Shown here: positions 1-64,000 of the stretch, in pieces
Position numbering within the stretch: position 1 is the stretch's first letter
How the letters are laid out: each line of letters begins with the position of its first letter
Origin: Pedobacter sp. JY14-1
GTDB taxonomy: Bacteria > Bacteroidota > Bacteroidia > Sphingobacteriales > Sphingobacteriaceae
Reading direction: 5' to 3'
Length of the DNA: 64,000 nucleotides
Assembly: GCF_029269825.1 (NCBI RefSeq)
Contig: NZ_JARJHU010000009.1
Location: forward strand, 601 to 64,600
The notes under the pieces: model-generated
Databases searched by the model: none
Told to the model about the DNA's origin: nothing
Seen by the model: the letters and a program-made list of their open reading frames with translations, nothing else
Made by a program: the position numbers and the translations under genes

Positions 1-885
1 GTCGGGTTCAGCGGCAAAGAGCTGCATGCGGAAGTCTACAGGGACCTGTGTCATCTGCTGGGATTGCTGGGGGTTGAGCTCCGCCTGGAGCTGGAATCCG
101 CCGGGACGTTTCTCATAGTTGGGCAGTTTGGCATCGGTATAGGCAGGTGCTGGCTTAGGCAGTTTCTCCCAGTCCTTACGGGCGGCGTCACTGACCGCCC
201 ACAGGATGCCATTCTGCAGCAGTTTGAGGAATTCCGGATTTTTCCAGGTGCGTTCATCATGTCCGTAGGCGGTATAGAATACCTTTCCCTTGCCGTATTT
301 TTTGACCCAGGTATAAGGTTCATGACGTTCTCCTTCCATGCGCTCGGTCAGTACATGGATGTCTTTGGCCACTTTATCGTGGACATAGGTCTCGTCCCAG
401 GTAGTGAAAGGGGTGATGCCTTTCATGACAGGATGTCTGGCATCCTTAATGACCATCTGGAACTCTCCGGTGCCGTGGGTCTTGAACTGTCCGCCCACCA
501 GGTCGATATAGGCGGGGGAGTTCTGGAAGCACCAGGAGGCACAGTGTACGGGAATGAATCCTTTTCCTGATTTCACAAAGTCGAGCAGTGCCTTTTCCTG
601 TTCGGGTTTGATCAGGTCGTGGTTCGAATAGATGACCAGGCCGTCGTATTTGGCGAGGTTTTCGGCATTCAGGTCGTCCGGATTGGTGGTATAGCTGATG
701 TTGATGCCATTTTTGAAGAATTCCTGGGAGATGATCTCGGTGAACTTCTCGGAATTGTGGTGTTTGCTGTCGTGGCCCAGCAGCAGCAGCTCCAGCCGAC
801 GGCCTTTGTCCATACCGGAGAAACTGCCTTTGAAATTTATAAATGCGGCTATGCAAAGCGCAGCAAGGATAAAATACTTTCTCAT
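1..885 (-). CDS. ThuA-domain oxidoreductase, N-terminal part (cut by window edge)
   Basis: The frame stays open from the ATG at 885 to the left edge (295 codons), so the C-terminus lies outside. Residues 1-20 form a hydrophobic signal segment. Residues about 30-235 read as a ThuA-like glutamine-amidotransferase fold (LLLLGHDSKHHNSEKF, DGLVIYSNHD, GFIPVHCASWCF, TYVHDK, GKGKVFYTAYGHDERTW). After a linker the text changes to VPVDFRMQLFAAEPD, which is how PVC-type membrane-bound dehydrogenases begin, so the full protein is probably ThuA plus a beta-propeller dehydrogenase, often with cytochrome c. It starts 9 bases after the upstream esterase stop and is therefore the downstream member of the deoxysugar operon. 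Its substrate is unknown; ThuA proteins are linked to sugar oxidation. ThuA call firm, dehydrogenase part inferred from about 15 residues. Confidence 0.8.
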   Translation of the reverse strand, partial: MRKYFILAALCIAAFINFKGSFSGMDKGRRLELLLLGHDSKHHNSEKFTEIISQEFFKNGINISYTTNPDDLNAENLAKYDGLVIYSNHDLIKPEQEKALLDFVKSGKGFIPVHCASWCFQNSPAYIDLVGGQFKTHGTGEFQMVIKDARHPVMKGITPFTTWDETYVHDKVAKDIHVLTERMEGERHEPYTWVKKYGKGKVFYTAYGHDERTWKNPEFLKLLQNGILWAVSDAARKDWEKLPKPAPAYTDAKLPNYEKRPGGFQLQAELNPQQSQQMTQVPVDFRMQLFAAEPD

Positions 886-894
886 CTGTCAGGG

Positions 895-1752
895 TTATTT
901 ATGTGTTGGTTTGGTGTTTGAAGCTGATTTAAACAAAAGCTGACTGAAATTATACAGGTCTTTTTTCCAGACCGCAAAATCATGCTTGCCGGGCGCAGTA
1001 TAGTAGACGTGGTCTACCTGGTTGCGGTCGAGATACTGATGGGTCCTCTCGCTGATATTGAGCAGGTTGTCTTCTGTACCGCAGGATATCCACAGCAAGC
1101 GGATTTTCTTTTTTGCACCTGAAGGGTCGGGTAACAGCGCTTCTGGCTGCCTGGTGTTGGGTGCAGATGAGAAACCGCCGATCCATGCAAATTGCCCCAG
1201 GTTTCCGAGACCGAAGTTCAATGCCTGTCCGCCACCCATAGAAAGACCTGCAATGGCGCGCGAATCTCTTTTTGCTGAAACGGAATACTGCTTTTCAATA
1301 TAGGGGATAAGGTCTTGCAGCAAGTCCTTTTCAAACCGTGAAAATGCTTCAATCTTATCGGCGGCCATGATGTTTCCTGTCGGGCGGTCATCTTTCATGG
1401 CTCTTCCGTTAGGCATTACCACGATCATTGGAACGATTTTATGATCTGCATACAGATTATCCAGGATATGCTGAGGATTTGCGTTACTTAACCATTCGTA
1501 TTCGTTGCCCCCGATTCCGTGTAACAGATACAGAACAGGATTTTTCTTTTGACCGGAATATCCAGGTGGCAGGTAAACGATGGCTTTTCTCGTATTTTCT
1601 ACTGTTTTGGAATAGTAACTTACCGTGTCGATTCGGCCGTGGACTGCCTGGTCCCGGAAAGTATCAAATCCGGCAGGAGGCAGGCCTGCTTCCTGCGCCC
1701 TCACGGATATGACGATAACCGCTAATGTTATGAGTAATGCAATCTTTTTCAT
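895..1752 (-). CDS. CE1-like exported esterase (alpha/beta hydrolase)
   Basis: 285 residues with a signal peptide (MKKIALLITLAVIVISVRAQ) and an esterase-D/feruloyl esterase fold. LYLLHGIGGNEYEW is the oxyanion-hole strand, GLSMGGGQ carries the nucleophile Ser171, CGTEDNLL gives Asp228 and GKHDF gives His257, so the triad is complete. CE1 members of this size remove acetyl or feruloyl groups from xylan and related glycans. It sits 5 bases after the GH95 stop, in an operon that also holds a GH10 xylanase, which supports a role in de-esterifying a decorated hemicellulose in the periplasm. The exact ester is not readable from sequence; a general carbohydrate esterase is the safe name. Confidence 0.85.
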   Translation of the reverse strand: MKKIALLITLAVIVISVRAQEAGLPPAGFDTFRDQAVHGRIDTVSYYSKTVENTRKAIVYLPPGYSGQKKNPVLYLLHGIGGNEYEWLSNANPQHILDNLYADHKIVPMIVVMPNGRAMKDDRPTGNIMAADKIEAFSRFEKDLLQDLIPYIEKQYSVSAKRDSRAIAGLSMGGGQALNFGLGNLGQFAWIGGFSSAPNTRQPEALLPDPSGAKKKIRLLWISCGTEDNLLNISERTHQYLDRNQVDHVYYTAPGKHDFAVWKKDLYNFSQLLFKSASNTKPTHK

Positions 1753-1757
1753 CTGTT

Positions 1758-4214
1758 TTATTTTCCGATTATTGTATAACTATTGCCAGCCTTTGTCTGA
1801 AGGTCATAAGTCCATGTTTCTGGCAGATTGATGCTTAAGTCTTTTTCGTTCTTGTGGACAAGCGGAGTTTTAATGTCTGTGGGTTGATTGAAGATATTCC
1901 CGGCAGTACCAGCAGACTTTTTCAGCAGCTTGCTGCTGACAGCCTGATTCAGGCGCAACCGGCATTTGCCGTTCAGTGCGGAGTGGATAACGAGTTTTGT
2001 TATCTTACGATCTGACCATTCCATATCTATTTTGAAGCCACCCCTGGCCATGAGCCCGCTTACGCTTCCCTGCGGCCAGACGTCTGGCAGCGCCGGAAGT
2101 AAATAGATTGCATCGTCGTGGCTTTGCAGCAGCATTTCGGCGATGCCCGCAGTACAACCGAAGTTGCCGTCGATCTGGAAGGGTGGATGGGCATCGAACA
2201 GATTTGGATAGGTGCCGCCTGAGCCACCGGTTACAGGTTTGATCTGGTCTGTAATGAGTTTATAGGCGTGGTTGCCATCCAGCAGGCGTGCCCAAAGGTT
2301 TATCTTCCATGCCATTGACCAGCCTGTCGACACGTCGCCCCGGTAAACCAGTGCGTTTTTTGCCGCTGCGAAAAGTTCTGGATGTCTGAACGGCGAAATC
2401 TGGTTGCCGGGAAATAATCCATATAAATGCGACACGTGACGGTGTTTGTCTTCGGGATTGTCAAAATCTTCGAGCCATTCCTGCAGCTGCCCATACTTGC
2501 CGATCTGCATCGGGGGCAATTTGTCTCGGTAACGGAGTATGCTGTCGGCAAATGCCTTGTCTGTCTTGAGCTCGGCTGCAGCCCTGGTTAAACTGGTGAA
2601 TAAACCGTAAACCAGCTGATTGTCCATCGTAGCCCCGGCCGTCACTGAAACGGCCGTTTTTCCGCCGATATACTGGTTTTCGGGTGATATGGATGGCGAT
2701 ACCACCAGCCAATTGTGCTCGGGGTCGGTTTGCAGGACATCCATATAATACCAGGCGGCCGCTTTCATTACCGGATAGTATTTCTTCAGAAACTGTCTGT
2801 CGCCGGTGAAAAGGTAATGCTCCCAGAGGTGCTGGCACAGCCAGGCACCGCCCATAGGCCAAAGGCCCCAGAACGCTCCGTCGACAATACCTGTACTGCG
2901 CCAGATGTCTGTATTGTGGTGCAACATCCAACCTCTGGCACCATACATTTTTTTTGCGGATTCCTGCCCGGTAATTGAGAGGTCGCTGATCATGTTGAAG
3001 AGCGGGGTGCTCAACTCGGGCAATTGGGTAACTTCACTGGGCCAGTAATTCATCTCGGTATTGATGTTTACGGTATACTTACTGTCCCATGGACCTTTCA
3101 GTTCCCCATTCCATATTCCCTGGAGGTTTGCCGGCTGAGACTGCGGCTGCGATGAACAGATGAGCAGGTAGCGGCCAAACTGGAAATAAAGTGCTGCAAG
3201 CTGGGGATCTTTTCCATCTGCAAATTCCTTCAGACGGATGTCGGTTGGTTTCTCTATTGCTGCTGAAGTGCCGAGATTTAGTTTTACACGGTCATAATAA
3301 CTTTTATAGAAGGCTTTATGAGCGGATAAAAGTGCATTGAAATTGCTCTGGTAAGCTTTTTCCAGTGTAGTCGTTGCCCTGGTCAGCGGGTTTCCGGAAA
3401 TATCGCGGTAGCTGACAAAATTAGTGGCGATGGAAACGTAGGCTACTGCCGTATCTGCCCCTGAAATGCTGATGCCTGAAGTATCTGTCTGCTGAGTGCC
3501 GCCGGAAGAACGGACGCGGGTGATGACATTGAAGCGGACCTGTCCTTTCTGGTTTTCATGGTCGCTTCCTTTTCCTGAAAGGACCAGGTCATTTCCATTG
3601 GCCTGAATGTTTGTCGACAAGGGGCTCTGCAGCTTCATTTTACAGGTGATCATTCCAGGCCGGTCGGCTGTGAGCCTTACCAGCATTACGTTGTGGGTAA
3701 ATGAAACCAGGTATTCACGCTTGTAACGTACACCGTTACTGACATAGCTTACGGCAGAGACTGCATTTCCGATATCCAGGTCGCGGTAATAACCGGTAGC
3801 TTTTTCATGGCCGGGAAAGGTAATGTAAAGATTACCAGCCAGCTGGTAGGGCATACCGCTGTTTCCTTTTGGCCCAAGTTTTTCGTTTGCGATTTGCTGG
3901 GCCTCTACGTATTTCTTTTCGAAAAGCAGTTTTCTAACCTGGGCAATGGGCCCGGCTGCATTTTCGTCTATGTTGTTATTTGGGCCACCGCCCCATATCG
4001 TCGCCTCATTCAACTGGATGCGGTCCCGGCCGGTTGTGCCGAAAAGCATCCCGCCGATAACCCCATTGCCTACAGGCAAGGCTTCATTCCAGCTGGCTGC
4101 TGGTTTATCGTACCAAAGCAGGTCTGCTTTGTTGCCTGGCACCTGTCTGGCAAAACCCGGCAGTGACACTGCCAGTACCAGCAACAGGAAAATTGTTTTA
4201 AAATGCCGTTTCAT
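1758..4214 (-). CDS. GH95 alpha-L-fucosidase / alpha-L-galactosidase
   Basis: 818 residues, the normal GH95 length, with a signal peptide (cleavage near FARQ). Family signatures seen: WNEALPVGNGVIGGMLFG near residue 42, NINTEMNYW at 383-391 with the two Asn that assist catalysis in AfcA of Bifidobacterium (N421/N423 there), and FQIDGNFGCTAG with the catalytic Asp. The enzyme inverts at terminal alpha-L-fucose or alpha-L-galactose. The residue two before the first Asn is Thr381. In the fucosidase AfcA this position is His419, and I recall a Thr here in an L-galactose-preferring Bacteroides enzyme (from memory). With a GH10 xylanase next door, L-galactosyl side chains of complex xylan are a possible target. 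Family call firm, sugar choice open. Confidence 0.93.
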   Translation of the reverse strand: MKRHFKTIFLLLVLAVSLPGFARQVPGNKADLLWYDKPAASWNEALPVGNGVIGGMLFGTTGRDRIQLNEATIWGGGPNNNIDENAAGPIAQVRKLLFEKKYVEAQQIANEKLGPKGNSGMPYQLAGNLYITFPGHEKATGYYRDLDIGNAVSAVSYVSNGVRYKREYLVSFTHNVMLVRLTADRPGMITCKMKLQSPLSTNIQANGNDLVLSGKGSDHENQKGQVRFNVITRVRSSGGTQQTDTSGISISGADTAVAYVSIATNFVSYRDISGNPLTRATTTLEKAYQSNFNALLSAHKAFYKSYYDRVKLNLGTSAAIEKPTDIRLKEFADGKDPQLAALYFQFGRYLLICSSQPQSQPANLQGIWNGELKGPWDSKYTVNINTEMNYWPSEVTQLPELSTPLFNMISDLSITGQESAKKMYGARGWMLHHNTDIWRSTGIVDGAFWGLWPMGGAWLCQHLWEHYLFTGDRQFLKKYYPVMKAAAWYYMDVLQTDPEHNWLVVSPSISPENQYIGGKTAVSVTAGATMDNQLVYGLFTSLTRAAAELKTDKAFADSILRYRDKLPPMQIGKYGQLQEWLEDFDNPEDKHRHVSHLYGLFPGNQISPFRHPELFAAAKNALVYRGDVSTGWSMAWKINLWARLLDGNHAYKLITDQIKPVTGGSGGTYPNLFDAHPPFQIDGNFGCTAGIAEMLLQSHDDAIYLLPALPDVWPQGSVSGLMARGGFKIDMEWSDRKITKLVIHSALNGKCRLRLNQAVSSKLLKKSAGTAGNIFNQPTDIKTPLVHKNEKDLSINLPETWTYDLQTKAGNSYTIIGK

Positions 4215-4247
4215 ACGTGTATCTATCTGGTGTTTTATACTTCATCT

Positions 4248-5330
4248 TCAGAAATCTGCAACTTTCCAGTAAGCTTCTTTCGGCCTGAGCTGTTCATCGA
4301 AAAGCAGCGGATAGTTTTTCCGCCCCCTTACAGGAAAGTTGTCGAGCCAGCTGTAGCGGTCGGAAAGGTTCCAGAAAGTGACACCTGTAATGATATCTTT
4401 ATGCTTTCTGAATACCTGGAAGAACATGTCGTATTGTTCTGCCTGCCTTTTTTGCCTTTCGGGAGTAAAGCCCCTTGCTTCTGTACCCTTTGCTTCCTCA
4501 GGGATGTTGCCGTCGGTGTAAACGGATACATCCAGTTCTGTAATCTGCACTTTAATGCCGAGTGCTGCATATTGGCTGATCGCAGTTTCCAATACCTGCC
4601 GGGATGGCTGTGCCACAGACCAATGCCCCTGAAGCCCTACCGCATGAACGGGTATACCGGCATCCTTCAGTTTTTTTAAGAGGCGGTATACTTTTTCCCT
4701 TTTTTCAGGGTACTCGGTGTTGTAGTCGTTGTAAAAAAGTACGGCTTCCGGATCTGCTTCGTGGGCATACTCAAAAGCTTTTGCAATATAATCTTCGCCA
4801 CAGATCTGGTACCATAAGGAATTGCGGAGGAATTCCCCCGGTTTATCGGAAACCGCTTCGTTTACGACATCCCAGGCATAGATTTTTCCTTTATATCGTC
4901 CTGCTACCGCATCAATGTGCGCTTTCAGCCGTTTCAGCAACAGCTCTTTACTTACCAGATTTCCTAAACTGTCATAAAATATCCAACGTGGTGCCTGCGT
5001 GTGCCAGCATAGATTGTGTCCCCTGACTTTAAGCCCGTTTGATTGCGCGAATGCCACAATAGAATCGGCATCTCTCCAGTTGTACCAATCTTCACGGGGG
5101 TGTATGGGGCCCATTTTCATCGCGTTTTCGGCTGTGATACTGTTGAAGTGTTTCAGTATCAGCTGCCGTTGTTGCGGGTCGCGGAGCTGGGCAGGGGTGA
5201 CCGCTACACCGATCGGGAAATATGATTTGTAGCAGTCTTTCAGGCCAACTTCTGTTTTTGCCTGTCTCGCAAAAGTGGCCGGAGGTATACCTGCAAGTAA
5301 AATAAGTGCAATGATAATCCTGTTTCTCAT
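4248..5330 (-). CDS. GH10 endo-1,4-beta-xylanase
   Basis: 360 residues, single catalytic domain with a signal peptide (IIIALILLAGIPPATFARQ). GH10 hallmarks are all present: HFNSITAENAMKMG, GHNLCWHTQ, WDVVNEA with acid/base Glu158, VGLQGHW, and ITELDVSVY with nucleophile Glu265, followed by VTFWNLSDRYSWL. It should cleave internal beta-1,4-xylosidic bonds of xylan by the retaining mechanism, probably in the periplasm since no lipobox is seen. The ATG overlaps the stop of the upstream dehydrogenase (ATGA), so the two are translationally coupled. Being in an operon with fucose/L-galactose-releasing enzymes suggests a decorated xylan as substrate. Confidence 0.95.
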   Translation of the reverse strand: MRNRIIIALILLAGIPPATFARQAKTEVGLKDCYKSYFPIGVAVTPAQLRDPQQRQLILKHFNSITAENAMKMGPIHPREDWYNWRDADSIVAFAQSNGLKVRGHNLCWHTQAPRWIFYDSLGNLVSKELLLKRLKAHIDAVAGRYKGKIYAWDVVNEAVSDKPGEFLRNSLWYQICGEDYIAKAFEYAHEADPEAVLFYNDYNTEYPEKREKVYRLLKKLKDAGIPVHAVGLQGHWSVAQPSRQVLETAISQYAALGIKVQITELDVSVYTDGNIPEEAKGTEARGFTPERQKRQAEQYDMFFQVFRKHKDIITGVTFWNLSDRYSWLDNFPVRGRKNYPLLFDEQLRPKEAYWKVADF

Positions 5331-6349
5331 GATACTTCGATCAGTGCTTTGATTACCCCGCTGCCGGGTGCTGATACCGACTGAAAAAGTGAAGGAACTT
5401 CTTCAAATTTTATTTTGTGTGTGATGTAGTCGCCGGTGTTTACCCGTTTGTTTCTGATACAGTCTATTACGAAGCTGAAGTCTTCGGGTAATGCGTTCCT
5501 GCTGCTCATGAGCGTTCCTTCTCTTTTGTGGAATTCAGGATGGCTGATGACAAGTGGTTCTTTCTGCAGTCCGATCAGCACAAACCTGGCCCCATGGGCC
5601 ATGTAGTCTACCGCACCGTTCATCGCTTTAAGGTTACCGGAGCAGTCTATAACTACGGTAGGCATATCGCCTTTTGTGATTTCGGAAAGTCTGCTTACAA
5701 CGTCGTCCTTTGCATTAATGGTATGTATAATACCGAGTTTTTCCCGGCAGTAGGCGAGGCGGTTTTCATTGACGTCTAATGCTATTACGGTCGCACCGGC
5801 TATTCCAGCAAATTCCATCGTACCTAATCCTATAGGCCCGGCACCAATGACCAGAACAAATTCTCCGGGCTGGACTCCTGCACGGCGGACACCATGGGCA
5901 CCTATCGCGAGGGGTTCTACAACGGCAAGCTCATTGATGCTGAGTCCCTGACCATCGATGACCAGCCTGGTGGGTACCTGCAGATAAGTAGCCATGCCGC
6001 CATCTTTATGGACGCCAAATACCTGCATTTTGGTGCAGCAGTTGGTTTTTCCGTTGCGGCATGCAATGCACTCTCCGCAATTGAGGTAGGGCATAATGGT
6101 TACTGTTTTTCCCGCAGGAAAAGATTCTTGGTCGCTGCTTTCGACAACTTCTGCCGCTAGTTCATGGCCGAGGACCCGAGGGTAGCTGAAGTAAGGCTGC
6201 GTACCGTCAAAGGCATGGATATCTGTACCGCAGATCCCTATGCGTTTGATCTTAAGGAGGGTATGTTCCGGGATTAATGCTCCCAGTTCATGGTTTTGCC
6301 AGGTAAATTCACCCGGCTGGTTGCAAACGAGTGTTGTTACATTTTCCAT
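5327..6349 (-). CDS. Zinc-dependent MDR dehydrogenase, L-galactonate 5-dehydrogenase-like
   Basis: 340 residues. The start is set at ATG 6349, which overlaps the stop of the mutarotase as TAATG; longer in-frame starts would run into that gene. Catalytic zinc ligands Cys40 (GICGTD) and His62-Glu63 (GHE), structural zinc Cys91/94/97/105, and a Rossmann motif VIGAGPIGLG are visible. The closest family by eye is the RspB/LgoD group that oxidises sugar acids such as L-galactonate at C5; general sorbitol/threonine dehydrogenase relatives are alternatives. In this operon it would act on the acid formed after the aldo/keto reductase oxidises the released sugar. Cytoplasmic. Confidence 0.8.
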   Translation of the reverse strand: MENVTTLVCNQPGEFTWQNHELGALIPEHTLLKIKRIGICGTDIHAFDGTQPYFSYPRVLGHELAAEVVESSDQESFPAGKTVTIMPYLNCGECIACRNGKTNCCTKMQVFGVHKDGGMATYLQVPTRLVIDGQGLSINELAVVEPLAIGAHGVRRAGVQPGEFVLVIGAGPIGLGTMEFAGIAGATVIALDVNENRLAYCREKLGIIHTINAKDDVVSRLSEITKGDMPTVVIDCSGNLKAMNGAVDYMAHGARFVLIGLQKEPLVISHPEFHKREGTLMSSRNALPEDFSFVIDCIRNKRVNTGDYITHKIKFEEVPSLFQSVSAPGSGVIKALIEVS

Positions 6350-6684
6350 TATAGCTGGAATATCTTTTCTAACAGGATCCATTTTTCGCCTGGTTTTGCC
6401 CAGGGAAGGGGTTGCTGAAACTTCCACATCAATTGTTCCCATTCCTGGACTTTTGGATTCTCATTGTCCATTTGCGCCTTTTTTTCAAAGGAAAACTGAT
6501 CGTCGGTTTCCATGATCATAAATAAGCGGTTTCCCGTCCGGTAGATCTGCATATCTAGAATTCCGGAAACCAGGATGCTTTCACGGATTTCCTTCCATCC
6601 GTTTTCAGCCCGATGCCAGTTTTCATATTCGGCAATCAGCTGGGGTTCGTCAATAAGGTCGAGTGCAAGGCAGTATCTTTTCAT
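6349..6684 (-). CDS. L-rhamnose/L-fucose mutarotase family protein
   Basis: 111 residues of the RhaM-type mutarotase family: a short ferredoxin-like dimeric barrel with MKRYCLALDL at the start, the conserved Tyr and His of EYENWHRA near residue 20, and IYRTGNRLFMIMET. These enzymes interconvert anomers of 6-deoxyhexoses (rhamnose, fucose) so that the next enzyme gets its preferred form. Start ATG 6684 overlaps the reductase stop by four bases and its stop overlaps the next start, so the gene is locked into the operon. In Bacteroidota and Xanthomonas this family occurs in non-phosphorylating L-fucose pathways. Confidence 0.88.
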   Translation of the reverse strand: MKRYCLALDLIDEPQLIAEYENWHRAENGWKEIRESILVSGILDMQIYRTGNRLFMIMETDDQFSFEKKAQMDNENPKVQEWEQLMWKFQQPLPWAKPGEKWILLEKIFQL

Positions 6685-7679
6685 ATTTCGTAATGTTGTT
6701 CAATTAATTTTAAATTCTTCATTTCTTCCCAGAAGCCATCAGGTATTTTCACCGTTGCGAGGCTGACGTTTTCCGCTACTCTGGATGGATTGGTGGTATT
6801 TAAGGCGATGCTTTTTACGCCTGGAGCTGTCAAGGCAAAAGCGGCACAAACTGCAGCTGGCTGAAGATTTCTTTTCCGGCAAAGCTCGTAGAAGGCATCG
6901 CGCCAGCGGTAAAGTTCCGGCTGTGTTTCCTGGCTCACGAGTTTGTAATTATAGTAATCTGAACCTGTAAGGAAGCCGGCATTGAAGATTGCTGAGTTGA
7001 TGATCGCTACGCCCTTTTTTTGCAGTGATGTCATAAAATCTGCCAGTTGAGACGGATGGCTGTGTATCGTCATGCTGTTGGCTATCATGACCCAGTCTAA
7101 GGGGACTGCTTCTGCAATATGCTTGATGACCCGCCAGTCTTTTGCGCCGACGCCAACTGAATCTACTTCGCCTTTTGTTTTCAGCATCTTCAGTGCCTGG
7201 TAAGCGGATAGTATGTCCTGAAATCGCTTTTCGCGATCGGCAGGGGAGCGGGCTTCTGCCAGATACTCATCGGGATCATGTACGGATACAAGTTTTGCGG
7301 AATATCCGTTCAGCAGTTCGTTGCCCTGGTAATAGCAGTCCAGAATGCCTTGATAACTAATGCTTTGCACGGCATCGTGTTGCAGGTTTTTCCAAATGCC
7401 GGGCTCGAAGGTAGGCTCATCTGTGACCAGCGGGATCCTGAGCCAGCCTAGTTTATTGCTGATGACCACATCGCGGGGGTTTACGGCAAGCTGGTGCAGG
7501 CAACGGCCAAGCGACTCCAGGGCAAGGCCAGCACCGTATTTTCCGGCGGAATCAAATACAGCGGGTTTTTCTGAATGCTTCAGGCATTCCGATACGATGT
7601 CAAGCTTTTGCTGGTCCGTCAATGCGGTGTACAGGTTTCCAAGCCCGCTGGTGCCAAATATGATCCGGGGTAGATCCAT
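6681..7679 (-). CDS. Aldo/keto reductase, L-fucose/L-galactose 1-dehydrogenase type
   Basis: 332 residues with the aldo/keto reductase tetrad: Asp and Tyr in FDSAGKYGAGLALESLG, Lys in SNKLGWL and His in LVSVHDPDEYL. The pattern fits the D-threo-aldose 1-dehydrogenase/L-galactose dehydrogenase branch, which oxidises L-fucose or L-galactose at C1 to the lactone with NAD(P)+. It lies between the GH29 gene (12-base gap) and the mutarotase (4-base overlap), so free sugar from the two exo-glycosidases is the natural substrate. The lactonase, dehydratase and transporter expected for a complete pathway are not in this window. Confidence 0.85.
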   Translation of the reverse strand: MDLPRIIFGTSGLGNLYTALTDQQKLDIVSECLKHSEKPAVFDSAGKYGAGLALESLGRCLHQLAVNPRDVVISNKLGWLRIPLVTDEPTFEPGIWKNLQHDAVQSISYQGILDCYYQGNELLNGYSAKLVSVHDPDEYLAEARSPADREKRFQDILSAYQALKMLKTKGEVDSVGVGAKDWRVIKHIAEAVPLDWVMIANSMTIHSHPSQLADFMTSLQKKGVAIINSAIFNAGFLTGSDYYNYKLVSQETQPELYRWRDAFYELCRKRNLQPAAVCAAFALTAPGVKSIALNTTNPSRVAENVSLATVKIPDGFWEEMKNLKLIEQHYEI

Positions 7680-7691
7680 GCTTTCCTGTTG

Positions 7692-9335
7692 TTAAACTAA
7701 CTGACCTTCTATTTTCAGCACAAATGCAATGTCTCCGGTGAGTTGTGCGGGTAATTTTACCTTTAGCCCCGTAGCGTCCTGTTCAAATTCCAGGTTTGCT
7801 TTATGGCCAAGTAAGGTGACTTTCCGGACCTTGCCTTGTTCCGGTGCCTTTAAGGTCCTGATCAGTGCCAGGTTATCTGAAGGCCTGCCCAGCAATGTAG
7901 CGTACAGCACTTTACCTTTGGTTACAAAACGGATGTCTTCAGCACCGAATGGCTTTCCCTTGCCCTCGTTGAAGCCCTGGGCACTTAGCGGCGCTGCAGA
8001 TTCCATTGCAGGACCTTCACCGAATACCTTCCAGGGTCTTGTACTATAAATGCTTTCACTGTTTACCGCCATCCATTCGCCTATCTGCTCTACTACAGCC
8101 AGTTCTTTGTCGTCGATAGAGCCATCGCCCCTTAGCGGAACGTTGAGCATCAGGTTGCCGTTTTTGCTGACGACGTCTACCAGTGTATGCACCACTGTTT
8201 TGGCCGATTTATAATGGTTATTGTCGTAAATACGGCGGTCGTAATGCCAGGAACCGATACAGGTGTCGGTTTGCCATGGCAGTGGTTCGATCTTATTGCT
8301 CTGGCCGCGTTCAATGTCCCACACCATACATTTGCGTTGTTGTTCATCGAGAATTTTTCCGCAGACAACGCCGGTCAGTTTACCATGTTTTTTAATGCTC
8401 TTATTGTAAAGATGTGCGGCAATGCGCAGTCCGGCATCGCTCACCGGCCACAGAGGCAGTGCTGTATCATCGAAGTATACGAGTTCGGGATCGTATTTGG
8501 TAATGAGATCTATTGTTCGGTCGTAGAAGTTTTCGCAATATGCTTTCGAAGGGGGATAGACACCATTTCCCCAGTTCCACTGACTGTGTATCCTGCCATT
8601 GTCTTCGCTACCCTCGCTAAGGGGGTGGTTCTGTGCGTAGAGTTCCTGTGGATCGTAACCTTGCCACCAGGTACCCTGGCCCTGTGCAGCTGTTAGCTTA
8701 CCATCGTAAGGAACTCCTTTCATCGGTCCGTTCTTGTCTGAACGCTGTGCGGTTTCATACCACAGCCAAGCATGTGCCGAGTGTACGCTTACGCCCAGCG
8801 GAAGCCCATGTTTTTTAGCGGCTTTGGCCCATCCGGCCATCAGGTCTTTCTTCGGGCCGAGATTTACAGAGTTCCAGCGCTGGTGCTTACTGTCAAAAAG
8901 ATCGAAGTTGTCGTGGTGATTGGCGAGTGCCATGAAATAACGGGCACCTGCTTTTTTGTATAAGCTAACCAGGTATTCGGGATCCCATTTATCTGCTTTC
9001 CATTCGTTGATCACATCTTTGAAGCCGAACTTTGAGGGATGGCCGTATTTTTCGCAGTGGTATCTGTACTGATCACTTCCTTCTTCGTACATACCTCTGG
9101 CATACCAGTCGCCACGTTCCGGCTGGCACTGAGGCCCCCAGTGCGCCCAGATGCCGAACTTTGCATCGCGAAACCATTCGGGCACGCTGTACCCTGACAG
9201 TGAATCCCAGGTAGGTAAAAATGGTCCCTGCTGTCCAGGCAATAAGGCAGAAGTTAACGGTTGTGAAAAGGCTTTTGTGACGTATAAGGTAGCCAGGCTG
9301 GCGATACCGCCTTTGATCAGTGTACGACGTTTCAT
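7692..9335 (-). CDS. GH29 alpha-L-fucosidase
   Basis: 547 residues. The N-terminus MKRRTLIKGGIASLATLYVTKAFSQ has a twin Arg and hydrophobic stretch and may be a Tat signal. GH29 features: VPEWFRDAKFGIWAHWGPQ near residue 51, YFMALANHHDNFDLFDSK, and LVYFDDTALP with the nucleophile Asp289 (WFDG position). The C-terminal part is a beta-sandwich. GH29 enzymes retain configuration and release alpha-L-fucose from glycan ends. It is the first gene of the minus-strand operon, 103 bases from the divergent AraC gene; a TAGTTTTG element (9363-9356) could be its -7 box. Confidence 0.93.
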   Translation of the reverse strand: MKRRTLIKGGIASLATLYVTKAFSQPLTSALLPGQQGPFLPTWDSLSGYSVPEWFRDAKFGIWAHWGPQCQPERGDWYARGMYEEGSDQYRYHCEKYGHPSKFGFKDVINEWKADKWDPEYLVSLYKKAGARYFMALANHHDNFDLFDSKHQRWNSVNLGPKKDLMAGWAKAAKKHGLPLGVSVHSAHAWLWYETAQRSDKNGPMKGVPYDGKLTAAQGQGTWWQGYDPQELYAQNHPLSEGSEDNGRIHSQWNWGNGVYPPSKAYCENFYDRTIDLITKYDPELVYFDDTALPLWPVSDAGLRIAAHLYNKSIKKHGKLTGVVCGKILDEQQRKCMVWDIERGQSNKIEPLPWQTDTCIGSWHYDRRIYDNNHYKSAKTVVHTLVDVVSKNGNLMLNVPLRGDGSIDDKELAVVEQIGEWMAVNSESIYSTRPWKVFGEGPAMESAAPLSAQGFNEGKGKPFGAEDIRFVTKGKVLYATLLGRPSDNLALIRTLKAPEQGKVRKVTLLGHKANLEFEQDATGLKVKLPAQLTGDIAFVLKIEGQLV

Positions 9336-9355
9336 AAGTTTTTACTTGGTTTATT

Positions 9356-9421
9356 CAAAACTACACTTGTTTTGTTTGTTTATTTAAGACAAAAACAGAC
9401 ATTTTTTTTCTCAAAACAGAC
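9356..9421. promoter_or_regulatory. Divergent promoter region with direct repeat for AraC binding
   Basis: The 103-base gap between GH29 and the AraC gene carries two exact copies of AAAACAGAC at 9392-9400 and 9413-9421, 21 bases apart, two helical turns on the same face. Direct repeats with this spacing are typical AraC-family targets. A TAGTTTTG sequence on the minus strand (9363-9356) matches the Bacteroidota -7 consensus TAnnTTTG and would start transcription about 15-20 bases before the GH29 ATG. No clear -33 TTTG at the ideal distance was found, which suits an activator-dependent promoter. Confidence 0.6.
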
Positions 9422-9438
9422 TTTTTCATCTATATTGC

Positions 9439-10308
9439 ATGGTGATCAAACGAATACTGACCCATAGCTTCTCTCTGATGAATGTAGATCTGGTCAGACT
9501 TGACTCGAGGTGGAATTACAGGAACGTAATCAGTCCATACCACCGTATCTATTATATTTCTGATGGGGCAGGGGAAATTTCCCACTTTGAGCGACAATTG
9601 AGCCTTGAGGCGGGTTATTTATATCTCATACCCAGCTTTACGATCTGTAACCTGTTTTGTGCGCATTTTCTGGAGCAGTATTTCGTGCAGTTCTTTGAAG
9701 AATCTTCGGATGGTATGTCGCTTTTTGCCAACAACCGATCTATCTTTAAGGTGAAGGCGGCAGAAACTGACGTTATTAATTTTAAACGCCTCCTGGCGAT
9801 AAATCCGGGCCGCGGGATCAACAGGTCTGATGATCCGAAAGTATATGAAAAGGATGTTTATTACCGGGAGTACCAGGAACTGAACAATCAGCAAAATACT
9901 TCGCAGTTCCTGGAAACGCAGGGCATTCTATACCAGCTGGTTTCCCGCTTTACGGCTCCGGAGGTACTTGGCAAAACAGAACGGAAGTTTATCCCGGTAA
10001 AAATCCTGGATGCGATCAGCTATATATCGGTGCATTTGCACTTGCCACTTACCGTAAGATCGCTTGCGGAAAGGGCACACCAAAACCCTGAGTATTTTTC
10101 CAGGCTTTTTGAAAGATATACCGGGTCGCGTCCGTTGGCCTATATTAATGAGAAGCGTATCGAGCGTGCACAATATCTGATTATGACGACATCCTCCAAA
10201 TATGCGGAGGTAGCGGAAATGACGGGGTTTGAGAGTCTTTCACATTTTTCAAGGACTTTCAAGAAGGTGACGGGCATGAGTCCGGGTATTTATAAAAAAT
10301 TGTTTTGA
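9439..10308 (+). CDS. AraC-family transcriptional regulator of the fucose/L-galactose operon
   Basis: 289 residues. N-terminal cupin-like sensing half (SPYHRIYYISDGAGEISHFERQLSLEAGYLYLIPSF) and C-terminal AraC double HTH (LPLTVRSLAERAHQNPEYFSRLFERYTGSRPLAYINEKRIERAQYLI ... YAEVAEMTGFESLSHFSRTFKKVTGMSPGIYKK). It probably binds a monosaccharide and activates the divergent operon through the repeat at 9392-9421. The ATG at 9439 directly follows a TATATTGC that resembles a -7 box, so translation might instead start at Met14 (9478). Regulator call firm, effector inferred from neighbours. Confidence 0.9.
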   Translation: MVIKRILTHSFSLMNVDLVRLDSRWNYRNVISPYHRIYYISDGAGEISHFERQLSLEAGYLYLIPSFTICNLFCAHFLEQYFVQFFEESSDGMSLFANNRSIFKVKAAETDVINFKRLLAINPGRGINRSDDPKVYEKDVYYREYQELNNQQNTSQFLETQGILYQLVSRFTAPEVLGKTERKFIPVKILDAISYISVHLHLPLTVRSLAERAHQNPEYFSRLFERYTGSRPLAYINEKRIERAQYLIMTTSSKYAEVAEMTGFESLSHFSRTFKKVTGMSPGIYKKLF

Positions 10309-10320
10309 TTTACAGACTTT

Positions 10321-10779
10321 TCATTTCTCCTGTCTGATCTTCTGTTTCTCGGCTTCTAATTTTTCCGCCTCGTCAATTGAATGTGATTTATGGATGTTAT
10401 CGTCCTTTTCAGCGATATCGGATAGTTTCTCATAATATTTGTGCAGTAAGTCGAGTTCCTCTTCGCTCAGATCTTCAATGTCTACCATCCTGTTGCTGGC
10501 AAAACGTGAGGCGGCAATTAGTTCATTTAGCTTAAGCTGTATGGCTTTGCTGTCTTTGTTCTGTGACTTCTGGATCAGGAACACCATTAAGAAAGTGACA
10601 ATGGTGGTGCCTGTGTTAATGACCAGCTGCCAGGTTTCGGAATAGTGAAAGAAGGGGCCGCTTACTGCCCAGGTGATTATTGTCAGGGCTGCAAGACCAA
10701 AGGCGGTAGCACTTCCCGTCCAGCAGGTAATTTTATTCGCAATGATCTCAAATCTGTTTGCTTTCTTATTCTTTGCCAT
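10321..10779 (-). CDS. Low-affinity iron permease family membrane protein
   Basis: 152 residues from ATG 10779 (MAKNKKANRFEIIANKITCWTGS). Two transmembrane helices are visible (TAFGLAALTIITWAVSGPFF and WQLVINTGTTIVTFLMVFLIQ), followed by a charged cytosolic tail rich in Glu/Lys. The pattern T-W-x-GS...W...G-P-x-F...W...N-T...T-x-V-T-F-x-M-V-F-L-I-Q is the hallmark of the PF04120 'low affinity iron permease' family, whose transport role in bacteria is weakly supported. It begins 16 bases after the lipocalin stop and is likely co-transcribed with it. Confidence 0.82.
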   Translation of the reverse strand: MAKNKKANRFEIIANKITCWTGSATAFGLAALTIITWAVSGPFFHYSETWQLVINTGTTIVTFLMVFLIQKSQNKDSKAIQLKLNELIAASRFASNRMVDIEDLSEEELDLLHKYYEKLSDIAEKDDNIHKSHSIDEAEKLEAEKQKIRQEK

Positions 10780-10795
10780 TATCAAATATTGTTGA

Positions 10796-11368
10796 TCAGT
10801 TAGTCATTTGCTTTTCGACGGCTATATGCTCATGTTCTGTCCAGACCAAATTCTCAACCTGGTAGCCGAGTTCCCTGGCACGGTGTAAATAGTCGTCTTT
10901 TACAGAATCGGGTATATCTGGTGTGCGTGAAAGTATCCAGAGGTAGTTGAGATTATTCCCTGCAACAAGTGCGTATTGATAGCCGCGGTCTATAGCGATG
11001 ACATTGTAACCGGCATAGAACGGACCAAAGAACGAAACTTTTAACTTTCCTTCCTGCGGGTCTCTGACGGATCTTGCCTTTCCGATGCTTTCCTTCCATT
11101 TGAGTTTTACTTTGTCATAGCCCCGATTACGCACCAGGATCATACCTTCATCACCTTCGGTGTAATCAGCGGTCACATTGCTGAGGTTTTTTTCGAATTT
11201 GAAGTCCATACGTGCGATTTCATACCACTTACCTAAGTACTTTTGTGTATCAAATGGTTTTACTGCTTTTGCACCTTTTGGGATGCTGACCCGGCAGGCA
11301 TTCAAAAGCACGGTACAGGCTCCCAGTGCCAGGGTAACTAAAAGTGTGTTTCTTTCGGTTTTATTCAT
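10796..11368 (-). CDS. Lipocalin (Blc-like) lipoprotein
   Basis: 190 residues. The signal peptide ends in a lipobox-like LLNAC, so it is probably a lipoprotein anchored after Cys25. The lipocalin start motif is clear (FDTQKYLGKWYEIARMDFKFEKNLSNVTADYT), followed by the later conserved GPFYAGYNVIAIDRGYQYALVAGNNLNYLWILSRTP. Bacterial Blc proteins bind fatty acids or lysophospholipids in the outer membrane and are often stress-induced. It heads a two-gene unit with the iron-permease-like gene. Confidence 0.92.
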   Translation of the reverse strand: MNKTERNTLLVTLALGACTVLLNACRVSIPKGAKAVKPFDTQKYLGKWYEIARMDFKFEKNLSNVTADYTEGDEGMILVRNRGYDKVKLKWKESIGKARSVRDPQEGKLKVSFFGPFYAGYNVIAIDRGYQYALVAGNNLNYLWILSRTPDIPDSVKDDYLHRARELGYQVENLVWTEHEHIAVEKQMTN

Positions 11369-11545
11369 AGGATTAAGTAGGGTCCGGGTGTGTCGCCAGG
11401 GACATTTGCCTATTTGAACAGTGAAAGGGCATAATTGTTTCCGTTTTCTAAGATTTACACTGGTTGTCTTATTTGGTAATTATTATTGTGTGGTAGTCTA
11501 TTGGTGCCAGTTAAGTCGTAATTTTAACTCGTTAAACCACTTATT

Positions 11546-12604
11546 ATGGAATCATTGAAACTAACGAAAGCCTTTGGTGCCCAGGCGGCAGATGCACGCC
11601 TGGACCTTTTAAATATCCAGAGAAGAAATCCTATACCGCATGATGTAGAGATTGAGATATTGTATTGCGGCGTTTGCCATTCAGATCTTCACACGGCAAG
11701 AAATGAGTGGCATGGTACTGTTTATCCATGTGTACCGGGACATGAAATTGTAGGCAAGATCGTGCGTGTGGGCAGTCATGTAAACAAATTTAAAATAGGA
11801 GACCTGGCGGCTGTAGGCTGCATGGTGGATAGCTGCCGTGAATGTGAATACTGCAAAGAAGGTCTGGAACAATACTGTGAACTGGGGAATACCGGCACTT
11901 ATAATTCTCCGGATAAACATCTGGGGACCAGAACTTATGGCGGCTATTCGGAAAGTATTGTGGTGGATGAGTCATTTGTACTGCGTGTGCCTGAAAACCT
12001 GGACCTTGCCGCTGTTGCACCGTTATTATGTGCGGGTATTACGACTTATTCGCCGCTGAAGCACTGGAATATCGGACCAGGTAAGCGGATAGGGGTTGTC
12101 GGTATCGGTGGTCTGGGACATATGGCTGTTAAAATTGCCAAGGCGATGGGTGCTGAAGTGATTGTCTTTACTACATCTGCTTCAAAGTTTGAGGATGCAA
12201 GAAGGCTGGGTGCAGATGATGTGGTGTTGTCTACGGATAATGAGCAAATGGCTAAATACGCAAGTAAGCTTCATTTTGTGCTGGATGCGGTTTCTGCAGC
12301 GCATGACATCAATTCTTATCTTCGTTTGCTGCGTGTGGATGGGTCGCTTGCTTTGGTAGGCGCCCCTGAGCACCCGCTTCCGGTAGCTGCATTCAGCCTC
12401 ATTCCAAGTCGCAGGAGTTTTGCGGGCTCGATGATCGGTGGAATCGCTGAAACTCAGGAGATGCTGGATTTCTGTGGCGCGCATCAGATTGTTGCAGATA
12501 TTGAAATGATCGATATTGACCAGATCAACGAGGCCTACGAGCGTTTGCTTAAAGGGGATGTGAAATACCGTTTTGTTATTGATATGGCATCACTGAGAAA
12601 ATAA
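11546..12604 (+). CDS. NAD(P)-dependent zinc alcohol dehydrogenase (YahK/CAD type)
   Basis: 352 residues, usual length for the cinnamyl-alcohol/YahK aldehyde reductase group. Catalytic zinc ligands are Cys41 (CGVCHSDLH) and His66-Glu67 (PGHE), structural zinc Cys97/100/103/111, and the nucleotide fold GVVGIGGLGHMAVKIAKAMG is intact. Such enzymes reduce a wide range of aldehydes with NADPH and protect from toxic aldehydes. It stands alone on the plus strand and converges on the NAD(P)-binding oxidoreductase, with a large hairpin between them. Confidence 0.92.
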   Translation: MESLKLTKAFGAQAADARLDLLNIQRRNPIPHDVEIEILYCGVCHSDLHTARNEWHGTVYPCVPGHEIVGKIVRVGSHVNKFKIGDLAAVGCMVDSCRECEYCKEGLEQYCELGNTGTYNSPDKHLGTRTYGGYSESIVVDESFVLRVPENLDLAAVAPLLCAGITTYSPLKHWNIGPGKRIGVVGIGGLGHMAVKIAKAMGAEVIVFTTSASKFEDARRLGADDVVLSTDNEQMAKYASKLHFVLDAVSAAHDINSYLRLLRVDGSLALVGAPEHPLPVAAFSLIPSRRSFAGSMIGGIAETQEMLDFCGAHQIVADIEMIDIDQINEAYERLLKGDVKYRFVIDMASLRK

Positions 12605-12605
12605 T

Positions 12606-12651
12606 CGGTAACGGAAATCCCCGGATGTTTGTCTGGGGATTTCCGTTACCG
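12606..12651. terminator. Large inverted repeat between convergent genes
   Basis: A 46-base hairpin with about 20 paired bases (one G-T wobble) and a 6-base loop fills the space between the alcohol dehydrogenase stop (12604) and the convergent oxidoreductase stop (12668). Neither side has the T tract of an intrinsic terminator. It would block read-through from both sides or stabilise both 3' ends. Confidence 0.65.
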
Positions 12652-12667
12652 TATGTGCGGAGGGTGG

Positions 12668-13321
12668 CTAATATGCGGCTGTAAAGCGTTGCCTGATGTG
12701 CTTGTTTTGTTCGATTTCGTCGACAAGCGCTACGGCTACATCTTCAGCGGACAGAATGGATCTATGGTTTTCGTCGAATACTGGTGTATCGAGGGCGGTC
12801 CTGTAGATACCTTTTCTTTTGCCTGAGGTGCCCTGGTGCATTTCTATGGCAGGGCTAAAGAATGTCCAGTCGAGAATTGTGTTGTTTTTAATTTCATTGA
12901 GATAATCTCTTGCCGCCTGAGCGCCGGCTTTATATTCGGCCGGAAAGTTTGGTGTATCTATCAACTGCAGATTGTCTGCCACATACAGACTCCCGGCACC
13001 CCCGATGGTAATAAATCTTCTGACACCGGATTGTTCTACTGCTTTTTCAATACTCCTGGCACCTTTAATGAAATCGTCATAGATATTTGGGTTTGTCCAG
13101 CCGGAATTGAATGCGCTGATGACAGCATCTGAGCCTTTGAGGATCTCGGCAAGCTGACCGGTATCATTAATGTCCGCATTGACTGCCTTAATATTGGGCT
13201 GGCCTGCAATATTATCTGTATTCCGGGCAATGGCCAGTACCTGATAACCGCGATCAGAGAGTTCTTTGACGATTTTTGAACCTACGAAGCCTGTGGCTCC
13301 GATTACTGCTATTTTTTTCAT
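12668..13321 (-). CDS. NAD(P)H-binding SDR-like oxidoreductase (NmrA/YwnB type)
   Basis: 217 residues with the nucleotide motif MKKIAVIGATGFVGSKIVKELSDRGYQVLAIAR and the atypical-SDR pattern SDAVISAFNSGW, RFITIGGAGSLYV and DWTFFSPA. These proteins are NAD(P)H-dependent reductases or redox sensors of unknown substrate. The gene is divergent to nothing but follows the Rrf2 gene on the same strand; the 60-base gap holds a copy of the same palindrome found upstream of the Rrf2 gene, so it is likely the regulated target. Confidence 0.87.
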   Translation of the reverse strand: MKKIAVIGATGFVGSKIVKELSDRGYQVLAIARNTDNIAGQPNIKAVNADINDTGQLAEILKGSDAVISAFNSGWTNPNIYDDFIKGARSIEKAVEQSGVRRFITIGGAGSLYVADNLQLIDTPNFPAEYKAGAQAARDYLNEIKNNTILDWTFFSPAIEMHQGTSGKRKGIYRTALDTPVFDENHRSILSAEDVAVALVDEIEQNKHIRQRFTAAY

Positions 13322-13345
13322 GTGAGGGTATGTGTTTATTTATAT

Positions 13346-13364
13346 TGTAATATAATTTGTTACA
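13346..13364. promoter_or_regulatory. Rrf2 operator, oxidoreductase copy
   Basis: TGTAATATAATTTGTTACA is a near-palindrome (half-sites TGTAA and TTACA) 25 bases upstream of the oxidoreductase ATG. It matches the site at 13803-13821 in 16 of 19 positions, including all outer bases. Placement and repetition point to binding by the Rrf2 protein encoded between them. Confidence 0.7.
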
Positions 13365-13381
13365 TTTTGAGCCAAAAAAAA

Positions 13382-13792
13382 CTATGTGAATTGTGCTGAA
13401 AAGTCAGCGAGAGATTTCATGCCCAGAAATTGGCTGACTATATGATCGGTTTCATTGAAAAGGCTATTTAGACGCTGATTGATGTCTTTACCAATATTAC
13501 ATTTCGGATTGGGCTGCTGATTTTTTCTGCCGAGTAGCTCTGCTGTTTTGACCGCACTGAAGATTTCAGACAGGAAAATGGCCTGTGCAGATCTGGAAAG
13601 CTGACAGCCTCCATCTTTTCCCTTTCGGCTTTCTACCAGACCTGCTTCACGGAGGATGCCGATCTCTTTTCTAACCATCACAGGATTAATATTTATGCTC
13701 CCTGCAATCCAATCTGATGACAGCCACTCATCCGGACTTTTGGCCAGAAGTGTCATGATGTGAATAGCTGTAGCAAACCTTGTGTTGTTCAT
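13382..13792 (-). CDS. Rrf2-family transcriptional regulator
   Basis: 136 residues from ATG 13792 (MNNTRFATAIHIMTLLAKSPDEWLSSDWIAGSININPVMVRKEIGILREAGLVESRKGKDGGCQLSR), a classic Rrf2 winged helix with the wing GKDGG. Only one Cys is present (NPKCNIG), so the iron-sulfur sensing seen in IscR/NsrR is unlikely; the YwnA/HypR-like branch that senses disulfide or aldehyde stress is closer. Its own promoter and the neighbouring oxidoreductase share a 19-base operator, which implies autoregulation. Confidence 0.92.
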   Translation of the reverse strand: MNNTRFATAIHIMTLLAKSPDEWLSSDWIAGSININPVMVRKEIGILREAGLVESRKGKDGGCQLSRSAQAIFLSEIFSAVKTAELLGRKNQQPNPKCNIGKDINQRLNSLFNETDHIVSQFLGMKSLADFSAQFT

Positions 13793-13802
13793 GAGGTACA
13801 AA

Positions 13803-13821
13803 TGTAATAAATTATGTTACA
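13803..13821. promoter_or_regulatory. Rrf2 operator, autoregulatory copy
   Basis: TGTAATAAATTATGTTACA lies 11 bases upstream of the Rrf2 ATG and pairs with the site at 13346-13364. Its position over the likely transcription start suggests simple repression. Confidence 0.7.
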
Positions 13822-13872
13822 TTTATATTCAGTCAATTGTAAGTTTTAATGGCATCAGACCCAGTGGGGAAA

Positions 13873-14400
13873 TTAGCTGAAATCGGAACTCAGGTTTGCG
13901 TAGGTTTCGCCAGCAAGAACTTTTTTTACCATGCTGTAATCAATCTGCTCGTCGGGCGCAATCAAAATACCTTTTACACCAGCACCGTTGGCAGCTTCCA
14001 CATCTCTCGGTTTGTCGCCGATCATGACTGAAAGCCCAGGGTCTATATTATAGGTAGCTATTGCTTCCAGTATCATGCCTGACTTGGGTTTGCGACAGCT
14101 GCAATCTCCGGAAATGGTAGGGTGATGGGGACAATAGTAAGCATGAGTAATTTCTGCACCGGCTTTAAGAAATTTCTGCCCGAGCAGATGGTGCATTTCG
14201 GCCAGGGTTTCTTCGGTGTAGCGCTGCTGGGCGATGCCACCCTGGTTTGTTATGATGATCAGCAGATAACCTTCCTCATATAATTTTTTTAAGGGTGGAA
14301 TCTGATATTCCAGTATTTCGAAATCTTCTGTTTTGGTAATGTAATCGTATTTTTCGCGATTTAGTACTCCGTCACGGTCTAAAAAGATAGCTTTGTTCAT
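13873..14400 (-). CDS. gmhB: HAD-IIIA phosphatase, GmhB-like (heptose-1,7-bisphosphate 7-phosphatase)
   Basis: 175 residues starting at ATG 14400 (MNKAIFLDRDGVLN), preferred over an upstream start because the HAD motif I must be near the N-terminus. Motifs: DRDGVLN with the nucleophile Asp, IITNQGG, and MIGDKPRDVEAANGAGV. The Cys/His cluster YYCPHHPTISGDCSCRKPKSGM is the zinc-binding insert that separates GmhB and histidinol-phosphatases from other HADs. The likely role is dephosphorylation in ADP-heptose synthesis for lipopolysaccharide; histidinol-phosphatase is less likely outside a his operon. Confidence 0.85.
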   Translation of the reverse strand: MNKAIFLDRDGVLNREKYDYITKTEDFEILEYQIPPLKKLYEEGYLLIIITNQGGIAQQRYTEETLAEMHHLLGQKFLKAGAEITHAYYCPHHPTISGDCSCRKPKSGMILEAIATYNIDPGLSVMIGDKPRDVEAANGAGVKGILIAPDEQIDYSMVKKVLAGETYANLSSDFS

Positions 14401-14468
14401 CGGCTCAAATATAAACAATCATTTAATGGATGTTGTTAACAGATTATATCTTACTTAATTGAATTATT

Positions 14469-15299
14469 ATGCCTTATATCAAGAAAGACCCTGCTAATCC
14501 TTCTTCTGTAAATATTTTCTTTGAAGACTATGGATCGGGGCGCCCGGTTATACTTATTCACGGCTGGCCTGTATCGCACGAGATGTGGGAGTATCAAATT
14601 GCTGCGCTTACTGACGCCGGCTACCGTTGTATTGCCTATGACAGGAGGGGCTTCGGACAATCTGATAAGCCCTGGACTGGTTATGATTACGATACTTTTG
14701 CGGCGGATCTGCACCAGGTAATTACTACGCTTGAACTTAATGATGTGATACTTGCAGGCTTTTCGATGGGCGGGGGAGAGGTTGTCCGTTATCTGGGCAG
14801 ATATGGCGCTTCACGTATTTCAAAGGCTATACTGGTAAGCACTGTTGTGCCCTTGCTGCTGAAAACTGACGGACATGAGGAGGGCGTACCTGGAGAGGTG
14901 TTTAATGAAATGATTGTTCATATCAGGGATGACCGGCCGGCTTTTCTTACGGAGTTTGGCAAGCAGTTTTTTGGGGAGGCGCTGCTGAATAAACCGGTAA
15001 GCCAGGAAATACAGGACTGGATGCACGGGCTTGCTGTTGTGGCTTCGCCAAAGGCTACTGTTGACTGTGTACGGGCTTTTTCAGAAACGGATTTCAGAAC
15101 TGACCTGAGCACGATTACAATACCGGTAATGATCGTACATGGTGATGAAGATAAGATCGTACCGATCAATGCAACCAGTGATATTACCGCTTCTTTGCTT
15201 CCCAATGCGGCTTATTATCGTATTGAAGGGGCGCCACATGGATTGTTTATTACCCATAAATCGGAACTGAACCAGCTGCTTATTAATTTTATCGGTTAA
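14469..15299 (+). CDS. Alpha/beta hydrolase (non-haem chloroperoxidase/arylesterase group)
   Basis: 276 residues. HGWPVSHEMWEYQ is the oxyanion region, AYDRRGFGQSDKPW the next signature, GFSMGGGEVVRYLGRYG carries the nucleophile Ser, HGDEDKIVPI the acid and GAPHGLF the catalytic His. This pattern is that of cofactor-free haloperoxidases and arylesterases, which hydrolyse small esters and can form peracids. Single gene with no functional neighbour; the physiological substrate is unknown. Confidence 0.9.
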   Translation: MPYIKKDPANPSSVNIFFEDYGSGRPVILIHGWPVSHEMWEYQIAALTDAGYRCIAYDRRGFGQSDKPWTGYDYDTFAADLHQVITTLELNDVILAGFSMGGGEVVRYLGRYGASRISKAILVSTVVPLLLKTDGHEEGVPGEVFNEMIVHIRDDRPAFLTEFGKQFFGEALLNKPVSQEIQDWMHGLAVVASPKATVDCVRAFSETDFRTDLSTITIPVMIVHGDEDKIVPINATSDITASLLPNAAYYRIEGAPHGLFITHKSELNQLLINFIG

Positions 15300-15334
15300 C
15301 AATCAGTGTGGTTATATATTTTGTTCGGATATAA

Positions 15335-15366
15335 TTTGGAGAATATGTTCCGTACTTCTATATTTG
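15335..15366 (+). promoter_or_regulatory. Bacteroidota-type promoter of tRNA-Lys
   Basis: TTTG at 15335-15338, a 20-base spacer and TATATTTG at 15359-15366 match the -33/-7 consensus of Bacteroidota sigma-A exactly. Transcription would start near 15373, about 40 bases before the tRNA. Confidence 0.8.
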
Positions 15367-15413
15367 CACCACTTTAAACGAAACGCTTAAAGGAAAATGT
15401 TCGAAAGAACGAT

Positions 15414-15486
15414 GATTCCGTAGCTCAGCTGGTAGAGCATTACACTTTTAATGTAGTGGTCCTGGGTTCGAATCCCAGCGGGATCA
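15414..15486 (+). tRNA. tRNA-Lys (anticodon TTT)
   Basis: A 73-base cloverleaf: acceptor GATTCCG pairs with CGGGATC, D arm TAGCTCAGCTGGTAGAGCA, anticodon loop CTTTTAA, T arm GGTTCGAATCC, discriminator A. The CCA is not encoded. It is followed at once by an intrinsic terminator. Confidence 0.97.
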
Positions 15487-15491
15487 CAAAG

Positions 15492-15521
15492 AGGACGATC
15501 AGAATTGGTCGTCCTTTTTTT
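15492..15521 (+). terminator. Intrinsic terminator of tRNA-Lys
   Basis: AGGACGATCA and TGGTCGTCCT form a 10-pair stem (one G-T) with a 4-base loop, followed by a run of T. Confidence 0.92.
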
Positions 15522-15640
15522 ATGTTGTATAGCTCGCTGTTACTTAGGGTTCTACCTATTTTAGGACGATGGAGTAAATCACCCTTGATTACAGCACAGG
15601 ATACGGTGAATAAGTTCAAAATTCAATACAGACATCGCTA

Positions 15641-16606
15641 ATGAAACTAAAACTTTTAATACTGGCATTATTTGTTACGGGTATTTGCGACGCACAAACC
15701 AGGACTCTTACAGGATCTAGCGGCAAGAGTATTGAGCATTACGGAATCCGGCAAGATGTGTTTGGTACGTGGATGGGCAGAAACTCATGGAAGGATCTTA
15801 GGGATGGCAACTGGATGTGGGCTGAAGAGAGTGGACTTCCGAAATGGAAAAATGACCATTTCGAGAGAGCTGTTGATGTCGGTACCCCATTAATCCCTAC
15901 TGATATGCCAGAAGAAATTAATAAGTTACTTCAGGAAGTTGTAGATGGTAAACATGACAGCATATATTTATCACTAGGAAAAAATCTAGCGAAGTATGGT
16001 ACGATGACTGTTTTCTCCAGAATATGGTGGGAGTTTAACATGCATCCTGTCAAGCAGCAGGCTCAGCTTTTCGTACAATCCTGGCAACGGGCAATCCCTC
16101 TTATAAGAAAAGGATTCATGTCTGAGGCTGTCAAAGGGCAAAAGTTAGAAATTGTCTGGTGTACAAATGCGGGAGCCCCTGATCCGGAGCCTTTCTATCC
16201 GGGTGATGCATATGTTGATATTATTGGGTCGGACACTTATGGAATGGTTTGGGGTAAAACAAACCCTACAAAGAAAGAGGTTTTAAACCGTATTCTTAAT
16301 GATCCCTATATGCTGAGATGGCAAGCGGATTTTGCGGCAAGTCATGCTAAACCGGTATGTATTGGTGAATGGGGTAATGTTGCTGTAAAAGAAGAAGGAA
16401 TTGACGATTCCCGAGGTCTGAATGACTTTCCGGAATATATCGATGCAATTTACGATTGGGCGAAGACAAATAAATATGGGTGTAAATACGTGTGCTATTT
16501 CAATCTTGAAGACGGAGGTATACTGACAACTCTTGATAAAACACCAAAGTCATTAGAAAGACTGAGGATCCGGGCTGAACAAGCAAGAAAATTCCGTCAA
16601 AAATAA
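15641..16606 (+). CDS. GH26-like exported glycoside hydrolase
   Basis: 321 residues with a signal peptide (MKLKLLILALFVTGICDAQ). FSRIWWEFNMHP corresponds to the acid/base strand of GH26 (RPFHEMNG type), WCTNAGAPDPEPFYPGDAYVDIIGSDTYG to the substrate-site strand, and KPVCIGEWGN to the nucleophile Glu. GH26 enzymes are mostly beta-mannanases, but this one is divergent and could act on another beta-glycan. It is followed 17 bases later by an acyltransferase, which may mean both act on the same exopolysaccharide. The codon use looks more AT-rich than in the neighbours, so transfer into the tRNA flank is possible. Confidence 0.72.
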   Translation: MKLKLLILALFVTGICDAQTRTLTGSSGKSIEHYGIRQDVFGTWMGRNSWKDLRDGNWMWAEESGLPKWKNDHFERAVDVGTPLIPTDMPEEINKLLQEVVDGKHDSIYLSLGKNLAKYGTMTVFSRIWWEFNMHPVKQQAQLFVQSWQRAIPLIRKGFMSEAVKGQKLEIVWCTNAGAPDPEPFYPGDAYVDIIGSDTYGMVWGKTNPTKKEVLNRILNDPYMLRWQADFAASHAKPVCIGEWGNVAVKEEGIDDSRGLNDFPEYIDAIYDWAKTNKYGCKYVCYFNLEDGGILTTLDKTPKSLERLRIRAEQARKFRQK

Positions 16607-16623
16607 GGCAGGTCATAAACTCA

Positions 16624-17733
16624 ATGGAAATCATAGCTACTACAAAGCCGCATTACCCGATATTAGATGGATTACGAGGTGTCGCAGCCATCATCGTTGT
16701 AACATTTCACCTGACTGAGCCGCTGGGGACCGGGCACCTGGATATTTTGGTCAATCATGGCTATCTGGCGGTTGACTTTTTCTTTCTGTTGTCTGGCTTT
16801 GTGATTGGCTATGCTTATGATGACCGCTGGCATAAGATGACTGCCGGTACTTTCCTTAAACGCAGGATCGAACGGCTTCAACCTATGGTGATATTAGGAA
16901 TGACCCTTGGCGCAATCGGGTTCTATTTCACAGATTCAACGATCTGGCCACTCATTCATACTATCCCTCTTTGGAAAATGTTGCTGGTGATGCTCATCGG
17001 CTATACTATTCTGCCTGTTCCGCTATCATTGGATATACGAGGCTGGGAAGAAATGCATCCGCTTAACAGCGTTGGCTGGTCCTTGTTCTTTGAATATGTA
17101 GCCAATATACTGTATGCTATTGGTGTCAGAAAATTCTCTAAAAAAGCGTTGGGTATTTTGGTGTTGGTTGCGGCAATCGCATTGGCTCATATGGCCATTA
17201 CGAGCCCTAATGGAGATGTAAGCGGAGGTTGGACGTTAAACATGGAACAGGTACGTATAGGGATCACCCGGACAATGTATCCATTCTTTGCAGGTCTGCT
17301 GCTTTCAAGAATAGCTAAACCCACACGTATTCGTCATGCTTTTTTTTGGTGCAGTATTTTGATCGCTGTTGTCTTATATATGCCGCGCATAGGTGGGGCT
17401 GAGCATGTCTGGATGAACGGGATTTATGAATCTGTGTGCATCATCATTGTTTTTCCATTGATTGTTTATCTTGGTGCCAGTGGTGTAGTACATTCCCAGA
17501 CGGAATATAAGGTCTGCAAATTCCTGGGTGATATATCCTATCCGCTTTACCTGGTACATTATCCTCTGGTGTATTTTTACGTGGCCTGGATCAGCAACCA
17601 CAAGGGCATGACCATCGTGCAGGCCTGGCCTTATGCATTGCTGATATTGGCAGGTAGTATCATTCTGGCTTACGTCAGTCTGAAGTGGTATGATGAGCCT
17701 GTTCGTAAATGGATGAGGAAAAAGCTCGGATAA
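16624..17733 (+). CDS. Acyltransferase 3 family membrane protein (OafA/YrhL-like)
   Basis: 369 residues with about ten transmembrane helices. The family motif begins at the N-terminus: YPILDGLRGVAAIIVVTFHLTE, with the catalytic His, then VDFFFLLSGFVIGYAYDDRW and FLKRRIERLQPM. The final part has ISYPLYLVHYPLVYFY. Such proteins move acetyl or other acyl groups from cytoplasmic donors onto periplasmic sugars or peptidoglycan. Pairing with the GH26-like gene suggests modification of a secreted polysaccharide. Confidence 0.92.
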   Translation: MEIIATTKPHYPILDGLRGVAAIIVVTFHLTEPLGTGHLDILVNHGYLAVDFFFLLSGFVIGYAYDDRWHKMTAGTFLKRRIERLQPMVILGMTLGAIGFYFTDSTIWPLIHTIPLWKMLLVMLIGYTILPVPLSLDIRGWEEMHPLNSVGWSLFFEYVANILYAIGVRKFSKKALGILVLVAAIALAHMAITSPNGDVSGGWTLNMEQVRIGITRTMYPFFAGLLLSRIAKPTRIRHAFFWCSILIAVVLYMPRIGGAEHVWMNGIYESVCIIIVFPLIVYLGASGVVHSQTEYKVCKFLGDISYPLYLVHYPLVYFYVAWISNHKGMTIVQAWPYALLILAGSIILAYVSLKWYDEPVRKWMRKKLG

Positions 17734-17738
17734 GCATG

Positions 17739-18356
17739 TTAAGCGGGGACGTGCGAATTTAGCGAAAGGAGTACTTCGCCTAAATGGCGGTTATAATCCT
17801 TATAATAGCCGTCCAGGCGTTCTCTTGTCGCATTTTTTTCCAGATCGTGGAAATGGAACCCTGGAATTCTGCTCATGCCGACAAACTGATTCATCTTATG
17901 AAAGCCGAATAATACACCATCGTCGACCGACTTCTGGTCGAAGAATTCGCCAGGCAGCGTAAATGCCGTATCTGGCGCATTCCAGGTGGTGGTTACCATA
18001 TATTTTTTAGATTGCATTAAGCCTCCTGTTCCGTAATTAACTTCAGGATCTCTCCTGCTTCTCCCGTCGCTCGCGTAAATGCCGTTCTGATGGCCTGCAG
18101 AAAAAACTTCATCTATATACTTTTTCAAGCGGTTGGGTAACTGAAACCACCAAATAGGTGTATGGTATACGACAATATCTGCCCATTTGAAATTTTCTAC
18201 TTCGGCCAATGCGTCGAAATCGTCATTTATGTTAGTAACGCGGAATTGAAATCCATTTTTACTCAGGAAAGATGTCGTCCAGTTTGTTAGCGTATTGTTG
18301 AACGTGCCGCCTGAATGGGCGAAGGCCTGACCTCCATTAATGATAAATACCTTCAT
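17739..18356 (-). CDS. NAD(P)H:quinone oxidoreductase, MdaB-like
   Basis: 205 residues with a flavodoxin-like fold: MKVFIINGGQAFAHSGGTFNNTL at the start, ADIVVYHTPIWWFQLPNRLKKYIDEVFSAGHQNGIYASDGRSR, and a FAD-binding GGLMQSKKYMVTTTWNAP. MdaB proteins reduce quinones by two electrons and protect from oxidative stress. The gene is divergent from a LysR regulator with two palindromes between them, a typical inducible defence pair. Confidence 0.9.
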   Translation of the reverse strand: MKVFIINGGQAFAHSGGTFNNTLTNWTTSFLSKNGFQFRVTNINDDFDALAEVENFKWADIVVYHTPIWWFQLPNRLKKYIDEVFSAGHQNGIYASDGRSRRDPEVNYGTGGLMQSKKYMVTTTWNAPDTAFTLPGEFFDQKSVDDGVLFGFHKMNQFVGMSRIPGFHFHDLEKNATRERLDGYYKDYNRHLGEVLLSLNSHVPA

Positions 18357-18376
18357 TTTTTTATAATTTAAATTAT

Positions 18377-18452
18377 TGATACTGCAAATTTCTATCAGAT
18401 ATTTATATTATCAAAACAACTTAAATTGTATATTTGTATCATAATAATGATA
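18377..18452. promoter_or_regulatory. LysR-type operators between mdaB-like and lysR genes
   Basis: Two inverted repeats share the half-site TGATA/TATCA. The first is TGATA-N11-TATCA at 18377-18397, 20 bases before the mdaB-like ATG; the second is TATCATAATAATGATA at 18437-18452, next to a TATATTTG -7 box (18429-18436) and 3 bases before the LysR ATG. This fits binding by the LysR protein with autorepression. Confidence 0.62.
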
Positions 18453-18454
18453 GT

Positions 18455-19369
18455 ATGAAATGGAATTTAGAATGGCTTAGAACGTTTAAAGCAATCTATG
18501 AAACCGGCACGCTGTCTGCGGCAGCACAGGAATTATTTATTTCTCAACCAGGTGTAAGTCTGCATTTGAATTCACTGGAAGCGTTTACAGGATATAAATT
18601 GTTTGATCGATCAGCTCGGAAAATGGTGCCAACTGAAAAAGGAAAACTCTTATATAACTACATACTGGAACCTTTAAAGAAACTGGAAACCGGTGAGCAG
18701 CATTTTCATAAGCGTTCGCAGGAGGAAAGAGTGACTATCAGTGTAGGGATGTGTTTCGAAACTTTTCAATACACTCTGGAGGAACATATTTCAAGTTTAC
18801 CTTTTAATCTTATCATTAAATTTGGTGAATATCCCCAAATGCAGCATGATCTTGATCATGGTCTGCTGGATCTGATTATCACGCCTCAAAGAGGAGATCA
18901 GCAGAATTTGGTATACCGGCCGTTCTCTAAAGAAAGAATAGTATTGGTTGCGGGCAGTAAAACCAACACGCTGGAATTAGAAAACCTGCTGCATGCACGT
19001 AAAATAAAGGAGGCTGCTCATTTGCTGAAGCAGCAACTCTGGTATAGTACAGCTGCCGATATGGACCACCTCAGAAACTTCTGGAAAAAACATTTTGGTG
19101 AACATCCTGATTTTAGCCCTAACTTCATTGTTCCTAATATCAGTTCAATTATTCGCTGTCTCGGTGATGGAGTGGGGTTTTCAATAGTTCCGGATTTTCT
19201 TTGTGCTGAAGCCATGGCTTCGGGCAAGATAAAGCAAGTATGGGAAGGTAGTAACCCGCTTGAAAATATACTTTACTTCGGAACAAGAAAGAAAACCATG
19301 TATAAAGAGGAAATCGTACAACTTGAGGGATTGCTGGAAAAGAAATGGGATTTGGTTTCGCAAAAATAA
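18455..19369 (+). CDS. LysR-family transcriptional regulator
   Basis: 304 residues from ATG 18455; an upstream in-frame ATG at 18434 would lie inside the -7 box and is rejected. The N-terminal winged helix (MKWNLEWLRTFKAIYETGTLSAAAQELFISQPGVSLHLNSLEAFTGYKLFDRSARKMVPTEKG) is followed by a LysR substrate-binding domain. It probably controls the divergent quinone oxidoreductase; the inducer is unknown but likely a quinone or oxidant. Confidence 0.92.
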   Translation: MKWNLEWLRTFKAIYETGTLSAAAQELFISQPGVSLHLNSLEAFTGYKLFDRSARKMVPTEKGKLLYNYILEPLKKLETGEQHFHKRSQEERVTISVGMCFETFQYTLEEHISSLPFNLIIKFGEYPQMQHDLDHGLLDLIITPQRGDQQNLVYRPFSKERIVLVAGSKTNTLELENLLHARKIKEAAHLLKQQLWYSTAADMDHLRNFWKKHFGEHPDFSPNFIVPNISSIIRCLGDGVGFSIVPDFLCAEAMASGKIKQVWEGSNPLENILYFGTRKKTMYKEEIVQLEGLLEKKWDLVSQK

Positions 19370-19413
19370 TAGACAAAAAATGTTAGATTACAGGAGAAAT
19401 TAATCTGTTTGAT

Positions 19414-19764
19414 ATGGATAATTCAAGAGTTTACAAAATGTCCTTTGCGAGTGTTTATCCGCATTATATAAAAAAGGCTGAGAAAAAAGGCCGTACAAAA
19501 GCTGAGGTTGATGACATCATTTTTTGGCTGACAGGTTATGATGAACAGACCTTACAAAAGCATATTGAGCATAAAACGGATTTTGAGACCTTTTTTAATC
19601 AGGCTCCTCAGCTGAATCCAAATAGTTCGAAGATCACTGGTGTGATCTGTGGTTATCGTATAGAGGAAATAGAAGATGAACTGATGCGGAAGGTTCGTTA
19701 TCTGGATAAACTGATAGATGAGCTGGCCAAGGGAAAGACAATGGAAAAGATTTTAAGAAAATAA
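19414..19764 (+). CDS. DUF2200 family protein
   Basis: 116 residues matching the DUF2200 pattern: [98 protein letters not shown]. The family is small, soluble and of unknown function, widespread in many phyla. It ends exactly at a strong bidirectional terminator. Confidence 0.9.
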
Positions 19765-19798
19765 AAAAAAGCCCCGGATGTATCCGGGGCTTTTTTTT
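19764..19798. terminator. Bidirectional terminator between DUF2200 and aldolase genes
   Basis: An A8 run, GCCCCGGAT, a 2-base loop, ATCCGGGGC and a T8 run form a symmetric hairpin that works for both convergent genes. Confidence 0.95.
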
Positions 19799-19819
19799 AT
19801 TATGTCAGTCCTGCTGAAT

Positions 19820-20485
19820 TTATTTAGCGGCTTCTGCTGCTTTCTTATGGTCGGCAAGGAATTGCGCCAGGCCTGTGTCTGTTAATGGGTGCTTCAGTAA
19901 TGCTGTGATTGCTGAAAGTGGTCCTGTAATTACATCTGCGCCTATCTTGGCACAGTTTACGATATGAAGCGGCCCGCGAATGGATGCAGCCAGGATCTCT
20001 GTTTTGTATTGATAATTATCAAAAATGATCCTGATATCTTCAATTAATTGTAGACCATCTGTAGAAATATCGTCCAAACGACCGAGGAAGGGAGATACGT
20101 AGCTTGCGCCTGCTTTTGCTGCCAGTAAAGCCTGTCCCGGAGAAAAGATAAGTGTACAGTTTGTTCTTATCCCTTTTGAGGTAAGATATTTAATCGCTTT
20201 AACACCGTCCTTGATCATGGGAATCTTTACAACGATCTTAGGATCTAAAGCAGCAAGGGCTTCACCTTCTCTGATCATTTCTTCATATGTAGTAGAAATG
20301 ACCTCTGCACTTACATTGTCATCTACGATCGCACAGATGGCCTTGTAGTGGTTAAGTACATTTTGTTCTCCTGTGATGCCTTCTTTGGCCATCAGGCTCG
20401 GATTGGTGGTTACACCATCAAGTACACCTAAATCCTGCGCTTCTTTTATCTGGTCGAGGTTTGCAGTGTCAATGAAGAATTTCAT
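19820..20485 (-). CDS. fsa: Transaldolase/fructose-6-phosphate aldolase family
   Basis: 221 residues, the short TalC/Fsa type. MKFFIDTANLDQIKEAQDLGVLDGVTTNPSLMAKEG is the family start, VVKIPMIKDGVKAIKYL carries the Schiff-base Lys, and SPFLGRLDDISTDG the phosphate-site strand. These enzymes transfer or release dihydroxyacetone; in Bacteroidota the protein is often annotated as transaldolase and can serve the pentose-phosphate pathway. Which activity dominates cannot be read from motifs. It has its own transcription unit. Confidence 0.92.
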   Translation of the reverse strand: MKFFIDTANLDQIKEAQDLGVLDGVTTNPSLMAKEGITGEQNVLNHYKAICAIVDDNVSAEVISTTYEEMIREGEALAALDPKIVVKIPMIKDGVKAIKYLTSKGIRTNCTLIFSPGQALLAAKAGASYVSPFLGRLDDISTDGLQLIEDIRIIFDNYQYKTEILAASIRGPLHIVNCAKIGADVITGPLSAITALLKHPLTDTGLAQFLADHKKAAEAAK

Positions 20486-20620
20486 ATCTGTTTTATGTTT
20501 TAATTTATTGGTTAAAGTTCAAACGATACTGCTGGTACCGCTACGTCACGAAATTAAGGATTTTAGACGGTAAGTCCTTTAAGAAACCGGAATAATAAAA
20601 GGAATGAGCTGCCAGAGTTT

Positions 20621-20726
20621 AAAAAAAGGGCAAGCACCTCTTATCGCATCGCTACAACCTTCTACCCTTGCTGTGTTCCCACCCTGGGGGAGTTCAAAGG
20701 GAGCTGATCGTAAAAGACTTGCCCGG
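20621..20726 (-). ncRNA. ffs: Signal recognition particle RNA (small bacterial type)
   Basis: On the minus strand the ends GGGCAAG and CTTGCCC pair, and the central helix holds the conserved SRP apical domain: CTCCCCCAGG, a GGAA tetraloop, then AGCAAGGGTAG. The size, about 100 bases, fits 4.5S-type RNA. An A7 tract at 20621-20627 gives a U tract at the 3' end. A -33/-7 promoter lies directly upstream. Exact ends are estimates. Confidence 0.92.
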
Positions 20727-20728
20727 CG

Positions 20729-20758
20729 CAAATGTAGGAAAAGACATCAATTTACAAA
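20729..20758 (-). promoter_or_regulatory. Promoter of the SRP RNA
   Basis: Read on the minus strand, TTTG (20758-20755), an 18-base spacer and TACATTTG (20736-20729) match the Bacteroidota consensus, and would start the RNA within a few bases of its predicted 5' end. Confidence 0.75.
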
Positions 20759-21097
20759 AACTTAAATAGGTTTTATTTGGCTTTTTTTGCTATTTTTAAA
20801 TTAAAGAGTTGGTGCTAAGAACTTTGGAGCATCTGTGGTTTTATTCATGGACAGCAGATTTTGCAGAATGCCTATTAAGAGATAATTATTTGTCAGTTAA
20901 AATGATTCTAAATAGCGGCGTTGTGAATGTCATAATTTTAGCCTTCTATGCTTGTTAATATGGCAATTATGCATGGTATATTTTGGAAACTGCAGCCCAA
21001 TTTGGAAAAAATATGAAAATATTATAATTCGTCGATTTTTTCTCGTATCTTAGTGTCGTAAATACACTATACCAAAACTAAATATTTAAACGGACTT
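20759..21097. other. Gap before gltB with inverted repeat
   Basis: This 339-base AT-rich stretch holds no credible gene. Near its right end TAGTGT-N7-ACACTA (21051-21069) is a perfect inverted repeat 28 bases before the gltB start, and TTTTGGAAA/TTTGGAAAA repeats lie at 20981 and 21001. These may be regulator sites for the glutamate synthase operon. No certain -33/-7 promoter was identified. Confidence 0.45.
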
Positions 21098-24000
21098 ATG
21101 GAACAATCACAAGATAACCAAGGGTTATATGATCAGCGTTTTGAGCATGATGCTTGTGGTATTGGCTTTGTTGCCCACATAAAAGGCAGAAAGTCACAGC
21201 AGATCATCTCGGATGCGATAACCATTCTTGAAAATCTTGATCACCGGGGGGCAGTTGGCGCCGAAATCAATACGGGAGATGGTGCCGGTATTATGATTCA
21301 GATACCACATGAATTCTTCTATGATGAATGTCTGAAGATCGGGTTCAGCCTGAATGAATCCGGAGACTACGGCGTTGGAATGCTTTTTCTACCCAAAGAT
21401 GTGAAAGCAAGAGAGGAGTGCAGGGAAATTATTTATCGTGCAGCAGAGAAGCTGGAACTTGAGATTCTGGGTTTCAGAAAGGTGCTTACCAATACACAAG
21501 GTATTGGTGATATGGCTTTGTCTGTGGAGCCAGAGATGGAGCAGGTTTTTGTAGCAAGACCTCACTCGGTGGCTTTGGGAGCTGATTTCGAGCGTAAACT
21601 GTATGTTTTTAAAAACTATCTGATTAAAACAATAAACAACACTGTCAAGGGGATAAATGGTGAATTTTATATTGCGTCGTTTTCTTCAAGGACTATTGTT
21701 TATAAAGGGCAGCTTACCTCTTTGCAGGTGAGAAGTTATTTTACTGAGCTTAGTGACAAACGTGTCGTTTCGGCTTTCGGTCTGGTGCATTCACGTTTTG
21801 CAACCAATACGTTTCCATCATGGCGGCTTGCACAGCCTTTCCGTTATATTGCGCACAACGGCGAGATCAACACACTGCAGGGTAACCTGAACTGGTTCCG
21901 CGCCAGTGTAAAGTCATTTGCCTCGTCCTATTTTACTCCTCAGGAACTCGATATCCTGTTGCCTGTGATTGATGAGACCAATTCTGACTCAGGATGTCTG
22001 GATAATGTGGTGGAATTGCTCATGCATTCCGGCCGCTCACTGCCACACGTGATGATGATGCTGATCCCCGAAGCATGGGACGGCAATGAGGATATGGACG
22101 AAGTAAAGAAAGCGTTCTATCAGTTCCACGCAACTTTAATGGAGCCCTGGGATGGTCCTGCAGCGGTTTCGTTTACAGATGGAAACATCATCGGCGCTAC
22201 ACTGGATAGGAATGGTTTACGTCCGCAACGGTACGCAATTACAGAAGATGATCGTGTGATCATGGCCTCAGAAGCGGGTGCTCTTGTATTGGACCAATCC
22301 AGGATTATTGAAAAAGGACGTCTGACTCCAGGAAAGATGTTTGTGGTGGATATGGAACAGGGCAGGATCATCAGTGACGAAGAAATAAAAAAACAAGTTT
22401 GCGGAAGCAAGCCTTACGGTGACTGGATCAATAAGTACGCAATCAGGCTTGAGGAGTTACCGGAGCCAAGGCTGGTATTCAGCAACCTCTCAGAAGAATC
22501 TATCTTCAGATATCAGCAGGTATTTGGCTATACCAGGGAAGATGTGGATCTTTTACTGAAGCCTATGGCGCAGGAAGGCAAAGAGGCTATCGGTTCTATG
22601 GGTACAGATATTCCGTTAGCGGTGCTTTCACAAAAGCCTCAACACCTGGCTTCTTATTTTAAGCAGCTGTTTGCACAGGTAACTAACCCGCCTATAGATC
22701 CGATCAGGGAAAAGGTGGTCATGAGCCTGGCAGGTTTCATGGGCAATAACGGGAACATTCTTGAGGAGGACCCAATGCAGTGCCACTGCGTGGGGATCAA
22801 ACATCCGGTATTAACGAATATGGAACTGGAGAAGCTAAGAAGTATAGATACAGGTGTATTCCAATCGAAAACCTTGCAAAGTTATTTCAGGGCCGATGGA
22901 AAACCTGGCTCCTTAGAGCGGGGTCTGGACAGGCTTTGCCGTTATGCAGTTGATGCAGTTGAAGACGGATTTCAGGTGATTATTCTTTCTGACCGCGCTC
23001 TGGATTCTGAACATGCGGCCATTCCGTCATTATTGGCTGTATCTGCAGTTCATCATCATTTAATCCGTAAAGGCCATCGTGGTGCAGTAGGTATTGTTGT
23101 GGAGGCGGGTGACGCATGGGAAGTACATCACTTTGCAACATTGATCGGCTTTGGTGCAACTGCGGTGAACCCTTATCTGGCGCTTGAAACCATTACGGGT
23201 TTTGAAAAGGAGTTGGAAATGACTCCTGAGAAGATGATCAAGAATTATATTTATGCGATCAATAGCGGTTTATTAAAGATATTCTCCAAGATGGGCATTT
23301 CTACCTTGCAGTCTTATCACGGTGCGCAGATTTTTGAAATACTGGGTATCAATAAGGCTGTGGTAGACAAGTATTTTACTGGTGCGGTTTCACGTATCGG
23401 TGGGCTGGGCCTTGATGAGATTGCAAAAGAGACCCTTATTAAACATAACCGTATCTTTAAGCTGGCTAACCGTCCGGATGCTATCTTACCTACGGGAGGA
23501 AACTATAAGTGGAAACGTAAGGGTGAACAGCATTTATTCAATCCCCAGACTATCCATTTGCTGCAGAATTCCACACGCAGAAATGATTATACTATATATA
23601 AGCAATATGCAAAGCTGGTTAATGACCAGACGACGCAGGCTTATACCATAAGAGGCTTGTTTGATTTTAAATACACCCGACCTTCTGTACCATTAAGTGA
23701 AGTTGAGCCAATAGAAAGCATTATGAAGCGTTTCGCAACCGGTGCGATGTCTTTTGGTTCAATCTCTCATGAAGCACATTCCACACTGGCTATTGCGATG
23801 AACCGAATTGGCGGAAAGAGTAATACCGGAGAGGGTGGTGAAGATGAACTGCGTTATGAACTGCTTCCAAATGGCGATTCCATGCGTTCATCTATTAAGC
23901 AGATAGCGTCTGCACGCTTTGGTGTGACCAGTTATTATCTGACCAATGCAGATGAATTGCAGATTAAGATGGCTCAGGGCGCAAAGCCAGGAGAGGGTGG

Positions 24001-25609
24001 TCAATTACCGGGTCATAAGGTAGATGAGTGGATTGCAAAGGTCCGTCACTCTACCCCGGGTGTTGGTTTAATTTCTCCTCCTCCGCACCACGATATTTAT
24101 TCTATCGAGGATTTAGCTCAGCTGATCTTCGATCTGAAAAACGCGAACCGGGCAGCAAGGATCAATGTAAAACTCGTTTCCAAAGCCGGAGTAGGTACAA
24201 TTTCTGCGGGTGTGGCTAAAGCTCATGCCGATGTGATCCTGATCTCAGGATTTGACGGCGGAACTGGTGCCTCTCCTTTGACTTCTATACAACACGCAGG
24301 TCTTCCCTGGGAACTTGGCCTTGCCGAAGCTCATCAGACACTTGTAAAAAACAGATTGAGAAGCAGGGTAGTATTACAAACAGATGGTCAGTTAAAAACC
24401 GGCCGGGACATTGCGATTGCTACTTTGCTGGGTGCTGAGGAGTGGGGTGTAGCTACTGCTGCGCTGGTAACTGCAGGATGTATCATGATGCGCAAATGCC
24501 ATTTGAACACATGTCCTGTTGGTGTAGCTACCCAGGATCCCAACTTAAGAAAACTATTTACCGGTGAACCTGATCATGTCGTGAACCTCTTCCGTTTCCT
24601 CGCTGAGGAATTGAGGGAGATCATGGCTGAACTGGGCTTCAGGACTGTAAATGAAATGGTTGGACAGGCGGACCTGCTGACTGTGCGTAATATCGACGAG
24701 ACGGAATGGAAGCAAAAGGATCTGGATTTTTCAAAAATCCTTTTCAAAGCTCCAGATAACGGCCTTAGTCTGTACAATACAGAGGTGCAAGACCATGGTC
24801 TTAACGAAATACTTGACCATGAGTTGGTGAAAGCCGCACGTCCTGCACTGGAATCTAAAGAACCGGTATATTGTGAATTTGAAGTGAAAAATACGAACCG
24901 TTCTATTGGTACGATGTTGTCTAATGAAGTTTCTAAGGTTTACAAGAGCCAGGGCTTACCACAGGATACGATCAATTTCAAATTTAAAGGATCTGCAGGA
25001 CAAAGTTTTGGTGCATTTGCTACCAAAGGAATTTCACTGCAACTGGAAGGAGAAGGTAATGATTATGTAGGAAAAGGACTTTCCGGTGCACGGTTGTCTA
25101 TCTACCCATTCCCGGAAGTAAAATATGTACCTGAGCAAAATATCATCATCGGTAATGTTGCCTTATACGGTGCCACTTCAGGAGAGTTGTTCGTAAGAGG
25201 ACAAGCAGGCGAGCGTTTTGCGGTACGAAATTCAGGTGCAACGGCTGTTGTTGAAGGATTGGGTGACCATGGTTGTGAATATATGACGGGGGGAGAAGTG
25301 CTGGTGATTGGTGATACGGGAAGCAATTTCGCGGCCGGTATGAGCGGTGGTGTAGCCTGGGTATATGATGTAAAAGGTGAATTTGCGGGTAAATGTAATA
25401 AGGAAATGGTTGATCTTGATCCGCTTGATGAACAGGATGAGTTGCGGATCAATCACTTATTAAAGCTACACGTTCAGCTCACGGACAGCAACATTGCCAA
25501 GTTCTTACTCAGCGACTGGGCAACTCAGTCTGCACATTTTATCAAGGTATTCCCTAAAGAATACAAAGCAGTATTAATGAACAAAACCAACAAACTTACG
25601 ATATCTTAA
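21098..25609 (+). CDS. gltB: Glutamate synthase large subunit (GOGAT alpha)
   Basis: 1503 residues, the full family length. A short propeptide precedes Cys20 (HDACGIGFVAHIKG), the N-terminal nucleophile of the class II amidotransferase that frees ammonia from glutamine. The central region leads to the FMN domain (GEGGEDELRYELLPNGDSMRSSIKQIASARFGV, KPGEGGQLPGHKV, SGFDGGTGASPLTS), the 3Fe-4S cluster CIMMRKCHLNTCPVGVA, and the C-terminal beta-helix GXGXG domain. It makes two glutamates from glutamine and 2-oxoglutarate together with GltD, encoded 3 bases downstream. Confidence 0.98.
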   Translation: MEQSQDNQGLYDQRFEHDACGIGFVAHIKGRKSQQIISDAITILENLDHRGAVGAEINTGDGAGIMIQIPHEFFYDECLKIGFSLNESGDYGVGMLFLPKDVKAREECREIIYRAAEKLELEILGFRKVLTNTQGIGDMALSVEPEMEQVFVARPHSVALGADFERKLYVFKNYLIKTINNTVKGINGEFYIASFSSRTIVYKGQLTSLQVRSYFTELSDKRVVSAFGLVHSRFATNTFPSWRLAQPFRYIAHNGEINTLQGNLNWFRASVKSFASSYFTPQELDILLPVIDETNSDSGCLDNVVELLMHSGRSLPHVMMMLIPEAWDGNEDMDEVKKAFYQFHATLMEPWDGPAAVSFTDGNIIGATLDRNGLRPQRYAITEDDRVIMASEAGALVLDQSRIIEKGRLTPGKMFVVDMEQGRIISDEEIKKQVCGSKPYGDWINKYAIRLEELPEPRLVFSNLSEESIFRYQQVFGYTREDVDLLLKPMAQEGKEAIGSMGTDIPLAVLSQKPQHLASYFKQLFAQVTNPPIDPIREKVVMSLAGFMGNNGNILEEDPMQCHCVGIKHPVLTNMELEKLRSIDTGVFQSKTLQSYFRADGKPGSLERGLDRLCRYAVDAVEDGFQVIILSDRALDSEHAAIPSLLAVSAVHHHLIRKGHRGAVGIVVEAGDAWEVHHFATLIGFGATAVNPYLALETITGFEKELEMTPEKMIKNYIYAINSGLLKIFSKMGISTLQSYHGAQIFEILGINKAVVDKYFTGAVSRIGGLGLDEIAKETLIKHNRIFKLANRPDAILPTGGNYKWKRKGEQHLFNPQTIHLLQNSTRRNDYTIYKQYAKLVNDQTTQAYTIRGLFDFKYTRPSVPLSEVEPIESIMKRFATGAMSFGSISHEAHSTLAIAMNRIGGKSNTGEGGEDELRYELLPNGDSMRSSIKQIASARFGVTSYYLTNADELQIKMAQGAKPGEGGQLPGHKVDEWIAKVRHSTPGVGLISPPPHHDIYSIEDLAQLIFDLKNANRAARINVKLVSKAGVGTISAGVAKAHADVILISGFDGGTGASPLTSIQHAGLPWELGLAEAHQTLVKNRLRSRVVLQTDGQLKTGRDIAIATLLGAEEWGVATAALVTAGCIMMRKCHLNTCPVGVATQDPNLRKLFTGEPDHVVNLFRFLAEELREIMAELGFRTVNEMVGQADLLTVRNIDETEWKQKDLDFSKILFKAPDNGLSLYNTEVQDHGLNEILDHELVKAARPALESKEPVYCEFEVKNTNRSIGTMLSNEVSKVYKSQGLPQDTINFKFKGSAGQSFGAFATKGISLQLEGEGNDYVGKGLSGARLSIYPFPEVKYVPEQNIIIGNVALYGATSGELFVRGQAGERFAVRNSGATAVVEGLGDHGCEYMTGGEVLVIGDTGSNFAAGMSGGVAWVYDVKGEFAGKCNKEMVDLDPLDEQDELRINHLLKLHVQLTDSNIAKFLLSDWATQSAHFIKVFPKEYKAVLMNKTNKLTIS

Positions 25610-25612
25610 GCC

Positions 25613-27079
25613 ATGGGAAAAGTAACTGGATTTTTAGAATATGAAAGGACCGCTCCTGGCAAAGAAGATGCTAAAGCGCGTTTAAAACACTATAATGAAT
25701 TTGTACAGGAGCTCGCAAAGGAAGAAGTAAACCGACAGGCTGCGAGATGTATGGATTGTGGGGTGCCGTTTTGCCAGTCGGGATGTCCGTTAGGTAACGT
25801 GATTCCCGAGTTCAATGATGCGGTATATAAGGGAGATTGGCATCTTGCAACAACTATTTTGTTGAGTACCAATAACTTTCCTGAGTTTACCGGCAGAATA
25901 TGTCCGGCGCCTTGTGAGTCTGCATGTGTGTTGGGGATTAATAAAGCGCCGGTATCTATTGAAGAGATAGAAAGGCACATTATTGAGATCGCTTTCAGTA
26001 AGGGATATATTAAAGCTGAACCCCCGTTGATCCGCACAGGTAAAAAAGTTGCGGTTATCGGTTCGGGCCCTGCAGGTATGGCCGCTGCTGCTCAGCTAAA
26101 TAAGGCCGGTCACGAAGTAGTGGTTTATGAACGTGATGATACTCCAGGCGGGTTATTGAATTATGGTATCCCAGATTTTAAGCTGCAAAAGGATATAGTA
26201 GCCCGCCGTATCGCGCTGATGGAGAAAGAAGGTGTTGTATTCAAATGCAATGCAAATGTGGGCGTAAATGTAGAACTGAATACCCTGTTAAGAGAAAACC
26301 AGGCCATTATCCTGGCCGGAGGCTCTACGATTCCGCGTGATTTACCTGCAACAGGAAGAGATGCAAAGGGTGTGCATTTTGCTATGGATTTTCTGAAACA
26401 GCAAAATAAGCGTGTGAGAAATTTCGGAATTGAAGGAGAGGAAATACTGGCTACGGGAAAAGATGTCATTGTAATTGGTGGGGGAGATACTGGTTCCGAT
26501 TGTATCGGTACGTCTAATCGCCAGGGCGCAAAATCTGTGACCCAGTTTGAGATTATGCCTATGCCAGCTTCGGAGCGGACCTCAAATATGCCATGGCCCA
26601 CGTATCCTATGCTGCTGAAAGTGACTACTTCTCATGAAGAAGGGTGCGAGAGAGGCTGGGGTGTGAATACAAAGGAGTTTCTGAAAGATGAAAACGGAAA
26701 TCTGCGTGCAGTAAAAGTTGTAGATGTAGAATGGGAGATTGATGCAAACGGCCGTCCTTTGAACTTTAAGGAGAAACCGGGATCTGAACGTGAGTTGCCT
26801 TGCCAGTTGGTATTGTTGGCCATGGGATTCCTGCACCCTCAGAGAGAAGGCTTGCTGGAAAACCTGGGTGTTGAACTGGACAACAGAGGTAATGTAAAAG
26901 CTGAAGAAGGTAAGTATCAAACCAATATAGCCAAAATCTTTGCGGCTGGTGATATGCGCCGTGGTCAGTCGCTGGTTGTCTGGGCAATTTCTGAAGGCCG
27001 GGAAGCTGCACGTAAAGTTGACCAATACCTGATGGGGCATAGCAGCCTGCCATCAAAGGATGGAATTCCTTATGCATAA
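25613..27079 (+). CDS. gltD: Glutamate synthase small subunit (GOGAT beta)
   Basis: 488 residues. An N-terminal 4Fe-4S region (CMDCGVPFCQSGCPLGNVIPEFN and CPAPCESACVLG) is followed by the FAD motif KKVAVIGSGPAGMAAAAQLNKAGHEVVVYERDDTPGGLLNYGIP and the NADPH motif KDVIVIGGGDTGSDCIGTS. It passes electrons from NADPH to the large subunit. It is in an operon with gltB and ends at a strong terminator. Confidence 0.98.
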   Translation: MGKVTGFLEYERTAPGKEDAKARLKHYNEFVQELAKEEVNRQAARCMDCGVPFCQSGCPLGNVIPEFNDAVYKGDWHLATTILLSTNNFPEFTGRICPAPCESACVLGINKAPVSIEEIERHIIEIAFSKGYIKAEPPLIRTGKKVAVIGSGPAGMAAAAQLNKAGHEVVVYERDDTPGGLLNYGIPDFKLQKDIVARRIALMEKEGVVFKCNANVGVNVELNTLLRENQAIILAGGSTIPRDLPATGRDAKGVHFAMDFLKQQNKRVRNFGIEGEEILATGKDVIVIGGGDTGSDCIGTSNRQGAKSVTQFEIMPMPASERTSNMPWPTYPMLLKVTTSHEEGCERGWGVNTKEFLKDENGNLRAVKVVDVEWEIDANGRPLNFKEKPGSERELPCQLVLLAMGFLHPQREGLLENLGVELDNRGNVKAEEGKYQTNIAKIFAAGDMRRGQSLVVWAISEGREAARKVDQYLMGHSSLPSKDGIPYA

Positions 27080-27115
27080 TAAATGGTTTAGTGTATTTTT
27101 AACCGTTTAGATAAG

Positions 27116-27147
27116 AAAAGCCCCGGATATCCGGGGCATTTTCTTTT
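27116..27147 (+). terminator. Terminator of the gltBD operon
   Basis: GCCCCGGATATCCGGGGC (27120-27137) is a perfect palindrome flanked by an A-rich arm and a T-rich tail. It also sits at the end of the convergent gene at 27159. Confidence 0.92.
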
Positions 27148-27158
27148 AGGTACCTTTA

Positions 27159-27758
27159 TCAGAACCTGATCCGCATACCAATACCCAGCTGAAAAATGTC
27201 ATCGAAGGTAAGTGCAGACATATTCTGCAGATAGTTGATCAGGTAGTAATCATTGGTATTGGCCTCGATGTACACTCCTACCGTTTTTATACCGGTGTTT
27301 TTTAATAATTTATCCGCCTTAACGGAAATTTCACTGTTCACGGCGAGATGAGGCCTGAGCGCTTCTGACCAGTAATAATAGTCGTGTGAATACTGGCCAC
27401 CCGGGAATTTGAAGGACAGGTCTTCATGAAATGTATAAGTAGCGAACATGCCGGGGTTGAACGGATAGAAATTTCCCCAGTTTTTTAAACTGATGCTCCA
27501 GGGCTTATAGGCAACTTTTACAGTTGCAATATTCAATACGCCACCTTTATTTCCGGGAACAAAGCCATACATCAGATCAAGATTGCCACGTTTATTAGGA
27601 AACAGGTCGTAACTGGCCCCACCGCTAAAATACCCAATGCTGCCGGCATATTGTATGATGGCCTGATCGGGAATCAGAAATTTAAGTTTTTGTGCTGAGG
27701 ATTCCAGTGTAAACAATGTCAGAAGCGGGAGGAACAGTTTTATTTTAGAAGTAGACAC
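27159..27758 (-). CDS. Unknown exported protein, probable outer-membrane beta-barrel
   Basis: 199 residues when started at GTG 27758, which overlaps the metallophosphoesterase end by 14 bases and puts a signal peptide at the N-terminus (STSKIKLFLPLLTLFTLESSAQ). A longer start at 27821 would bury the signal 21 residues deep. The rest alternates hydrophobic and polar residues with many aromatics and ends in FQLGIGMRIRF, a terminal aromatic as in outer-membrane barrels. I do not recognise a named family. Coupling to the metallophosphoesterase gene suggests a shared surface-related function. Confidence 0.7.
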   Translation of the reverse strand: MSTSKIKLFLPLLTLFTLESSAQKLKFLIPDQAIIQYAGSIGYFSGGASYDLFPNKRGNLDLMYGFVPGNKGGVLNIATVKVAYKPWSISLKNWGNFYPFNPGMFATYTFHEDLSFKFPGGQYSHDYYYWSEALRPHLAVNSEISVKADKLLKNTGIKTVGVYIEANTNDYYLINYLQNMSALTFDDIFQLGIGMRIRF

Positions 27759-28542
27759 GCTCGAAGGTAAGTTTGTTGTTGATAATTTGTACCAAAAGAA
27801 ATTCGTTATTCTGTACGGCACTGGTAATTATGTAGGGAATGCCTGATTTACCTGGGTAGAACAACTGGTAATTGTGTGCATGTGCATGTAAGGAAGCCAG
27901 GAAGCCGGTCGTTTGGGCAAAGGTACTGGTGTACTCATTTAAAAGATCGCCGTCGAAGTCAACTGAATTGGCTGGCACGTGTGAAATTGCTATATATCCG
28001 GTAACCCCGTTCTCCGGTTTGAGCTCATTTCTAAGCCAGGAAATATCCGGTACTTTTCCATTGAAATTATATTCTCTGCTATTGCTGTCATGACAAACAA
28101 ATTTGATACCTCCATAAACAAAAGTATAATTGAGCTCTCCGAACATTTTCAAGAATACTTCCCTGCCGCGCGCCGTTTCGTCGTGGTTTCCAATCACCGC
28201 TACATAAGGGACTTTGAGTTTGGTTAACGATCTGGAGATCCAGTTCATTTCTTTAAGGACACCAAACTCAGATATATCACCGTCCAGTACGACAAAATCG
28301 ATGTCGTTTCGGGCATTAACTGCTTTGACAAAAGCAACAGTCTCGTCTCTGGATTTTTGAGTGTCACCGGTAAGAATAAAGCGAACGGTGTTATCATTTT
28401 CGCCTTTGCCCAATCTTTGCAGGTTGGTTGCGTTGATGTTTTCCAGGGATATCCTGTCAAATGCCTGGTTTGGGCTGAATTCAAAGTGATTACAACCGGT
28501 GACCGCCAACAGGCAGATCAGTAATGGTAGAATTGCTCTCAT
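27745..28542 (-). CDS. Metallophosphoesterase lipoprotein
   Basis: 265 residues from ATG 28542. The signal peptide LLICLLAVTGCNHF has a lipobox, so the protein is membrane-anchored. Calcineurin-type motifs are in order: FILTGDTQKS, VVLDGDISEFG, AVIGNHDETARG, AISHVP and HAHAHNY, which give the two-metal site. The first motif has GDT-Q where many have D-x-H, as in related exported phosphohydrolases. Substrate unknown (phosphomonoester or nucleotide). Translationally coupled to the barrel-like protein. Confidence 0.88.
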   Translation of the reverse strand: MRAILPLLICLLAVTGCNHFEFSPNQAFDRISLENINATNLQRLGKGENDNTVRFILTGDTQKSRDETVAFVKAVNARNDIDFVVLDGDISEFGVLKEMNWISRSLTKLKVPYVAVIGNHDETARGREVFLKMFGELNYTFVYGGIKFVCHDSNSREYNFNGKVPDISWLRNELKPENGVTGYIAISHVPANSVDFDGDLLNEYTSTFAQTTGFLASLHAHAHNYQLFYPGKSGIPYIITSAVQNNEFLLVQIINNKLTFERVYF

Positions 28543-28587
28543 ATATATGTGCAAAAAACACCATTATTCCGGTAAAGTTTGTCAGGG

Positions 28588-29133
28588 CTAATTCATCGTA
28601 GGGCTTTTTTTACCCGATCTTAACATTTCAATTGTTTTATTGATCCTTGCAATCCTGGTTTTCTCTTGCTTTGCTGTAAGTATCCAAAGCACATACTCTT
28701 TTTTATGGGAGTAAGCAAGTGTATTGAAAAATTCAGCCTCAGCTGGATGCGCAATCAAAGCTTTTTCAAGATCCGGAGGTGGAATGACCTTTTTAAGTTC
28801 TACATTAATGTACTCTGAGAAGGAGTTAGTCCTGATCTGAGCGTTGCCGGTACCTGATTTTTTTACAGCGTCTATAGGTTTAATGCGAGGAGCGGTCCAG
28901 GTACTGTCTATCGCTGCTGATCCGCATGGGGTCAGCTTATAATCTTCGAATTCGCTCCATTTTTCCATTTTAAGATCGCTGGGAATACCCGAATCCTTTT
29001 TGGGATATGCAATCCATACGATCTTTATACCATCGATATGCGGTGCCCAGATTTCAAGGGCATTAGATAATTCAGCACTGTTCCTAACAAAGATCAACAG
29101 ACCATCAAAGGACATGCTGCTGTCGGTAACCAT
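28588..29133 (-). CDS. YdeI/OmpD-associated family protein, start codon possibly lost
   Basis: 181 residues from ATG 29133. The C-terminal end (EKALIAHPAEAEFFNTLAYSHKKEYVLWILTAKQEKTRIARINKTIEMLRSGKKSP) is the YdeI/OmpD-associated domain. The frame remains open for 37 codons upstream and reads TENSVLKKLYFKPGFNILLANKPENG, the usual N-terminal strand of DUF3052-like relatives, but without an ATG: the codon where Met is expected is ACG at 29244-29242, 7 bases after the methyltransferase stop. The gene is therefore either started at ACG, at the internal ATG (losing a strand), or is a recent pseudogene. Function unknown. Confidence 0.72.
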   Translation of the reverse strand: MVTDSSMSFDGLLIFVRNSAELSNALEIWAPHIDGIKIVWIAYPKKDSGIPSDLKMEKWSEFEDYKLTPCGSAAIDSTWTAPRIKPIDAVKKSGTGNAQIRTNSFSEYINVELKKVIPPPDLEKALIAHPAEAEFFNTLAYSHKKEYVLWILTAKQEKTRIARINKTIEMLRSGKKSPTMN

Positions 29134-29250
29134 ATGGACCCCCGATGAAGCTCCGGGTTCGAAATTTCCATTTTCAGGTTTGTTGGCCAGGAGTATGTTA
29201 AACCCTGGCTTGAAATATAGCTTTTTCAGTACCGAATTTTCCGTTTTTGT

Positions 29251-29784
29251 TTAATTCAGCTTCAATTTAGCGAAGAAATCCCAAAGGACAATACCTGCTG
29301 AAACTACAATGTTGAATGAATGCTTTGTGCCAAACTGAGGTATTTCTATGCATTCATCAACGACTTGCATCACCTCGTCACTTACTCCGTTTACTTCATT
29401 GCCAAATATAAGCGCATATTTACCCGAGATGGCGGGCATGTAGTTGTTGAGCATGATGCTTCCGGAGGCCTGCTCAACAGCAACGATCTGATATCCATTC
29501 GAGCGTAATTCCGTTAAAGCTTCAAGGGTACTTTCAGAGTAAGCCCAATCAACGGATAATGTTGCTCCAAGAGCAGTTTTTTCAATTTCACGATGGGGTG
29601 GGACTGCTGTAATTCCGCAAAGGATAATCTTTGACAAGGAGAACCCGTCTGCTGTACGGAATATAGAACCCACGTTATGCATACTCCTGACATTATCCAG
29701 CACTACTACAAGGGGCAGCTTTTCCTGCTCCTTGTAGCCCTGCAAATCGACGCGGTTCAGTTCGTCCAGTTTTAGTTTTTTCAA
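29251..29784 (-). CDS. TrmH/SpoU-family RNA 2'-O-methyltransferase
   Basis: 177 residues. The three SPOUT motifs are present: NVGSIFRTADGFSLSKIILCG (motif 1), ALIFGNEVNGVSDEVMQ (motif 2) and IPQFGTKHSFNIVVSAGIVLWDF (motif 3), which form the knotted SAM site. It methylates a ribose in tRNA or rRNA; the exact target is unclear. The start is TTG 29784, 6 bases after the galK stop; no ATG precedes the catalytic core. It thus follows galK in one unit. Confidence 0.9.
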   Translation of the reverse strand: MKKLKLDELNRVDLQGYKEQEKLPLVVVLDNVRSMHNVGSIFRTADGFSLSKIILCGITAVPPHREIEKTALGATLSVDWAYSESTLEALTELRSNGYQIVAVEQASGSIMLNNYMPAISGKYALIFGNEVNGVSDEVMQVVDECIEIPQFGTKHSFNIVVSAGIVLWDFFAKLKLN

Positions 29785-29790
29785 AGCAAG

Positions 29791-30942
29791 TTATATTTCA
29801 GAAGCACCATTTCCAATCTCGCTGAAATATACGGTTGGTGCATAACCGATCAGGTCTGTATAAAAAGAGGTCAGGTTCTCTGTAAAATCTTCTTCCTGGC
29901 CTTTTTTAAGTAATGCAATTGCACATCCGCCAAAGCCGGCACCGGTCATGCGTGCACCTACAACATGCTGGTACCCTGTCGCAAATTCAACAACGGCATC
30001 CAATTCCGGACCTGTAACTTCATAGAGGTCCTTTAATGATTGATGAGAAGCATACATCAGCCTGCCAAATTCCTCAATATTGCCTTCGTTCAGTGCTTTC
30101 GCAGCAGAATGTACACGATCGTTTTCCTTAATTACGTGTGTAGCCCGCTTCAATACCGTTCCGTCAGTTATGAGATGGCTATGCAAAGCGAATTTTTCAG
30201 CATTCAGTTCACATAGATTGTTAAGCCTGATCTCTGTATTCAGTGCCTTTAGTGCCGCTTGGCACTCCGATACCCTTTCATTATATTTTGACTCGGCCAG
30301 TTTCCTCGGCTTATTGGTGTTTATGATTGCCAGTTTATAATCGCCAAGGTTACAGTCTACGACCTTATGTTTCAAGCTATCACAGTCAAGCATTAAGGCC
30401 TTATGTGCTTCGCCGAAAGCAACGGCAAATTGGTCCATGATGCCGCAATTTACACCGATAAATTGATTTTCTACCTTTTGGGCCAGTAAAGGTATCTCCA
30501 CCTTCTCATAACCCAGGTTGAGGAAATGGTTCAGGGCATAAGCCATAGCGACTTCTATGGAAGCAGATGAAGAAAGTCCGGAACCAATGGGAATATTGCC
30601 AAAGAACAGTAAATCAAAACCTGTGGTAATTTCGTGCTTTTGCTGTATCTCGTTAAAAACCCCTAATGGATAATTGAACCATTCGGAGCCTGTCTTTGTA
30701 TAGCTGTCTGAGAGTGGTATTTCAGCTTGTTCACTAAAGTTCATGCTGGAAAACCTGATCACTTGCTCATGGTTCGGGGCAAGTGCTAACCAGGTTCCTA
30801 ACGTAACCGCACAGGGCATTACCAAGCCGCCGTTGTAGTCAATATGTTCGCCAATGAGATTAACCCGGCCAGGAGTGAAGTAGTGGGCTGCAGGTATCCT
30901 GCCGTATTTTTCCTGGAATTTCTCGGTTAGTTCAGCTTTCAT
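29791..30942 (-). CDS. galK: Galactokinase
   Basis: 383 residues with the GHMP kinase features: PGRVNLIGEHIDYNGGLVMPCAV (galactokinase signature), GSGLSSSASIEVA (ATP loop), and GARMTGAGFGGCAIALL near the C-terminus. It phosphorylates alpha-D-galactose at C1 as the first Leloir step. It is divergent from the mutarotase gene galM; galT and galE are not in this window. Confidence 0.97.
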   Translation of the reverse strand: MKAELTEKFQEKYGRIPAAHYFTPGRVNLIGEHIDYNGGLVMPCAVTLGTWLALAPNHEQVIRFSSMNFSEQAEIPLSDSYTKTGSEWFNYPLGVFNEIQQKHEITTGFDLLFFGNIPIGSGLSSSASIEVAMAYALNHFLNLGYEKVEIPLLAQKVENQFIGVNCGIMDQFAVAFGEAHKALMLDCDSLKHKVVDCNLGDYKLAIINTNKPRKLAESKYNERVSECQAALKALNTEIRLNNLCELNAEKFALHSHLITDGTVLKRATHVIKENDRVHSAAKALNEGNIEEFGRLMYASHQSLKDLYEVTGPELDAVVEFATGYQHVVGARMTGAGFGGCAIALLKKGQEEDFTENLTSFYTDLIGYAPTVYFSEIGNGASEI

Positions 30943-30979
30943 TGTAATATATTTCAGATTTATGTTTTAGTTTCGATAA

Positions 30980-30991
30980 AGTATTGATACT
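30980..30991. promoter_or_regulatory. Palindrome in the galK-galM divergent gap
   Basis: AGTATTGATACT (half-sites AGTAT/ATACT, 2-base centre) lies 38 bases before the galK ATG in a 135-base gap shared with galM. It may be the operator of a galactose regulator. No clear -33/-7 element could be assigned. Confidence 0.4.
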
Positions 30992-31077
30992 ATTGCTGTA
31001 ATTTTTAAGCGGGCTAATATACAATTATGTACCCGTATCCGCTAAAACAGAACCAATAAATAGTATTAAAATCACTT

Positions 31078-32121
31078 ATGAACGCGAAGCTCATCAAGAC
31101 CGGAAAAGTAATAGACAACAAAGAAATATTGGCTGTAGAACTGACAAACAATAAGGGAACTTATGTTAAAATCTACAATTACGGAGCCATAGTCAGTAAG
31201 TTTGTTGTTGTTAATGCAGACGGGGAAAAGCAAGATATTGTGCTTGGCTTGGATGATTTTGAGGATTATGTACAGACGGATTATTTAGAAAACTATCCTT
31301 ACCTCGGGGCAGTTATCGGAAGATATGCGAATCGCATCAAAAATGGTGAGTTCAGTATTGATGGTGTACCCTTTAAGCTTGCGCAGAATAATGGCAGTGA
31401 TTGCCTGCATGGCGGACTCAGGGGTTTTGACCGGAGGGTATGGGATATACTTCCTACAATTGATCCCAGCGTCACTTTACAGTACTTAAGTCCGGATGGT
31501 GAAGAGGGTTTTCCGGGAAATCTTGCTGTACAATTGACGTTTAAGCTTACCGACGAAAATGAATTAATTCTGGATTATAAGGCAACGACAGATATTCCAA
31601 CAGCTATTAACCTTACCCATCACGGATACTTCAACCTCTCTCCGAAGGGTGGTAACATAGGCAGCCACATTCACCATATGCCTGCCAGTTATTATCTGGA
31701 GCAGGATAGTAACTATGTAGTAACAGGAAAGCTTGTTGCAGTAGAAGGTACCATTCATGACTTTCTGGGCCCTAAGCCAATAGCACAGGACTGGAATGCC
31801 CAGGAAGGTTACGATCAGACCTATGTACTGGATAAGGAATATGGAACGCTCACCCTGGCTTCAGAAACTTCGGAAGCCGAAAGCGGACTCACCTTATCTG
31901 TGTATACCACAGAGCCGATTGCGCATTTTTATACAGGCAAATATATTAATGTCAGAAATGCGAAAGGAGGTAAAGATTATCATGCATTCGAAGGATTTTG
32001 CGTAGAGACACAGCACCATCCAAATGCCATAAATATTCCTGCTTTTCCGGGCACGGTACTCCGTCCCGGAGAAGAATACCACCAGACCACCATCTTTAAG
32101 ATCGGCCTGACCTCTATTTAA
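31078..32121 (+). CDS. galM: Aldose 1-epimerase (galactose mutarotase)
   Basis: 347 residues with the GalM pattern: YGAIVSKFVV, GRYANRIKNGEFSIDG, NNGSDCLHGGLRGFDRRVWD, TAINLTHHGYFNL, the catalytic His in LTHHGYFN and Glu in FEGFCVETQHHPNAIN. It converts beta- to alpha-D-galactose for the kinase. No signal peptide is seen, so it acts in the cytoplasm. It is the plus-strand partner of galK. Confidence 0.96.
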   Translation: MNAKLIKTGKVIDNKEILAVELTNNKGTYVKIYNYGAIVSKFVVVNADGEKQDIVLGLDDFEDYVQTDYLENYPYLGAVIGRYANRIKNGEFSIDGVPFKLAQNNGSDCLHGGLRGFDRRVWDILPTIDPSVTLQYLSPDGEEGFPGNLAVQLTFKLTDENELILDYKATTDIPTAINLTHHGYFNLSPKGGNIGSHIHHMPASYYLEQDSNYVVTGKLVAVEGTIHDFLGPKPIAQDWNAQEGYDQTYVLDKEYGTLTLASETSEAESGLTLSVYTTEPIAHFYTGKYINVRNAKGGKDYHAFEGFCVETQHHPNAINIPAFPGTVLRPGEEYHQTTIFKIGLTSI

Positions 32122-32190
32122 CCGTTATTGCCTGCTGCTCTGCATTGCGTTAGTGTTTTCTAAGTTCCAGTAACTGTTTACCGGCTAAAT

Positions 32191-32219
32191 AGAAAAGGCA
32201 CCGATCCGGTGCCTTTTCT
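32191..32219. terminator. Bidirectional terminator between galM and GH97
   Basis: A 13-pair stem (AGAAAAGGCACCG / CGGTGCCTTTTCT) with a 3-base loop contains its own A and T tracts and serves both convergent genes. Confidence 0.92.
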
Positions 32220-32234
32220 ATGAATAAGATATTT

Positions 32235-34211
32235 CTAATTCAATACGGCAGCAAACCCACCGTTACGTACCATCTTGACGTCCAGCTGATCTCCGGATTT
32301 TACCTGTTTCGTTTTCTTTCTGTAATCCATTGCCTGGCGTCCGGCATTAATGCCATCTTCGAAATAAGTAATGGTGTAGGTTTTACCTGGTTTCAGAAAA
32401 TCAAGCTTAAGGCTAAAGTTCCTTTCCTTTTCCTTTCCATTACAGATACCTCCGATGAACCACTGTTCACCTTTGCGCTTAGCTACAATCGCGACCTCGC
32501 CAACTTTTGCCTCCAGTGCACGGGTTTCATCCCAGGTCGTTGGTACCTTTGTGATGAATTCTGTACAATCTGCATTTCTGTAGTATAATGTAGGATTATC
32601 GGCCAGCATTTGCAAAGCACTTTCAAATACAACAAACAAGGCCATTTGATAAGCCCTTGTACCAATACTTGCCGCATTTGGCCGTTCAGCTCTGTATACT
32701 TCAGGTTGCATGCTCAGCATCGCACCCGGTGTATAGTCCATAGGACCTACCGCATTCCGCATAAAAGGAAGAAACAGACTATTATCAGGCTTTGTGCCTC
32801 CCATTTGCTCCATTCCTCTTACACCTTCGTAAGAGATCACATTTGGATACTTATATTCGAGACCAGCAGGTTTGAAAGCACCGTGGAAGTCTACAAACAG
32901 ATGATGTTTCGCCGCCTCTTTAGCAACGTTTTCATAATAGTTGACCATCCACTGGTCACTCCGGTCCATAAAATCGATCTTGACGCCCTTTATACCCCAT
33001 TCATTGAACGTCTTAAAGAGATCCATGTGATTGTGTACAGTCAGCCATGTCAGCCACAAGATAATACCCACATTTTTTTCCTTGCCATAACGGATCAGTT
33101 CATGGACGTCTACCTTTGGGTTAGGGGTATAGGGATCACGCGTATCCTTGGCCCAGCCCTCATCCATCACGATATATTTGATGCCATATTTCGATGCGAA
33201 GTCTATATAATATTTGTAGGTTTCCAGATTATACCCCGAGACAAAGTTGACATCAGGACCATAAGGTGCGGCATCATTCCACCATTCCCAGCTTGCCTGC
33301 CCAGGCTTTACCCAACTAACATCCTTCAACGCGCTCGGAGCAGCGAGTTTCAAAGTCATGGTATTTTCAATGATCTGGGTGTCATTATCTGTAACTACAA
33401 AATACCGCCAGGGAAAACTTCTCGTACCATTTGTACGGGCTATATAATCTGCCTCTTTAAGGATTTTCTGGCTACGGTCGCCATCCTCACCAAATTCCAG
33501 CGGCGCTTTCGGAAACGTCGCTGTTGCACCGGAACCGGTTCCTTTCAGAAACAGGCAAGGATAGTCAGAAAGGTCAGATTCACTGATTAGTATCTTATGC
33601 TGTTTCCTGGTGTCGATCAATACAGGTAAGTTAGACATTTTACTGTCAGCCTTCCAGTCTGCTGAGCTGACGGTGGTGTAGTTGTCTTCATAAGAGGTTT
33701 TGAAGCCGCCCGGCTGCTGAAGATGCAGTGTGTAATCCCGAGGGAAATTTAACGCTACTTCTTCGTTAATTACATCGACGCTACCCTTTTTAGTGGTAAC
33801 GAAACGATAGGCAACTCCCTCATTGTAGGCTCGGAACTCTACAGCATAATCACCCTTAAAGTTTAGTAATAACGAATTGTAATTGTTACTGACTGTCGAG
33901 AATTTTACAGGAAAGTCAGGTTTAATGGTACCCGTACCTTTGCCCGTTTTTGCAGTGGTTATTTTTGGAGCCCTGCCCAGCACTTCGTTACGAAGCGACA
34001 GAGAAAGGTAATTCTTGTCCAGAAGCGTCTCTTCGCCGGAGATAATGCTATAATAGATCTTGTCTGTAACGGTAACCGTTACTTTCGTCTTGCCATCTGG
34101 GGAACTTAAGGCTTTAGATTGTCCCTGGGCGTTTGACTGAGCATACAAACCTGATATGGTAAGCACCATGATCAGAAATTTCCTGAAAATTTGTTTCGCT
34201 GGTTTTGGCAT
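32235..34211 (-). CDS. GH97 glycoside hydrolase, retaining alpha-galactosidase type
   Basis: 658 residues with a signal peptide ending near SNAQG. The GH97 body is clear: SFPWRYFVVTDND, WEWWNDAAPYG, YIVMDEGWAKD, then GIKGVKIDFMDRSDQWMVNYYENVA. Asp413 in VKIDFMD is the nucleophile position of the retaining subgroup (D415 of Bacteroides BtGH97b, from memory); the inverting SusB type lacks this Asp. The probable product is therefore alpha-galactosidase rather than alpha-glucosidase, which matches the galK/galM genes next to it. Periplasmic. Confidence 0.88.
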   Translation of the reverse strand: MPKPAKQIFRKFLIMVLTISGLYAQSNAQGQSKALSSPDGKTKVTVTVTDKIYYSIISGEETLLDKNYLSLSLRNEVLGRAPKITTAKTGKGTGTIKPDFPVKFSTVSNNYNSLLLNFKGDYAVEFRAYNEGVAYRFVTTKKGSVDVINEEVALNFPRDYTLHLQQPGGFKTSYEDNYTTVSSADWKADSKMSNLPVLIDTRKQHKILISESDLSDYPCLFLKGTGSGATATFPKAPLEFGEDGDRSQKILKEADYIARTNGTRSFPWRYFVVTDNDTQIIENTMTLKLAAPSALKDVSWVKPGQASWEWWNDAAPYGPDVNFVSGYNLETYKYYIDFASKYGIKYIVMDEGWAKDTRDPYTPNPKVDVHELIRYGKEKNVGIILWLTWLTVHNHMDLFKTFNEWGIKGVKIDFMDRSDQWMVNYYENVAKEAAKHHLFVDFHGAFKPAGLEYKYPNVISYEGVRGMEQMGGTKPDNSLFLPFMRNAVGPMDYTPGAMLSMQPEVYRAERPNAASIGTRAYQMALFVVFESALQMLADNPTLYYRNADCTEFITKVPTTWDETRALEAKVGEVAIVAKRKGEQWFIGGICNGKEKERNFSLKLDFLKPGKTYTITYFEDGINAGRQAMDYRKKTKQVKSGDQLDVKMVRNGGFAAVLN

Positions 34212-34262
34212 AGTGTGCTGTAATTGTTATTAGTGTGCGCCACTAAGGTAGCAAATTCTATA

Positions 34263-37200
34263 CTATTTTGACCTGCTCAGGAAACCAACAAGATCAATAA
34301 TTTCGGTATTGGTAAGTGTTTCAAACAGCCCGTTGGGCATCATAGATACCGGCATGACCTCGCGTGACTGTATGTTCGACTTATTGATCACGACTGCATC
34401 CTGTCCTACGATACGCATCGTCATCTGCCGATCGTTTTCTGAAATGATATTGCCTGAATAGGTGCGTCCGTCTCTGGTGGTAATGACCACCAGTTTATAG
34501 TCATCCTGAATCTCGCCACTGGGTTCAATAACGTTAAACAACAAGTAATCTACCTTTGAGCGATTGGAACCAGTGAGATCAGGTCCTATGTTTCCACCAT
34601 TCCCATACATTTTATGACAACTTCCGCAAGTCCGCATAAAAAGCTGCTGGCCTTTAACCAGGTTAGCCTTGTCCAGGGCCTTCGGCGTCAGCAATTCACG
34701 ATACTTCTTATAAGCAAGTTCATTGGAAGGCAACTGGTCTATGGGACCCCAGATTTCTACAAAACCACTTCCTACAACCCTTCTCAGCTGCCTGGCAACA
34801 TTGGCGGGGACATCGCGCTTTTCTATCATCTTGTCTTTGATCGCAGTTGCCAGCAACCAGCCGGACTTTGGCCTTGAGGCCAGTGTTTCAATAGCTGATG
34901 CCTTGTCCTTTTCGCTGAACTGGGGGTATTTCTTCAAAAGCAACCGGGCAACATTTTCATCGTCATAGCTGGCAATGGCTTTAATGGCATCACTACGCAG
35001 CGCCTTGTCGTCCAGTAACCTGGGCAGATCCTTTAGCAACTCGGGGCGCTGCTGGGCCGAAAGCGCCAGCAAGGCCTTTCTACGCTCCTGTTCTGGCGCA
35101 GTTGCAGTTCTTAATGTGGTGAAATATTGTGCGGCTGCCTCGGTATCCCCAAAATACTGTGCAATTTCCAATGACAATTGCTTGTTCCGATCTCCCTGAG
35201 ACTGCAATTTCTGATAAGCCACCTTCCAACCGGCAGGCGTTTTCAGGTCAGTCCTTCCTTCCAGACCATCGCGCATTCCTGTTATGATTGCGGTATCTAC
35301 CCGCGTTTGCCCGCCGATCCAGGTTACAAGTTCATTTGTAGACTCAGCATCGGTTATGCGTCTGGCGGTAAATTTCCTGATCATACTTAATTTACCGCTG
35401 GCTGCCATATCCAATGCTTTGCGGGGATTTGAAGCCACAAGAGGTTCTATGCCATACCACAGCATTTTCGGGAGGTTATAGTCTTGCTCATCTTCTTCAT
35501 GGCGTATCAGGTTACCGGCAAGCGTCCATCGTTGTGACTGCGGAATCCGCTGTAATGCTGAGGTGAGATAAAGCCGGACAACAGGGGAGGGGTCCGTATT
35601 CGCAAGCTGCTCAAATTTGGTGATGGTTTCGGGATCAGGTATGTTGTCTTGCGACAGGAACTGAACTGCCCAGCCACGGACATAAGGTTCCTGATCGTTA
35701 AGTGCCCTGAGCAGTTGGAGCTTGTCCAGCCCGTTGCAAACATACAGTGCCCACATCGCCTTTAGCCGATGTTCTGGTAATGTGGCTTGTGTAAATAACT
35801 GTCGCAGCGATTCCAGCGTTCCTTTTTTCAACTTGCCTTTCGCCGCCCTGTTTTGCAGGATCAGTCTGGCCCTTCGGGAATGCCAGTCACTTTTACTGGT
35901 CTGAAGCCCTACCAGTTCCTTATCAGAAAGCTTGCTGAGATCAGCATACCGGTTCTTAAAATCAACAGCATGTGTTTCCTTAGGCGCAATTCTGAACACG
36001 CGCCCGGTTTCCTTGTTGAGTACCGAGCCTCCGCAGATATCGGCATCGTGCCAGTCAAGTACATAGAGATTGCCATCCGGGCCCACAGATGTACTGAAAC
36101 CTACCCATTGCGCATTGTTGGCAGCCATCAGATCCTCACCGTGAATTCCCGTAAATCCCGAACCCCTTGGTTTCAGGATATCGGTGAGTATTGCATGCTC
36201 ATGAATATTTGCCATGAAGATCCTCCCTTGCTGATCTTCCGGAAATGCGTCTGACTGATAGATACTTGCACCTCCATGTGCGGAACGGTGACTGTGATCT
36301 GCTATCGTTCGGATATCGGCATAGGTATAGGGGTTGAAGTGTTGTCCACCCTGGCGGTGATAAATACCACCTGGAATAATATACCAGAGATGCGGTATTA
36401 CACATGCGGTGATGAAGATCTGTCCGTTAGCATCATAATCAATACCCCATGGATTACTGAAACCATGGGCGACTACTTCAAATTTGTCTTTAAGTGGGTG
36501 GTAACGCCATACACCACCATTGATGTCTACGCCTTCTCCTTTCAGGATATCGTCATCAGGAAAAGGCTCTTTGTGACTGTAGAGTTTTCCCTTGCCTTCG
36601 GGCTTTCTTATCCTGGACGGTGTCGCAAATCCCTGGCATCCATACAGCCATCCATCTGGTCCCCAGTGAAAACTGTTTAATGTTTCATGACGGTCCCGGA
36701 TGCCCCAGCCTGTCAGACGGACCTCGATGTTCTCCATATCTGCCTTGTCATCACCATTCTTATCGGGTATGAACAGCAGGTTAGGCGGAGCACCAATAAA
36801 TACGCCGTCGAATCCTACGGCCATCGCCGCGGGAAAAGGGATGCCATCTGCAAATACTTTTCTTGTGTCAGCCTTGCCATCATGGTCGGTATCTTCAAGA
36901 ATGACAATCCTGCTGTTGCCATCGTTAGAGAATCCGGCGGACCTCGACTCGTAGTCCCGGTTTTCGGCTACCCAGAGTCTGCCCTTATCGTCCCAGCAGA
37001 ATGCCATTGGCTGTGTGATCATGGGTTCTGCAGCAAATACACCAGCTTTGTAACCATCTTTGAGTGTCATTGCCTGCACGGCCTCTTCAGGAGTAAGGAA
37101 TTTGGCGTCCATTCCTTCCTGTTTGGCCAGTGCCCAAAGATCTACGGTTGCCCATGACGGATCCTTGCCGGCAAATTTTGCCCATGCCGTATTGAGTTCG

Positions 37201-38069
37201 AGGTCGTGGAAGGCACCCGTATATACCATCAGCTGATGGTTGATGGTTTCTGTTTCCCCCGCTTTCATTGTCCAGTCAGCATCGTGCATGCGGACAGGCC
37301 CGACACCAAGTTCATGATCAACACGCCATTTTTGAGGATAGCCTTTGTTTCCGGGATGATCAAATATGGCAATATGCGCCCGGTCTGTCCGGCCTTCTAC
37401 CTGCATTGCAATATCTACCCATGTCGAGCGCTGGCCCTCAGCCTTTTCATTACGCTGCCTGGCCGCATTGACGACCTCCCCATCAATGCCAGGTTTCCAG
37501 GGCATTCTTAAAAACAACCCGCCATAAGGATATTTTGCTATGGTCAGATCAGTTTTGGCCTCTCCCTTCCATTCCAGCGTCAGCAGAAACTTGTCGTTTT
37601 CAAGCTCCATTTTCCAATTCTGTATTTCCGTCATCAGTGTTGCACCTTTCTCATCAAGCAGATCATAGACGGTTTGCCATCTTACATTTGGCCCGGATTT
37701 TTCGGTGATCCTGGCAGCAACTCTTTTCCAGAAACCCTTACCTGGGTTACTGAAATAATCCCTGCCGTTGACATTTGTCAGCCCCCAGTAGAGACCAGTC
37801 TGATGTTTATGGTGCGCCGGACTAAACTCGGTAAGCACACCTTTACCGTCAGGAGATGCGATCGGATGGATGTATGGACGCATATCATCTTCGGCATGTT
37901 GCGTAAGTACGGTCTGTCCGTTGTCTTTACGGATAATTGTTATTGTTCCCTTTTCTTCATTTTGTACTGCTTCCAGCGTATTGTTGTCATATGGAGTCAG
38001 GTCAAGGAAAAAAGACCCCACCCAAAGCAGGAAAAGGAGTGGGGTAAATAATAAAATTGGTTTTAACAT
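34263..38069 (-). CDS. DUF6807 / PVC-type propeller dehydrogenase / cytochrome c fusion
   Basis: 1268 residues. A hydrophobic N-terminal anchor is followed by a DUF6807 (PmoA-like) domain at about 25-290 (YIHPIASPDGKGVLTEFSPAHHKHQTGLYWG). Residues about 340-720 form a PVC-type propeller (PMAFCWDDKGRLWVAENRDYESR, WGPDGWLYGCQG, FSNPWGIDYDANGQIFITACVIPHLWY, HRSAHGGASIYQSD). HEAT-like repeats follow to about 1090. The C-terminal cytochrome c has CGSCH at 1148-1152 and SMMPNG as probable Met ligand. It likely oxidises a sugar or related compound in the periplasm and passes electrons to the respiratory chain. Substrate not known. Confidence 0.87.
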   Translation of the reverse strand: MLKPILLFTPLLFLLWVGSFFLDLTPYDNNTLEAVQNEEKGTITIIRKDNGQTVLTQHAEDDMRPYIHPIASPDGKGVLTEFSPAHHKHQTGLYWGLTNVNGRDYFSNPGKGFWKRVAARITEKSGPNVRWQTVYDLLDEKGATLMTEIQNWKMELENDKFLLTLEWKGEAKTDLTIAKYPYGGLFLRMPWKPGIDGEVVNAARQRNEKAEGQRSTWVDIAMQVEGRTDRAHIAIFDHPGNKGYPQKWRVDHELGVGPVRMHDADWTMKAGETETINHQLMVYTGAFHDLELNTAWAKFAGKDPSWATVDLWALAKQEGMDAKFLTPEEAVQAMTLKDGYKAGVFAAEPMITQPMAFCWDDKGRLWVAENRDYESRSAGFSNDGNSRIVILEDTDHDGKADTRKVFADGIPFPAAMAVGFDGVFIGAPPNLLFIPDKNGDDKADMENIEVRLTGWGIRDRHETLNSFHWGPDGWLYGCQGFATPSRIRKPEGKGKLYSHKEPFPDDDILKGEGVDINGGVWRYHPLKDKFEVVAHGFSNPWGIDYDANGQIFITACVIPHLWYIIPGGIYHRQGGQHFNPYTYADIRTIADHSHRSAHGGASIYQSDAFPEDQQGRIFMANIHEHAILTDILKPRGSGFTGIHGEDLMAANNAQWVGFSTSVGPDGNLYVLDWHDADICGGSVLNKETGRVFRIAPKETHAVDFKNRYADLSKLSDKELVGLQTSKSDWHSRRARLILQNRAAKGKLKKGTLESLRQLFTQATLPEHRLKAMWALYVCNGLDKLQLLRALNDQEPYVRGWAVQFLSQDNIPDPETITKFEQLANTDPSPVVRLYLTSALQRIPQSQRWTLAGNLIRHEEDEQDYNLPKMLWYGIEPLVASNPRKALDMAASGKLSMIRKFTARRITDAESTNELVTWIGGQTRVDTAIITGMRDGLEGRTDLKTPAGWKVAYQKLQSQGDRNKQLSLEIAQYFGDTEAAAQYFTTLRTATAPEQERRKALLALSAQQRPELLKDLPRLLDDKALRSDAIKAIASYDDENVARLLLKKYPQFSEKDKASAIETLASRPKSGWLLATAIKDKMIEKRDVPANVARQLRRVVGSGFVEIWGPIDQLPSNELAYKKYRELLTPKALDKANLVKGQQLFMRTCGSCHKMYGNGGNIGPDLTGSNRSKVDYLLFNVIEPSGEIQDDYKLVVITTRDGRTYSGNIISENDRQMTMRIVGQDAVVINKSNIQSREVMPVSMMPNGLFETLTNTEIIDLVGFLSRSK

Positions 38070-38402
38070 GGTTTCAGGATCACATTTGGTCGCTTAAATA
38101 TAAGCTAAAAATTTGTATATACAAGTGGGCGCTTTCCTGCTGTAAGTTATTGATACCATGTACTTGTATTATAATTATGCACAATGAGTACCCAGTGTGC
38201 AGGAACCTAAAATCTGAGTTGACGCAATCAGCCTCTTATTTTGTCGGTTTAACGCCATCTGTAAAAACTTTACAGACCTTAACTTAGCGTAGGTTTGAAA
38301 ACCAAGGATAAGCTTAAAGCAAAAACTATGAAAACAACAACGGTAGTACCGCAGGTTGCTTGGATATCCTGCGTTGCGATATGATTAAACTTCTGTAAGG
38401 AT
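38070..38402. other. 333-base intergenic region with palindrome and possible promoter
   Basis: No credible gene. TCTGTAAA-AAC-TTTACAGA (38258-38276) is a perfect 8-pair inverted repeat. On the minus strand TTG (38124-38122), 19 bases and TATATTTA (38102-38095) resemble a promoter for the DUF6807 fusion gene. An 18-codon frame at 38328-38384 has no support. Confidence 0.45.
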
Positions 38403-39179
38403 TTATTTCTGGTTAACGATGGTCACTACTACCGGCAAGTGGTCGGAAGCATGTATGCCGGTAATCACCTGATGTTTTTGAAAATCGAGTCTTGAGCCTT
38501 TCTTTAGGAAGACAAAGTCAATTTCGGAAACAGGGTCTACGTCGGGTATAGTCGGAGGACAATCTACCGTACAGCTTCGTATAAATTTGTCTTCCATTAT
38601 TTTCATCGCGGGGTTCGAAGCCTGGAAATTAAAATCACCGGCCAATATCACCGGTTGCTTTCTGCCTCCCAGGATACGGTTGATCTCCATTACCTGGAGT
38701 ATACGGTGTTCGTCCTTAAGGTCCAGATGAGTGCAGGCGAAATATACCGGGCCTATATGGGGTATATTTACACTTGTGACAGCAAGAGCGCGTTGTTCGT
38801 ATTTCAATCCTTCCTTAAACGGCAGGGCGAACCGTTCTGTACTCCTGATCTTATATTTTGAAAGAATGGCAATACCATACGCTCCGTCTTCATAATCAAT
38901 ACCTTTTGAAAAAAAAGCCTGCATACCTGTCAACTCCGCGAGCTTCCTAACCTGATCGACACCGCCGCTCCTCCTGGTGTTTACATCAAGTTCCTGTAGG
39001 GCAACCAAATCCGGATCCTGAGTTTTGATTACCGTTGCAATGGCTTCTATATCTATAACATCTTTCCTGGCTGGCGGATTGGCATGATGGATATTATAAG
39101 TCATTACTTTCAGGATATTTTGCGAAAATCCCTCGAAGGGAATGACGAGGAACAGCATAAATAAAATGAACAGTTTCAT
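38403..39179 (-). CDS. Exported endonuclease/exonuclease/phosphatase family protein
   Basis: 258 residues from ATG 39179, which overlaps the ackA stop (ATGA). Signal peptide MKLFILFMLFLVIPFEGFSQ. EEP motifs: VMTYNIHHANP, LQELDVNTRRSGG, FACTHLDLKDEHRILQ, ILAGDFNFQASNP, IDFVFLKKG and ASDHLPVVV, which build the divalent-metal site. Members cleave phosphodiesters (nuclease, sphingomyelinase, phosphatase). The link to acetate kinase is likely only transcriptional. Confidence 0.9.
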   Translation of the reverse strand: MKLFILFMLFLVIPFEGFSQNILKVMTYNIHHANPPARKDVIDIEAIATVIKTQDPDLVALQELDVNTRRSGGVDQVRKLAELTGMQAFFSKGIDYEDGAYGIAILSKYKIRSTERFALPFKEGLKYEQRALAVTSVNIPHIGPVYFACTHLDLKDEHRILQVMEINRILGGRKQPVILAGDFNFQASNPAMKIMEDKFIRSCTVDCPPTIPDVDPVSEIDFVFLKKGSRLDFQKHQVITGIHASDHLPVVVTIVNQK

Positions 39180-40339
39180 TTGCCCTCGATAACTGATGAC
39201 TGGTTTAACATTTTGTAGCACTGGCTGGCAATCTCATATTCCTCATTAGTAGGGATGACCAATATACGAACCCTGGAGCCATCAAGGCTGATATCCCGTA
39301 ACATTTTGTCCCGTACCGTATTTTTTGCAGGGTCGATCTTTATTCCCAGATAATCCAGGTTTGAACACGAAAGTGCGCGTATTGCGGCATCATTCTCTCC
39401 GACACCCGCCGTAAAGATCAGCGCATCAACGCCATTCAAAACTGCCGTATATGCCCCAATGAATTTTTTGATCCTGTAAACATATAAATCTACAGCAAGT
39501 CTTGCTTCTTCGTTGCCTTCTTCAATGCGCTGACGTATATCCCGCATATCTCCAGTCCCGCCAACGCCGAGCAAACCGGATTGCTTATTGAGCAGTTTAC
39601 TGAGCTGTTCAAGTGTATATCCTGAATGTTCCATCAAATGGAAGATGACCGAAGGGTCAATATCTCCCGAACGCGTTCCCATCATCAGTCCGCTTAAGGG
39701 TCCGAAACCCATTGTGGTATCTATTGACCTGCCCTTGTCAATGGCAGCCATACTACAACCATTTCCCAGATGTATACTGATCAGCTTTGCATCCGGCTTG
39801 TCCAGCCACAGCGCAGCTTGTTCACTTACATATTTATGGCTTGTGCCATGAAATCCATAAACCCTTATGCCATAATCTTCGTAATAGGACCGGGGTATTG
39901 CATACCGGTAGGCCTGCTGCAGGATACTTTGATGAAATGCAGTATCGAAAACAGCGATCTGTACCGCCTTTGGGAAGGTTTCCTCTGCTACCTCAATACA
40001 GGAGTAATTTGCCGGATTGTGCAAGGGTGCCAGAGAGAACAACTTTCTGATTTGCTGTTTCACCTTGTCCGTTATCATTGCAGCATCCGAAAAAGCTTCA
40101 CCGCCATGTACCACACGATGACCTACCGCCATAATGTCGTCGGGGCTCTCAATAAATGGTTCTTCACCCTCAGAAAGCTGGTCAAGTACCTGCTCCAACG
40201 CCGCCCTGTGGTTCGGAACCACACTTCCGCGTTCACCGATACGCTCTACTAAACCGCTGGTCAACGGGATTTTCCCCGGCATCTCAAACAACTGGTATTT
40301 TAACGAGCTACTGCCCGAATTGATCACTAAAATTTTCAT
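39176..40339 (-). CDS. ackA: Acetate kinase
   Basis: 387 residues. MKILVINSGSSSLKYQLFEMP (ATP-site strand), VGHRVVHGGEAFSDAAMIT, FDTAFHQSI, YGFHGTSHKYVSEQAA and NGCSMAAIDKGRSIDTTMGFGPLSGLMMGTRSGDIDPSV are all typical. It makes ATP from acetyl phosphate. It follows pta by 10 bases in the ldhA-pta-ackA unit. Confidence 0.98.
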   Translation of the reverse strand: MKILVINSGSSSLKYQLFEMPGKIPLTSGLVERIGERGSVVPNHRAALEQVLDQLSEGEEPFIESPDDIMAVGHRVVHGGEAFSDAAMITDKVKQQIRKLFSLAPLHNPANYSCIEVAEETFPKAVQIAVFDTAFHQSILQQAYRYAIPRSYYEDYGIRVYGFHGTSHKYVSEQAALWLDKPDAKLISIHLGNGCSMAAIDKGRSIDTTMGFGPLSGLMMGTRSGDIDPSVIFHLMEHSGYTLEQLSKLLNKQSGLLGVGGTGDMRDIRQRIEEGNEEARLAVDLYVYRIKKFIGAYTAVLNGVDALIFTAGVGENDAAIRALSCSNLDYLGIKIDPAKNTVRDKMLRDISLDGSRVRILVIPTNEEYEIASQCYKMLNQSSVIEGK

Positions 40340-40349
40340 TTGCAGTATC

Positions 40350-42446
40350 CTATTGTAAGTCCTGGCATTGGATCGCCGTAATCACCACTGTATTGAAGAT
40401 ATCGTCAACTGTACAACCACGGCTCAGGTCATTGATCGGTTTATTGAGACCCTGCAGCATCGGTCCGATTGCAAGTGCGCCCGTTTCCCGTTGTACCGCT
40501 TTGTAGGTGTTATTACCTGTATTCAGGTCAGGGAATATCAGGACACTGGCACGTCCCGCTACCTCAGATCCGGGCAGCTTTTGCCGGCCTACCAGCGGGT
40601 CTACTGCTGCGTCGTATTGTATCGGCCCCTCTATCTTAAGTTCGGGATGCCTTGCCCTTACTATAGCGGTAGCTTCGCGTACCCGTTCTACATCTTCACC
40701 TTCTCCTGATGTCCCTGAAGAGTAGGAGAGCATCGCTACTCTCGGCTCAATTCCGAACCTTGCACTACTTTCCGCAGATGAAATTGCAATTTCAGCCAGT
40801 TGCTGCGCCGTAGGATTAGGGTTAACTGCACAATCCCCAAAAATTGCCACGCGTTCCGGAAGGCACATAAAAAAGATAGATGATACTACAGAAACACCAG
40901 GCCTTGTCTTTACAAACTGAAGCGCCGGTCTTATGGTATGTTGTGTCGTATGTACCGCTCCGGAAACCATTCCATCGGCATCTCCCTTATAAACCATCAT
41001 TGTTCCATAGTAAGAAACATCCGTCATCATATCCCTTGCCATCTCCATATTGACCTGCTTGGCCTTACGAAGCATATACAATGTTTCGACGTAATCGTCA
41101 TATCGCTCCGAGGTAGCCGGATTGTGTATGCGTACTGCATTCAGATCTAGGTTCAGTCCCAGCTTCTTCACCAGCACACCGATCTCTGTCGCATCGCCCA
41201 GCAAGGTAATGTCTACAATATCCTGTGCAATAAGTTTTTCAACCGCTTTCAATATCCGCTCATCATTTCCTTCCGGCAATACGATATGTTTCTTCTGCCG
41301 CTTCGCCCATTTGACCAGCTGATATTGAAACATATGCGGTGTAATGCCGGTGTAATTAAATGTGACGATTTTGTTGTCCAGCACCTTACTGTCTACGTAA
41401 CGTTCAAAAAGATCAATAGCCATAGTGATCTTTTTCCTGTCATCAATAGTTATCCTGGAGTGTATCGCACCTATGGTCGTGGTTGTCTCAAAAGTGCCCT
41501 TTTTTACAGATATGATCGGTATTACTGTCTGCAGACCTTCAATAAGCTTCAGCATAGGATCGTCAGGCAGGCTTCCTGCCGTAAGCACAATACCAGCTAC
41601 CTTGGGATAATTTGCCGAGAGGTTAGCCTGTAAGGCGCCAATGATGATGTCACCCCGGTCACCAGGGGTAACGATCAGGACATTTTCCTTGATATGCTTC
41701 AGAAAATTGGGCAGCATCATTGCACCGGTTACAAAGTTGTCCACCTGATTGTCCATCAAAGACTCACCGAAAAGTACTTCTGCATTTAACGCCGTTGTAA
41801 TCTCTTTCATCGTCGGACTTTGCAGCGCTGTCTCTACCGGAATAACAGCGATCATCAGCTCAGCAGGAAGCTGGTTCTGAAAGGCCTGTCTGATCCGCTC
41901 TGCCTCCTCAGGATTAACCATATTGGCCACAACGCCAAGTACCTGTACGTCACGTTGAAGGAAGTTACGGTAGATATTGATGGCCGACTTGAATAACTGG
42001 CTTGCCGTCTTACCTCTTCCCGACACTACGATCAGGACCGGGGCGCCAAGATTTTTTGCCATCAGTGCATTAGATTCGAATTCAAATGCGATCCCTTCAC
42101 CAAGGAAGTCGCTTCCTTCTATTACCGTAAAATCGTAATTATCCTCAAGTTTCTTGTACTTGCTTATAATTGTATTGATCACAGATGCGTTTCCTTCATT
42201 GTCGATCTGATGCATCATTCCCTGACGGGTAAATGCGAAGGCATCCTCATAGTTGACAGGAAGAGAAAAGTAACCGAGCATTGCGGCTACGTGTTCGTCC
42301 TTCTTGTCCGGGTCTTCCTGGGCTATTATGGGTTTGAAGTAACCGACCTTTTGCGTTTTCGTGAGCAGCATGTTAATCAGGCCAAAGGCGATTACTGACT
42401 TACCCACGTAAGGTTCTGCGGAAGCGATAAAAATATTTTTGGTCAT
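40350..42446 (-). CDS. pta: Phosphate acetyltransferase (long form)
   Basis: 698 residues from ATG 42446 (MTKNIFIASAEPYVGKSVIAFGL); an upstream start would overlap the ldhA end. It has the long Pta layout: a P-loop-like N-terminal domain (AEPYVGKS), a DRTGG domain at about 200-320, and the catalytic C-terminal domain from VKWAKRQKKHIVLPEGNDERILKA to the end (SYSSGTSGEGEDVERVREA, GPIQYDAAVDPLVGRQKLPGSEVAGRASVLIFPDLNTGN). It interconverts acetyl-CoA and acetyl phosphate. Confidence 0.97.
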   Translation of the reverse strand: MTKNIFIASAEPYVGKSVIAFGLINMLLTKTQKVGYFKPIIAQEDPDKKDEHVAAMLGYFSLPVNYEDAFAFTRQGMMHQIDNEGNASVINTIISKYKKLEDNYDFTVIEGSDFLGEGIAFEFESNALMAKNLGAPVLIVVSGRGKTASQLFKSAINIYRNFLQRDVQVLGVVANMVNPEEAERIRQAFQNQLPAELMIAVIPVETALQSPTMKEITTALNAEVLFGESLMDNQVDNFVTGAMMLPNFLKHIKENVLIVTPGDRGDIIIGALQANLSANYPKVAGIVLTAGSLPDDPMLKLIEGLQTVIPIISVKKGTFETTTTIGAIHSRITIDDRKKITMAIDLFERYVDSKVLDNKIVTFNYTGITPHMFQYQLVKWAKRQKKHIVLPEGNDERILKAVEKLIAQDIVDITLLGDATEIGVLVKKLGLNLDLNAVRIHNPATSERYDDYVETLYMLRKAKQVNMEMARDMMTDVSYYGTMMVYKGDADGMVSGAVHTTQHTIRPALQFVKTRPGVSVVSSIFFMCLPERVAIFGDCAVNPNPTAQQLAEIAISSAESSARFGIEPRVAMLSYSSGTSGEGEDVERVREATAIVRARHPELKIEGPIQYDAAVDPLVGRQKLPGSEVAGRASVLIFPDLNTGNNTYKAVQRETGALAIGPMLQGLNKPINDLSRGCTVDDIFNTVVITAIQCQDLQ

Positions 42447-42504
42447 AAACCTGGTTTTCTGTTCAAAGATAGTAATAGCAACAGTTTTCCCATCTTCAAA
42501 GTTC

Positions 42505-43503
42505 TCAGACAAGCATTTCGCCGTTTTGAGGTTGTTTACCACTGTCCAGTAAAGAAATGCTATGCAGGGTTACCGACGCGATCTCCGTTAAGGCCTCTTC
42601 AGTAAAGAAAGCCTGGTGGCCGGTTACGAGTACATTCGGAAAACTCATCAACCGCTGAATATCATCATCCATAATGATCGAACCACTTAAATCTTTGAAA
42701 AACAGTTTTTCTTCCTGCTCATATACGTCAATGCCCAGATAAGCGATCTTACCTTTCTTAAGTGCTGCAATTACATCCTTGGTATTCAGCAGCCCGCCCC
42801 GGCTGGTATTGATCAGGGTGATGCCCTGTTTCATTTTCTCCAGTGCTTCATTGCTGATCATATAATGGTTTTCAGGAGTAAGCGGACAATGCAGGGAAAT
42901 GATATCAGCGGCAGCGAGCAGGTCAGACATTGGTAAATATTGTACACCAAGTGTCTTCAGTTCCTCATCTTCAAAGGGGTCAAAGGCTAGTACCCGGCAT
43001 CCAAATCCAAGCATGATGCGACAGAAGGCTTTTCCGATTTTACCCGTACCTGCAACGCCGACAGTTTTGCCATGAAGATTGAAACCCAGCAATCCGTTGA
43101 GCGCAAAATTCTGTTCCCGGACCCGGTTATAAGCCTTATGTGTTTTACGGTTCAGCGTCAATAGCATAGCCACGGCATGCTCAGCCACTGCTTCAGGAGA
43201 ATAGGCGGGTACACGGCATACTTGTATATTCCTTTTCCTTGCAGCATCCAGATCTACGTTGTTAAATCCGGCGCAGCGCAATGCGATAACTTTTACGCCT
43301 TTGTCTGCCAGGACACCGATCACATCTGCAGTCAGCCTGTCATTTACAAACACACACACTGCATCTGTGCCTGTTTCTATTGCACTGACTACATGAGGAC
43401 CCAGATGCGTTTCCCAGTAATCGATCTGGAAGCCGTAACCTTCATTACACTGGTTAAAGAACATCCTATCATAAGGTTTTGCAGAAAAAAAAGCGATTCT
43501 CAT
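42505..43503 (-). CDS. ldhA: D-2-hydroxyacid dehydrogenase (D-lactate dehydrogenase)
   Basis: 332 residues of the D-isomer 2-hydroxyacid dehydrogenase family. AFFSAKPYDRMFFNQCNEGYGFQIDYWETHL is the LdhA start, CAGFNNVDLDAARKRNIQVCRVPAYSPEAVAEHAVAMLLTLNRK the catalytic-domain signature with Arg, GKTVGVAGTGKIGKAFCRIMLGFGCRVLAFDP the NAD site, and GHQAFFTEEA the catalytic His. It reduces pyruvate to D-lactate to regain NAD+. It is the first gene before pta-ackA, so the unit is a mixed-acid fermentation module. Confidence 0.95.
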   Translation of the reverse strand: MRIAFFSAKPYDRMFFNQCNEGYGFQIDYWETHLGPHVVSAIETGTDAVCVFVNDRLTADVIGVLADKGVKVIALRCAGFNNVDLDAARKRNIQVCRVPAYSPEAVAEHAVAMLLTLNRKTHKAYNRVREQNFALNGLLGFNLHGKTVGVAGTGKIGKAFCRIMLGFGCRVLAFDPFEDEELKTLGVQYLPMSDLLAAADIISLHCPLTPENHYMISNEALEKMKQGITLINTSRGGLLNTKDVIAALKKGKIAYLGIDVYEQEEKLFFKDLSGSIIMDDDIQRLMSFPNVLVTGHQAFFTEEALTEIASVTLHSISLLDSGKQPQNGEMLV

Positions 43504-43518
43504 AGCTGATCAATTAAA

Positions 43519-43572
43519 TTAACGGGTATGCAAGTTAAGTTAAAGATATCAGTTGATATATGATGTACATCA
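43519..43572. promoter_or_regulatory. Crp/Fnr-like palindromes upstream of ldhA-pta-ackA
   Basis: TGATGTACATCA at 43561-43572 is a perfect palindrome with the Fnr/Crp core TGAT-N4-ATCA, about 60 bases before the ldhA ATG. A second inverted repeat TTAAC-N10-GTTAA sits at 43519-43538. A minus-strand TATCTTTA (43548-43541) could be the -7 box. The position in the 124-base gap means the divergent transpeptidase might share control. Confidence 0.55.
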
Positions 43573-43627
43573 CTAAGCATATGAACCGGAAAATGTTTTT
43601 ATCTTCAATTTTACATAACCCCATAAA

Positions 43628-45256
43628 ATGCCTGTAAAAAAGATTAACATTAGCTTAAGGTGCTTCTTTCTAAACCTGATCGTTATTGCCGTGTGGTTTG
43701 CGGGGTGCAGGGATAAGACACAAAAGATCAGCAGGAAGGAAACCGTAACCCGCAACTGGGATCAGACTATTAAAGGAAACTTCAGCGAACAGAAAGACCT
43801 ACTCCTGGACAGTGCCAGGATAGCTATCTTTCTGGAGAAATATCCTGTATTCAATACAGATACCTCCGGTATCAGGGAATTCTACCAGGAACGTAAATAT
43901 GCATACGCCTGGTTTGAGGGCGATACCCTGATCGAACAGGCAGGTAACCTGATCAACAGGGTAACCAATATCGGAGCCGAGGGGATCAGCAAGTCTATCC
44001 CTTACCGGAAGCAACTTGATTCCCTGAGACAGGAGGTATCAGTCGGGAAGAAGGTTGCCGATCCAGAACTGGAGCTGATGCTTACTGCCCAGTACTTTGT
44101 TTTTTCAAGGTATGCCTGGGATGGTGCCGATCCGGATATCAGTAAGAAGGCAAGCTGGTTTCTGCCAAGAAAGAAGGTGTCTTATCAGGCTTATCTTGAT
44201 AGTATGCTAAGGAAACCGGCAGATGAGTTCTTTACGGGAGGGCCAGTATACCGTCAGTACAATTTGCTGAGATCTTATTTATCAAAATACAGGGACCTGA
44301 ATGCAAGGGAAGACTGGACCAAATTGGCTGCCGAAGATCTGGTAAAACCAGGAAGCAATGCCGATCTCGTTAAAAAGGTAAGACAACGATTATTTCTTCT
44401 CGGGGATTTTAAGGGCGACACGACGGGTACTTTATATGATGATACGCTGTTGCTGGCGGTAAAACAATTTCAGGAACGTCACGGGCTGGAAAATAACGGA
44501 ACTATAGGAAAGCAAACACTTTATGAACTCAATGTGAGCCCCGCCGTCAGAATTTCGCAGCTATTGGTGAATATGGAACGGAGCAGGTGGATGCCTGTGA
44601 GTTTAGAAGGCGATTATCTAGGCGTCAATATTCCGGAATACAAACTTCATGTTTATCATGCAGACAGCTTGCTGTGGAGTACCAATGTAGTCGTCGGCCA
44701 GACTATGCACCAGACTTCCGTATTTTATGGAGAAGTACAATATATCGTCTTCAGCCCTTATTGGAATGTGCCGCCAGGTATCTTGAGACAGGAGGTAATC
44801 CCGGCCATGAAACGTGACCCGAATTACCTGAGGAAACACAATATGGAGAAAACGGGTATCGAAGGAGGACTTCCTGTCATCAGGCAAAAACCGGGGCCTG
44901 AAAATTCCCTCGGACTTGTCAAATTCATGTTCCCCAATAGTTACAACATCTATCTGCATGATACGCCTTCCAAATCTCTCTTCGGCGAATCATCCAGGGC
45001 CTTCAGTCATGGATGTATCCGTGTAAGCAACCCGGCCAGGCTGGCTTCTTTTCTGCTGAAAGATACCGTACAATGGAGCGATGATAAGATCAGTGCTGCA
45101 ATGCATGCCGGTAAGGAGAGGTATGTAACCTTAAAAAAGCGTGTGCCGGTCTTTATTGCTTATTTTACGGCGTTTGTAGACCGCGACGGCCGTCTTAACT
45201 TCAGAAAGGATATTTATAAACTTGACCAGCGTTTAAGTAATCTTCTTTATTTATGA
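43628..45256 (+). CDS. L,D-transpeptidase lipoprotein (YcbB/LdtD-like)
   Basis: 542 residues. The N-terminus has a lipobox (VIAVWFAGC). The layout is that of YcbB: an N-terminal scaffold domain (EFYQERKYAYAWFEGDTLIEQAGNLI), a peptidoglycan-binding domain near residues 245-300 (VKKVRQRLFLLGDF...LLLAVKQFQERHGLENNGTIGKQTLYELN), and the YkuD catalytic domain with HDTPSKSLFGESSRAFSHGCIRVSNPARL, nucleophile Cys463. It forms 3-3 cross-links or attaches proteins to peptidoglycan. It overlaps the DUF2784 gene by 4 bases. Confidence 0.95.
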   Translation: MPVKKINISLRCFFLNLIVIAVWFAGCRDKTQKISRKETVTRNWDQTIKGNFSEQKDLLLDSARIAIFLEKYPVFNTDTSGIREFYQERKYAYAWFEGDTLIEQAGNLINRVTNIGAEGISKSIPYRKQLDSLRQEVSVGKKVADPELELMLTAQYFVFSRYAWDGADPDISKKASWFLPRKKVSYQAYLDSMLRKPADEFFTGGPVYRQYNLLRSYLSKYRDLNAREDWTKLAAEDLVKPGSNADLVKKVRQRLFLLGDFKGDTTGTLYDDTLLLAVKQFQERHGLENNGTIGKQTLYELNVSPAVRISQLLVNMERSRWMPVSLEGDYLGVNIPEYKLHVYHADSLLWSTNVVVGQTMHQTSVFYGEVQYIVFSPYWNVPPGILRQEVIPAMKRDPNYLRKHNMEKTGIEGGLPVIRQKPGPENSLGLVKFMFPNSYNIYLHDTPSKSLFGESSRAFSHGCIRVSNPARLASFLLKDTVQWSDDKISAAMHAGKERYVTLKKRVPVFIAYFTAFVDRDGRLNFRKDIYKLDQRLSNLLYL

Positions 45257-45651
45257 AAATAGCAGCAGTTCTGACAGCGTTACGTTTGCTCGACTACCTG
45301 TTAACCATAGTCCATTTACTGATCGTGGGCTTTGACCTTCTGGGCTGGATATGGCCGAAAACCAGGAAGGTACATTTCGTTGCGGTCTGTGTCACTGCAG
45401 GATGCTGGCTTATCCTCGGCATGTGGTTTGGCATCGGATATTGTCCGGTAACTGACTGGCAATGGCAACTGAAGGAACACCTTGGTGAACAAAATCTTCC
45501 CTCATCTTTTATAAAATATTTAGCCGATAAAATAACAGGCAGCAATATCAGTTCTGATCTGATTGACTGGTTCACTGCAGCAGGCTTTGCAATGGCAGTC
45601 GTACTTTCAGTTTATCTGAATTTCTTCCTTCCCAGGAAAAAATCAGTTTAA
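45253..45651 (+). CDS. DUF2784 family membrane protein
   Basis: 132 residues with four probable membrane helices. The family pattern is LTIVHLLIVGFDLLGWIWPKTRKVHF...GCWLILGMWFGIGYCPVTDWQWQLKEHLG, with the conserved CPxTxWxW after the third helix. Function unknown. It overlaps the transpeptidase stop (ATGA), so it may assist envelope work. Confidence 0.88.
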   Translation: MKIAAVLTALRLLDYLLTIVHLLIVGFDLLGWIWPKTRKVHFVAVCVTAGCWLILGMWFGIGYCPVTDWQWQLKEHLGEQNLPSSFIKYLADKITGSNISSDLIDWFTAAGFAMAVVLSVYLNFFLPRKKSV

Positions 45652-45680
45652 AAGCCCGGGCAAAAATGTCCGGGCCTTTA
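45651..45680 (+). terminator. Terminator after the transpeptidase operon
   Basis: AAAGCCCGGGC and GTCCGGGCCTTT pair around a 6-base loop with one bulge and one G-T, flanked by short A and T tracts. It lies between convergent genes. Confidence 0.8.
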
Positions 45681-45685
45681 AGACA

Positions 45686-47245
45686 TTACTTCAACCCTTC
45701 ATGCTCCAGCAAAGCAAGCCGGGAAAGCATTTCCAGGCATGCGCCTTCGTGCAGTATTTCCCAGCTGTTTTGCGTTGTACCGCCACGGAAATCACCATTG
45801 ATCAGGTTTGTAGACCGGTTACGCGCGCTGGACAACCAGGCATTGGCCATCGTTTTCTGATAAGCCCTCACGTAAGTTGCATTCCCATCCTGCTTATACA
45901 GTTCAATAAAGCCTCTGAACATGATCGCCTGGAACCAAACATGTCCAGGATCCAGAATCCTGAAAGATTCTCCAAGTGTATATGAATTGAAGGGTACGAA
46001 CCATTTTCGATACGCAGACTTTGCGATGTTTTGTGCATCGTTAAGATAAGTTTGCTCTCCAGTTATCTTATACAACAAAGCAGCCGCCTGCATCGGCTGA
46101 CCCGAATTATAACTGTATTTATCCCTGGCAATGACCAGCGCTGAATTTGGGTTGCTTTGATCTGACAAGCGCGCATTGTCCCAGTACAAATAATCTGAAG
46201 GATCCTGAAGTGTTTGTTTAACCCAGGCATACAATGATTTGGCACTGTTTAGGTAATCCTGTTCATTTGTCGCGAGGTAGAGCTTTGCCGAAAACACCGC
46301 TGCAGGAGCAGTAGAGCAGGTATTCTTCGAATTTCCATCTTCTTTCCAGTAAACGCCGCCGCCCATAACGTTGTCGGTTCCTGCCAGGATAAAATTCCAG
46401 ACCAGTTTGGCCCTGGTCAGGTATTTTACATCTTTAGTTAGCAAATAAAGATCAGTCATGTCTATGCCTACCCATATATTGTCATCATAATAACGCTCGT
46501 CGCCAGCACCGGGATATACAGCATAAGCTTCCCTTTTACCATTCCGGGTATTCCTGAACTGGTCGATACCCTTAAGTAACCTGTCATCATAGATCCTTGC
46601 AATCTTATCTTTATAAACAGGATATGCTTCAGCGGCTTCCTTAAGCGCTGCATAACCGGAAAAAGCTCCTCCATGTCCCCATATAACTGCTGCTCCGTCC
46701 CAGTAACCATCTGTAAAAGGATAGTTTGAAGTCCAAATGTCCCTTGCCTTGCCATCCAGGTATAATTTTACTAATGCCGTCATTAATGTATCTGCCCTTT
46801 TCAAAAATACCGGTGTCATATCTGGGGCAACAGGAGAATATGGAGTTGCCTGCATCGTAACAGGCTCAGACCGGTAGCCGGCACTGTTGATGGTGACTAC
46901 ACTAATCGTATATTTTTCATGGCCAGGAACCATGATGTTCATTTTCATCTCTGCATTTTTAGCTGCATTCACCACTATTGGATTTGGGGAAGATTTTGCG
47001 CTTCCCTGTGCTACCGGGCTAAAGGAAACCTCAGCTTTGATCAATGCGTCGTCATCCGGATTTTTCCAGCTTACCTCAAGCTCATTTTCCTCCGTCGTTG
47101 GAACAACCTTCAGATAAATGACCTGCTTGACTGACTTTCCTACACCGTCTTGCGACAGTTCAACCTCCTTACTTTTTTTACAACTGGTCAATACAACTGT
47201 AAAGGCAAGGCACGATAATAATATGATATATGTTATTTTTTTCAT
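45686..47245 (-). CDS. GH76 alpha-1,6-mannanase lipoprotein
   Basis: 519 residues. Lipobox after a signal peptide (LSCLAFTVVLTSCKK). Residues about 35-135 are a fibronectin-like (DUF4998-type) domain with VVPTTEENELEVSWKNPDDDALIKAEVSF. The rest is an (alpha/alpha)6 barrel; GDERYYDDNIWVGIDMTDLYLLTKD carries the catalytic Asp-Asp pair of GH76. Such enzymes cut the alpha-1,6-mannan backbone of fungal mannan or bacterial mannosides at the cell surface. It follows a lectin-like lipoprotein gene by 44 bases, as in a mannan utilisation locus, but no SusC/SusD genes are near. Confidence 0.9.
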   Translation of the reverse strand: MKKITYIILLSCLAFTVVLTSCKKSKEVELSQDGVGKSVKQVIYLKVVPTTEENELEVSWKNPDDDALIKAEVSFSPVAQGSAKSSPNPIVVNAAKNAEMKMNIMVPGHEKYTISVVTINSAGYRSEPVTMQATPYSPVAPDMTPVFLKRADTLMTALVKLYLDGKARDIWTSNYPFTDGYWDGAAVIWGHGGAFSGYAALKEAAEAYPVYKDKIARIYDDRLLKGIDQFRNTRNGKREAYAVYPGAGDERYYDDNIWVGIDMTDLYLLTKDVKYLTRAKLVWNFILAGTDNVMGGGVYWKEDGNSKNTCSTAPAAVFSAKLYLATNEQDYLNSAKSLYAWVKQTLQDPSDYLYWDNARLSDQSNPNSALVIARDKYSYNSGQPMQAAALLYKITGEQTYLNDAQNIAKSAYRKWFVPFNSYTLGESFRILDPGHVWFQAIMFRGFIELYKQDGNATYVRAYQKTMANAWLSSARNRSTNLINGDFRGGTTQNSWEILHEGACLEMLSRLALLEHEGLK

Positions 47246-47289
47246 TTTAAGGATCTTAAGTTTATGGTTTGCGCAATAATAGATACAGA

Positions 47290-48879
47290 TTAATCAGGAC
47301 ATCCTTTACTTACGAACACGAGTTTGGGTACTTTGACCTGATCATAATTATTGCCCGATTTTGCATTGGCAAGGATCAGGTTGGTTTCGTATTTTCCACC
47401 ATTGCTGTCCTGGATGTATCCTGTTTCGGTACCGGCAGAGAAATCCCACCGGGCAAGCAGGCCGTTATTATTCTGTCCCGAAAGCCCACACATATTATCT
47501 TTGATCTGCTGGGCAGTACGTGCGACAGTCCATACCCTGGCTTCTGAGACTGTTCCCCTCATGGCCCGAAAATCCTGTCCAAAAGCTCGGCCTATTTCAA
47601 ACCTGTTGCCATCGGCGCTGGAAGTCAGGTCTACTGTTGTATGAGTCTCATCTTGTCTTGCAATAACCAGTACATCCTGTATACCATTGATGTATAGCTT
47701 ATATTTTTCCCTTATATCCTGCTGGTCGCAATCGACAACCAAGGTAATATTCATCCATTCGTTCAGTTTGAAGCTGGTAGTGCTCTCCAGCATGATCTTA
47801 TCACCAAGACCGGCAATCTGTATCGGGTGGGTGTCTTTATAGTCATCATTTTTTCCCCGGATAATCAGTTTTCCTTCTAGTCCCATAAAGGTCTGAAGAC
47901 CCCGGTAACCATCAATTTTACAGGTCATCTCGAAGGTAACCTTCTTTAGCCTCTTTACCGACTGGTCAACAATACCTATATCTGTAAAATTTGCATAGCC
48001 AAAATACTGATCGCTGAAGTTCATGGCATATGCCGGACCTTCTACAATAACATTTACAGTAGTTTTCTGGTCTTTATTATCAATAATGTCTACGGTTGTA
48101 GCACCATTTATCTTTCCCTTGATGGTGACTATATTACCATTTACCACAGCCTTAGCTACCAAAGGGTTTGCAACTATAGCCCGGTAACCTCCGTTACCTC
48201 CGGTAATGGTTACTTGCCCGGTCCCCTGAACAGCCGCAAGCTTAACCGAAGACTTATCCGTGACGACTCCTGCAGGCGAAGTCACGGAGATAATCAGAAT
48301 AGCATCCTTTCCCTTAACATCAGATACCTTAATTTTCGCTGTTCCTGCTTTAAGCGCCTTTACGGTAAATTTACCATAAGTTTCCAGCTTTGCTGCATCA
48401 ATATGCACGATATCAGCGGCATTGTCCAGCAGTTTGGTTTTATATCCAAAATTCCCCGTTTTAACTGAGATGGTCGCCTCATTTTTTCCCGGTACGCCGG
48501 CTTCAAGCACTAGCTCATTACTATTCAACGTAAGTTCAAGCAATTTCGTAACAGAAACATCAATAGTTGCACGTTTGAACATCTTATCTGTTACTACGAT
48601 CACTGCATTTGCCCTGTCTTCCCTTGTCGTCGCCTTGATGGTAATTACGTTCCCTGATACATTAGCCTGTGCTACCTGATCATTGGAAGATACTACAGTA
48701 TAATCTCCGTTTCCGGTTTCAATTGTGACGTTCAGGCTATTATCCGGAGTAAGAGAGATCCCGGTCTGTTCGAGCTTCAGTTCTACGATGTTAAATTCCG
48801 GGTCTTTCTTCGAGCAGCCCTGAATGATCAGCAACTGAAAGACCATAAATAAGAATAGGATATGATTCTTTTTTAGCAT
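47290..48879 (-). CDS. Surface lipoprotein with Ig-like repeats and LamG-type lectin domain
   Basis: 529 residues. Signal peptide with lipobox LIIQGCSKKD. Residues about 30-285 hold three Ig-like repeats of 80-85 residues, each with a G-N-[GF]-[DG]-Y motif near its start (GNGDYTVVSS, GNFGYKTKLL, GNGGYRAIVA). Residues about 290-515 are a concanavalin A-like (LamG) jelly roll, e.g. VTFEMTCKIDGYRGLQTFMGLEG, LNEWMNITLVVDCD, VSEARVWTVARTAQQIKDNMCG. It probably binds glycan at the cell surface and feeds the GH76 enzyme encoded next. Role inferred from context. Confidence 0.85.
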   Translation of the reverse strand: MLKKNHILFLFMVFQLLIIQGCSKKDPEFNIVELKLEQTGISLTPDNSLNVTIETGNGDYTVVSSNDQVAQANVSGNVITIKATTREDRANAVIVVTDKMFKRATIDVSVTKLLELTLNSNELVLEAGVPGKNEATISVKTGNFGYKTKLLDNAADIVHIDAAKLETYGKFTVKALKAGTAKIKVSDVKGKDAILIISVTSPAGVVTDKSSVKLAAVQGTGQVTITGGNGGYRAIVANPLVAKAVVNGNIVTIKGKINGATTVDIIDNKDQKTTVNVIVEGPAYAMNFSDQYFGYANFTDIGIVDQSVKRLKKVTFEMTCKIDGYRGLQTFMGLEGKLIIRGKNDDYKDTHPIQIAGLGDKIMLESTTSFKLNEWMNITLVVDCDQQDIREKYKLYINGIQDVLVIARQDETHTTVDLTSSADGNRFEIGRAFGQDFRAMRGTVSEARVWTVARTAQQIKDNMCGLSGQNNNGLLARWDFSAGTETGYIQDSNGGKYETNLILANAKSGNNYDQVKVPKLVFVSKGCPD

Positions 48880-49061
48880 AAAAATGGTTGGTTATTTGGT
48901 TAATGGTGGTTAATTCAGGGAAAGCTAATGGCCAGTGAAAGCCAGCAGGCAGAGATCGTTCATCAGGGATTTAATATTTGGTTTAGCCTAAAGTACATAT
49001 TGGGCATCAGGTATGCAAATAATTTGATAAAACGTTTTACTACTGTTTAATTGCACAGAAT

Positions 49062-49092
49062 TTTGAACGATTGTTCAATTGGACTAATTTTG
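49062..49092 (+). promoter_or_regulatory. Promoter of CoiA-like gene with palindromic operator
   Basis: TTTG (49062-49065), a 19-base spacer and TAATTTTG (49085-49092) form an ideal Bacteroidota promoter 20 bases before the ATG. Inside it, TTGAACGATTGTTCAA (49063-49078) is a 6-pair palindrome overlapping the -33 box. Its core GAAC-N4-GTTC equals the LexA (DinR) box known from Gram-positive bacteria. A repressor bound here would block the polymerase. Confidence 0.7.
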
Positions 49093-49111
49093 TTCCATCT
49101 CTTTGTAAACC

Positions 49112-49729
49112 ATGAATACGGACCTAAGCTTATTCCTAAAGGGAGAAACTCCCTGGCACCGCGACTGGAAGAAGGCTTTTCCCGAGGGCTTCAGGGAGGT
49201 CAGCTTTGCAGATGAGCTTCAGGGAGGATTTCACCGTGCGGATGTCTATACCTTGTGCGGAACAGCGATAGAGTTTCAGAATTCTCCGATTACACTGGAA
49301 GAACTCAGGAGCAGGGAGGCATTTTATCCTAAACTCATCTGGGTACTCAATGGTAAGAAATTCAAAGGGTTTAGGATACTTAAACATTTACCCGACGTAG
49401 ATGATCCAAAGCTGTCAGCGTATGATTTTTCCCATAGTGACCATTTGGCCGTGTACCGGACGTCCGAACTCCGGGACGGCTCAACCAGACGGCTCAGTTT
49501 CCATCATCCGGAATTGTGTTCGATACCAATGACCACCTGCTATTATTCATTTTGCTGGAAACATCCGCACAGGGTATGGTATGAGGCCAGGTGCCCTATT
49601 GTTGTCGATCTAGGGGGACATTTTCTATATTATTTAAAACAACGCACGCAGATATCCGGAAACTATCCCTATCTGCACATGATTACCCGCAAATCTTTTA
49701 TCCAGAAATATACGGCCGGTACGCTTTAA
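49112..49729 (+). CDS. CoiA-like nuclease, short form
   Basis: 205 residues. WHRDWKKAFPEGFREVSFADELQGGFHRADVYTLCGTAIEFQNSPITLEELRSREAFYPKLIWVLNG matches the core of competence CoiA-like proteins, a PD-(D/E)XK nuclease fold with Asp44 and Glu54-x-Gln56 as probable metal ligands. The N-terminal zinc-ribbon found in longer members is missing; the promoter 20 bases upstream shows this is a true short start. The C-terminal half is not recognised. It may process DNA during uptake or repair. The operator-like palindrome suggests damage-linked control. Confidence 0.78.
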   Translation: MNTDLSLFLKGETPWHRDWKKAFPEGFREVSFADELQGGFHRADVYTLCGTAIEFQNSPITLEELRSREAFYPKLIWVLNGKKFKGFRILKHLPDVDDPKLSAYDFSHSDHLAVYRTSELRDGSTRRLSFHHPELCSIPMTTCYYSFCWKHPHRVWYEARCPIVVDLGGHFLYYLKQRTQISGNYPYLHMITRKSFIQKYTAGTL

Positions 49730-49946
49730 GTTCGCCCGCTGTAAAAGTCCGGTAAAATTCATAGCTTAGTTCAGCCACCGCACAGCTACTGTATGTAATA
49801 TCGGTAACATTGCATACGCGCTCAAACGTTCGCTTAAATGGGATCCGGTTAAAGGAAGATTTAACGATAAGGAAGCAAACTTTTTGTTGAGCAGGAAGTT
49901 ACGAAAGGAATGGAGTATATAGTGATCAGCCAAAAAATATAAAAAC

Positions 49947-51011
49947 ATGAAAAGAAGAAGATTCCTGCAAATTAGTTCCGGCCTCGCGGTCGGCGGGCTC
50001 CTCGCCCCGGCAGTCGCGTCAGCCGGTATGGTCTTTAGTCCTGCCAACAAACTACCCCGATGGAGAGGCTTCAACCTTCTCGAGAAATTTAACGGTGATG
50101 TGAACCAGCCATTCAAAGAAGCCGATTTCAGGATGATGAAGGAATGGGAGTTTGATTTTGCAAGATTACCGATGTCTTATCATTGCTGGTCAAAGCCGTC
50201 TGACTGGTTGAAAATGGACGAGTCCGTACTTAAAGAAATTGACCAGGCGATCGCTTACGGAGATAAATATAAAATACATGTAAACCTCAATTTACACAGA
50301 GTACCAGGTTATTGTGTTAATCCTCCGGAAGAACCATTTAATTTATGGAAGGATGAAAAAGCACTGGAAGCTGCTGCCTTTCACTGGCAGCACTTTGCCA
50401 GAAGGTATAAAGGTATCAGCAGTAAAAAACTAAGTTTCGACCTGATCAACGAGCCTTCAAAAGTAGATGAACAGGATTACCTGCGTGTCATCAACCGTAT
50501 CGCCGAAACCATCCGTAAAGAAGACCCATCCAGGCTGATCATTATTGACGGGCTCCAATACGGTACCCAACCTGTACCCGGTGCCATCAAACTCAATGTC
50601 GGGCAAAGCACAAGGGGCTATGCACCTATGCAGGTGAGCCATTACAAGGCCAACTGGGTAAATGCGGACTGGGCTGAACCAACCTGGCCATTGTACCCGA
50701 ATGGAAATGACCGTTGGGACAAAGAACGTCTGAAGCGGGAGATCTTTAATCCATGGAAGGAAATTCAGGGCCAGGGAGCTGGTGTGCATGTAGGAGAGTG
50801 GGGAGCCTATCACTACACACCTCATGAAGTTGCTTTGTCATGGATGAAGGACAATCTTGAGATCTTCAGGGAAAATGGTTGGGGCTGGTCACTTTGGAAT
50901 TTCAGGGGAACTTTTGGAATACTGGACAGCGAACGGACAGACGTTGATTACGAAGATTATCAGGGGCACCGGCTCGATCGTAAAATGCTTAGCTTGCTGC
51001 AGCAGTTCTAA
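49947..51011 (+). CDS. GH5 glycoside hydrolase (cellulase family), Tat-exported
   Basis: 354 residues. MKRRRFLQISSGLAVGGLLAPAVASA is a good twin-arginine signal (RRRFLQ). GH5 motifs: RGFNLLEKFNG, FARLPMSYHCW, VNLNLHRVPGYC, LSFDLINEPSKV with acid/base Glu169, and GVHVGEWGAYH with nucleophile Glu284. It is likely an endo-beta-glucanase or related beta-glycanase. It stands alone; the convergent sigma-factor gene overlaps its end by 4 bases. Confidence 0.92.
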   Translation: MKRRRFLQISSGLAVGGLLAPAVASAGMVFSPANKLPRWRGFNLLEKFNGDVNQPFKEADFRMMKEWEFDFARLPMSYHCWSKPSDWLKMDESVLKEIDQAIAYGDKYKIHVNLNLHRVPGYCVNPPEEPFNLWKDEKALEAAAFHWQHFARRYKGISSKKLSFDLINEPSKVDEQDYLRVINRIAETIRKEDPSRLIIIDGLQYGTQPVPGAIKLNVGQSTRGYAPMQVSHYKANWVNADWAEPTWPLYPNGNDRWDKERLKREIFNPWKEIQGQGAGVHVGEWGAYHYTPHEVALSWMKDNLEIFRENGWGWSLWNFRGTFGILDSERTDVDYEDYQGHRLDRKMLSLLQQF

Positions 51012-52246
51012 CGGGAAGTGACCGCTTTTATGTTCTTTAATATCAGTTGCCTGTCGTTATTGCTCCTGGCAATGCCCAACGCCTTTTTAAAATGTGCTAT
51101 TGCCAGGTCATTGTCCATTCCAGTATAAAGATGGCCAAGCAAGGTGTGATAGAAGTGATTGTCCGTAAGACCTAGTTTTTCCGCTTCTGCGATCGCTTCT
51201 TCGTTACCTCTAGCTTTGCCCAGCGCAAAGGTCCTGTTTAATGCGGCAACAGGTGAATATTCCAGGATCAGTAGCTGATTGTACAGCTGAAGGATGTTTT
51301 CCCATTTTTCGCGGGTGTCCTGTTTCTGCGTGTGCCAGTAGGCGATACCGGCTTCCAGATGATATTTGCTCAGTTGCTCTCCCGACGCAGCCTGGCCGAG
51401 AAAATAAGCGCCTTTTTCAACTAAGGCCATGTCCCAGAGCGATTCATCCTGATCCTGATACAATATCAGCTCACCTTGCTCATTCGTCCTCGCCTCGAAC
51501 CGGGATGCATGAAAGCACATAAGTGAAAGCAATGCATTCACTTCCGGCCCGTTGGTCCGCTCATGGCTAACCAGCAAATAAGCCAGCCGCATCGCTTCCT
51601 GGCAGAAATCCTTTCTCAGAGTTACATGCTGTGAAGCTGAGTAATAACCTTCAGAAAACAACAGGTACAATGTTGTAAGCACTGCTTTTTTCCGGTCGGC
51701 TATCTGTTGTTTTCCCGGCGGTTCGACCTTGATCCCCGCTTCCTTCAGCTTCAGTTTCCCGCGCTGTATCCGTTTATAGATCACTTCCCTGCCGGACAGG
51801 AATGCATCGGCAATTTCCTGTATGTCAAAGCCGCACAATAAATTCAGTGCCAGGGCTACCTGGACATCAACAGAGTTAACAGGATCGCAGACTACAAATA
51901 TCATTGCCAGCTGGCTGTCACTAATGTTCTTTTCAGACAGATCAATCTCCACCATGTCTTCATAAAGGGGCTGTCCGGCCTTGAATTCCGGAGTCAGTTT
52001 CTGTTCAAATAGCGAATGACGCTTAAGCAGATTCCTGGTCTTGTTTTTCGCTACGGTAAACAGCCATGCGGCTGGGTTTTCAGGAATACCCCTGAGCTCC
52101 CAGTGCTCTGAAGCAGCCAGAAAAGTTTCACTAACGATGTCCTCTGCATTTTCAATATGCTTGATACCAAAACGGTGGCATAATACCGAAACAATCTTGT
52201 TGTATTCCGACCTGAAAAGCTGTTGTAATAATCCGTTATTGTCCAT
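51008..52246 (-). CDS. ECF sigma factor with C-terminal TPR-like extension (ECF42-like)
   Basis: 412 residues from ATG 52246 (MDNNGLLQQLFRSEYNKIVSVLCHRFG). The sigma-2 region is ENAEDIVSETFLAASEHWELRGIPENPAAWLFTVAKNKTRNLLKR and sigma-4 is VQVALALNLLCGFDIQEIADAFLSGREVIYKRIQRGKLKLKEAGI. About 230 residues follow with DUF6596 helical repeats (VLTTLYLLFSEGYY, ALMCFHASRFEAR, YHLEAGIAYWHT, NRTFALGKARG). ECF42 sigma factors have this extension, which replaces an anti-sigma factor, and are usually beside YCII/DGPF genes, as here. The ATG directly follows a terminator T tract. Confidence 0.92.
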   Translation of the reverse strand: MDNNGLLQQLFRSEYNKIVSVLCHRFGIKHIENAEDIVSETFLAASEHWELRGIPENPAAWLFTVAKNKTRNLLKRHSLFEQKLTPEFKAGQPLYEDMVEIDLSEKNISDSQLAMIFVVCDPVNSVDVQVALALNLLCGFDIQEIADAFLSGREVIYKRIQRGKLKLKEAGIKVEPPGKQQIADRKKAVLTTLYLLFSEGYYSASQHVTLRKDFCQEAMRLAYLLVSHERTNGPEVNALLSLMCFHASRFEARTNEQGELILYQDQDESLWDMALVEKGAYFLGQAASGEQLSKYHLEAGIAYWHTQKQDTREKWENILQLYNQLLILEYSPVAALNRTFALGKARGNEEAIAEAEKLGLTDNHFYHTLLGHLYTGMDNDLAIAHFKKALGIARSNNDRQLILKNIKAVTSR

Positions 52247-52284
52247 AAAAAAATGCCATGTAAATATACACGGCATTTTTTTTT
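52247..52284 (-). terminator. Terminator-like hairpin abutting the sigma-factor ATG
   Basis: On the minus strand, ATGCCGTG and CATGGCAT pair (one mismatch) around a short loop and are followed by T7, after which the sigma-factor ATG begins with no gap. It would end the YCII transcript or act as an attenuator before the sigma gene. Confidence 0.75.
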
Positions 52285-52296
52285 ATGACCATAGCC

Positions 52297-52653
52297 TCAG
52301 ACCAGATCCAAAGCCTGGAAACCCTGCCGGATCTCTACGGTGCCACCGACACTCAGAATCGGACAGCCCCTGGCAATTTCCACAACCTCATCATAGCTGT
52401 CTGCCTTAATGATGACCAGGCCACCGATCGACTCCTTGATTTCCGCATAGGGTCCGTCTGTGACGCTATGGTCCGGTTTCAGGACCCGCCCACCTGAATC
52501 CCAACGCTGTAAAGGCCGTGAAAGCTTGTTTTGGGCTGCCAGGCTGCCCAGCCAATCCTGCCACTGCAAAATATGTTTCTTGTACTGAGCTTCACTGGGT
52601 TGTACTTCGGGAGTGACAAAGTCCCTTCTGAAAATCATTAAAAAATCACTCAT
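52297..52653 (-). CDS. YCII-related (DGPF) protein
   Basis: 118 residues: MSDFLMIFRRDFVTPEVQPSEAQYKKHILQWQDWLGSLAAQNKLSRPLQRWDSGGRVLKPDHSVTDGPYAEIKESIGGLVIIKADSYDEVVEIARGCPILSVGGTVEIR. The VTDGPYAEIKE and GCPIL patterns are typical of the YCII/DGPF family, ferredoxin-like dimers of unknown activity that go with ECF42 sigma factors. It is likely a target or partner of the downstream sigma factor. Confidence 0.92.
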   Translation of the reverse strand: MSDFLMIFRRDFVTPEVQPSEAQYKKHILQWQDWLGSLAAQNKLSRPLQRWDSGGRVLKPDHSVTDGPYAEIKESIGGLVIIKADSYDEVVEIARGCPILSVGGTVEIRQGFQALDLV

Positions 52654-52696
52654 TTTTAAATAATTGATGTTTTAAATATAGACCAAACTGTTATTG

Positions 52697-53149
52697 CTAA
52701 CCAAACATGCCAACTTTATAGGTCCCTACGCCGTGAGGAAATGCGATGTTAATACGGTTCCAGGCGTTGGTCGTTGTGATGGTCAGTGTAAGTTCAACAA
52801 GTTCCAGCTCAGAGAACTGGCTGATGGCTTCGTTATACACCTCGTCTGAAACATGTGCCGCAGTTACTGCCTCAGCCCAGGCGAATGCCGCCCGTTCACG
52901 ATCGCTATAGTAAGGGGCCTCTCTCCAGGCACTCAGGCCATAAAGCCTTTGTTCAGTTTCGCCATTTGCCCGGGCATCCTTATAATGCATATCAATACAA
53001 TATGCGCATTGGTTGATTTGTGAAACCCTGACGTGGACCAGTTCCAGGAGGCCGGTTCCCAGGGTAGACTTTTTAAGCTCACGCCCCAGCTCCAGTAGAT
53101 GTTTCAGGTGATTTTGTCCTTTTGCGAAGATGTTGATTCTCTTTTCCAT
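52697..53149 (-). CDS. Carboxymuconolactone decarboxylase/AhpD family protein
   Basis: 150 residues from ATG 53149 (MEKRINIFAKGQNHLKHLLELG). The AhpD core VRVSQINQCAYCIDMHYKDARANGE has the CxxC redox pair and the general-base His. Members act as alkylhydroperoxidases with peroxiredoxins. Together with the YCII and ECF genes it forms a probable oxidative-stress unit (gaps 43 and 50 bases). Confidence 0.93.
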   Translation of the reverse strand: MEKRINIFAKGQNHLKHLLELGRELKKSTLGTGLLELVHVRVSQINQCAYCIDMHYKDARANGETEQRLYGLSAWREAPYYSDRERAAFAWAEAVTAAHVSDEVYNEAISQFSELELVELTLTITTTNAWNRINIAFPHGVGTYKVGMFG

Positions 53150-53224
53150 GTGATAATTTGTTTTTGATGTTTTATCCAATGACAACCAAGAGCCAGATAT
53201 TGGACAAATTTTTAAAAATTTATT

Positions 53225-54766
53225 CTACATGGAGGATATTTTTGCTATTACCGTTACAATAGACCTCGGCGGAACCATAGCACCAGTACTTTCTGTTGCG
53301 CTATACTTCAGGTCTGATGTAGCTGAAGTTAAATAGGCTGCTGTTGTGTTTAGTTTGCTGCTGACCCCGGAAAGTTTAACATGGAGTGTATCTTCACCGG
53401 TATTGACCATTACTACGGAGAGATTTTGTCCTTTCCTGTAAGCCGAAACCAATAATGACTCCACTTGCTGCTTCGTAGAAATTCCAGCCCCAACACGCAC
53501 GGAACCAGGTTTTATAAACCTGCTGTAGTTTCCCAGTGCCCAGAGTATTTTGCTGCTGTAAAAGCTGCCGTTTTCTTTGTCTTTATCTATATAAATGAGG
53601 CCGTCCTTATAATCGTATGCAGAAACAGCCGTCCACCATTGCCAGGCAGATGCATTTGCAATTGCCAGGTCACGGTGGATTACCTTTGCTACGTATAATG
53701 CTGCATTAATACCCAGATCCCGTTTGCTACCATTGATCTCTCCGTTATTGTTGCCCAGAATACAGTACTCAGATTGCCAGAACCTGAGACCTGTTATCTT
53801 GCCGATACTGTCACGCAACCTACTGCGCAGATTTACGGCAAATGAAGCCGGAGAAGTTGTGAAGTAACTATGTGCGGTAATTATGGGAACTAGTCCCGGA
53901 ACGTTACCGATATAGCTGGCAGAAGCAGGGTTGAAAAACTCCCTGATCTGGTTTCCCTTTCTTGGTTTATCTGCCATGCTCAGCAAATAGTCTATTTTTC
54001 CCGCCTCACCGATAATAATCCCCGAGCTTATTTTCGCGGCTGAAAATGCGTTGCTTATCGATTTCACCAAACCTGCTATTTCAACATTGTCGTAAGGACA
54101 TCCTTCCTGGCCTCCATCGCTCCAATCCCACTGAGGTTCGTTCACCGGACTGATATAGCCAATATTTACCCTGCTCAACCGCTGTATGCCCTTTATCGTT
54201 CTGGCCAGAAACCCGGCGAAGTCACCATACCGGTCCATGGAAATATTGGTTTTACCCTGAGTAGCAAAAGCTTTGCCGTTGACCGTAAACTGGACCGGCG
54301 GACTGTTGGTAAAGGCGAGAAACTGAGAAACCCCTCTCTTTTTTGCAGCCTTTAGAAACCATATTTGTCCTTTCTGCTTTTGCCAGTTATAACTTCCATC
54401 GTCATTCAGAAAAGATTCCGCACGCCGCCACTCATCCCTTATCCCGCTTTTTTCACCCTGTTCAGCACTACCCGAACCGATATTGAACCTCCACATCGTT
54501 AGCCCAATACCCTTTGGCGAGCCGTCAGGATAGTTAAGGTTGCTAAAAAGCAGGTCAGCTATCTTCTCTTTCTTCTCATCAGGCCAATTACCTGCAAACT
54601 GGCATCCCCATGCATCTGATGCACCAAAGTTATCAATGGCCTGGTAGGTCTCTGACAGGTCTATGGTTACCCTTATTTCCTTATTTTGGCCAAAGCCAGG
54701 AAACACGCAAGTACACACCAGCAGAACGACGGCGGGAGCATATGTTTTTAGACTGATTGGGTTCAT
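53225..54766 (-). CDS. GH30 glycoside hydrolase
   Basis: 513 residues with a signal peptide (VVLLVCTCVFPGFGQ). Barrel strands: YQAIDNFGASDAWGCQFAGNW, MWRFNIGSGSAEQG, FLAFTNSPPVQFTVNGKAF, NIGYISPVNEPQWDW with acid/base Glu210, and GLRFWQSEYCILGN with nucleophile Glu333; the end is the GH30 side beta-sandwich (GAGISTKQQVESLLVSAYRKGQNLSVVMVNTGED). The GH30 family includes endo-beta-1,6-galactanases, xylanases and glucosidases; the subfamily cannot be fixed by eye, though similarity to the endo-beta-1,6-galactanase type seems best. Single gene. Confidence 0.88.
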   Translation of the reverse strand: MNPISLKTYAPAVVLLVCTCVFPGFGQNKEIRVTIDLSETYQAIDNFGASDAWGCQFAGNWPDEKKEKIADLLFSNLNYPDGSPKGIGLTMWRFNIGSGSAEQGEKSGIRDEWRRAESFLNDDGSYNWQKQKGQIWFLKAAKKRGVSQFLAFTNSPPVQFTVNGKAFATQGKTNISMDRYGDFAGFLARTIKGIQRLSRVNIGYISPVNEPQWDWSDGGQEGCPYDNVEIAGLVKSISNAFSAAKISSGIIIGEAGKIDYLLSMADKPRKGNQIREFFNPASASYIGNVPGLVPIITAHSYFTTSPASFAVNLRSRLRDSIGKITGLRFWQSEYCILGNNNGEINGSKRDLGINAALYVAKVIHRDLAIANASAWQWWTAVSAYDYKDGLIYIDKDKENGSFYSSKILWALGNYSRFIKPGSVRVGAGISTKQQVESLLVSAYRKGQNLSVVMVNTGEDTLHVKLSGVSSKLNTTAAYLTSATSDLKYSATESTGAMVPPRSIVTVIAKISSM

Positions 54767-54849
54767 GCCTTAAAAATACAGTTATATTTGGCTTATTGCC
54801 ACTTCACATGAAGATACAGGCAATTATAACAGTACTAAACAGAAGAAAA

Positions 54850-55695
54850 ATGGACAAGCATATTTCTCCAGTTATACAGCTACAGGAGTTGATCAGACTG
54901 AACAATAATGAGGAAATTGTCATTATCGACGCAAGTGCGGGTTCAGCCGAACGTTACCGCATGAGACACCTCGAAGGGGCCTTGTTTGCTGATGTAAACA
55001 TCGATCTTGCCGAGATCGGCGATTTCGCAAAGGGAGGGCGTCATCCCTTGCCATCATTGGAAAGGTTTGCCAGGGTACTGCAAAGATTGGGGATCGGTAA
55101 AGACAGTCACGTTATTGTCTACGATGACAAGCAGGGCGCAAATGCGGCGGCAAGATTATGGTGGATGCTCAGGGCAATAGGGCATAAAAAGGTCCAAGTT
55201 GTTGACGGCGGTTTTGAGCATGCCATAAAATTCGGTTTTCCGGTATCTTCAAAAGAAGAAAGGGCAAAAGAAATAGAACCTTATCCCATGCCAGCCAAAT
55301 GGGAGTTGTCTCTGGCAGATATGGATGAAGTAGCGCATGTCTCCGGATCTGAGGATCATCTGGTCATCGATGTCCGTGATGCCGCGAGGTATGCCGGTCT
55401 TACCGAACCTATAGATCTTGTTGCAGGACACATTCCCGGTGCGATAAATATTCCATTTACAGAAAACCTGAACCCAGAGGGCACCTTTCGGGCTCCTGAG
55501 GAACTTTGTCATAAATACATTGCGGCATTTGCGGGTATTCCTGCTGATCATACGATCGTCCATTGCGGTTCAGGCATTACGGCCTGTCATACACTTTTAG
55601 CACTGGACTATGCTGGTTTACCTATACCTAAACTATATGTAGGGTCCTGGAGCGAATGGAGCAGAAATGATAAAGAACAGGCCAGTGAACTATAG
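54850..55695 (+). CDS. Sulfurtransferase (thiosulfate/3-mercaptopyruvate, double rhodanese)
   Basis: 281 residues from ATG 54850 (MDKHISPVIQLQELIRLNNNEEIVIIDAS); upstream starts would overlap the GH30 gene. The N-terminal rhodanese domain (RHLEGALFADVNIDLAEIGDFAKGGRHPLPSLERFARVLQRLGIGKDSHVIVYDD) is inactive and the C-terminal one has the Cys loop HCGSGITACHTLLALDYAGL. CGSGITA is the 3-mercaptopyruvate-type loop. It moves sulfane sulfur to acceptors such as cyanide or thiols. Cytoplasmic. Confidence 0.93.
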   Translation: MDKHISPVIQLQELIRLNNNEEIVIIDASAGSAERYRMRHLEGALFADVNIDLAEIGDFAKGGRHPLPSLERFARVLQRLGIGKDSHVIVYDDKQGANAAARLWWMLRAIGHKKVQVVDGGFEHAIKFGFPVSSKEERAKEIEPYPMPAKWELSLADMDEVAHVSGSEDHLVIDVRDAARYAGLTEPIDLVAGHIPGAINIPFTENLNPEGTFRAPEELCHKYIAAFAGIPADHTIVHCGSGITACHTLLALDYAGLPIPKLYVGSWSEWSRNDKEQASEL

Positions 55696-55762
55696 GTTGT
55701 AGTGCAATCGTTCGCTTTTGCCATCGCCGGAAAATAATTAATTGCTAAACTAAAACCATCCT

Positions 55763-57472
55763 ATGTACCGCAATTCTCATATGGCCCTAAGGATTATGGC
55801 CCTTATTTTACCGGCACTCTGTTTGCTGAAACCGGCGTCTGTATCGGGTCAGACGTTGTCCGTACTGCCCGATTCATTAGCAGGGAAAGTAGATGCAATA
55901 TTTGATCAATGGAATAAACCCAGCAGCCCCGGCTGTGTAATCGGAATCGTCCGTAATGATTCGGTGATCTACGCAAAAGGTTATGGCCTTTCCAATATTG
56001 AATATGACATTACCAATACTCCTGGTACCATATACCACATGGCCTCGGTTTCCAAGCAGTTTACGGCATATGCGATCGTTTTACTGGCCAGACAAGGTAA
56101 AATCGGACTTGACGAAGATATCCGGAAATACCTTCCCTGGTTTCCGGACCTCAAATCCAGCATCACCGTCCGTCAATTGCTCAATCATACCAGCGGTATC
56201 AGGGACCAGTGGCAATTGCTGGCCATATCCGGAACCAGGATCGACGATGTTATTAAGCAAGAACATATTGTTAAAATCTTGCAAAAACAACGTGCGCTCA
56301 ACTTCCGGCCTGGCGAACAATACAGCTATTCCAACAGCGGATACACCATGCTGGCCGAAATCATCAGGTCTGTTACAGGGCAGAGTCTCAGACAGTTTAC
56401 CGATTCTGCCATCTTCCGACCACTTGGTATGAAAAATACCCATTTCCATGATGATTATACCGAAGTTGTAAAGAATCGTTCGTATTCTTATTATTCAGGG
56501 AGCAAAGGGTTTAGCAACAGCATATTGTCCTATTCTAATGCGGGCGCTACCAGTCTCTTTACCAATGTCAGCGATATGGCAAAATGGATCGCAAATTTTT
56601 ACATGCATAGGGTAGGCGAGGCAGAAGATATACAAACACTCACTGAAAAGGGAAAACTCAACAATGGAAAAACCATCGATTATGCCCTGGGTATTGTAGT
56701 TAACAACTTCAAAGGCTGGAAGCAATACACCCATAATGGTGCCGATGCGGGGTATCGGACCGCTGTAGCCTCATTTCCAGAACTGAAAATGGGTTTTATA
56801 CTCTTCAGTAACCTAGGTGATTTTAATATGGGCAAATTCTATGAAATGGCCGGATTGTTCATTAAGGAGAAGACAATATCTAGAGTTCCTGTCAATAAGA
56901 GGGTTGTTCCGGATACAAGTAATGCGGTCTTAAAAGATATACCTGCCATTAAGCGTTTTTTGGGAGACTACCTTGCAGATGATGGTGCACAGTATCATTT
57001 CAGGATTACCGGCCAGAAATTGTACGGAGAAAGACAAGGGAGGACGGAACTGCTCTTAAAATTAAAGAAAGACACCTTCCAGACTGCATCAGAACCTGAC
57101 CTCAAATTCATATTCAGTGTAACCAGGACAGGTGACACCATTGTTCGTGAATGCTGGCCGGGAGGGCAGATCTTTAAAAAGTATACATTGGACTTTCATC
57201 CTACAGATAAGCAATTGCAGGCCTACGCCGGCACCTATTATTCCCCGGAACTGGACTGCAAGTACGGCATCGCATTGAAAGGCCATGAATTGGTACTGAC
57301 CAATGTCAAATACGATGACACTCCCATAAAGTTTACCGGAGAGGATCATCTTCGTACGGCATTCTGGTGGATGGCACACCTGAAGGTCTTACGTAACAAT
57401 ACCAACCAGATCACTGGTTTTGAAGTAAACGATGGCCGTGTAATGCATTTGCTATTCAATAAGATAGATTAA
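55763..57472 (+). CDS. Serine hydrolase, class C beta-lactamase/penicillin-binding family
   Basis: 569 residues with a signal peptide (MALILPALCLLKPASVSGQ). The fold motifs are S95-V-S-K98 (YHMASVSKQFTAYA), Y189-S-N191 (YSYSNSGYTMLAEI) and HNGADAGY for the third box. The C-terminal 170 residues are a DUF3471-like lipocalin-type domain. Such proteins hydrolyse peptides or esters; beta-lactamase activity is not implied. It starts a three-gene plus-strand row, being only 2 bases before the AraC gene. Confidence 0.92.
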   Translation: MYRNSHMALRIMALILPALCLLKPASVSGQTLSVLPDSLAGKVDAIFDQWNKPSSPGCVIGIVRNDSVIYAKGYGLSNIEYDITNTPGTIYHMASVSKQFTAYAIVLLARQGKIGLDEDIRKYLPWFPDLKSSITVRQLLNHTSGIRDQWQLLAISGTRIDDVIKQEHIVKILQKQRALNFRPGEQYSYSNSGYTMLAEIIRSVTGQSLRQFTDSAIFRPLGMKNTHFHDDYTEVVKNRSYSYYSGSKGFSNSILSYSNAGATSLFTNVSDMAKWIANFYMHRVGEAEDIQTLTEKGKLNNGKTIDYALGIVVNNFKGWKQYTHNGADAGYRTAVASFPELKMGFILFSNLGDFNMGKFYEMAGLFIKEKTISRVPVNKRVVPDTSNAVLKDIPAIKRFLGDYLADDGAQYHFRITGQKLYGERQGRTELLLKLKKDTFQTASEPDLKFIFSVTRTGDTIVRECWPGGQIFKKYTLDFHPTDKQLQAYAGTYYSPELDCKYGIALKGHELVLTNVKYDDTPIKFTGEDHLRTAFWWMAHLKVLRNNTNQITGFEVNDGRVMHLLFNKID

Positions 57473-57474
57473 AA

Positions 57475-58230
57475 ATGGCAGCCGACTTCCGATACCAGTT
57501 CTGTCAGCCTGAAGGGCCCGTTGCCGATTTTGTCGAAAGCATAGGCATGTTCCATAATCCTTCCGATAACCCGAAGGAAGCTGTACTGTTACCGGATGGC
57601 CGGATCGACCTGTTTTTCATGCGTTCAGGATTAGGTTTCTTTCAGCCCTTGCTGATCGGGCTCGAAACAGCGGCTGAACAAAGAATTATCCCAGCCAAAA
57701 TCCTTGCCTATACGATCAGCTTCAAGCCGCTTGCCGTCGAATATATTCTTCAGACACCTATTGCCGGTTTTTTAAATAGTGCGATCGGTCTTCCTGACGA
57801 CTTTTGGGGTTTTAGGGACGAAGACCTGAAAGATTTTGATACCTTCCATAAATGGGCAATTCAAAAAATCTCAGACCGCCTGCCCGTGGAAATGGATGAG
57901 CGTAAACGCAGACTTTTCAACCTGATCTATACATCTAAAGGCGAACTGAGCGTAAAGGAACTTTCAAAAAGCGTTTCCTGGAGCAGCAGGCAGATCAACC
58001 GGTATTTCGCCGCGCAGCTGGGGCTCTCGCTTAAATCCTATTGCGACATTCTGCGGTTCAGGACTTCGCTTGAACATATTTGCCAGGGTAAGCTGTTTCC
58101 CGAACTAAACTTTGCTGATCAAAGCCATTTTATTAAAAAGATCAGGAAGTTTTCTGGTGTCGTGCCTAAAGAACTCTCCAAAAACGAAAACGACCGATTT
58201 ATACTATTATCCGTTCTGAAGCAGCAATAA
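57475..58230 (+). CDS. AraC-family transcriptional regulator
   Basis: 251 residues. N-terminal DUF6597-type sensing domain (YQFCQPEGPVADFVESIGMFHNPS, AVLLPDGRIDLFFMRSG), C-terminal AraC HTH (SVKELSKSVSWSSRQINRYFAAQLGLSLKSYCDILRFRTSLEHICQGKLFPELNFADQSHFIKKIRKFSGVVPKELSKN). It lies between the serine hydrolase and the TetX-like monooxygenase and may respond to a compound that the monooxygenase modifies. AraC-monooxygenase pairs are common in Bacteroidota. Confidence 0.9.
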   Translation: MAADFRYQFCQPEGPVADFVESIGMFHNPSDNPKEAVLLPDGRIDLFFMRSGLGFFQPLLIGLETAAEQRIIPAKILAYTISFKPLAVEYILQTPIAGFLNSAIGLPDDFWGFRDEDLKDFDTFHKWAIQKISDRLPVEMDERKRRLFNLIYTSKGELSVKELSKSVSWSSRQINRYFAAQLGLSLKSYCDILRFRTSLEHICQGKLFPELNFADQSHFIKKIRKFSGVVPKELSKNENDRFILLSVLKQQ

Positions 58231-58259
58231 TTTTGTGTGATCAATCAAAAATTGAAAAC

Positions 58260-59423
58260 ATGGAATTACAGAACAAACAAATCGCCATTGTGGGTGGTGG
58301 CCCAGGGGGACTTACCCTTGCCAGGCTTTTACAACTGAAAGGTCTGGACGTTAAGGTATATGAACGGGACTTGAATAAAGATGCCCGCGTGCAGGGCGCT
58401 CCTCTGGATCTGCATGAGGAGTCAGGCCTGTCGGCCTTACGCAAGGCCGGTCTGCTGGAAGCCTTCAAACAGAATTATATGGTAGGTGCAGACCGTGAAG
58501 TCATTACCAATGAACTGGCCGAGATATTTTTCAGTGATCATGATGATAAGCCTGCGGAAAACTTTGGACATACACATTTCCGCCCGGAGATCGACCGCGG
58601 CGCACTGAGGAAGATATTGCTGGAATCCCTGGCATCCGAAACAGTGGTTTGGGATAGTCATTTCCTGGGCATGGATCCTGAGTATGAGGGCTGGCTGCTA
58701 CATTTTAAGAATGGTAGATCTGTCTATTCGGACCTGGTCATTGCCGGCGATGGCGCGAATTCCAAGGTCCGTCCATATGTTACAGACAGTAAGCCCTTTT
58801 ATTCTGGCATCACCATGCTCGAAGGCCTGATCTGCAATGCAAAGGAGGCTACTCCTCAAGTTGATGCCCTGCTAAGGGGCGGAAAGATCATGGCCTTCGG
58901 AAACGAAAGGAACCTGCTGATCGGCCAGAAGGGTAACGGAGAAATTGGCTTTTACGCAAGCCTCAAGGTCGAAAAGGACTGGGCTGCGTCGTCCGGTCTG
59001 AATTTTGCCGACCGCGGACAGTTGATGGCCTGGTTTAAGACGACTTACCATGAATGGAGCGATATCTGGTATGAACTTTTTGAAAATAGCGAAATGCCGA
59101 TGATTCCCCGTCCGATCTATTGCATTCCATTCGATCAGACCTGGAAAGCGCAGCCGAATCTCACACTGATCGGTGACGCAGCTCATGTTATGCCTCCTTT
59201 TGCCGGCGAAGGCGTAAATATGGCCATGCTCGATGCCCTTGAACTCAGCGAATGCCTGACTTCCGGAGTATACCATAGTACATTGGAGGCCATTTCCCAT
59301 TACGAAGTAAACATGCGTGAAAGAGCCGCGGCCATTGCACGGGAATCGCTTGAAAATGGAGAAAGGATGCATTCCACAAATGCGTTGCAAACCATGCTTA
59401 ATTTTTTCAGCGGATACTCCTAA
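58260..59423 (+). CDS. TetX-like FAD-dependent monooxygenase
   Basis: 387 residues from ATG 58260. FAD motifs: IAIVGGGPGGLTLARLLQLKGLDVKVYERD, DLVIAGDGANSKVRPYV and LIGDAAHVMPPFAGEGVNMAMLDALEL. Length, the DLHEESGLSALRKAGLL segment and the closing helix resemble TetX, the flavin monooxygenase that inactivates tetracyclines by hydroxylation. Whether it acts on tetracycline cannot be told: many chromosomal relatives act on other aromatics. It begins 29 bases after the AraC stop and is probably its target. Confidence 0.88.
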   Translation: MELQNKQIAIVGGGPGGLTLARLLQLKGLDVKVYERDLNKDARVQGAPLDLHEESGLSALRKAGLLEAFKQNYMVGADREVITNELAEIFFSDHDDKPAENFGHTHFRPEIDRGALRKILLESLASETVVWDSHFLGMDPEYEGWLLHFKNGRSVYSDLVIAGDGANSKVRPYVTDSKPFYSGITMLEGLICNAKEATPQVDALLRGGKIMAFGNERNLLIGQKGNGEIGFYASLKVEKDWAASSGLNFADRGQLMAWFKTTYHEWSDIWYELFENSEMPMIPRPIYCIPFDQTWKAQPNLTLIGDAAHVMPPFAGEGVNMAMLDALELSECLTSGVYHSTLEAISHYEVNMRERAAAIARESLENGERMHSTNALQTMLNFFSGYS

Positions 59424-59504
59424 GGCAGATACCTGTACGCTTGCGTGATATACCTGTTACCACAGCCCAAAGGTTACTTTATTTAAAAAACAAACATACG
59501 TAAG

Positions 59505-59512
59505 TATTTTTG
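59505..59512 (+). promoter_or_regulatory. -7 element before the PAS-DHp-XRE gene
   Basis: TATTTTTG fits TAnnTTTG and lies 34 bases before the chosen ATG 59546, with a TTTA at 59482-59485 as a weak -33 (19-base spacer). It argues against a TTG start at 59510. Confidence 0.5.
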
Positions 59513-59545
59513 GTTGTATTTTTAGACGGCAATTTTACTTACCCT

Positions 59546-61132
59546 ATGCATGCAGATAAATCTTTAGGGAACCACTCAGACGCGGATGAACGGAACTATA
59601 AGCTGCAGTTACGCGAATACCAGAAAAGGATATCCAATATTCTGGAGAGCTTTACAGACGGCTTTTTTGAGGTCGATCAGGATTGGATAGTAACCTATTT
59701 CAATAAGGAAGCAGAGCGGCTTCTTTCGCTTTCCCGTACAGAGATTATCGGCCAGAACTTATGGCAGGTGTTCAGGGAGGCGATTCCCTTAAGATTTTAC
59801 AGCGAGTACCACAGGGCCGTTAAAGAAAACGTCTCTGTGCGTTTTGAAGAATATTTTCCACCGAAAGACCTTTGGGTAGAAGTTGCTGCTTTTCCATCCG
59901 GTCAGGGGCTTTCGGTTTATTTTAAGGACATCACCGAACGTAAGAAAGCACTTGAGCTTTTAAATCAAGAGAAACAGAAATACAGTGAACTGTTCAATTT
60001 CAGTCCTGTACCACAATGGGTATATGATCTGGATACCGGCCGTTTCCTTGATGTCAATGAAGCTGCAGTCAGTCAGTACGGATATCAGCGTGAGGAATTC
60101 CTGAACATGAACATCAGGGACATCCGACTACCTGAAGACATCCCTTCATTGGAACGCATCCTGACAGAGGATGTAAAAGCCGGAGCCCATAGCAAAAGCT
60201 ATGTACGGCATAAAAAGAAAGACGGCGAGCTCATTTATGCCCTTGTCGAAGGCAATTCCATCAGCTTTGAGGGATATAACGCCCGGCTGGTCATGGCAAT
60301 AGACCGGACCAAGGAGGTAATGGCCGAGAATTCAATGGCAGAAAGCATAGCGAGGTTTGATATTGTATCCAAAGCAACCAGTGATGCCATCTGGGACTGG
60401 GATATCGTTTCAGGAACTATAGTCTGGAACCAGGGCATCAGGGGCATCTTTGGATACCGGCAGACCACGTATAGCGAGGCCTGGTGGATGAGTAAGGTCC
60501 ATCCGGATGATCTGGAACTCGTGACAAGTCAGATGAACCGGCTGATAGAAAAGAAAAAACAGCGGCTTAAGGTGAGTTACCGGTTCCAGTGCGCAGACGG
60601 CGAATATAAAAATGTACTGGACAGGGCTTTTATTATATTCAACAAAGAGGAAGAGGCCGTCAGGATGATCGGTTCTATGCAGGACATTACCGACCAGATC
60701 AAACAGATGAAGGAAATAGAGGCCCAGAATAATCGGCTAAGACAAATCTCCTGGATACAGTCCCACAAGGTCCGGGGGCCCTTAGCCAGGATCATCGGCC
60801 TGGCATCCTTAATGTCAGAAGAAACACTGTCCTCAAATGAGAAAACTGAATTTGCAGGCGATCTTAAACATGCAGCATATGAACTGGATAAAGTAGTTGA
60901 GGAGATCGTAGACAGAACTGAATATGACCACAATCTCAAAATAACCGTTATCGCACTCAATCTAAGGAATTTAAGAATCCTAAAGGGCTGGACCCAGAAA
61001 CAAGTTGCAGAATGGCTCCAGATTCCTCTGCAAAAGTACCTGAAATGGGAACATGCCGATACAGATATCGATTATTTAATGCTATTGCAAATAGCACATC
61101 TTTACGAGATCCCTGTAATTGAGCTAATGTAG
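59546..61132 (+). CDS. PAS-PAS-PAS sensor with histidine-kinase-like dimerisation helix and XRE HTH, no ATPase domain
   Basis: 528 residues. Three PAS domains at about 30-135 (ILESFTDGFFEVDQDWIVTYFNKEAERLLSLSR), 145-255 (FSPVPQWVYDLDTGRFLDVNEAAVSQYGYQREEFLNM) and 270-388 (AIWDWDIVSGTIVWNQGIRGIFGY). Then a DHp-like helix, ISWIQSHKVRGPLARIIGLASLMSEE...YELDKVVEEIVDRTEY, with His407 at the phospho-acceptor place but HKVRGP instead of HELRTP. No HATPase domain follows; instead residues 472-528 form a Cro/CI-type HTH (LNLRNLRILKGWTQKQVAEWLQIPLQKYLKWE). It could be a one-component regulator or a phosphotransfer partner of the kinase encoded 70 bases later. Architecture unusual. Confidence 0.85.
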   Translation: MHADKSLGNHSDADERNYKLQLREYQKRISNILESFTDGFFEVDQDWIVTYFNKEAERLLSLSRTEIIGQNLWQVFREAIPLRFYSEYHRAVKENVSVRFEEYFPPKDLWVEVAAFPSGQGLSVYFKDITERKKALELLNQEKQKYSELFNFSPVPQWVYDLDTGRFLDVNEAAVSQYGYQREEFLNMNIRDIRLPEDIPSLERILTEDVKAGAHSKSYVRHKKKDGELIYALVEGNSISFEGYNARLVMAIDRTKEVMAENSMAESIARFDIVSKATSDAIWDWDIVSGTIVWNQGIRGIFGYRQTTYSEAWWMSKVHPDDLELVTSQMNRLIEKKKQRLKVSYRFQCADGEYKNVLDRAFIIFNKEEEAVRMIGSMQDITDQIKQMKEIEAQNNRLRQISWIQSHKVRGPLARIIGLASLMSEETLSSNEKTEFAGDLKHAAYELDKVVEEIVDRTEYDHNLKITVIALNLRNLRILKGWTQKQVAEWLQIPLQKYLKWEHADTDIDYLMLLQIAHLYEIPVIELM

Positions 61133-61202
61133 GAACAGACCATAACCTACATACAGAAATTGTCTATCTATTTTAGTATATTTCCTCCATATTTTTAGCA
61201 GG

Positions 61203-63542
61203 ATGCTCAGCCCGTACGCCCAACAAACCATGGTAAACACCTTGCCGATTGCAGCTTGTGTGTTTACAGGTCCTGATCATATTATTGAAGCTGTAAACCA
61301 ACAGATGCTTGCGATCTGGAATAAAGATGCCACGGTAATTGGTAAACCCTTACTTGAGGCCGTTCCAGATGCCGGCCGTAATGGTTTTTCAGAATTTCTG
61401 ACGAGGGTTTACCAGACCGGGGACCAATGTCGTAATCCTGAGGGCCAGGAGATGACATTGATTAAAGGGAAACCTGAACCGATTTATTTCGACTATTCTT
61501 TTAAGCCCCTATGTGACCGCGAAGGGTTAGTCTATGGTGTGGTAAGCACTGCTGTCGATATCACCGCACGTGTAAAAGCCGTCTTTGAACTGGAGCAAAC
61601 GATCGAGGAACTGGCCGCTACTAATGAAGAACTCAGTGCACTCAATGAAGAATACCTTTCGTTAAACGAAGAGCTGGAGGCCGGTAGTGAAGAACTAAGA
61701 GCTACAAATGATGAAATGTTTGTGGTCAGAGAAGCGCTCGAGAAATCGCTCGCAGAACTTGAGGATTCAGAGGAGCGCCTGCTTTTAGCTGCTGATGCTG
61801 TAAATCTCGGTACGTTCGATGTAGATCTTCAGAAGCGCATGATCGTCACTTCAGGACGTATGGATAAGATTTTTGGTTTCCCGGAAACAGCAGCTTTAGC
61901 AGACTATGAAAATGCCATACATGAAGAAGACAAAAGTATTCGCGAGCGCGCTATGGAACGTGCCATGCAAAATGGGCAGCTATTCTACGAAGCCAGGCTG
62001 GTCAGACCAGACGGCGGCATTATATGGGCCAGGGTGGAAGGTAAGGTATTGCACAACCAGCTAGGACAACCTGTACGCATCATCGGAACTGTATTTGATT
62101 TTACAGAACATCGCCATGATAAAGAAATCCAGCGCAAACTTAAGGCGTTAGCCGACAACAGTGTCGACCTCATGGCGCTCCTGGAGCTAGACGGAAAAAA
62201 CAGCTATATCAATGAAGCTGGTAAAAAGCTGCTTGGTTTTACGAGCGATCTGGAGGTACAGGAAACTCCGATTTCCGAACTTCATACGCCGGAAGACTTT
62301 ATTTATGTTCAGGAACAGGTACTGTCTTCTGTGATGAGCCAGGGCAAGTGGGATGGTGTTATGCAAGTACGGCACCTGCAAACTAAGGAAGTATTTCCCG
62401 TTCTGAATTATACTATACGGATCGATGATCCGCTATCCGGAAAACCGATAGGAATAGGGGCAATCATGCGTGACCTGAGGCCAGAACTAGCCGCTAAGAA
62501 GGCCCTTGCCGACAGCGAACAAATGCTAAGGAACGTGACCTCGGCAGCACCTACGGCGTTATGGCTGGCCGATCAAACAGGCAGTCTTACTTATGTGAAC
62601 CAGACTTGGACGGACTGGACCGGACTTACCCTGGAAAAAAGCAGGAAGGTCAGCTGGCTGGAGATAGTACATCCTGAAGATTTGCAGCGTATCACAGAAA
62701 TCTACCTGAATGCCTTAAATAAGGAACAGGCTTTTGAAGCAGAGTACCGGACTATCGACGCTGCAGGATGCCTCAGGTGGTTTTCCACAAGGGGAAAGCC
62801 TCAGGTTAACAGTGACCAGCATTTCAGCGGCCATGCAGGCGTGTGTATAGATATTACCAGTCAGAAAGAACTTCAAAAACAAAAAGATGATTTCATCAGC
62901 ATCGCCAGTCATGAACTGAAGACGCCTATCACCAGTTTGAAGGCAGCGATACAATTACTAAATAAATACGACATCCAGTCGGCAAACCCGCTTGTTCCCA
63001 AACTTTTGTTACAAGCCGGAAAAAGCGTAGACCAGGTGAGTGCCCTGATTGATGACTTGCTAAATGTCAGCAGGCTACAGCAGCAACAACTGAAACTTAA
63101 CAAAACAAAATTCATCCTTGGAGAACTTCTGACCAGTTGTGCCAGCCCTATCGAGTTTGCGAGCAGACAGGAAGTCCGGATCAGCGGAGACATCGATCTG
63201 GAAGTCTTTGCGGATGAGCATCAGATCGCGCAGGTCGTTACCAATTTCCTTACCAATGCCATCAAATATGCTCCAGATTCCTTAGTTATAGAAGTTCGGG
63301 CAGAGCAGCAGGACGGTCATCTAAGAGTGTCGGTTACAGACTATGGCCAGGGTATTCCACCCAACCGTTTAAAGAATTTGTTTGAACGCTTTTATCGTGT
63401 AGAGGAAACCATTCATCAGGCATCCGGACTGGGACTCGGCCTGTATATCAGCGCAGAGATCATCCAGCGGCACGGTGGTAAGATAGGTGCCGAAAGCGAG
63501 CTTGGTAAGGGAAGTACCTTCTGGTTTAGCCTGCCGCGGTGA
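61203..63542 (+). CDS. Multi-PAS sensor histidine kinase
   Basis: 779 residues, no membrane segment, so cytosolic. PAS domain at about 10-120 (NTLPIAACVFTGPDHIIEAVNQQMLAIW), a coiled coil at 125-190 rich in repeated EEL/NEE (ELAATNEELSALNEEYLSLNEELEAGSEELRATNDE), three further PAS domains up to about 555, HisKA with FISIASHELKTPITSL (His570), and HATPase with N box NFLTNAIKYAPD, G1 DYGQGIP and G2 GLGLGLYI. It ends at residue 779 with no receiver domain. A response regulator is not in the window; the PAS-XRE protein next to it is a candidate partner. Confidence 0.96.
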   Translation: MLSPYAQQTMVNTLPIAACVFTGPDHIIEAVNQQMLAIWNKDATVIGKPLLEAVPDAGRNGFSEFLTRVYQTGDQCRNPEGQEMTLIKGKPEPIYFDYSFKPLCDREGLVYGVVSTAVDITARVKAVFELEQTIEELAATNEELSALNEEYLSLNEELEAGSEELRATNDEMFVVREALEKSLAELEDSEERLLLAADAVNLGTFDVDLQKRMIVTSGRMDKIFGFPETAALADYENAIHEEDKSIRERAMERAMQNGQLFYEARLVRPDGGIIWARVEGKVLHNQLGQPVRIIGTVFDFTEHRHDKEIQRKLKALADNSVDLMALLELDGKNSYINEAGKKLLGFTSDLEVQETPISELHTPEDFIYVQEQVLSSVMSQGKWDGVMQVRHLQTKEVFPVLNYTIRIDDPLSGKPIGIGAIMRDLRPELAAKKALADSEQMLRNVTSAAPTALWLADQTGSLTYVNQTWTDWTGLTLEKSRKVSWLEIVHPEDLQRITEIYLNALNKEQAFEAEYRTIDAAGCLRWFSTRGKPQVNSDQHFSGHAGVCIDITSQKELQKQKDDFISIASHELKTPITSLKAAIQLLNKYDIQSANPLVPKLLLQAGKSVDQVSALIDDLLNVSRLQQQQLKLNKTKFILGELLTSCASPIEFASRQEVRISGDIDLEVFADEHQIAQVVTNFLTNAIKYAPDSLVIEVRAEQQDGHLRVSVTDYGQGIPPNRLKNLFERFYRVEETIHQASGLGLGLYISAEIIQRHGGKIGAESELGKGSTFWFSLPR

Positions 63543-63641
63543 CATTCCTCTGGCAGAGAAAACGATCGCCAGCCAAAACAACTTGATAAATGCAGTGTTA
63601 ACACCGAAGGTATTGCACATTACAGGCACTTATGATTTAAT

Positions 63642-64000
63642 ATGGAAAATTTTACGCAAGTTATCATTCATGCGGCAAGGGTAGGAAATATTGAAGTCCT
63701 TCAGGAGCTGATCGACAGGGGAGTTGACATTAACTTACAGGATGAAAAAGGTTATACACCTTTGATCATTGCCTGCTATAATAATCAGTATGCTGCAGCG
63801 GAATTCCTGATCGGCCACGGATCTGATGTTAATGCTGTTGACTATGGAGGCAACACTGCGCTGATGGGCGTTTCCTTTAAGGGCTATCCGCAAATTGCCG
63901 AACTGCTGATCAGGAAAGGTGCTGATTTGGACAGGCAGCATGGCAACGGAGGTACCGCGCTGATGTTTGCAGCTATGTTCGGCAGACACGAGCTTCTCAG
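63642..64000 (+). CDS. Ankyrin-repeat protein, N-terminal part (cut by window edge)
   Basis: Open from ATG 63642 to the right edge (119 codons plus 2 bases). At least three ankyrin repeats are visible: IHAARVGNIEVLQELIDRGVDINLQDEKGYTPLIIACYNNQYAAAEFLIGHGSDVNAVDYGGNTALMGVSFKGYPQIAELLIRKGADLDRQHGNGGTALMFAAMFGRHELL. No signal peptide is seen. In Bacteroidota and Pseudomonas small ankyrin proteins often precede a catalase gene; this lies outside the window and is only a guess. Confidence 0.9.
   Translation, partial: MENFTQVIIHAARVGNIEVLQELIDRGVDINLQDEKGYTPLIIACYNNQYAAAEFLIGHGSDVNAVDYGGNTALMGVSFKGYPQIAELLIRKGADLDRQHGNGGTALMFAAMFGRHELL

Follow-up and report, generated by a model that had tools for sequence, protein, structure and literature searches.

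The stretch of DNA analysed here, called the window below, comprises 64,000 nucleotides of Pedobacter sp. JY14-1. It holds a gene for a protein with three PAS domains, a HisKA-like DHp hairpin and a Cro/CI (XRE) helix-turn-helix (HTH), followed on the same strand by the gene of a PAS histidine kinase (Table 1). The reading frame of the first gene is open upstream of its ATG to a TTG at 59510. Two operator candidates were considered and dropped: a palindrome at 59490 was equalled in 82 of 300 shuffles, and the 7-base inverted repeat ATGTAGG-12-CCTACAT, which spans the stop codon (61127-61152), had a counterpart in 61 of 300 shuffled copies.

Table 1. Features of the PAS-DHp-XRE locus, in positions of the window
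Feature	Position	Strand	Basis or remark
PAS-PAS-PAS-DHp-XRE gene, 528 aa	59546-61132	+	ATG 59546, stop 61130-61132
PAS domain 1, about residues 28-133	59627-59944	+	Pfam PAS 28-99, PAS_4 33-133; model
PAS domain 2, about residues 141-262	59966-60331	+	TIGR00229 141-262, PAS_8 145-200; model
PAS domain 3, residues 292-377	60419-60676	+	Pfam PAS_3; model
HisKA-like DHp hairpin, residues 382-458	60689-60919	+	Pfam HisKA 406-458 below cut-off; model; group alignment
His407, candidate phospho-acceptor in HKVRGP	codon 60764-60766	+	Sequence; His kept in relatives
Predicted single helix, residues 430-480, DHp alpha2 into HTH alpha1	60833-60985	+	Model
Cro/CI (XRE) helix-turn-helix, residues 472-527	60959-61126	+	Pfam HTH_19, HTH_3; model; Foldseek
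Neighbour PAS histidine kinase, HisKA + HATPase_c	61203-63542	+	70 bases downstream; Pfam

The domain order given in a preliminary description of this DNA, three PAS domains and a DHp with His running directly into an XRE HTH, was confirmed by Pfam and by structure models. PAS families exceeded their own cut-offs at three places of the 528-residue protein, HisKA stayed slightly below its cut-off (E 3.2e-5, 24.3 bits against 26.9), and both HTH_19 (472-523, 30.4 bits against 30.2) and HTH_3 (473-527, 25.8 bits against 23.0) passed theirs; when the last 74 residues were scanned alone, the two HTH families matched at E 3.6e-8 and 4.3e-7, respectively. The Pfam scan of the whole protein returned no HATPase family at E<=1, no Hpt domain (PF01627) and no receiver domain (Response_reg). 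Since the chain ends 121 residues past His407 and 57 of these belong to the HTH, there is no room for a hidden HATPase; scan and remaining length together rule it out, and the absence of an ATPase, as described before, holds. Equally correct was the remark that the HKVRGP box has no acid, as Lys408 occupies H+1; H+4 is Gly instead of Thr/Asn. In the HisKA kinases that have been tested, the acid at H+1 is needed for kinase activity and T/N at H+4 for phosphatase activity (PMC3510030). The protein thus has neither the HATPase_c domain nor the acid at H+1 that mark a sensor histidine kinase of the HisKA type, and it resembles nonenzymatic HK-like proteins except that its DHp is not C-terminal. 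Its HTH_3/HTH_19 domain places it among the XRE proteins, a class that binds DNA in dimeric form, and such binding is predicted for it.

A full-length AlphaFold2 model (47 alignment rows, mean pLDDT 86.8, pTM 0.51) showed good three PAS folds and a good DHp hairpin, with DHp helices at 382-408, 410-423 and 430-475, the last ending at 475, and a poor HTH (blocks of 50-77). The low HTH confidence probably results from XRE rows misaligned onto the DHp, as was the case in alignment A2 and probably also in A1, A3 being correct. A second model (m18034092443e), covering residues 383-528, was built from an alignment that contained 20 XRE rows in correct register and no DHp relatives; it reached HTH block means of 89-97 and has one helix, 430-480, leading from the DHp into the HTH, at a mean pLDDT of 70 at the join. 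With Foldseek, the HTH of this model superposes on C.AhdI, DdrO, ClgR, ImmR, BldD and SinR at 1.0-1.8 A rmsd and a target TM of up to 0.88; the E-values are 3e-3 or weaker, none below 0.001, because the domain is short. Pfam scores and fold matches together rule out a chance match, and the C-terminal HTH structure expected in the preliminary description is confidently predicted and matches solved XRE proteins. Sequence searches of the PDB gave no match for the HTH at E<=0.01 and a weak one for the DHp (E 0.03). For the full-length model the best PDB matches by E-value were LOV-PAS-HK and, in first place, the triple-PAS transcription factor PpsR (4hh2), whose HTH was not part of the match; TM-scores were low, as is usual for chains of several domains. 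Each model represents a single chain, and we infer dimerisation, as we do the helix coupling, DNA binding, phosphorylation and direction of regulation considered below.

By sequence similarity, the PAS-DHp part falls into a large group of Bacteroidota proteins that have a DHp and no ATPase. The window protein had matches in 53 of the 59 relatives' genomes searched, and 48 out of 395 genomes from the class matched its C-terminal 146 residues (E<=1e-9). From 93 loci 74 distinct DHp frames were obtained, five of them kinases with an ATPase match. The other 69, all ending 51-71 residues past the His, bear out the earlier statement that Bacteroidota have PAS proteins ending in a DHp; the window protein runs on for its 121. 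His and Arg(+3) are present in all 69. As 14 of these frames were found only via a pattern that demands the His, the other 55 were used for the H-box counts, which gave an acid at H+1 in 11 and T/N at H+4 in none; the motif reader required R or K at +3 and P at +5, and no frame failed it. In a control search the H-box was masked in the query, which yielded 62 matches in 22 of the 59 genomes, one being the window itself. His and Arg(+3) recurred in 60 of 60 frames counted, and also in a broken frame (L141); of the 60, 15 have an acid at H+1, one has Thr/Asn at H+4 and 56 have Pro at +5. Three DHp relatives (L143, L147, L183) read HKIRDS, with the Pro at H+5 replaced and His and Arg kept. The lack of the acid is thus shared by much of the group and no peculiarity of the window protein. 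Conservation of His407, which had been put forward in the preliminary description as a check, is borne out. A His that is kept while the rest of its box drifts argues for use of the His beyond shape, although a structural role is a possible alternative, Arg(+3) being equally kept.

The surroundings of such genes point towards receivers. In a survey of 35 stretches with 33 DHp-only frames, a kinase, receiver or XRE frame lay within 500 bases of 12: a small receiver gene (<=170 aa) in 10 cases, a kinase in five and an XRE gene in one. In two of the ten receiver cases the receiver gene is on the opposite strand (L097) or truncated by a contig end (L109); L108 and L109 are closely related. By hand estimate, from the 14 such frames of the Pedobacter genome itself, about 0.1 small receivers would be expected by chance in 33, a figure generous to the phosphotransfer case as signalling genes cluster. 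The single XRE neighbour (L122) was set aside, its HTH being unrelated to that of the window. At L102:19-5310, L095:3218-7027 and L117:8413-12519 a kinase, a small receiver and a (receiver-)PAS-DHp gene adjoin on one strand; these sets look like phosphorelay operons, L117 and L102 in the order kinase-receiver-DHp. In addition, 14 of the 69 ATPase-less frames carry an N-terminal receiver (one, L077, by partial match). The Pedobacter genome has one Hpt match over the cut-off beside 66 receivers, which leaves room for carriers of the DHp type. Conserved His, receiver neighbours and receiver fusions, among them the frame L204 described at the end, suggest that the DHp of the window protein is probably a phosphotransfer module.

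The joining of an HTH to such a protein was rightly called unusual, as no second DHp-HTH fusion appeared in searches of genomes, plasmids and, by pattern, an 84,980-species collection. With the C-terminal 146 residues as query, only the protein's own match among 395 genomes of the class extended past position 100; 399 genomes of the family returned only the fusion itself at E<=1e-16, and in the seven matched among 395 genomes of the phylum at E<=1e-15 the HTH was covered by the own match only (the genome sets overlap, and 9-10 candidates per genome were scored). Two plasmid records matched, both over the DHp only. The pattern of DHp plus HTH at similar spacing retrieved 15 stretches, all DHp proteins ending soon after; its DHp half fits 38 of 58 independently chosen frames, it could miss fusions built with a different linker or HTH, and the collection may lack records of the own genome. 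With the HTH alone as query, 378 of 399 genomes gave XRE matches, and among the matches listed all but that of the window sit in frames of 81-181 aa. Compared with 20 free-standing Sphingobacteriaceae XRE segments (frames of about 110-140 aa), the window HTH is 33-44% identical; these proteins differ in being unfused, in other recognition-helix letters and, in the six inspected, in a further helical-looking C-terminal tail, which the window protein lacks. Open-licence literature, subscription papers lying outside this search, yielded no paper that treats a DHp-XRE fusion or this group of Bacteroidota proteins, and the parts of PMC10468136 at hand do not settle whether either has already been described.

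Known systems resemble the window protein in parts. Spo0B and ChpT keep a degenerate ATPase-like domain, and together with PhyT they are unlike the window protein in this and in having no HTH. The likeness of these three, which are dimeric histidine phosphotransferases derived from kinases, lies in the degenerate-kinase origin and in a DHp His that transfers from and to receivers (PMC5898713). PpsR of Rhodobacter shares three PAS domains, a C-terminal HTH and oligomerisation through helices (PMC3949515). Its lack of a DHp sets it apart from the window protein. In archaea, 'HisKA, no HATPase' proteins and REC-(PAS)n-HisKA regulators have been described and called unstudied (PMC5847659); they have been proposed to act as phospho-acceptors, in phosphotransfer or as phosphatases (PMC5847659; PMC1183210). 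Like the window protein, these nonenzymatic HK-like proteins have N-terminal PAS domains, a DHp with conserved His and no HATPase; some bear an N-terminal receiver (PMC5847659). The window protein differs in coming from Bacteroidota and in its C-terminal Cro/CI HTH, a domain without mention in the parts of that survey at hand (PMC5847659).

On the computed features, i.e. the domains, the lack of HATPase, the HTH fold and the group-wide His, we propose that the protein is a transcription factor in which an ATPase-less HK-like sensor (PAS-PAS-PAS-DHp) is joined to a Cro/CI DNA-binding domain, a reading to which we assign a probability of roughly 0.6. That it is a dimeric DNA-binding regulator without kinase activity we regard as likely; that phospho-His407 is a working input has somewhat less than an even chance. 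The PAS domains would act as sensors, and the DHp hairpins of two chains would pair into a four-helix bundle. As DHp alpha2 is predicted to run on as HTH alpha1, a change in the bundle would alter the relative position of the two HTH units and with it DNA binding. With no tail behind the window HTH, the DHp bundle in front of it could replace the missing dimeriser. His407 would be a probable second input, receiving phosphate from the phosphorylated receiver (receiver~P) of a phosphorelay, and would thereby give receiver~P an influence on DNA binding. Several points stand against the proposed transcription factor: the acid at H+1 survives in a minority of relatives, no second DHp-XRE fusion attests selection on the joint product, the contig carries no receiver gene, the first full-length model has low confidence in the HTH, the Foldseek E-values of the HTH are weak, and upstream of the gene there is no significant palindrome of operator type.

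An alternative, rather unlikely in our view, is a pure one-component PAS regulator whose DHp serves only as dimeriser and lever, His407 being inherited and idle. Sensor and DNA-binding parts do occur in one protein in PpsR (PMC3949515), the contig of the window has no receiver gene, and in a young fusion the ancestral His would still be expected. Yet the His is invariant across the group where the kinase and phosphatase residues are not, and the window copy retains H, R, P, L and D448, all residues of the group alignment. A DHp used only to dimerise, one of the two readings offered in the preliminary description, is therefore hard to square with a His in every relative read, evidence that belongs to the group and not to the window protein itself. 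These intact invariants, together with a fusion known from one genome only, would also suit a recent deletion or rearrangement that left the HTH as a passenger on an ordinary DHp-only phosphotransfer protein. We consider this improbable, as the HTH core is unbroken, with XRE consensus residues present and no stop or frame break, and no internal start is left, so that the HTH is read only within the fusion.

The other reading offered earlier, that the neighbour kinase phosphorylates His407 in trans, we judge very improbable. The kinase is complete and lies close by on the same strand, as had been described, and may be an operon mate; among the genome's 68 HATPase matches it alone lies on this contig of 211,973 bases, and the 66 listed receiver-domain matches all lie elsewhere in the genome, in line with the earlier statement that no response regulator is near. 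However, phosphorylation of a foreign DHp in trans by a kinase is unusual, and this kinase has a DHp box of its own, SHELKTP, of another type than HKVRGP. Within about 7 kb of its two nearest relatives among the 59 genomes, which are 47 and 44% identical to it, DHp, XRE and receiver frames are all absent; the supposed gene pair thus fails the conservation check, and the kinase does not appear from these neighbourhoods to be a conserved partner. What recurs beside DHp genes is small receivers and not this kinase, which also speaks against it as specific donor.

ATPase-less DHp proteins are common in Bacteroidota and unexplained; their archaeal counterparts have been called unstudied (PMC5847659). 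In a natural DHp-HTH fusion, DNA binding with and without phosphate on His407 would offer a readout for the group, showing whether its DHp domains carry phosphate or act by shape only. If such domains carry phosphate, transcription would be controlled directly by phospho-histidine, outside the usual two-component scheme. The proposed transcription factor may, tentatively, be one switched by phospho-His on a DHp without catalytic activity, combining its own PAS sensors with a backward feed from the receiver~P of a phosphorelay; equally tentatively, it could be described as a response regulator with His in the role of Asp. The data suggest a signal-sensing gene switch made of two known parts, in a combination unmet in the other genomes searched. 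In PpsR the C-terminal HTH is of the Fis type and not XRE.

Among the 60 frames of the masked search, 54 end 50-72 residues past the His and six continue. L155, L184 (by eye only) and L196 are kinases, and L202 is a long kinase, PAS-PAS-DHp-PAS-PAS-PAS-DHp-HATPase, with an inner DHp of the group type (last two domains by eye). L203:2115-3605 on the minus strand encodes GAF-DHp-PAS-PAS without ATPase, its DHp lying mid-chain. The closest parallel is L204:1084-2940 (G048 contig C84), a 619-residue frame with the plan PAS-PAS-PAS-DHp-receiver and no HATPase, in which Response_reg (E 5.9e-17) directly follows the DHp and takes the position of the HTH. This architecture raised slightly, to just under even, the odds we give to a phospho-His step, and under the tentative phospho-His reading L204 would be a sister design. 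With the DHp His and the receiver Asp in one chain, it provides a natural test of phosphotransfer by the DHp.
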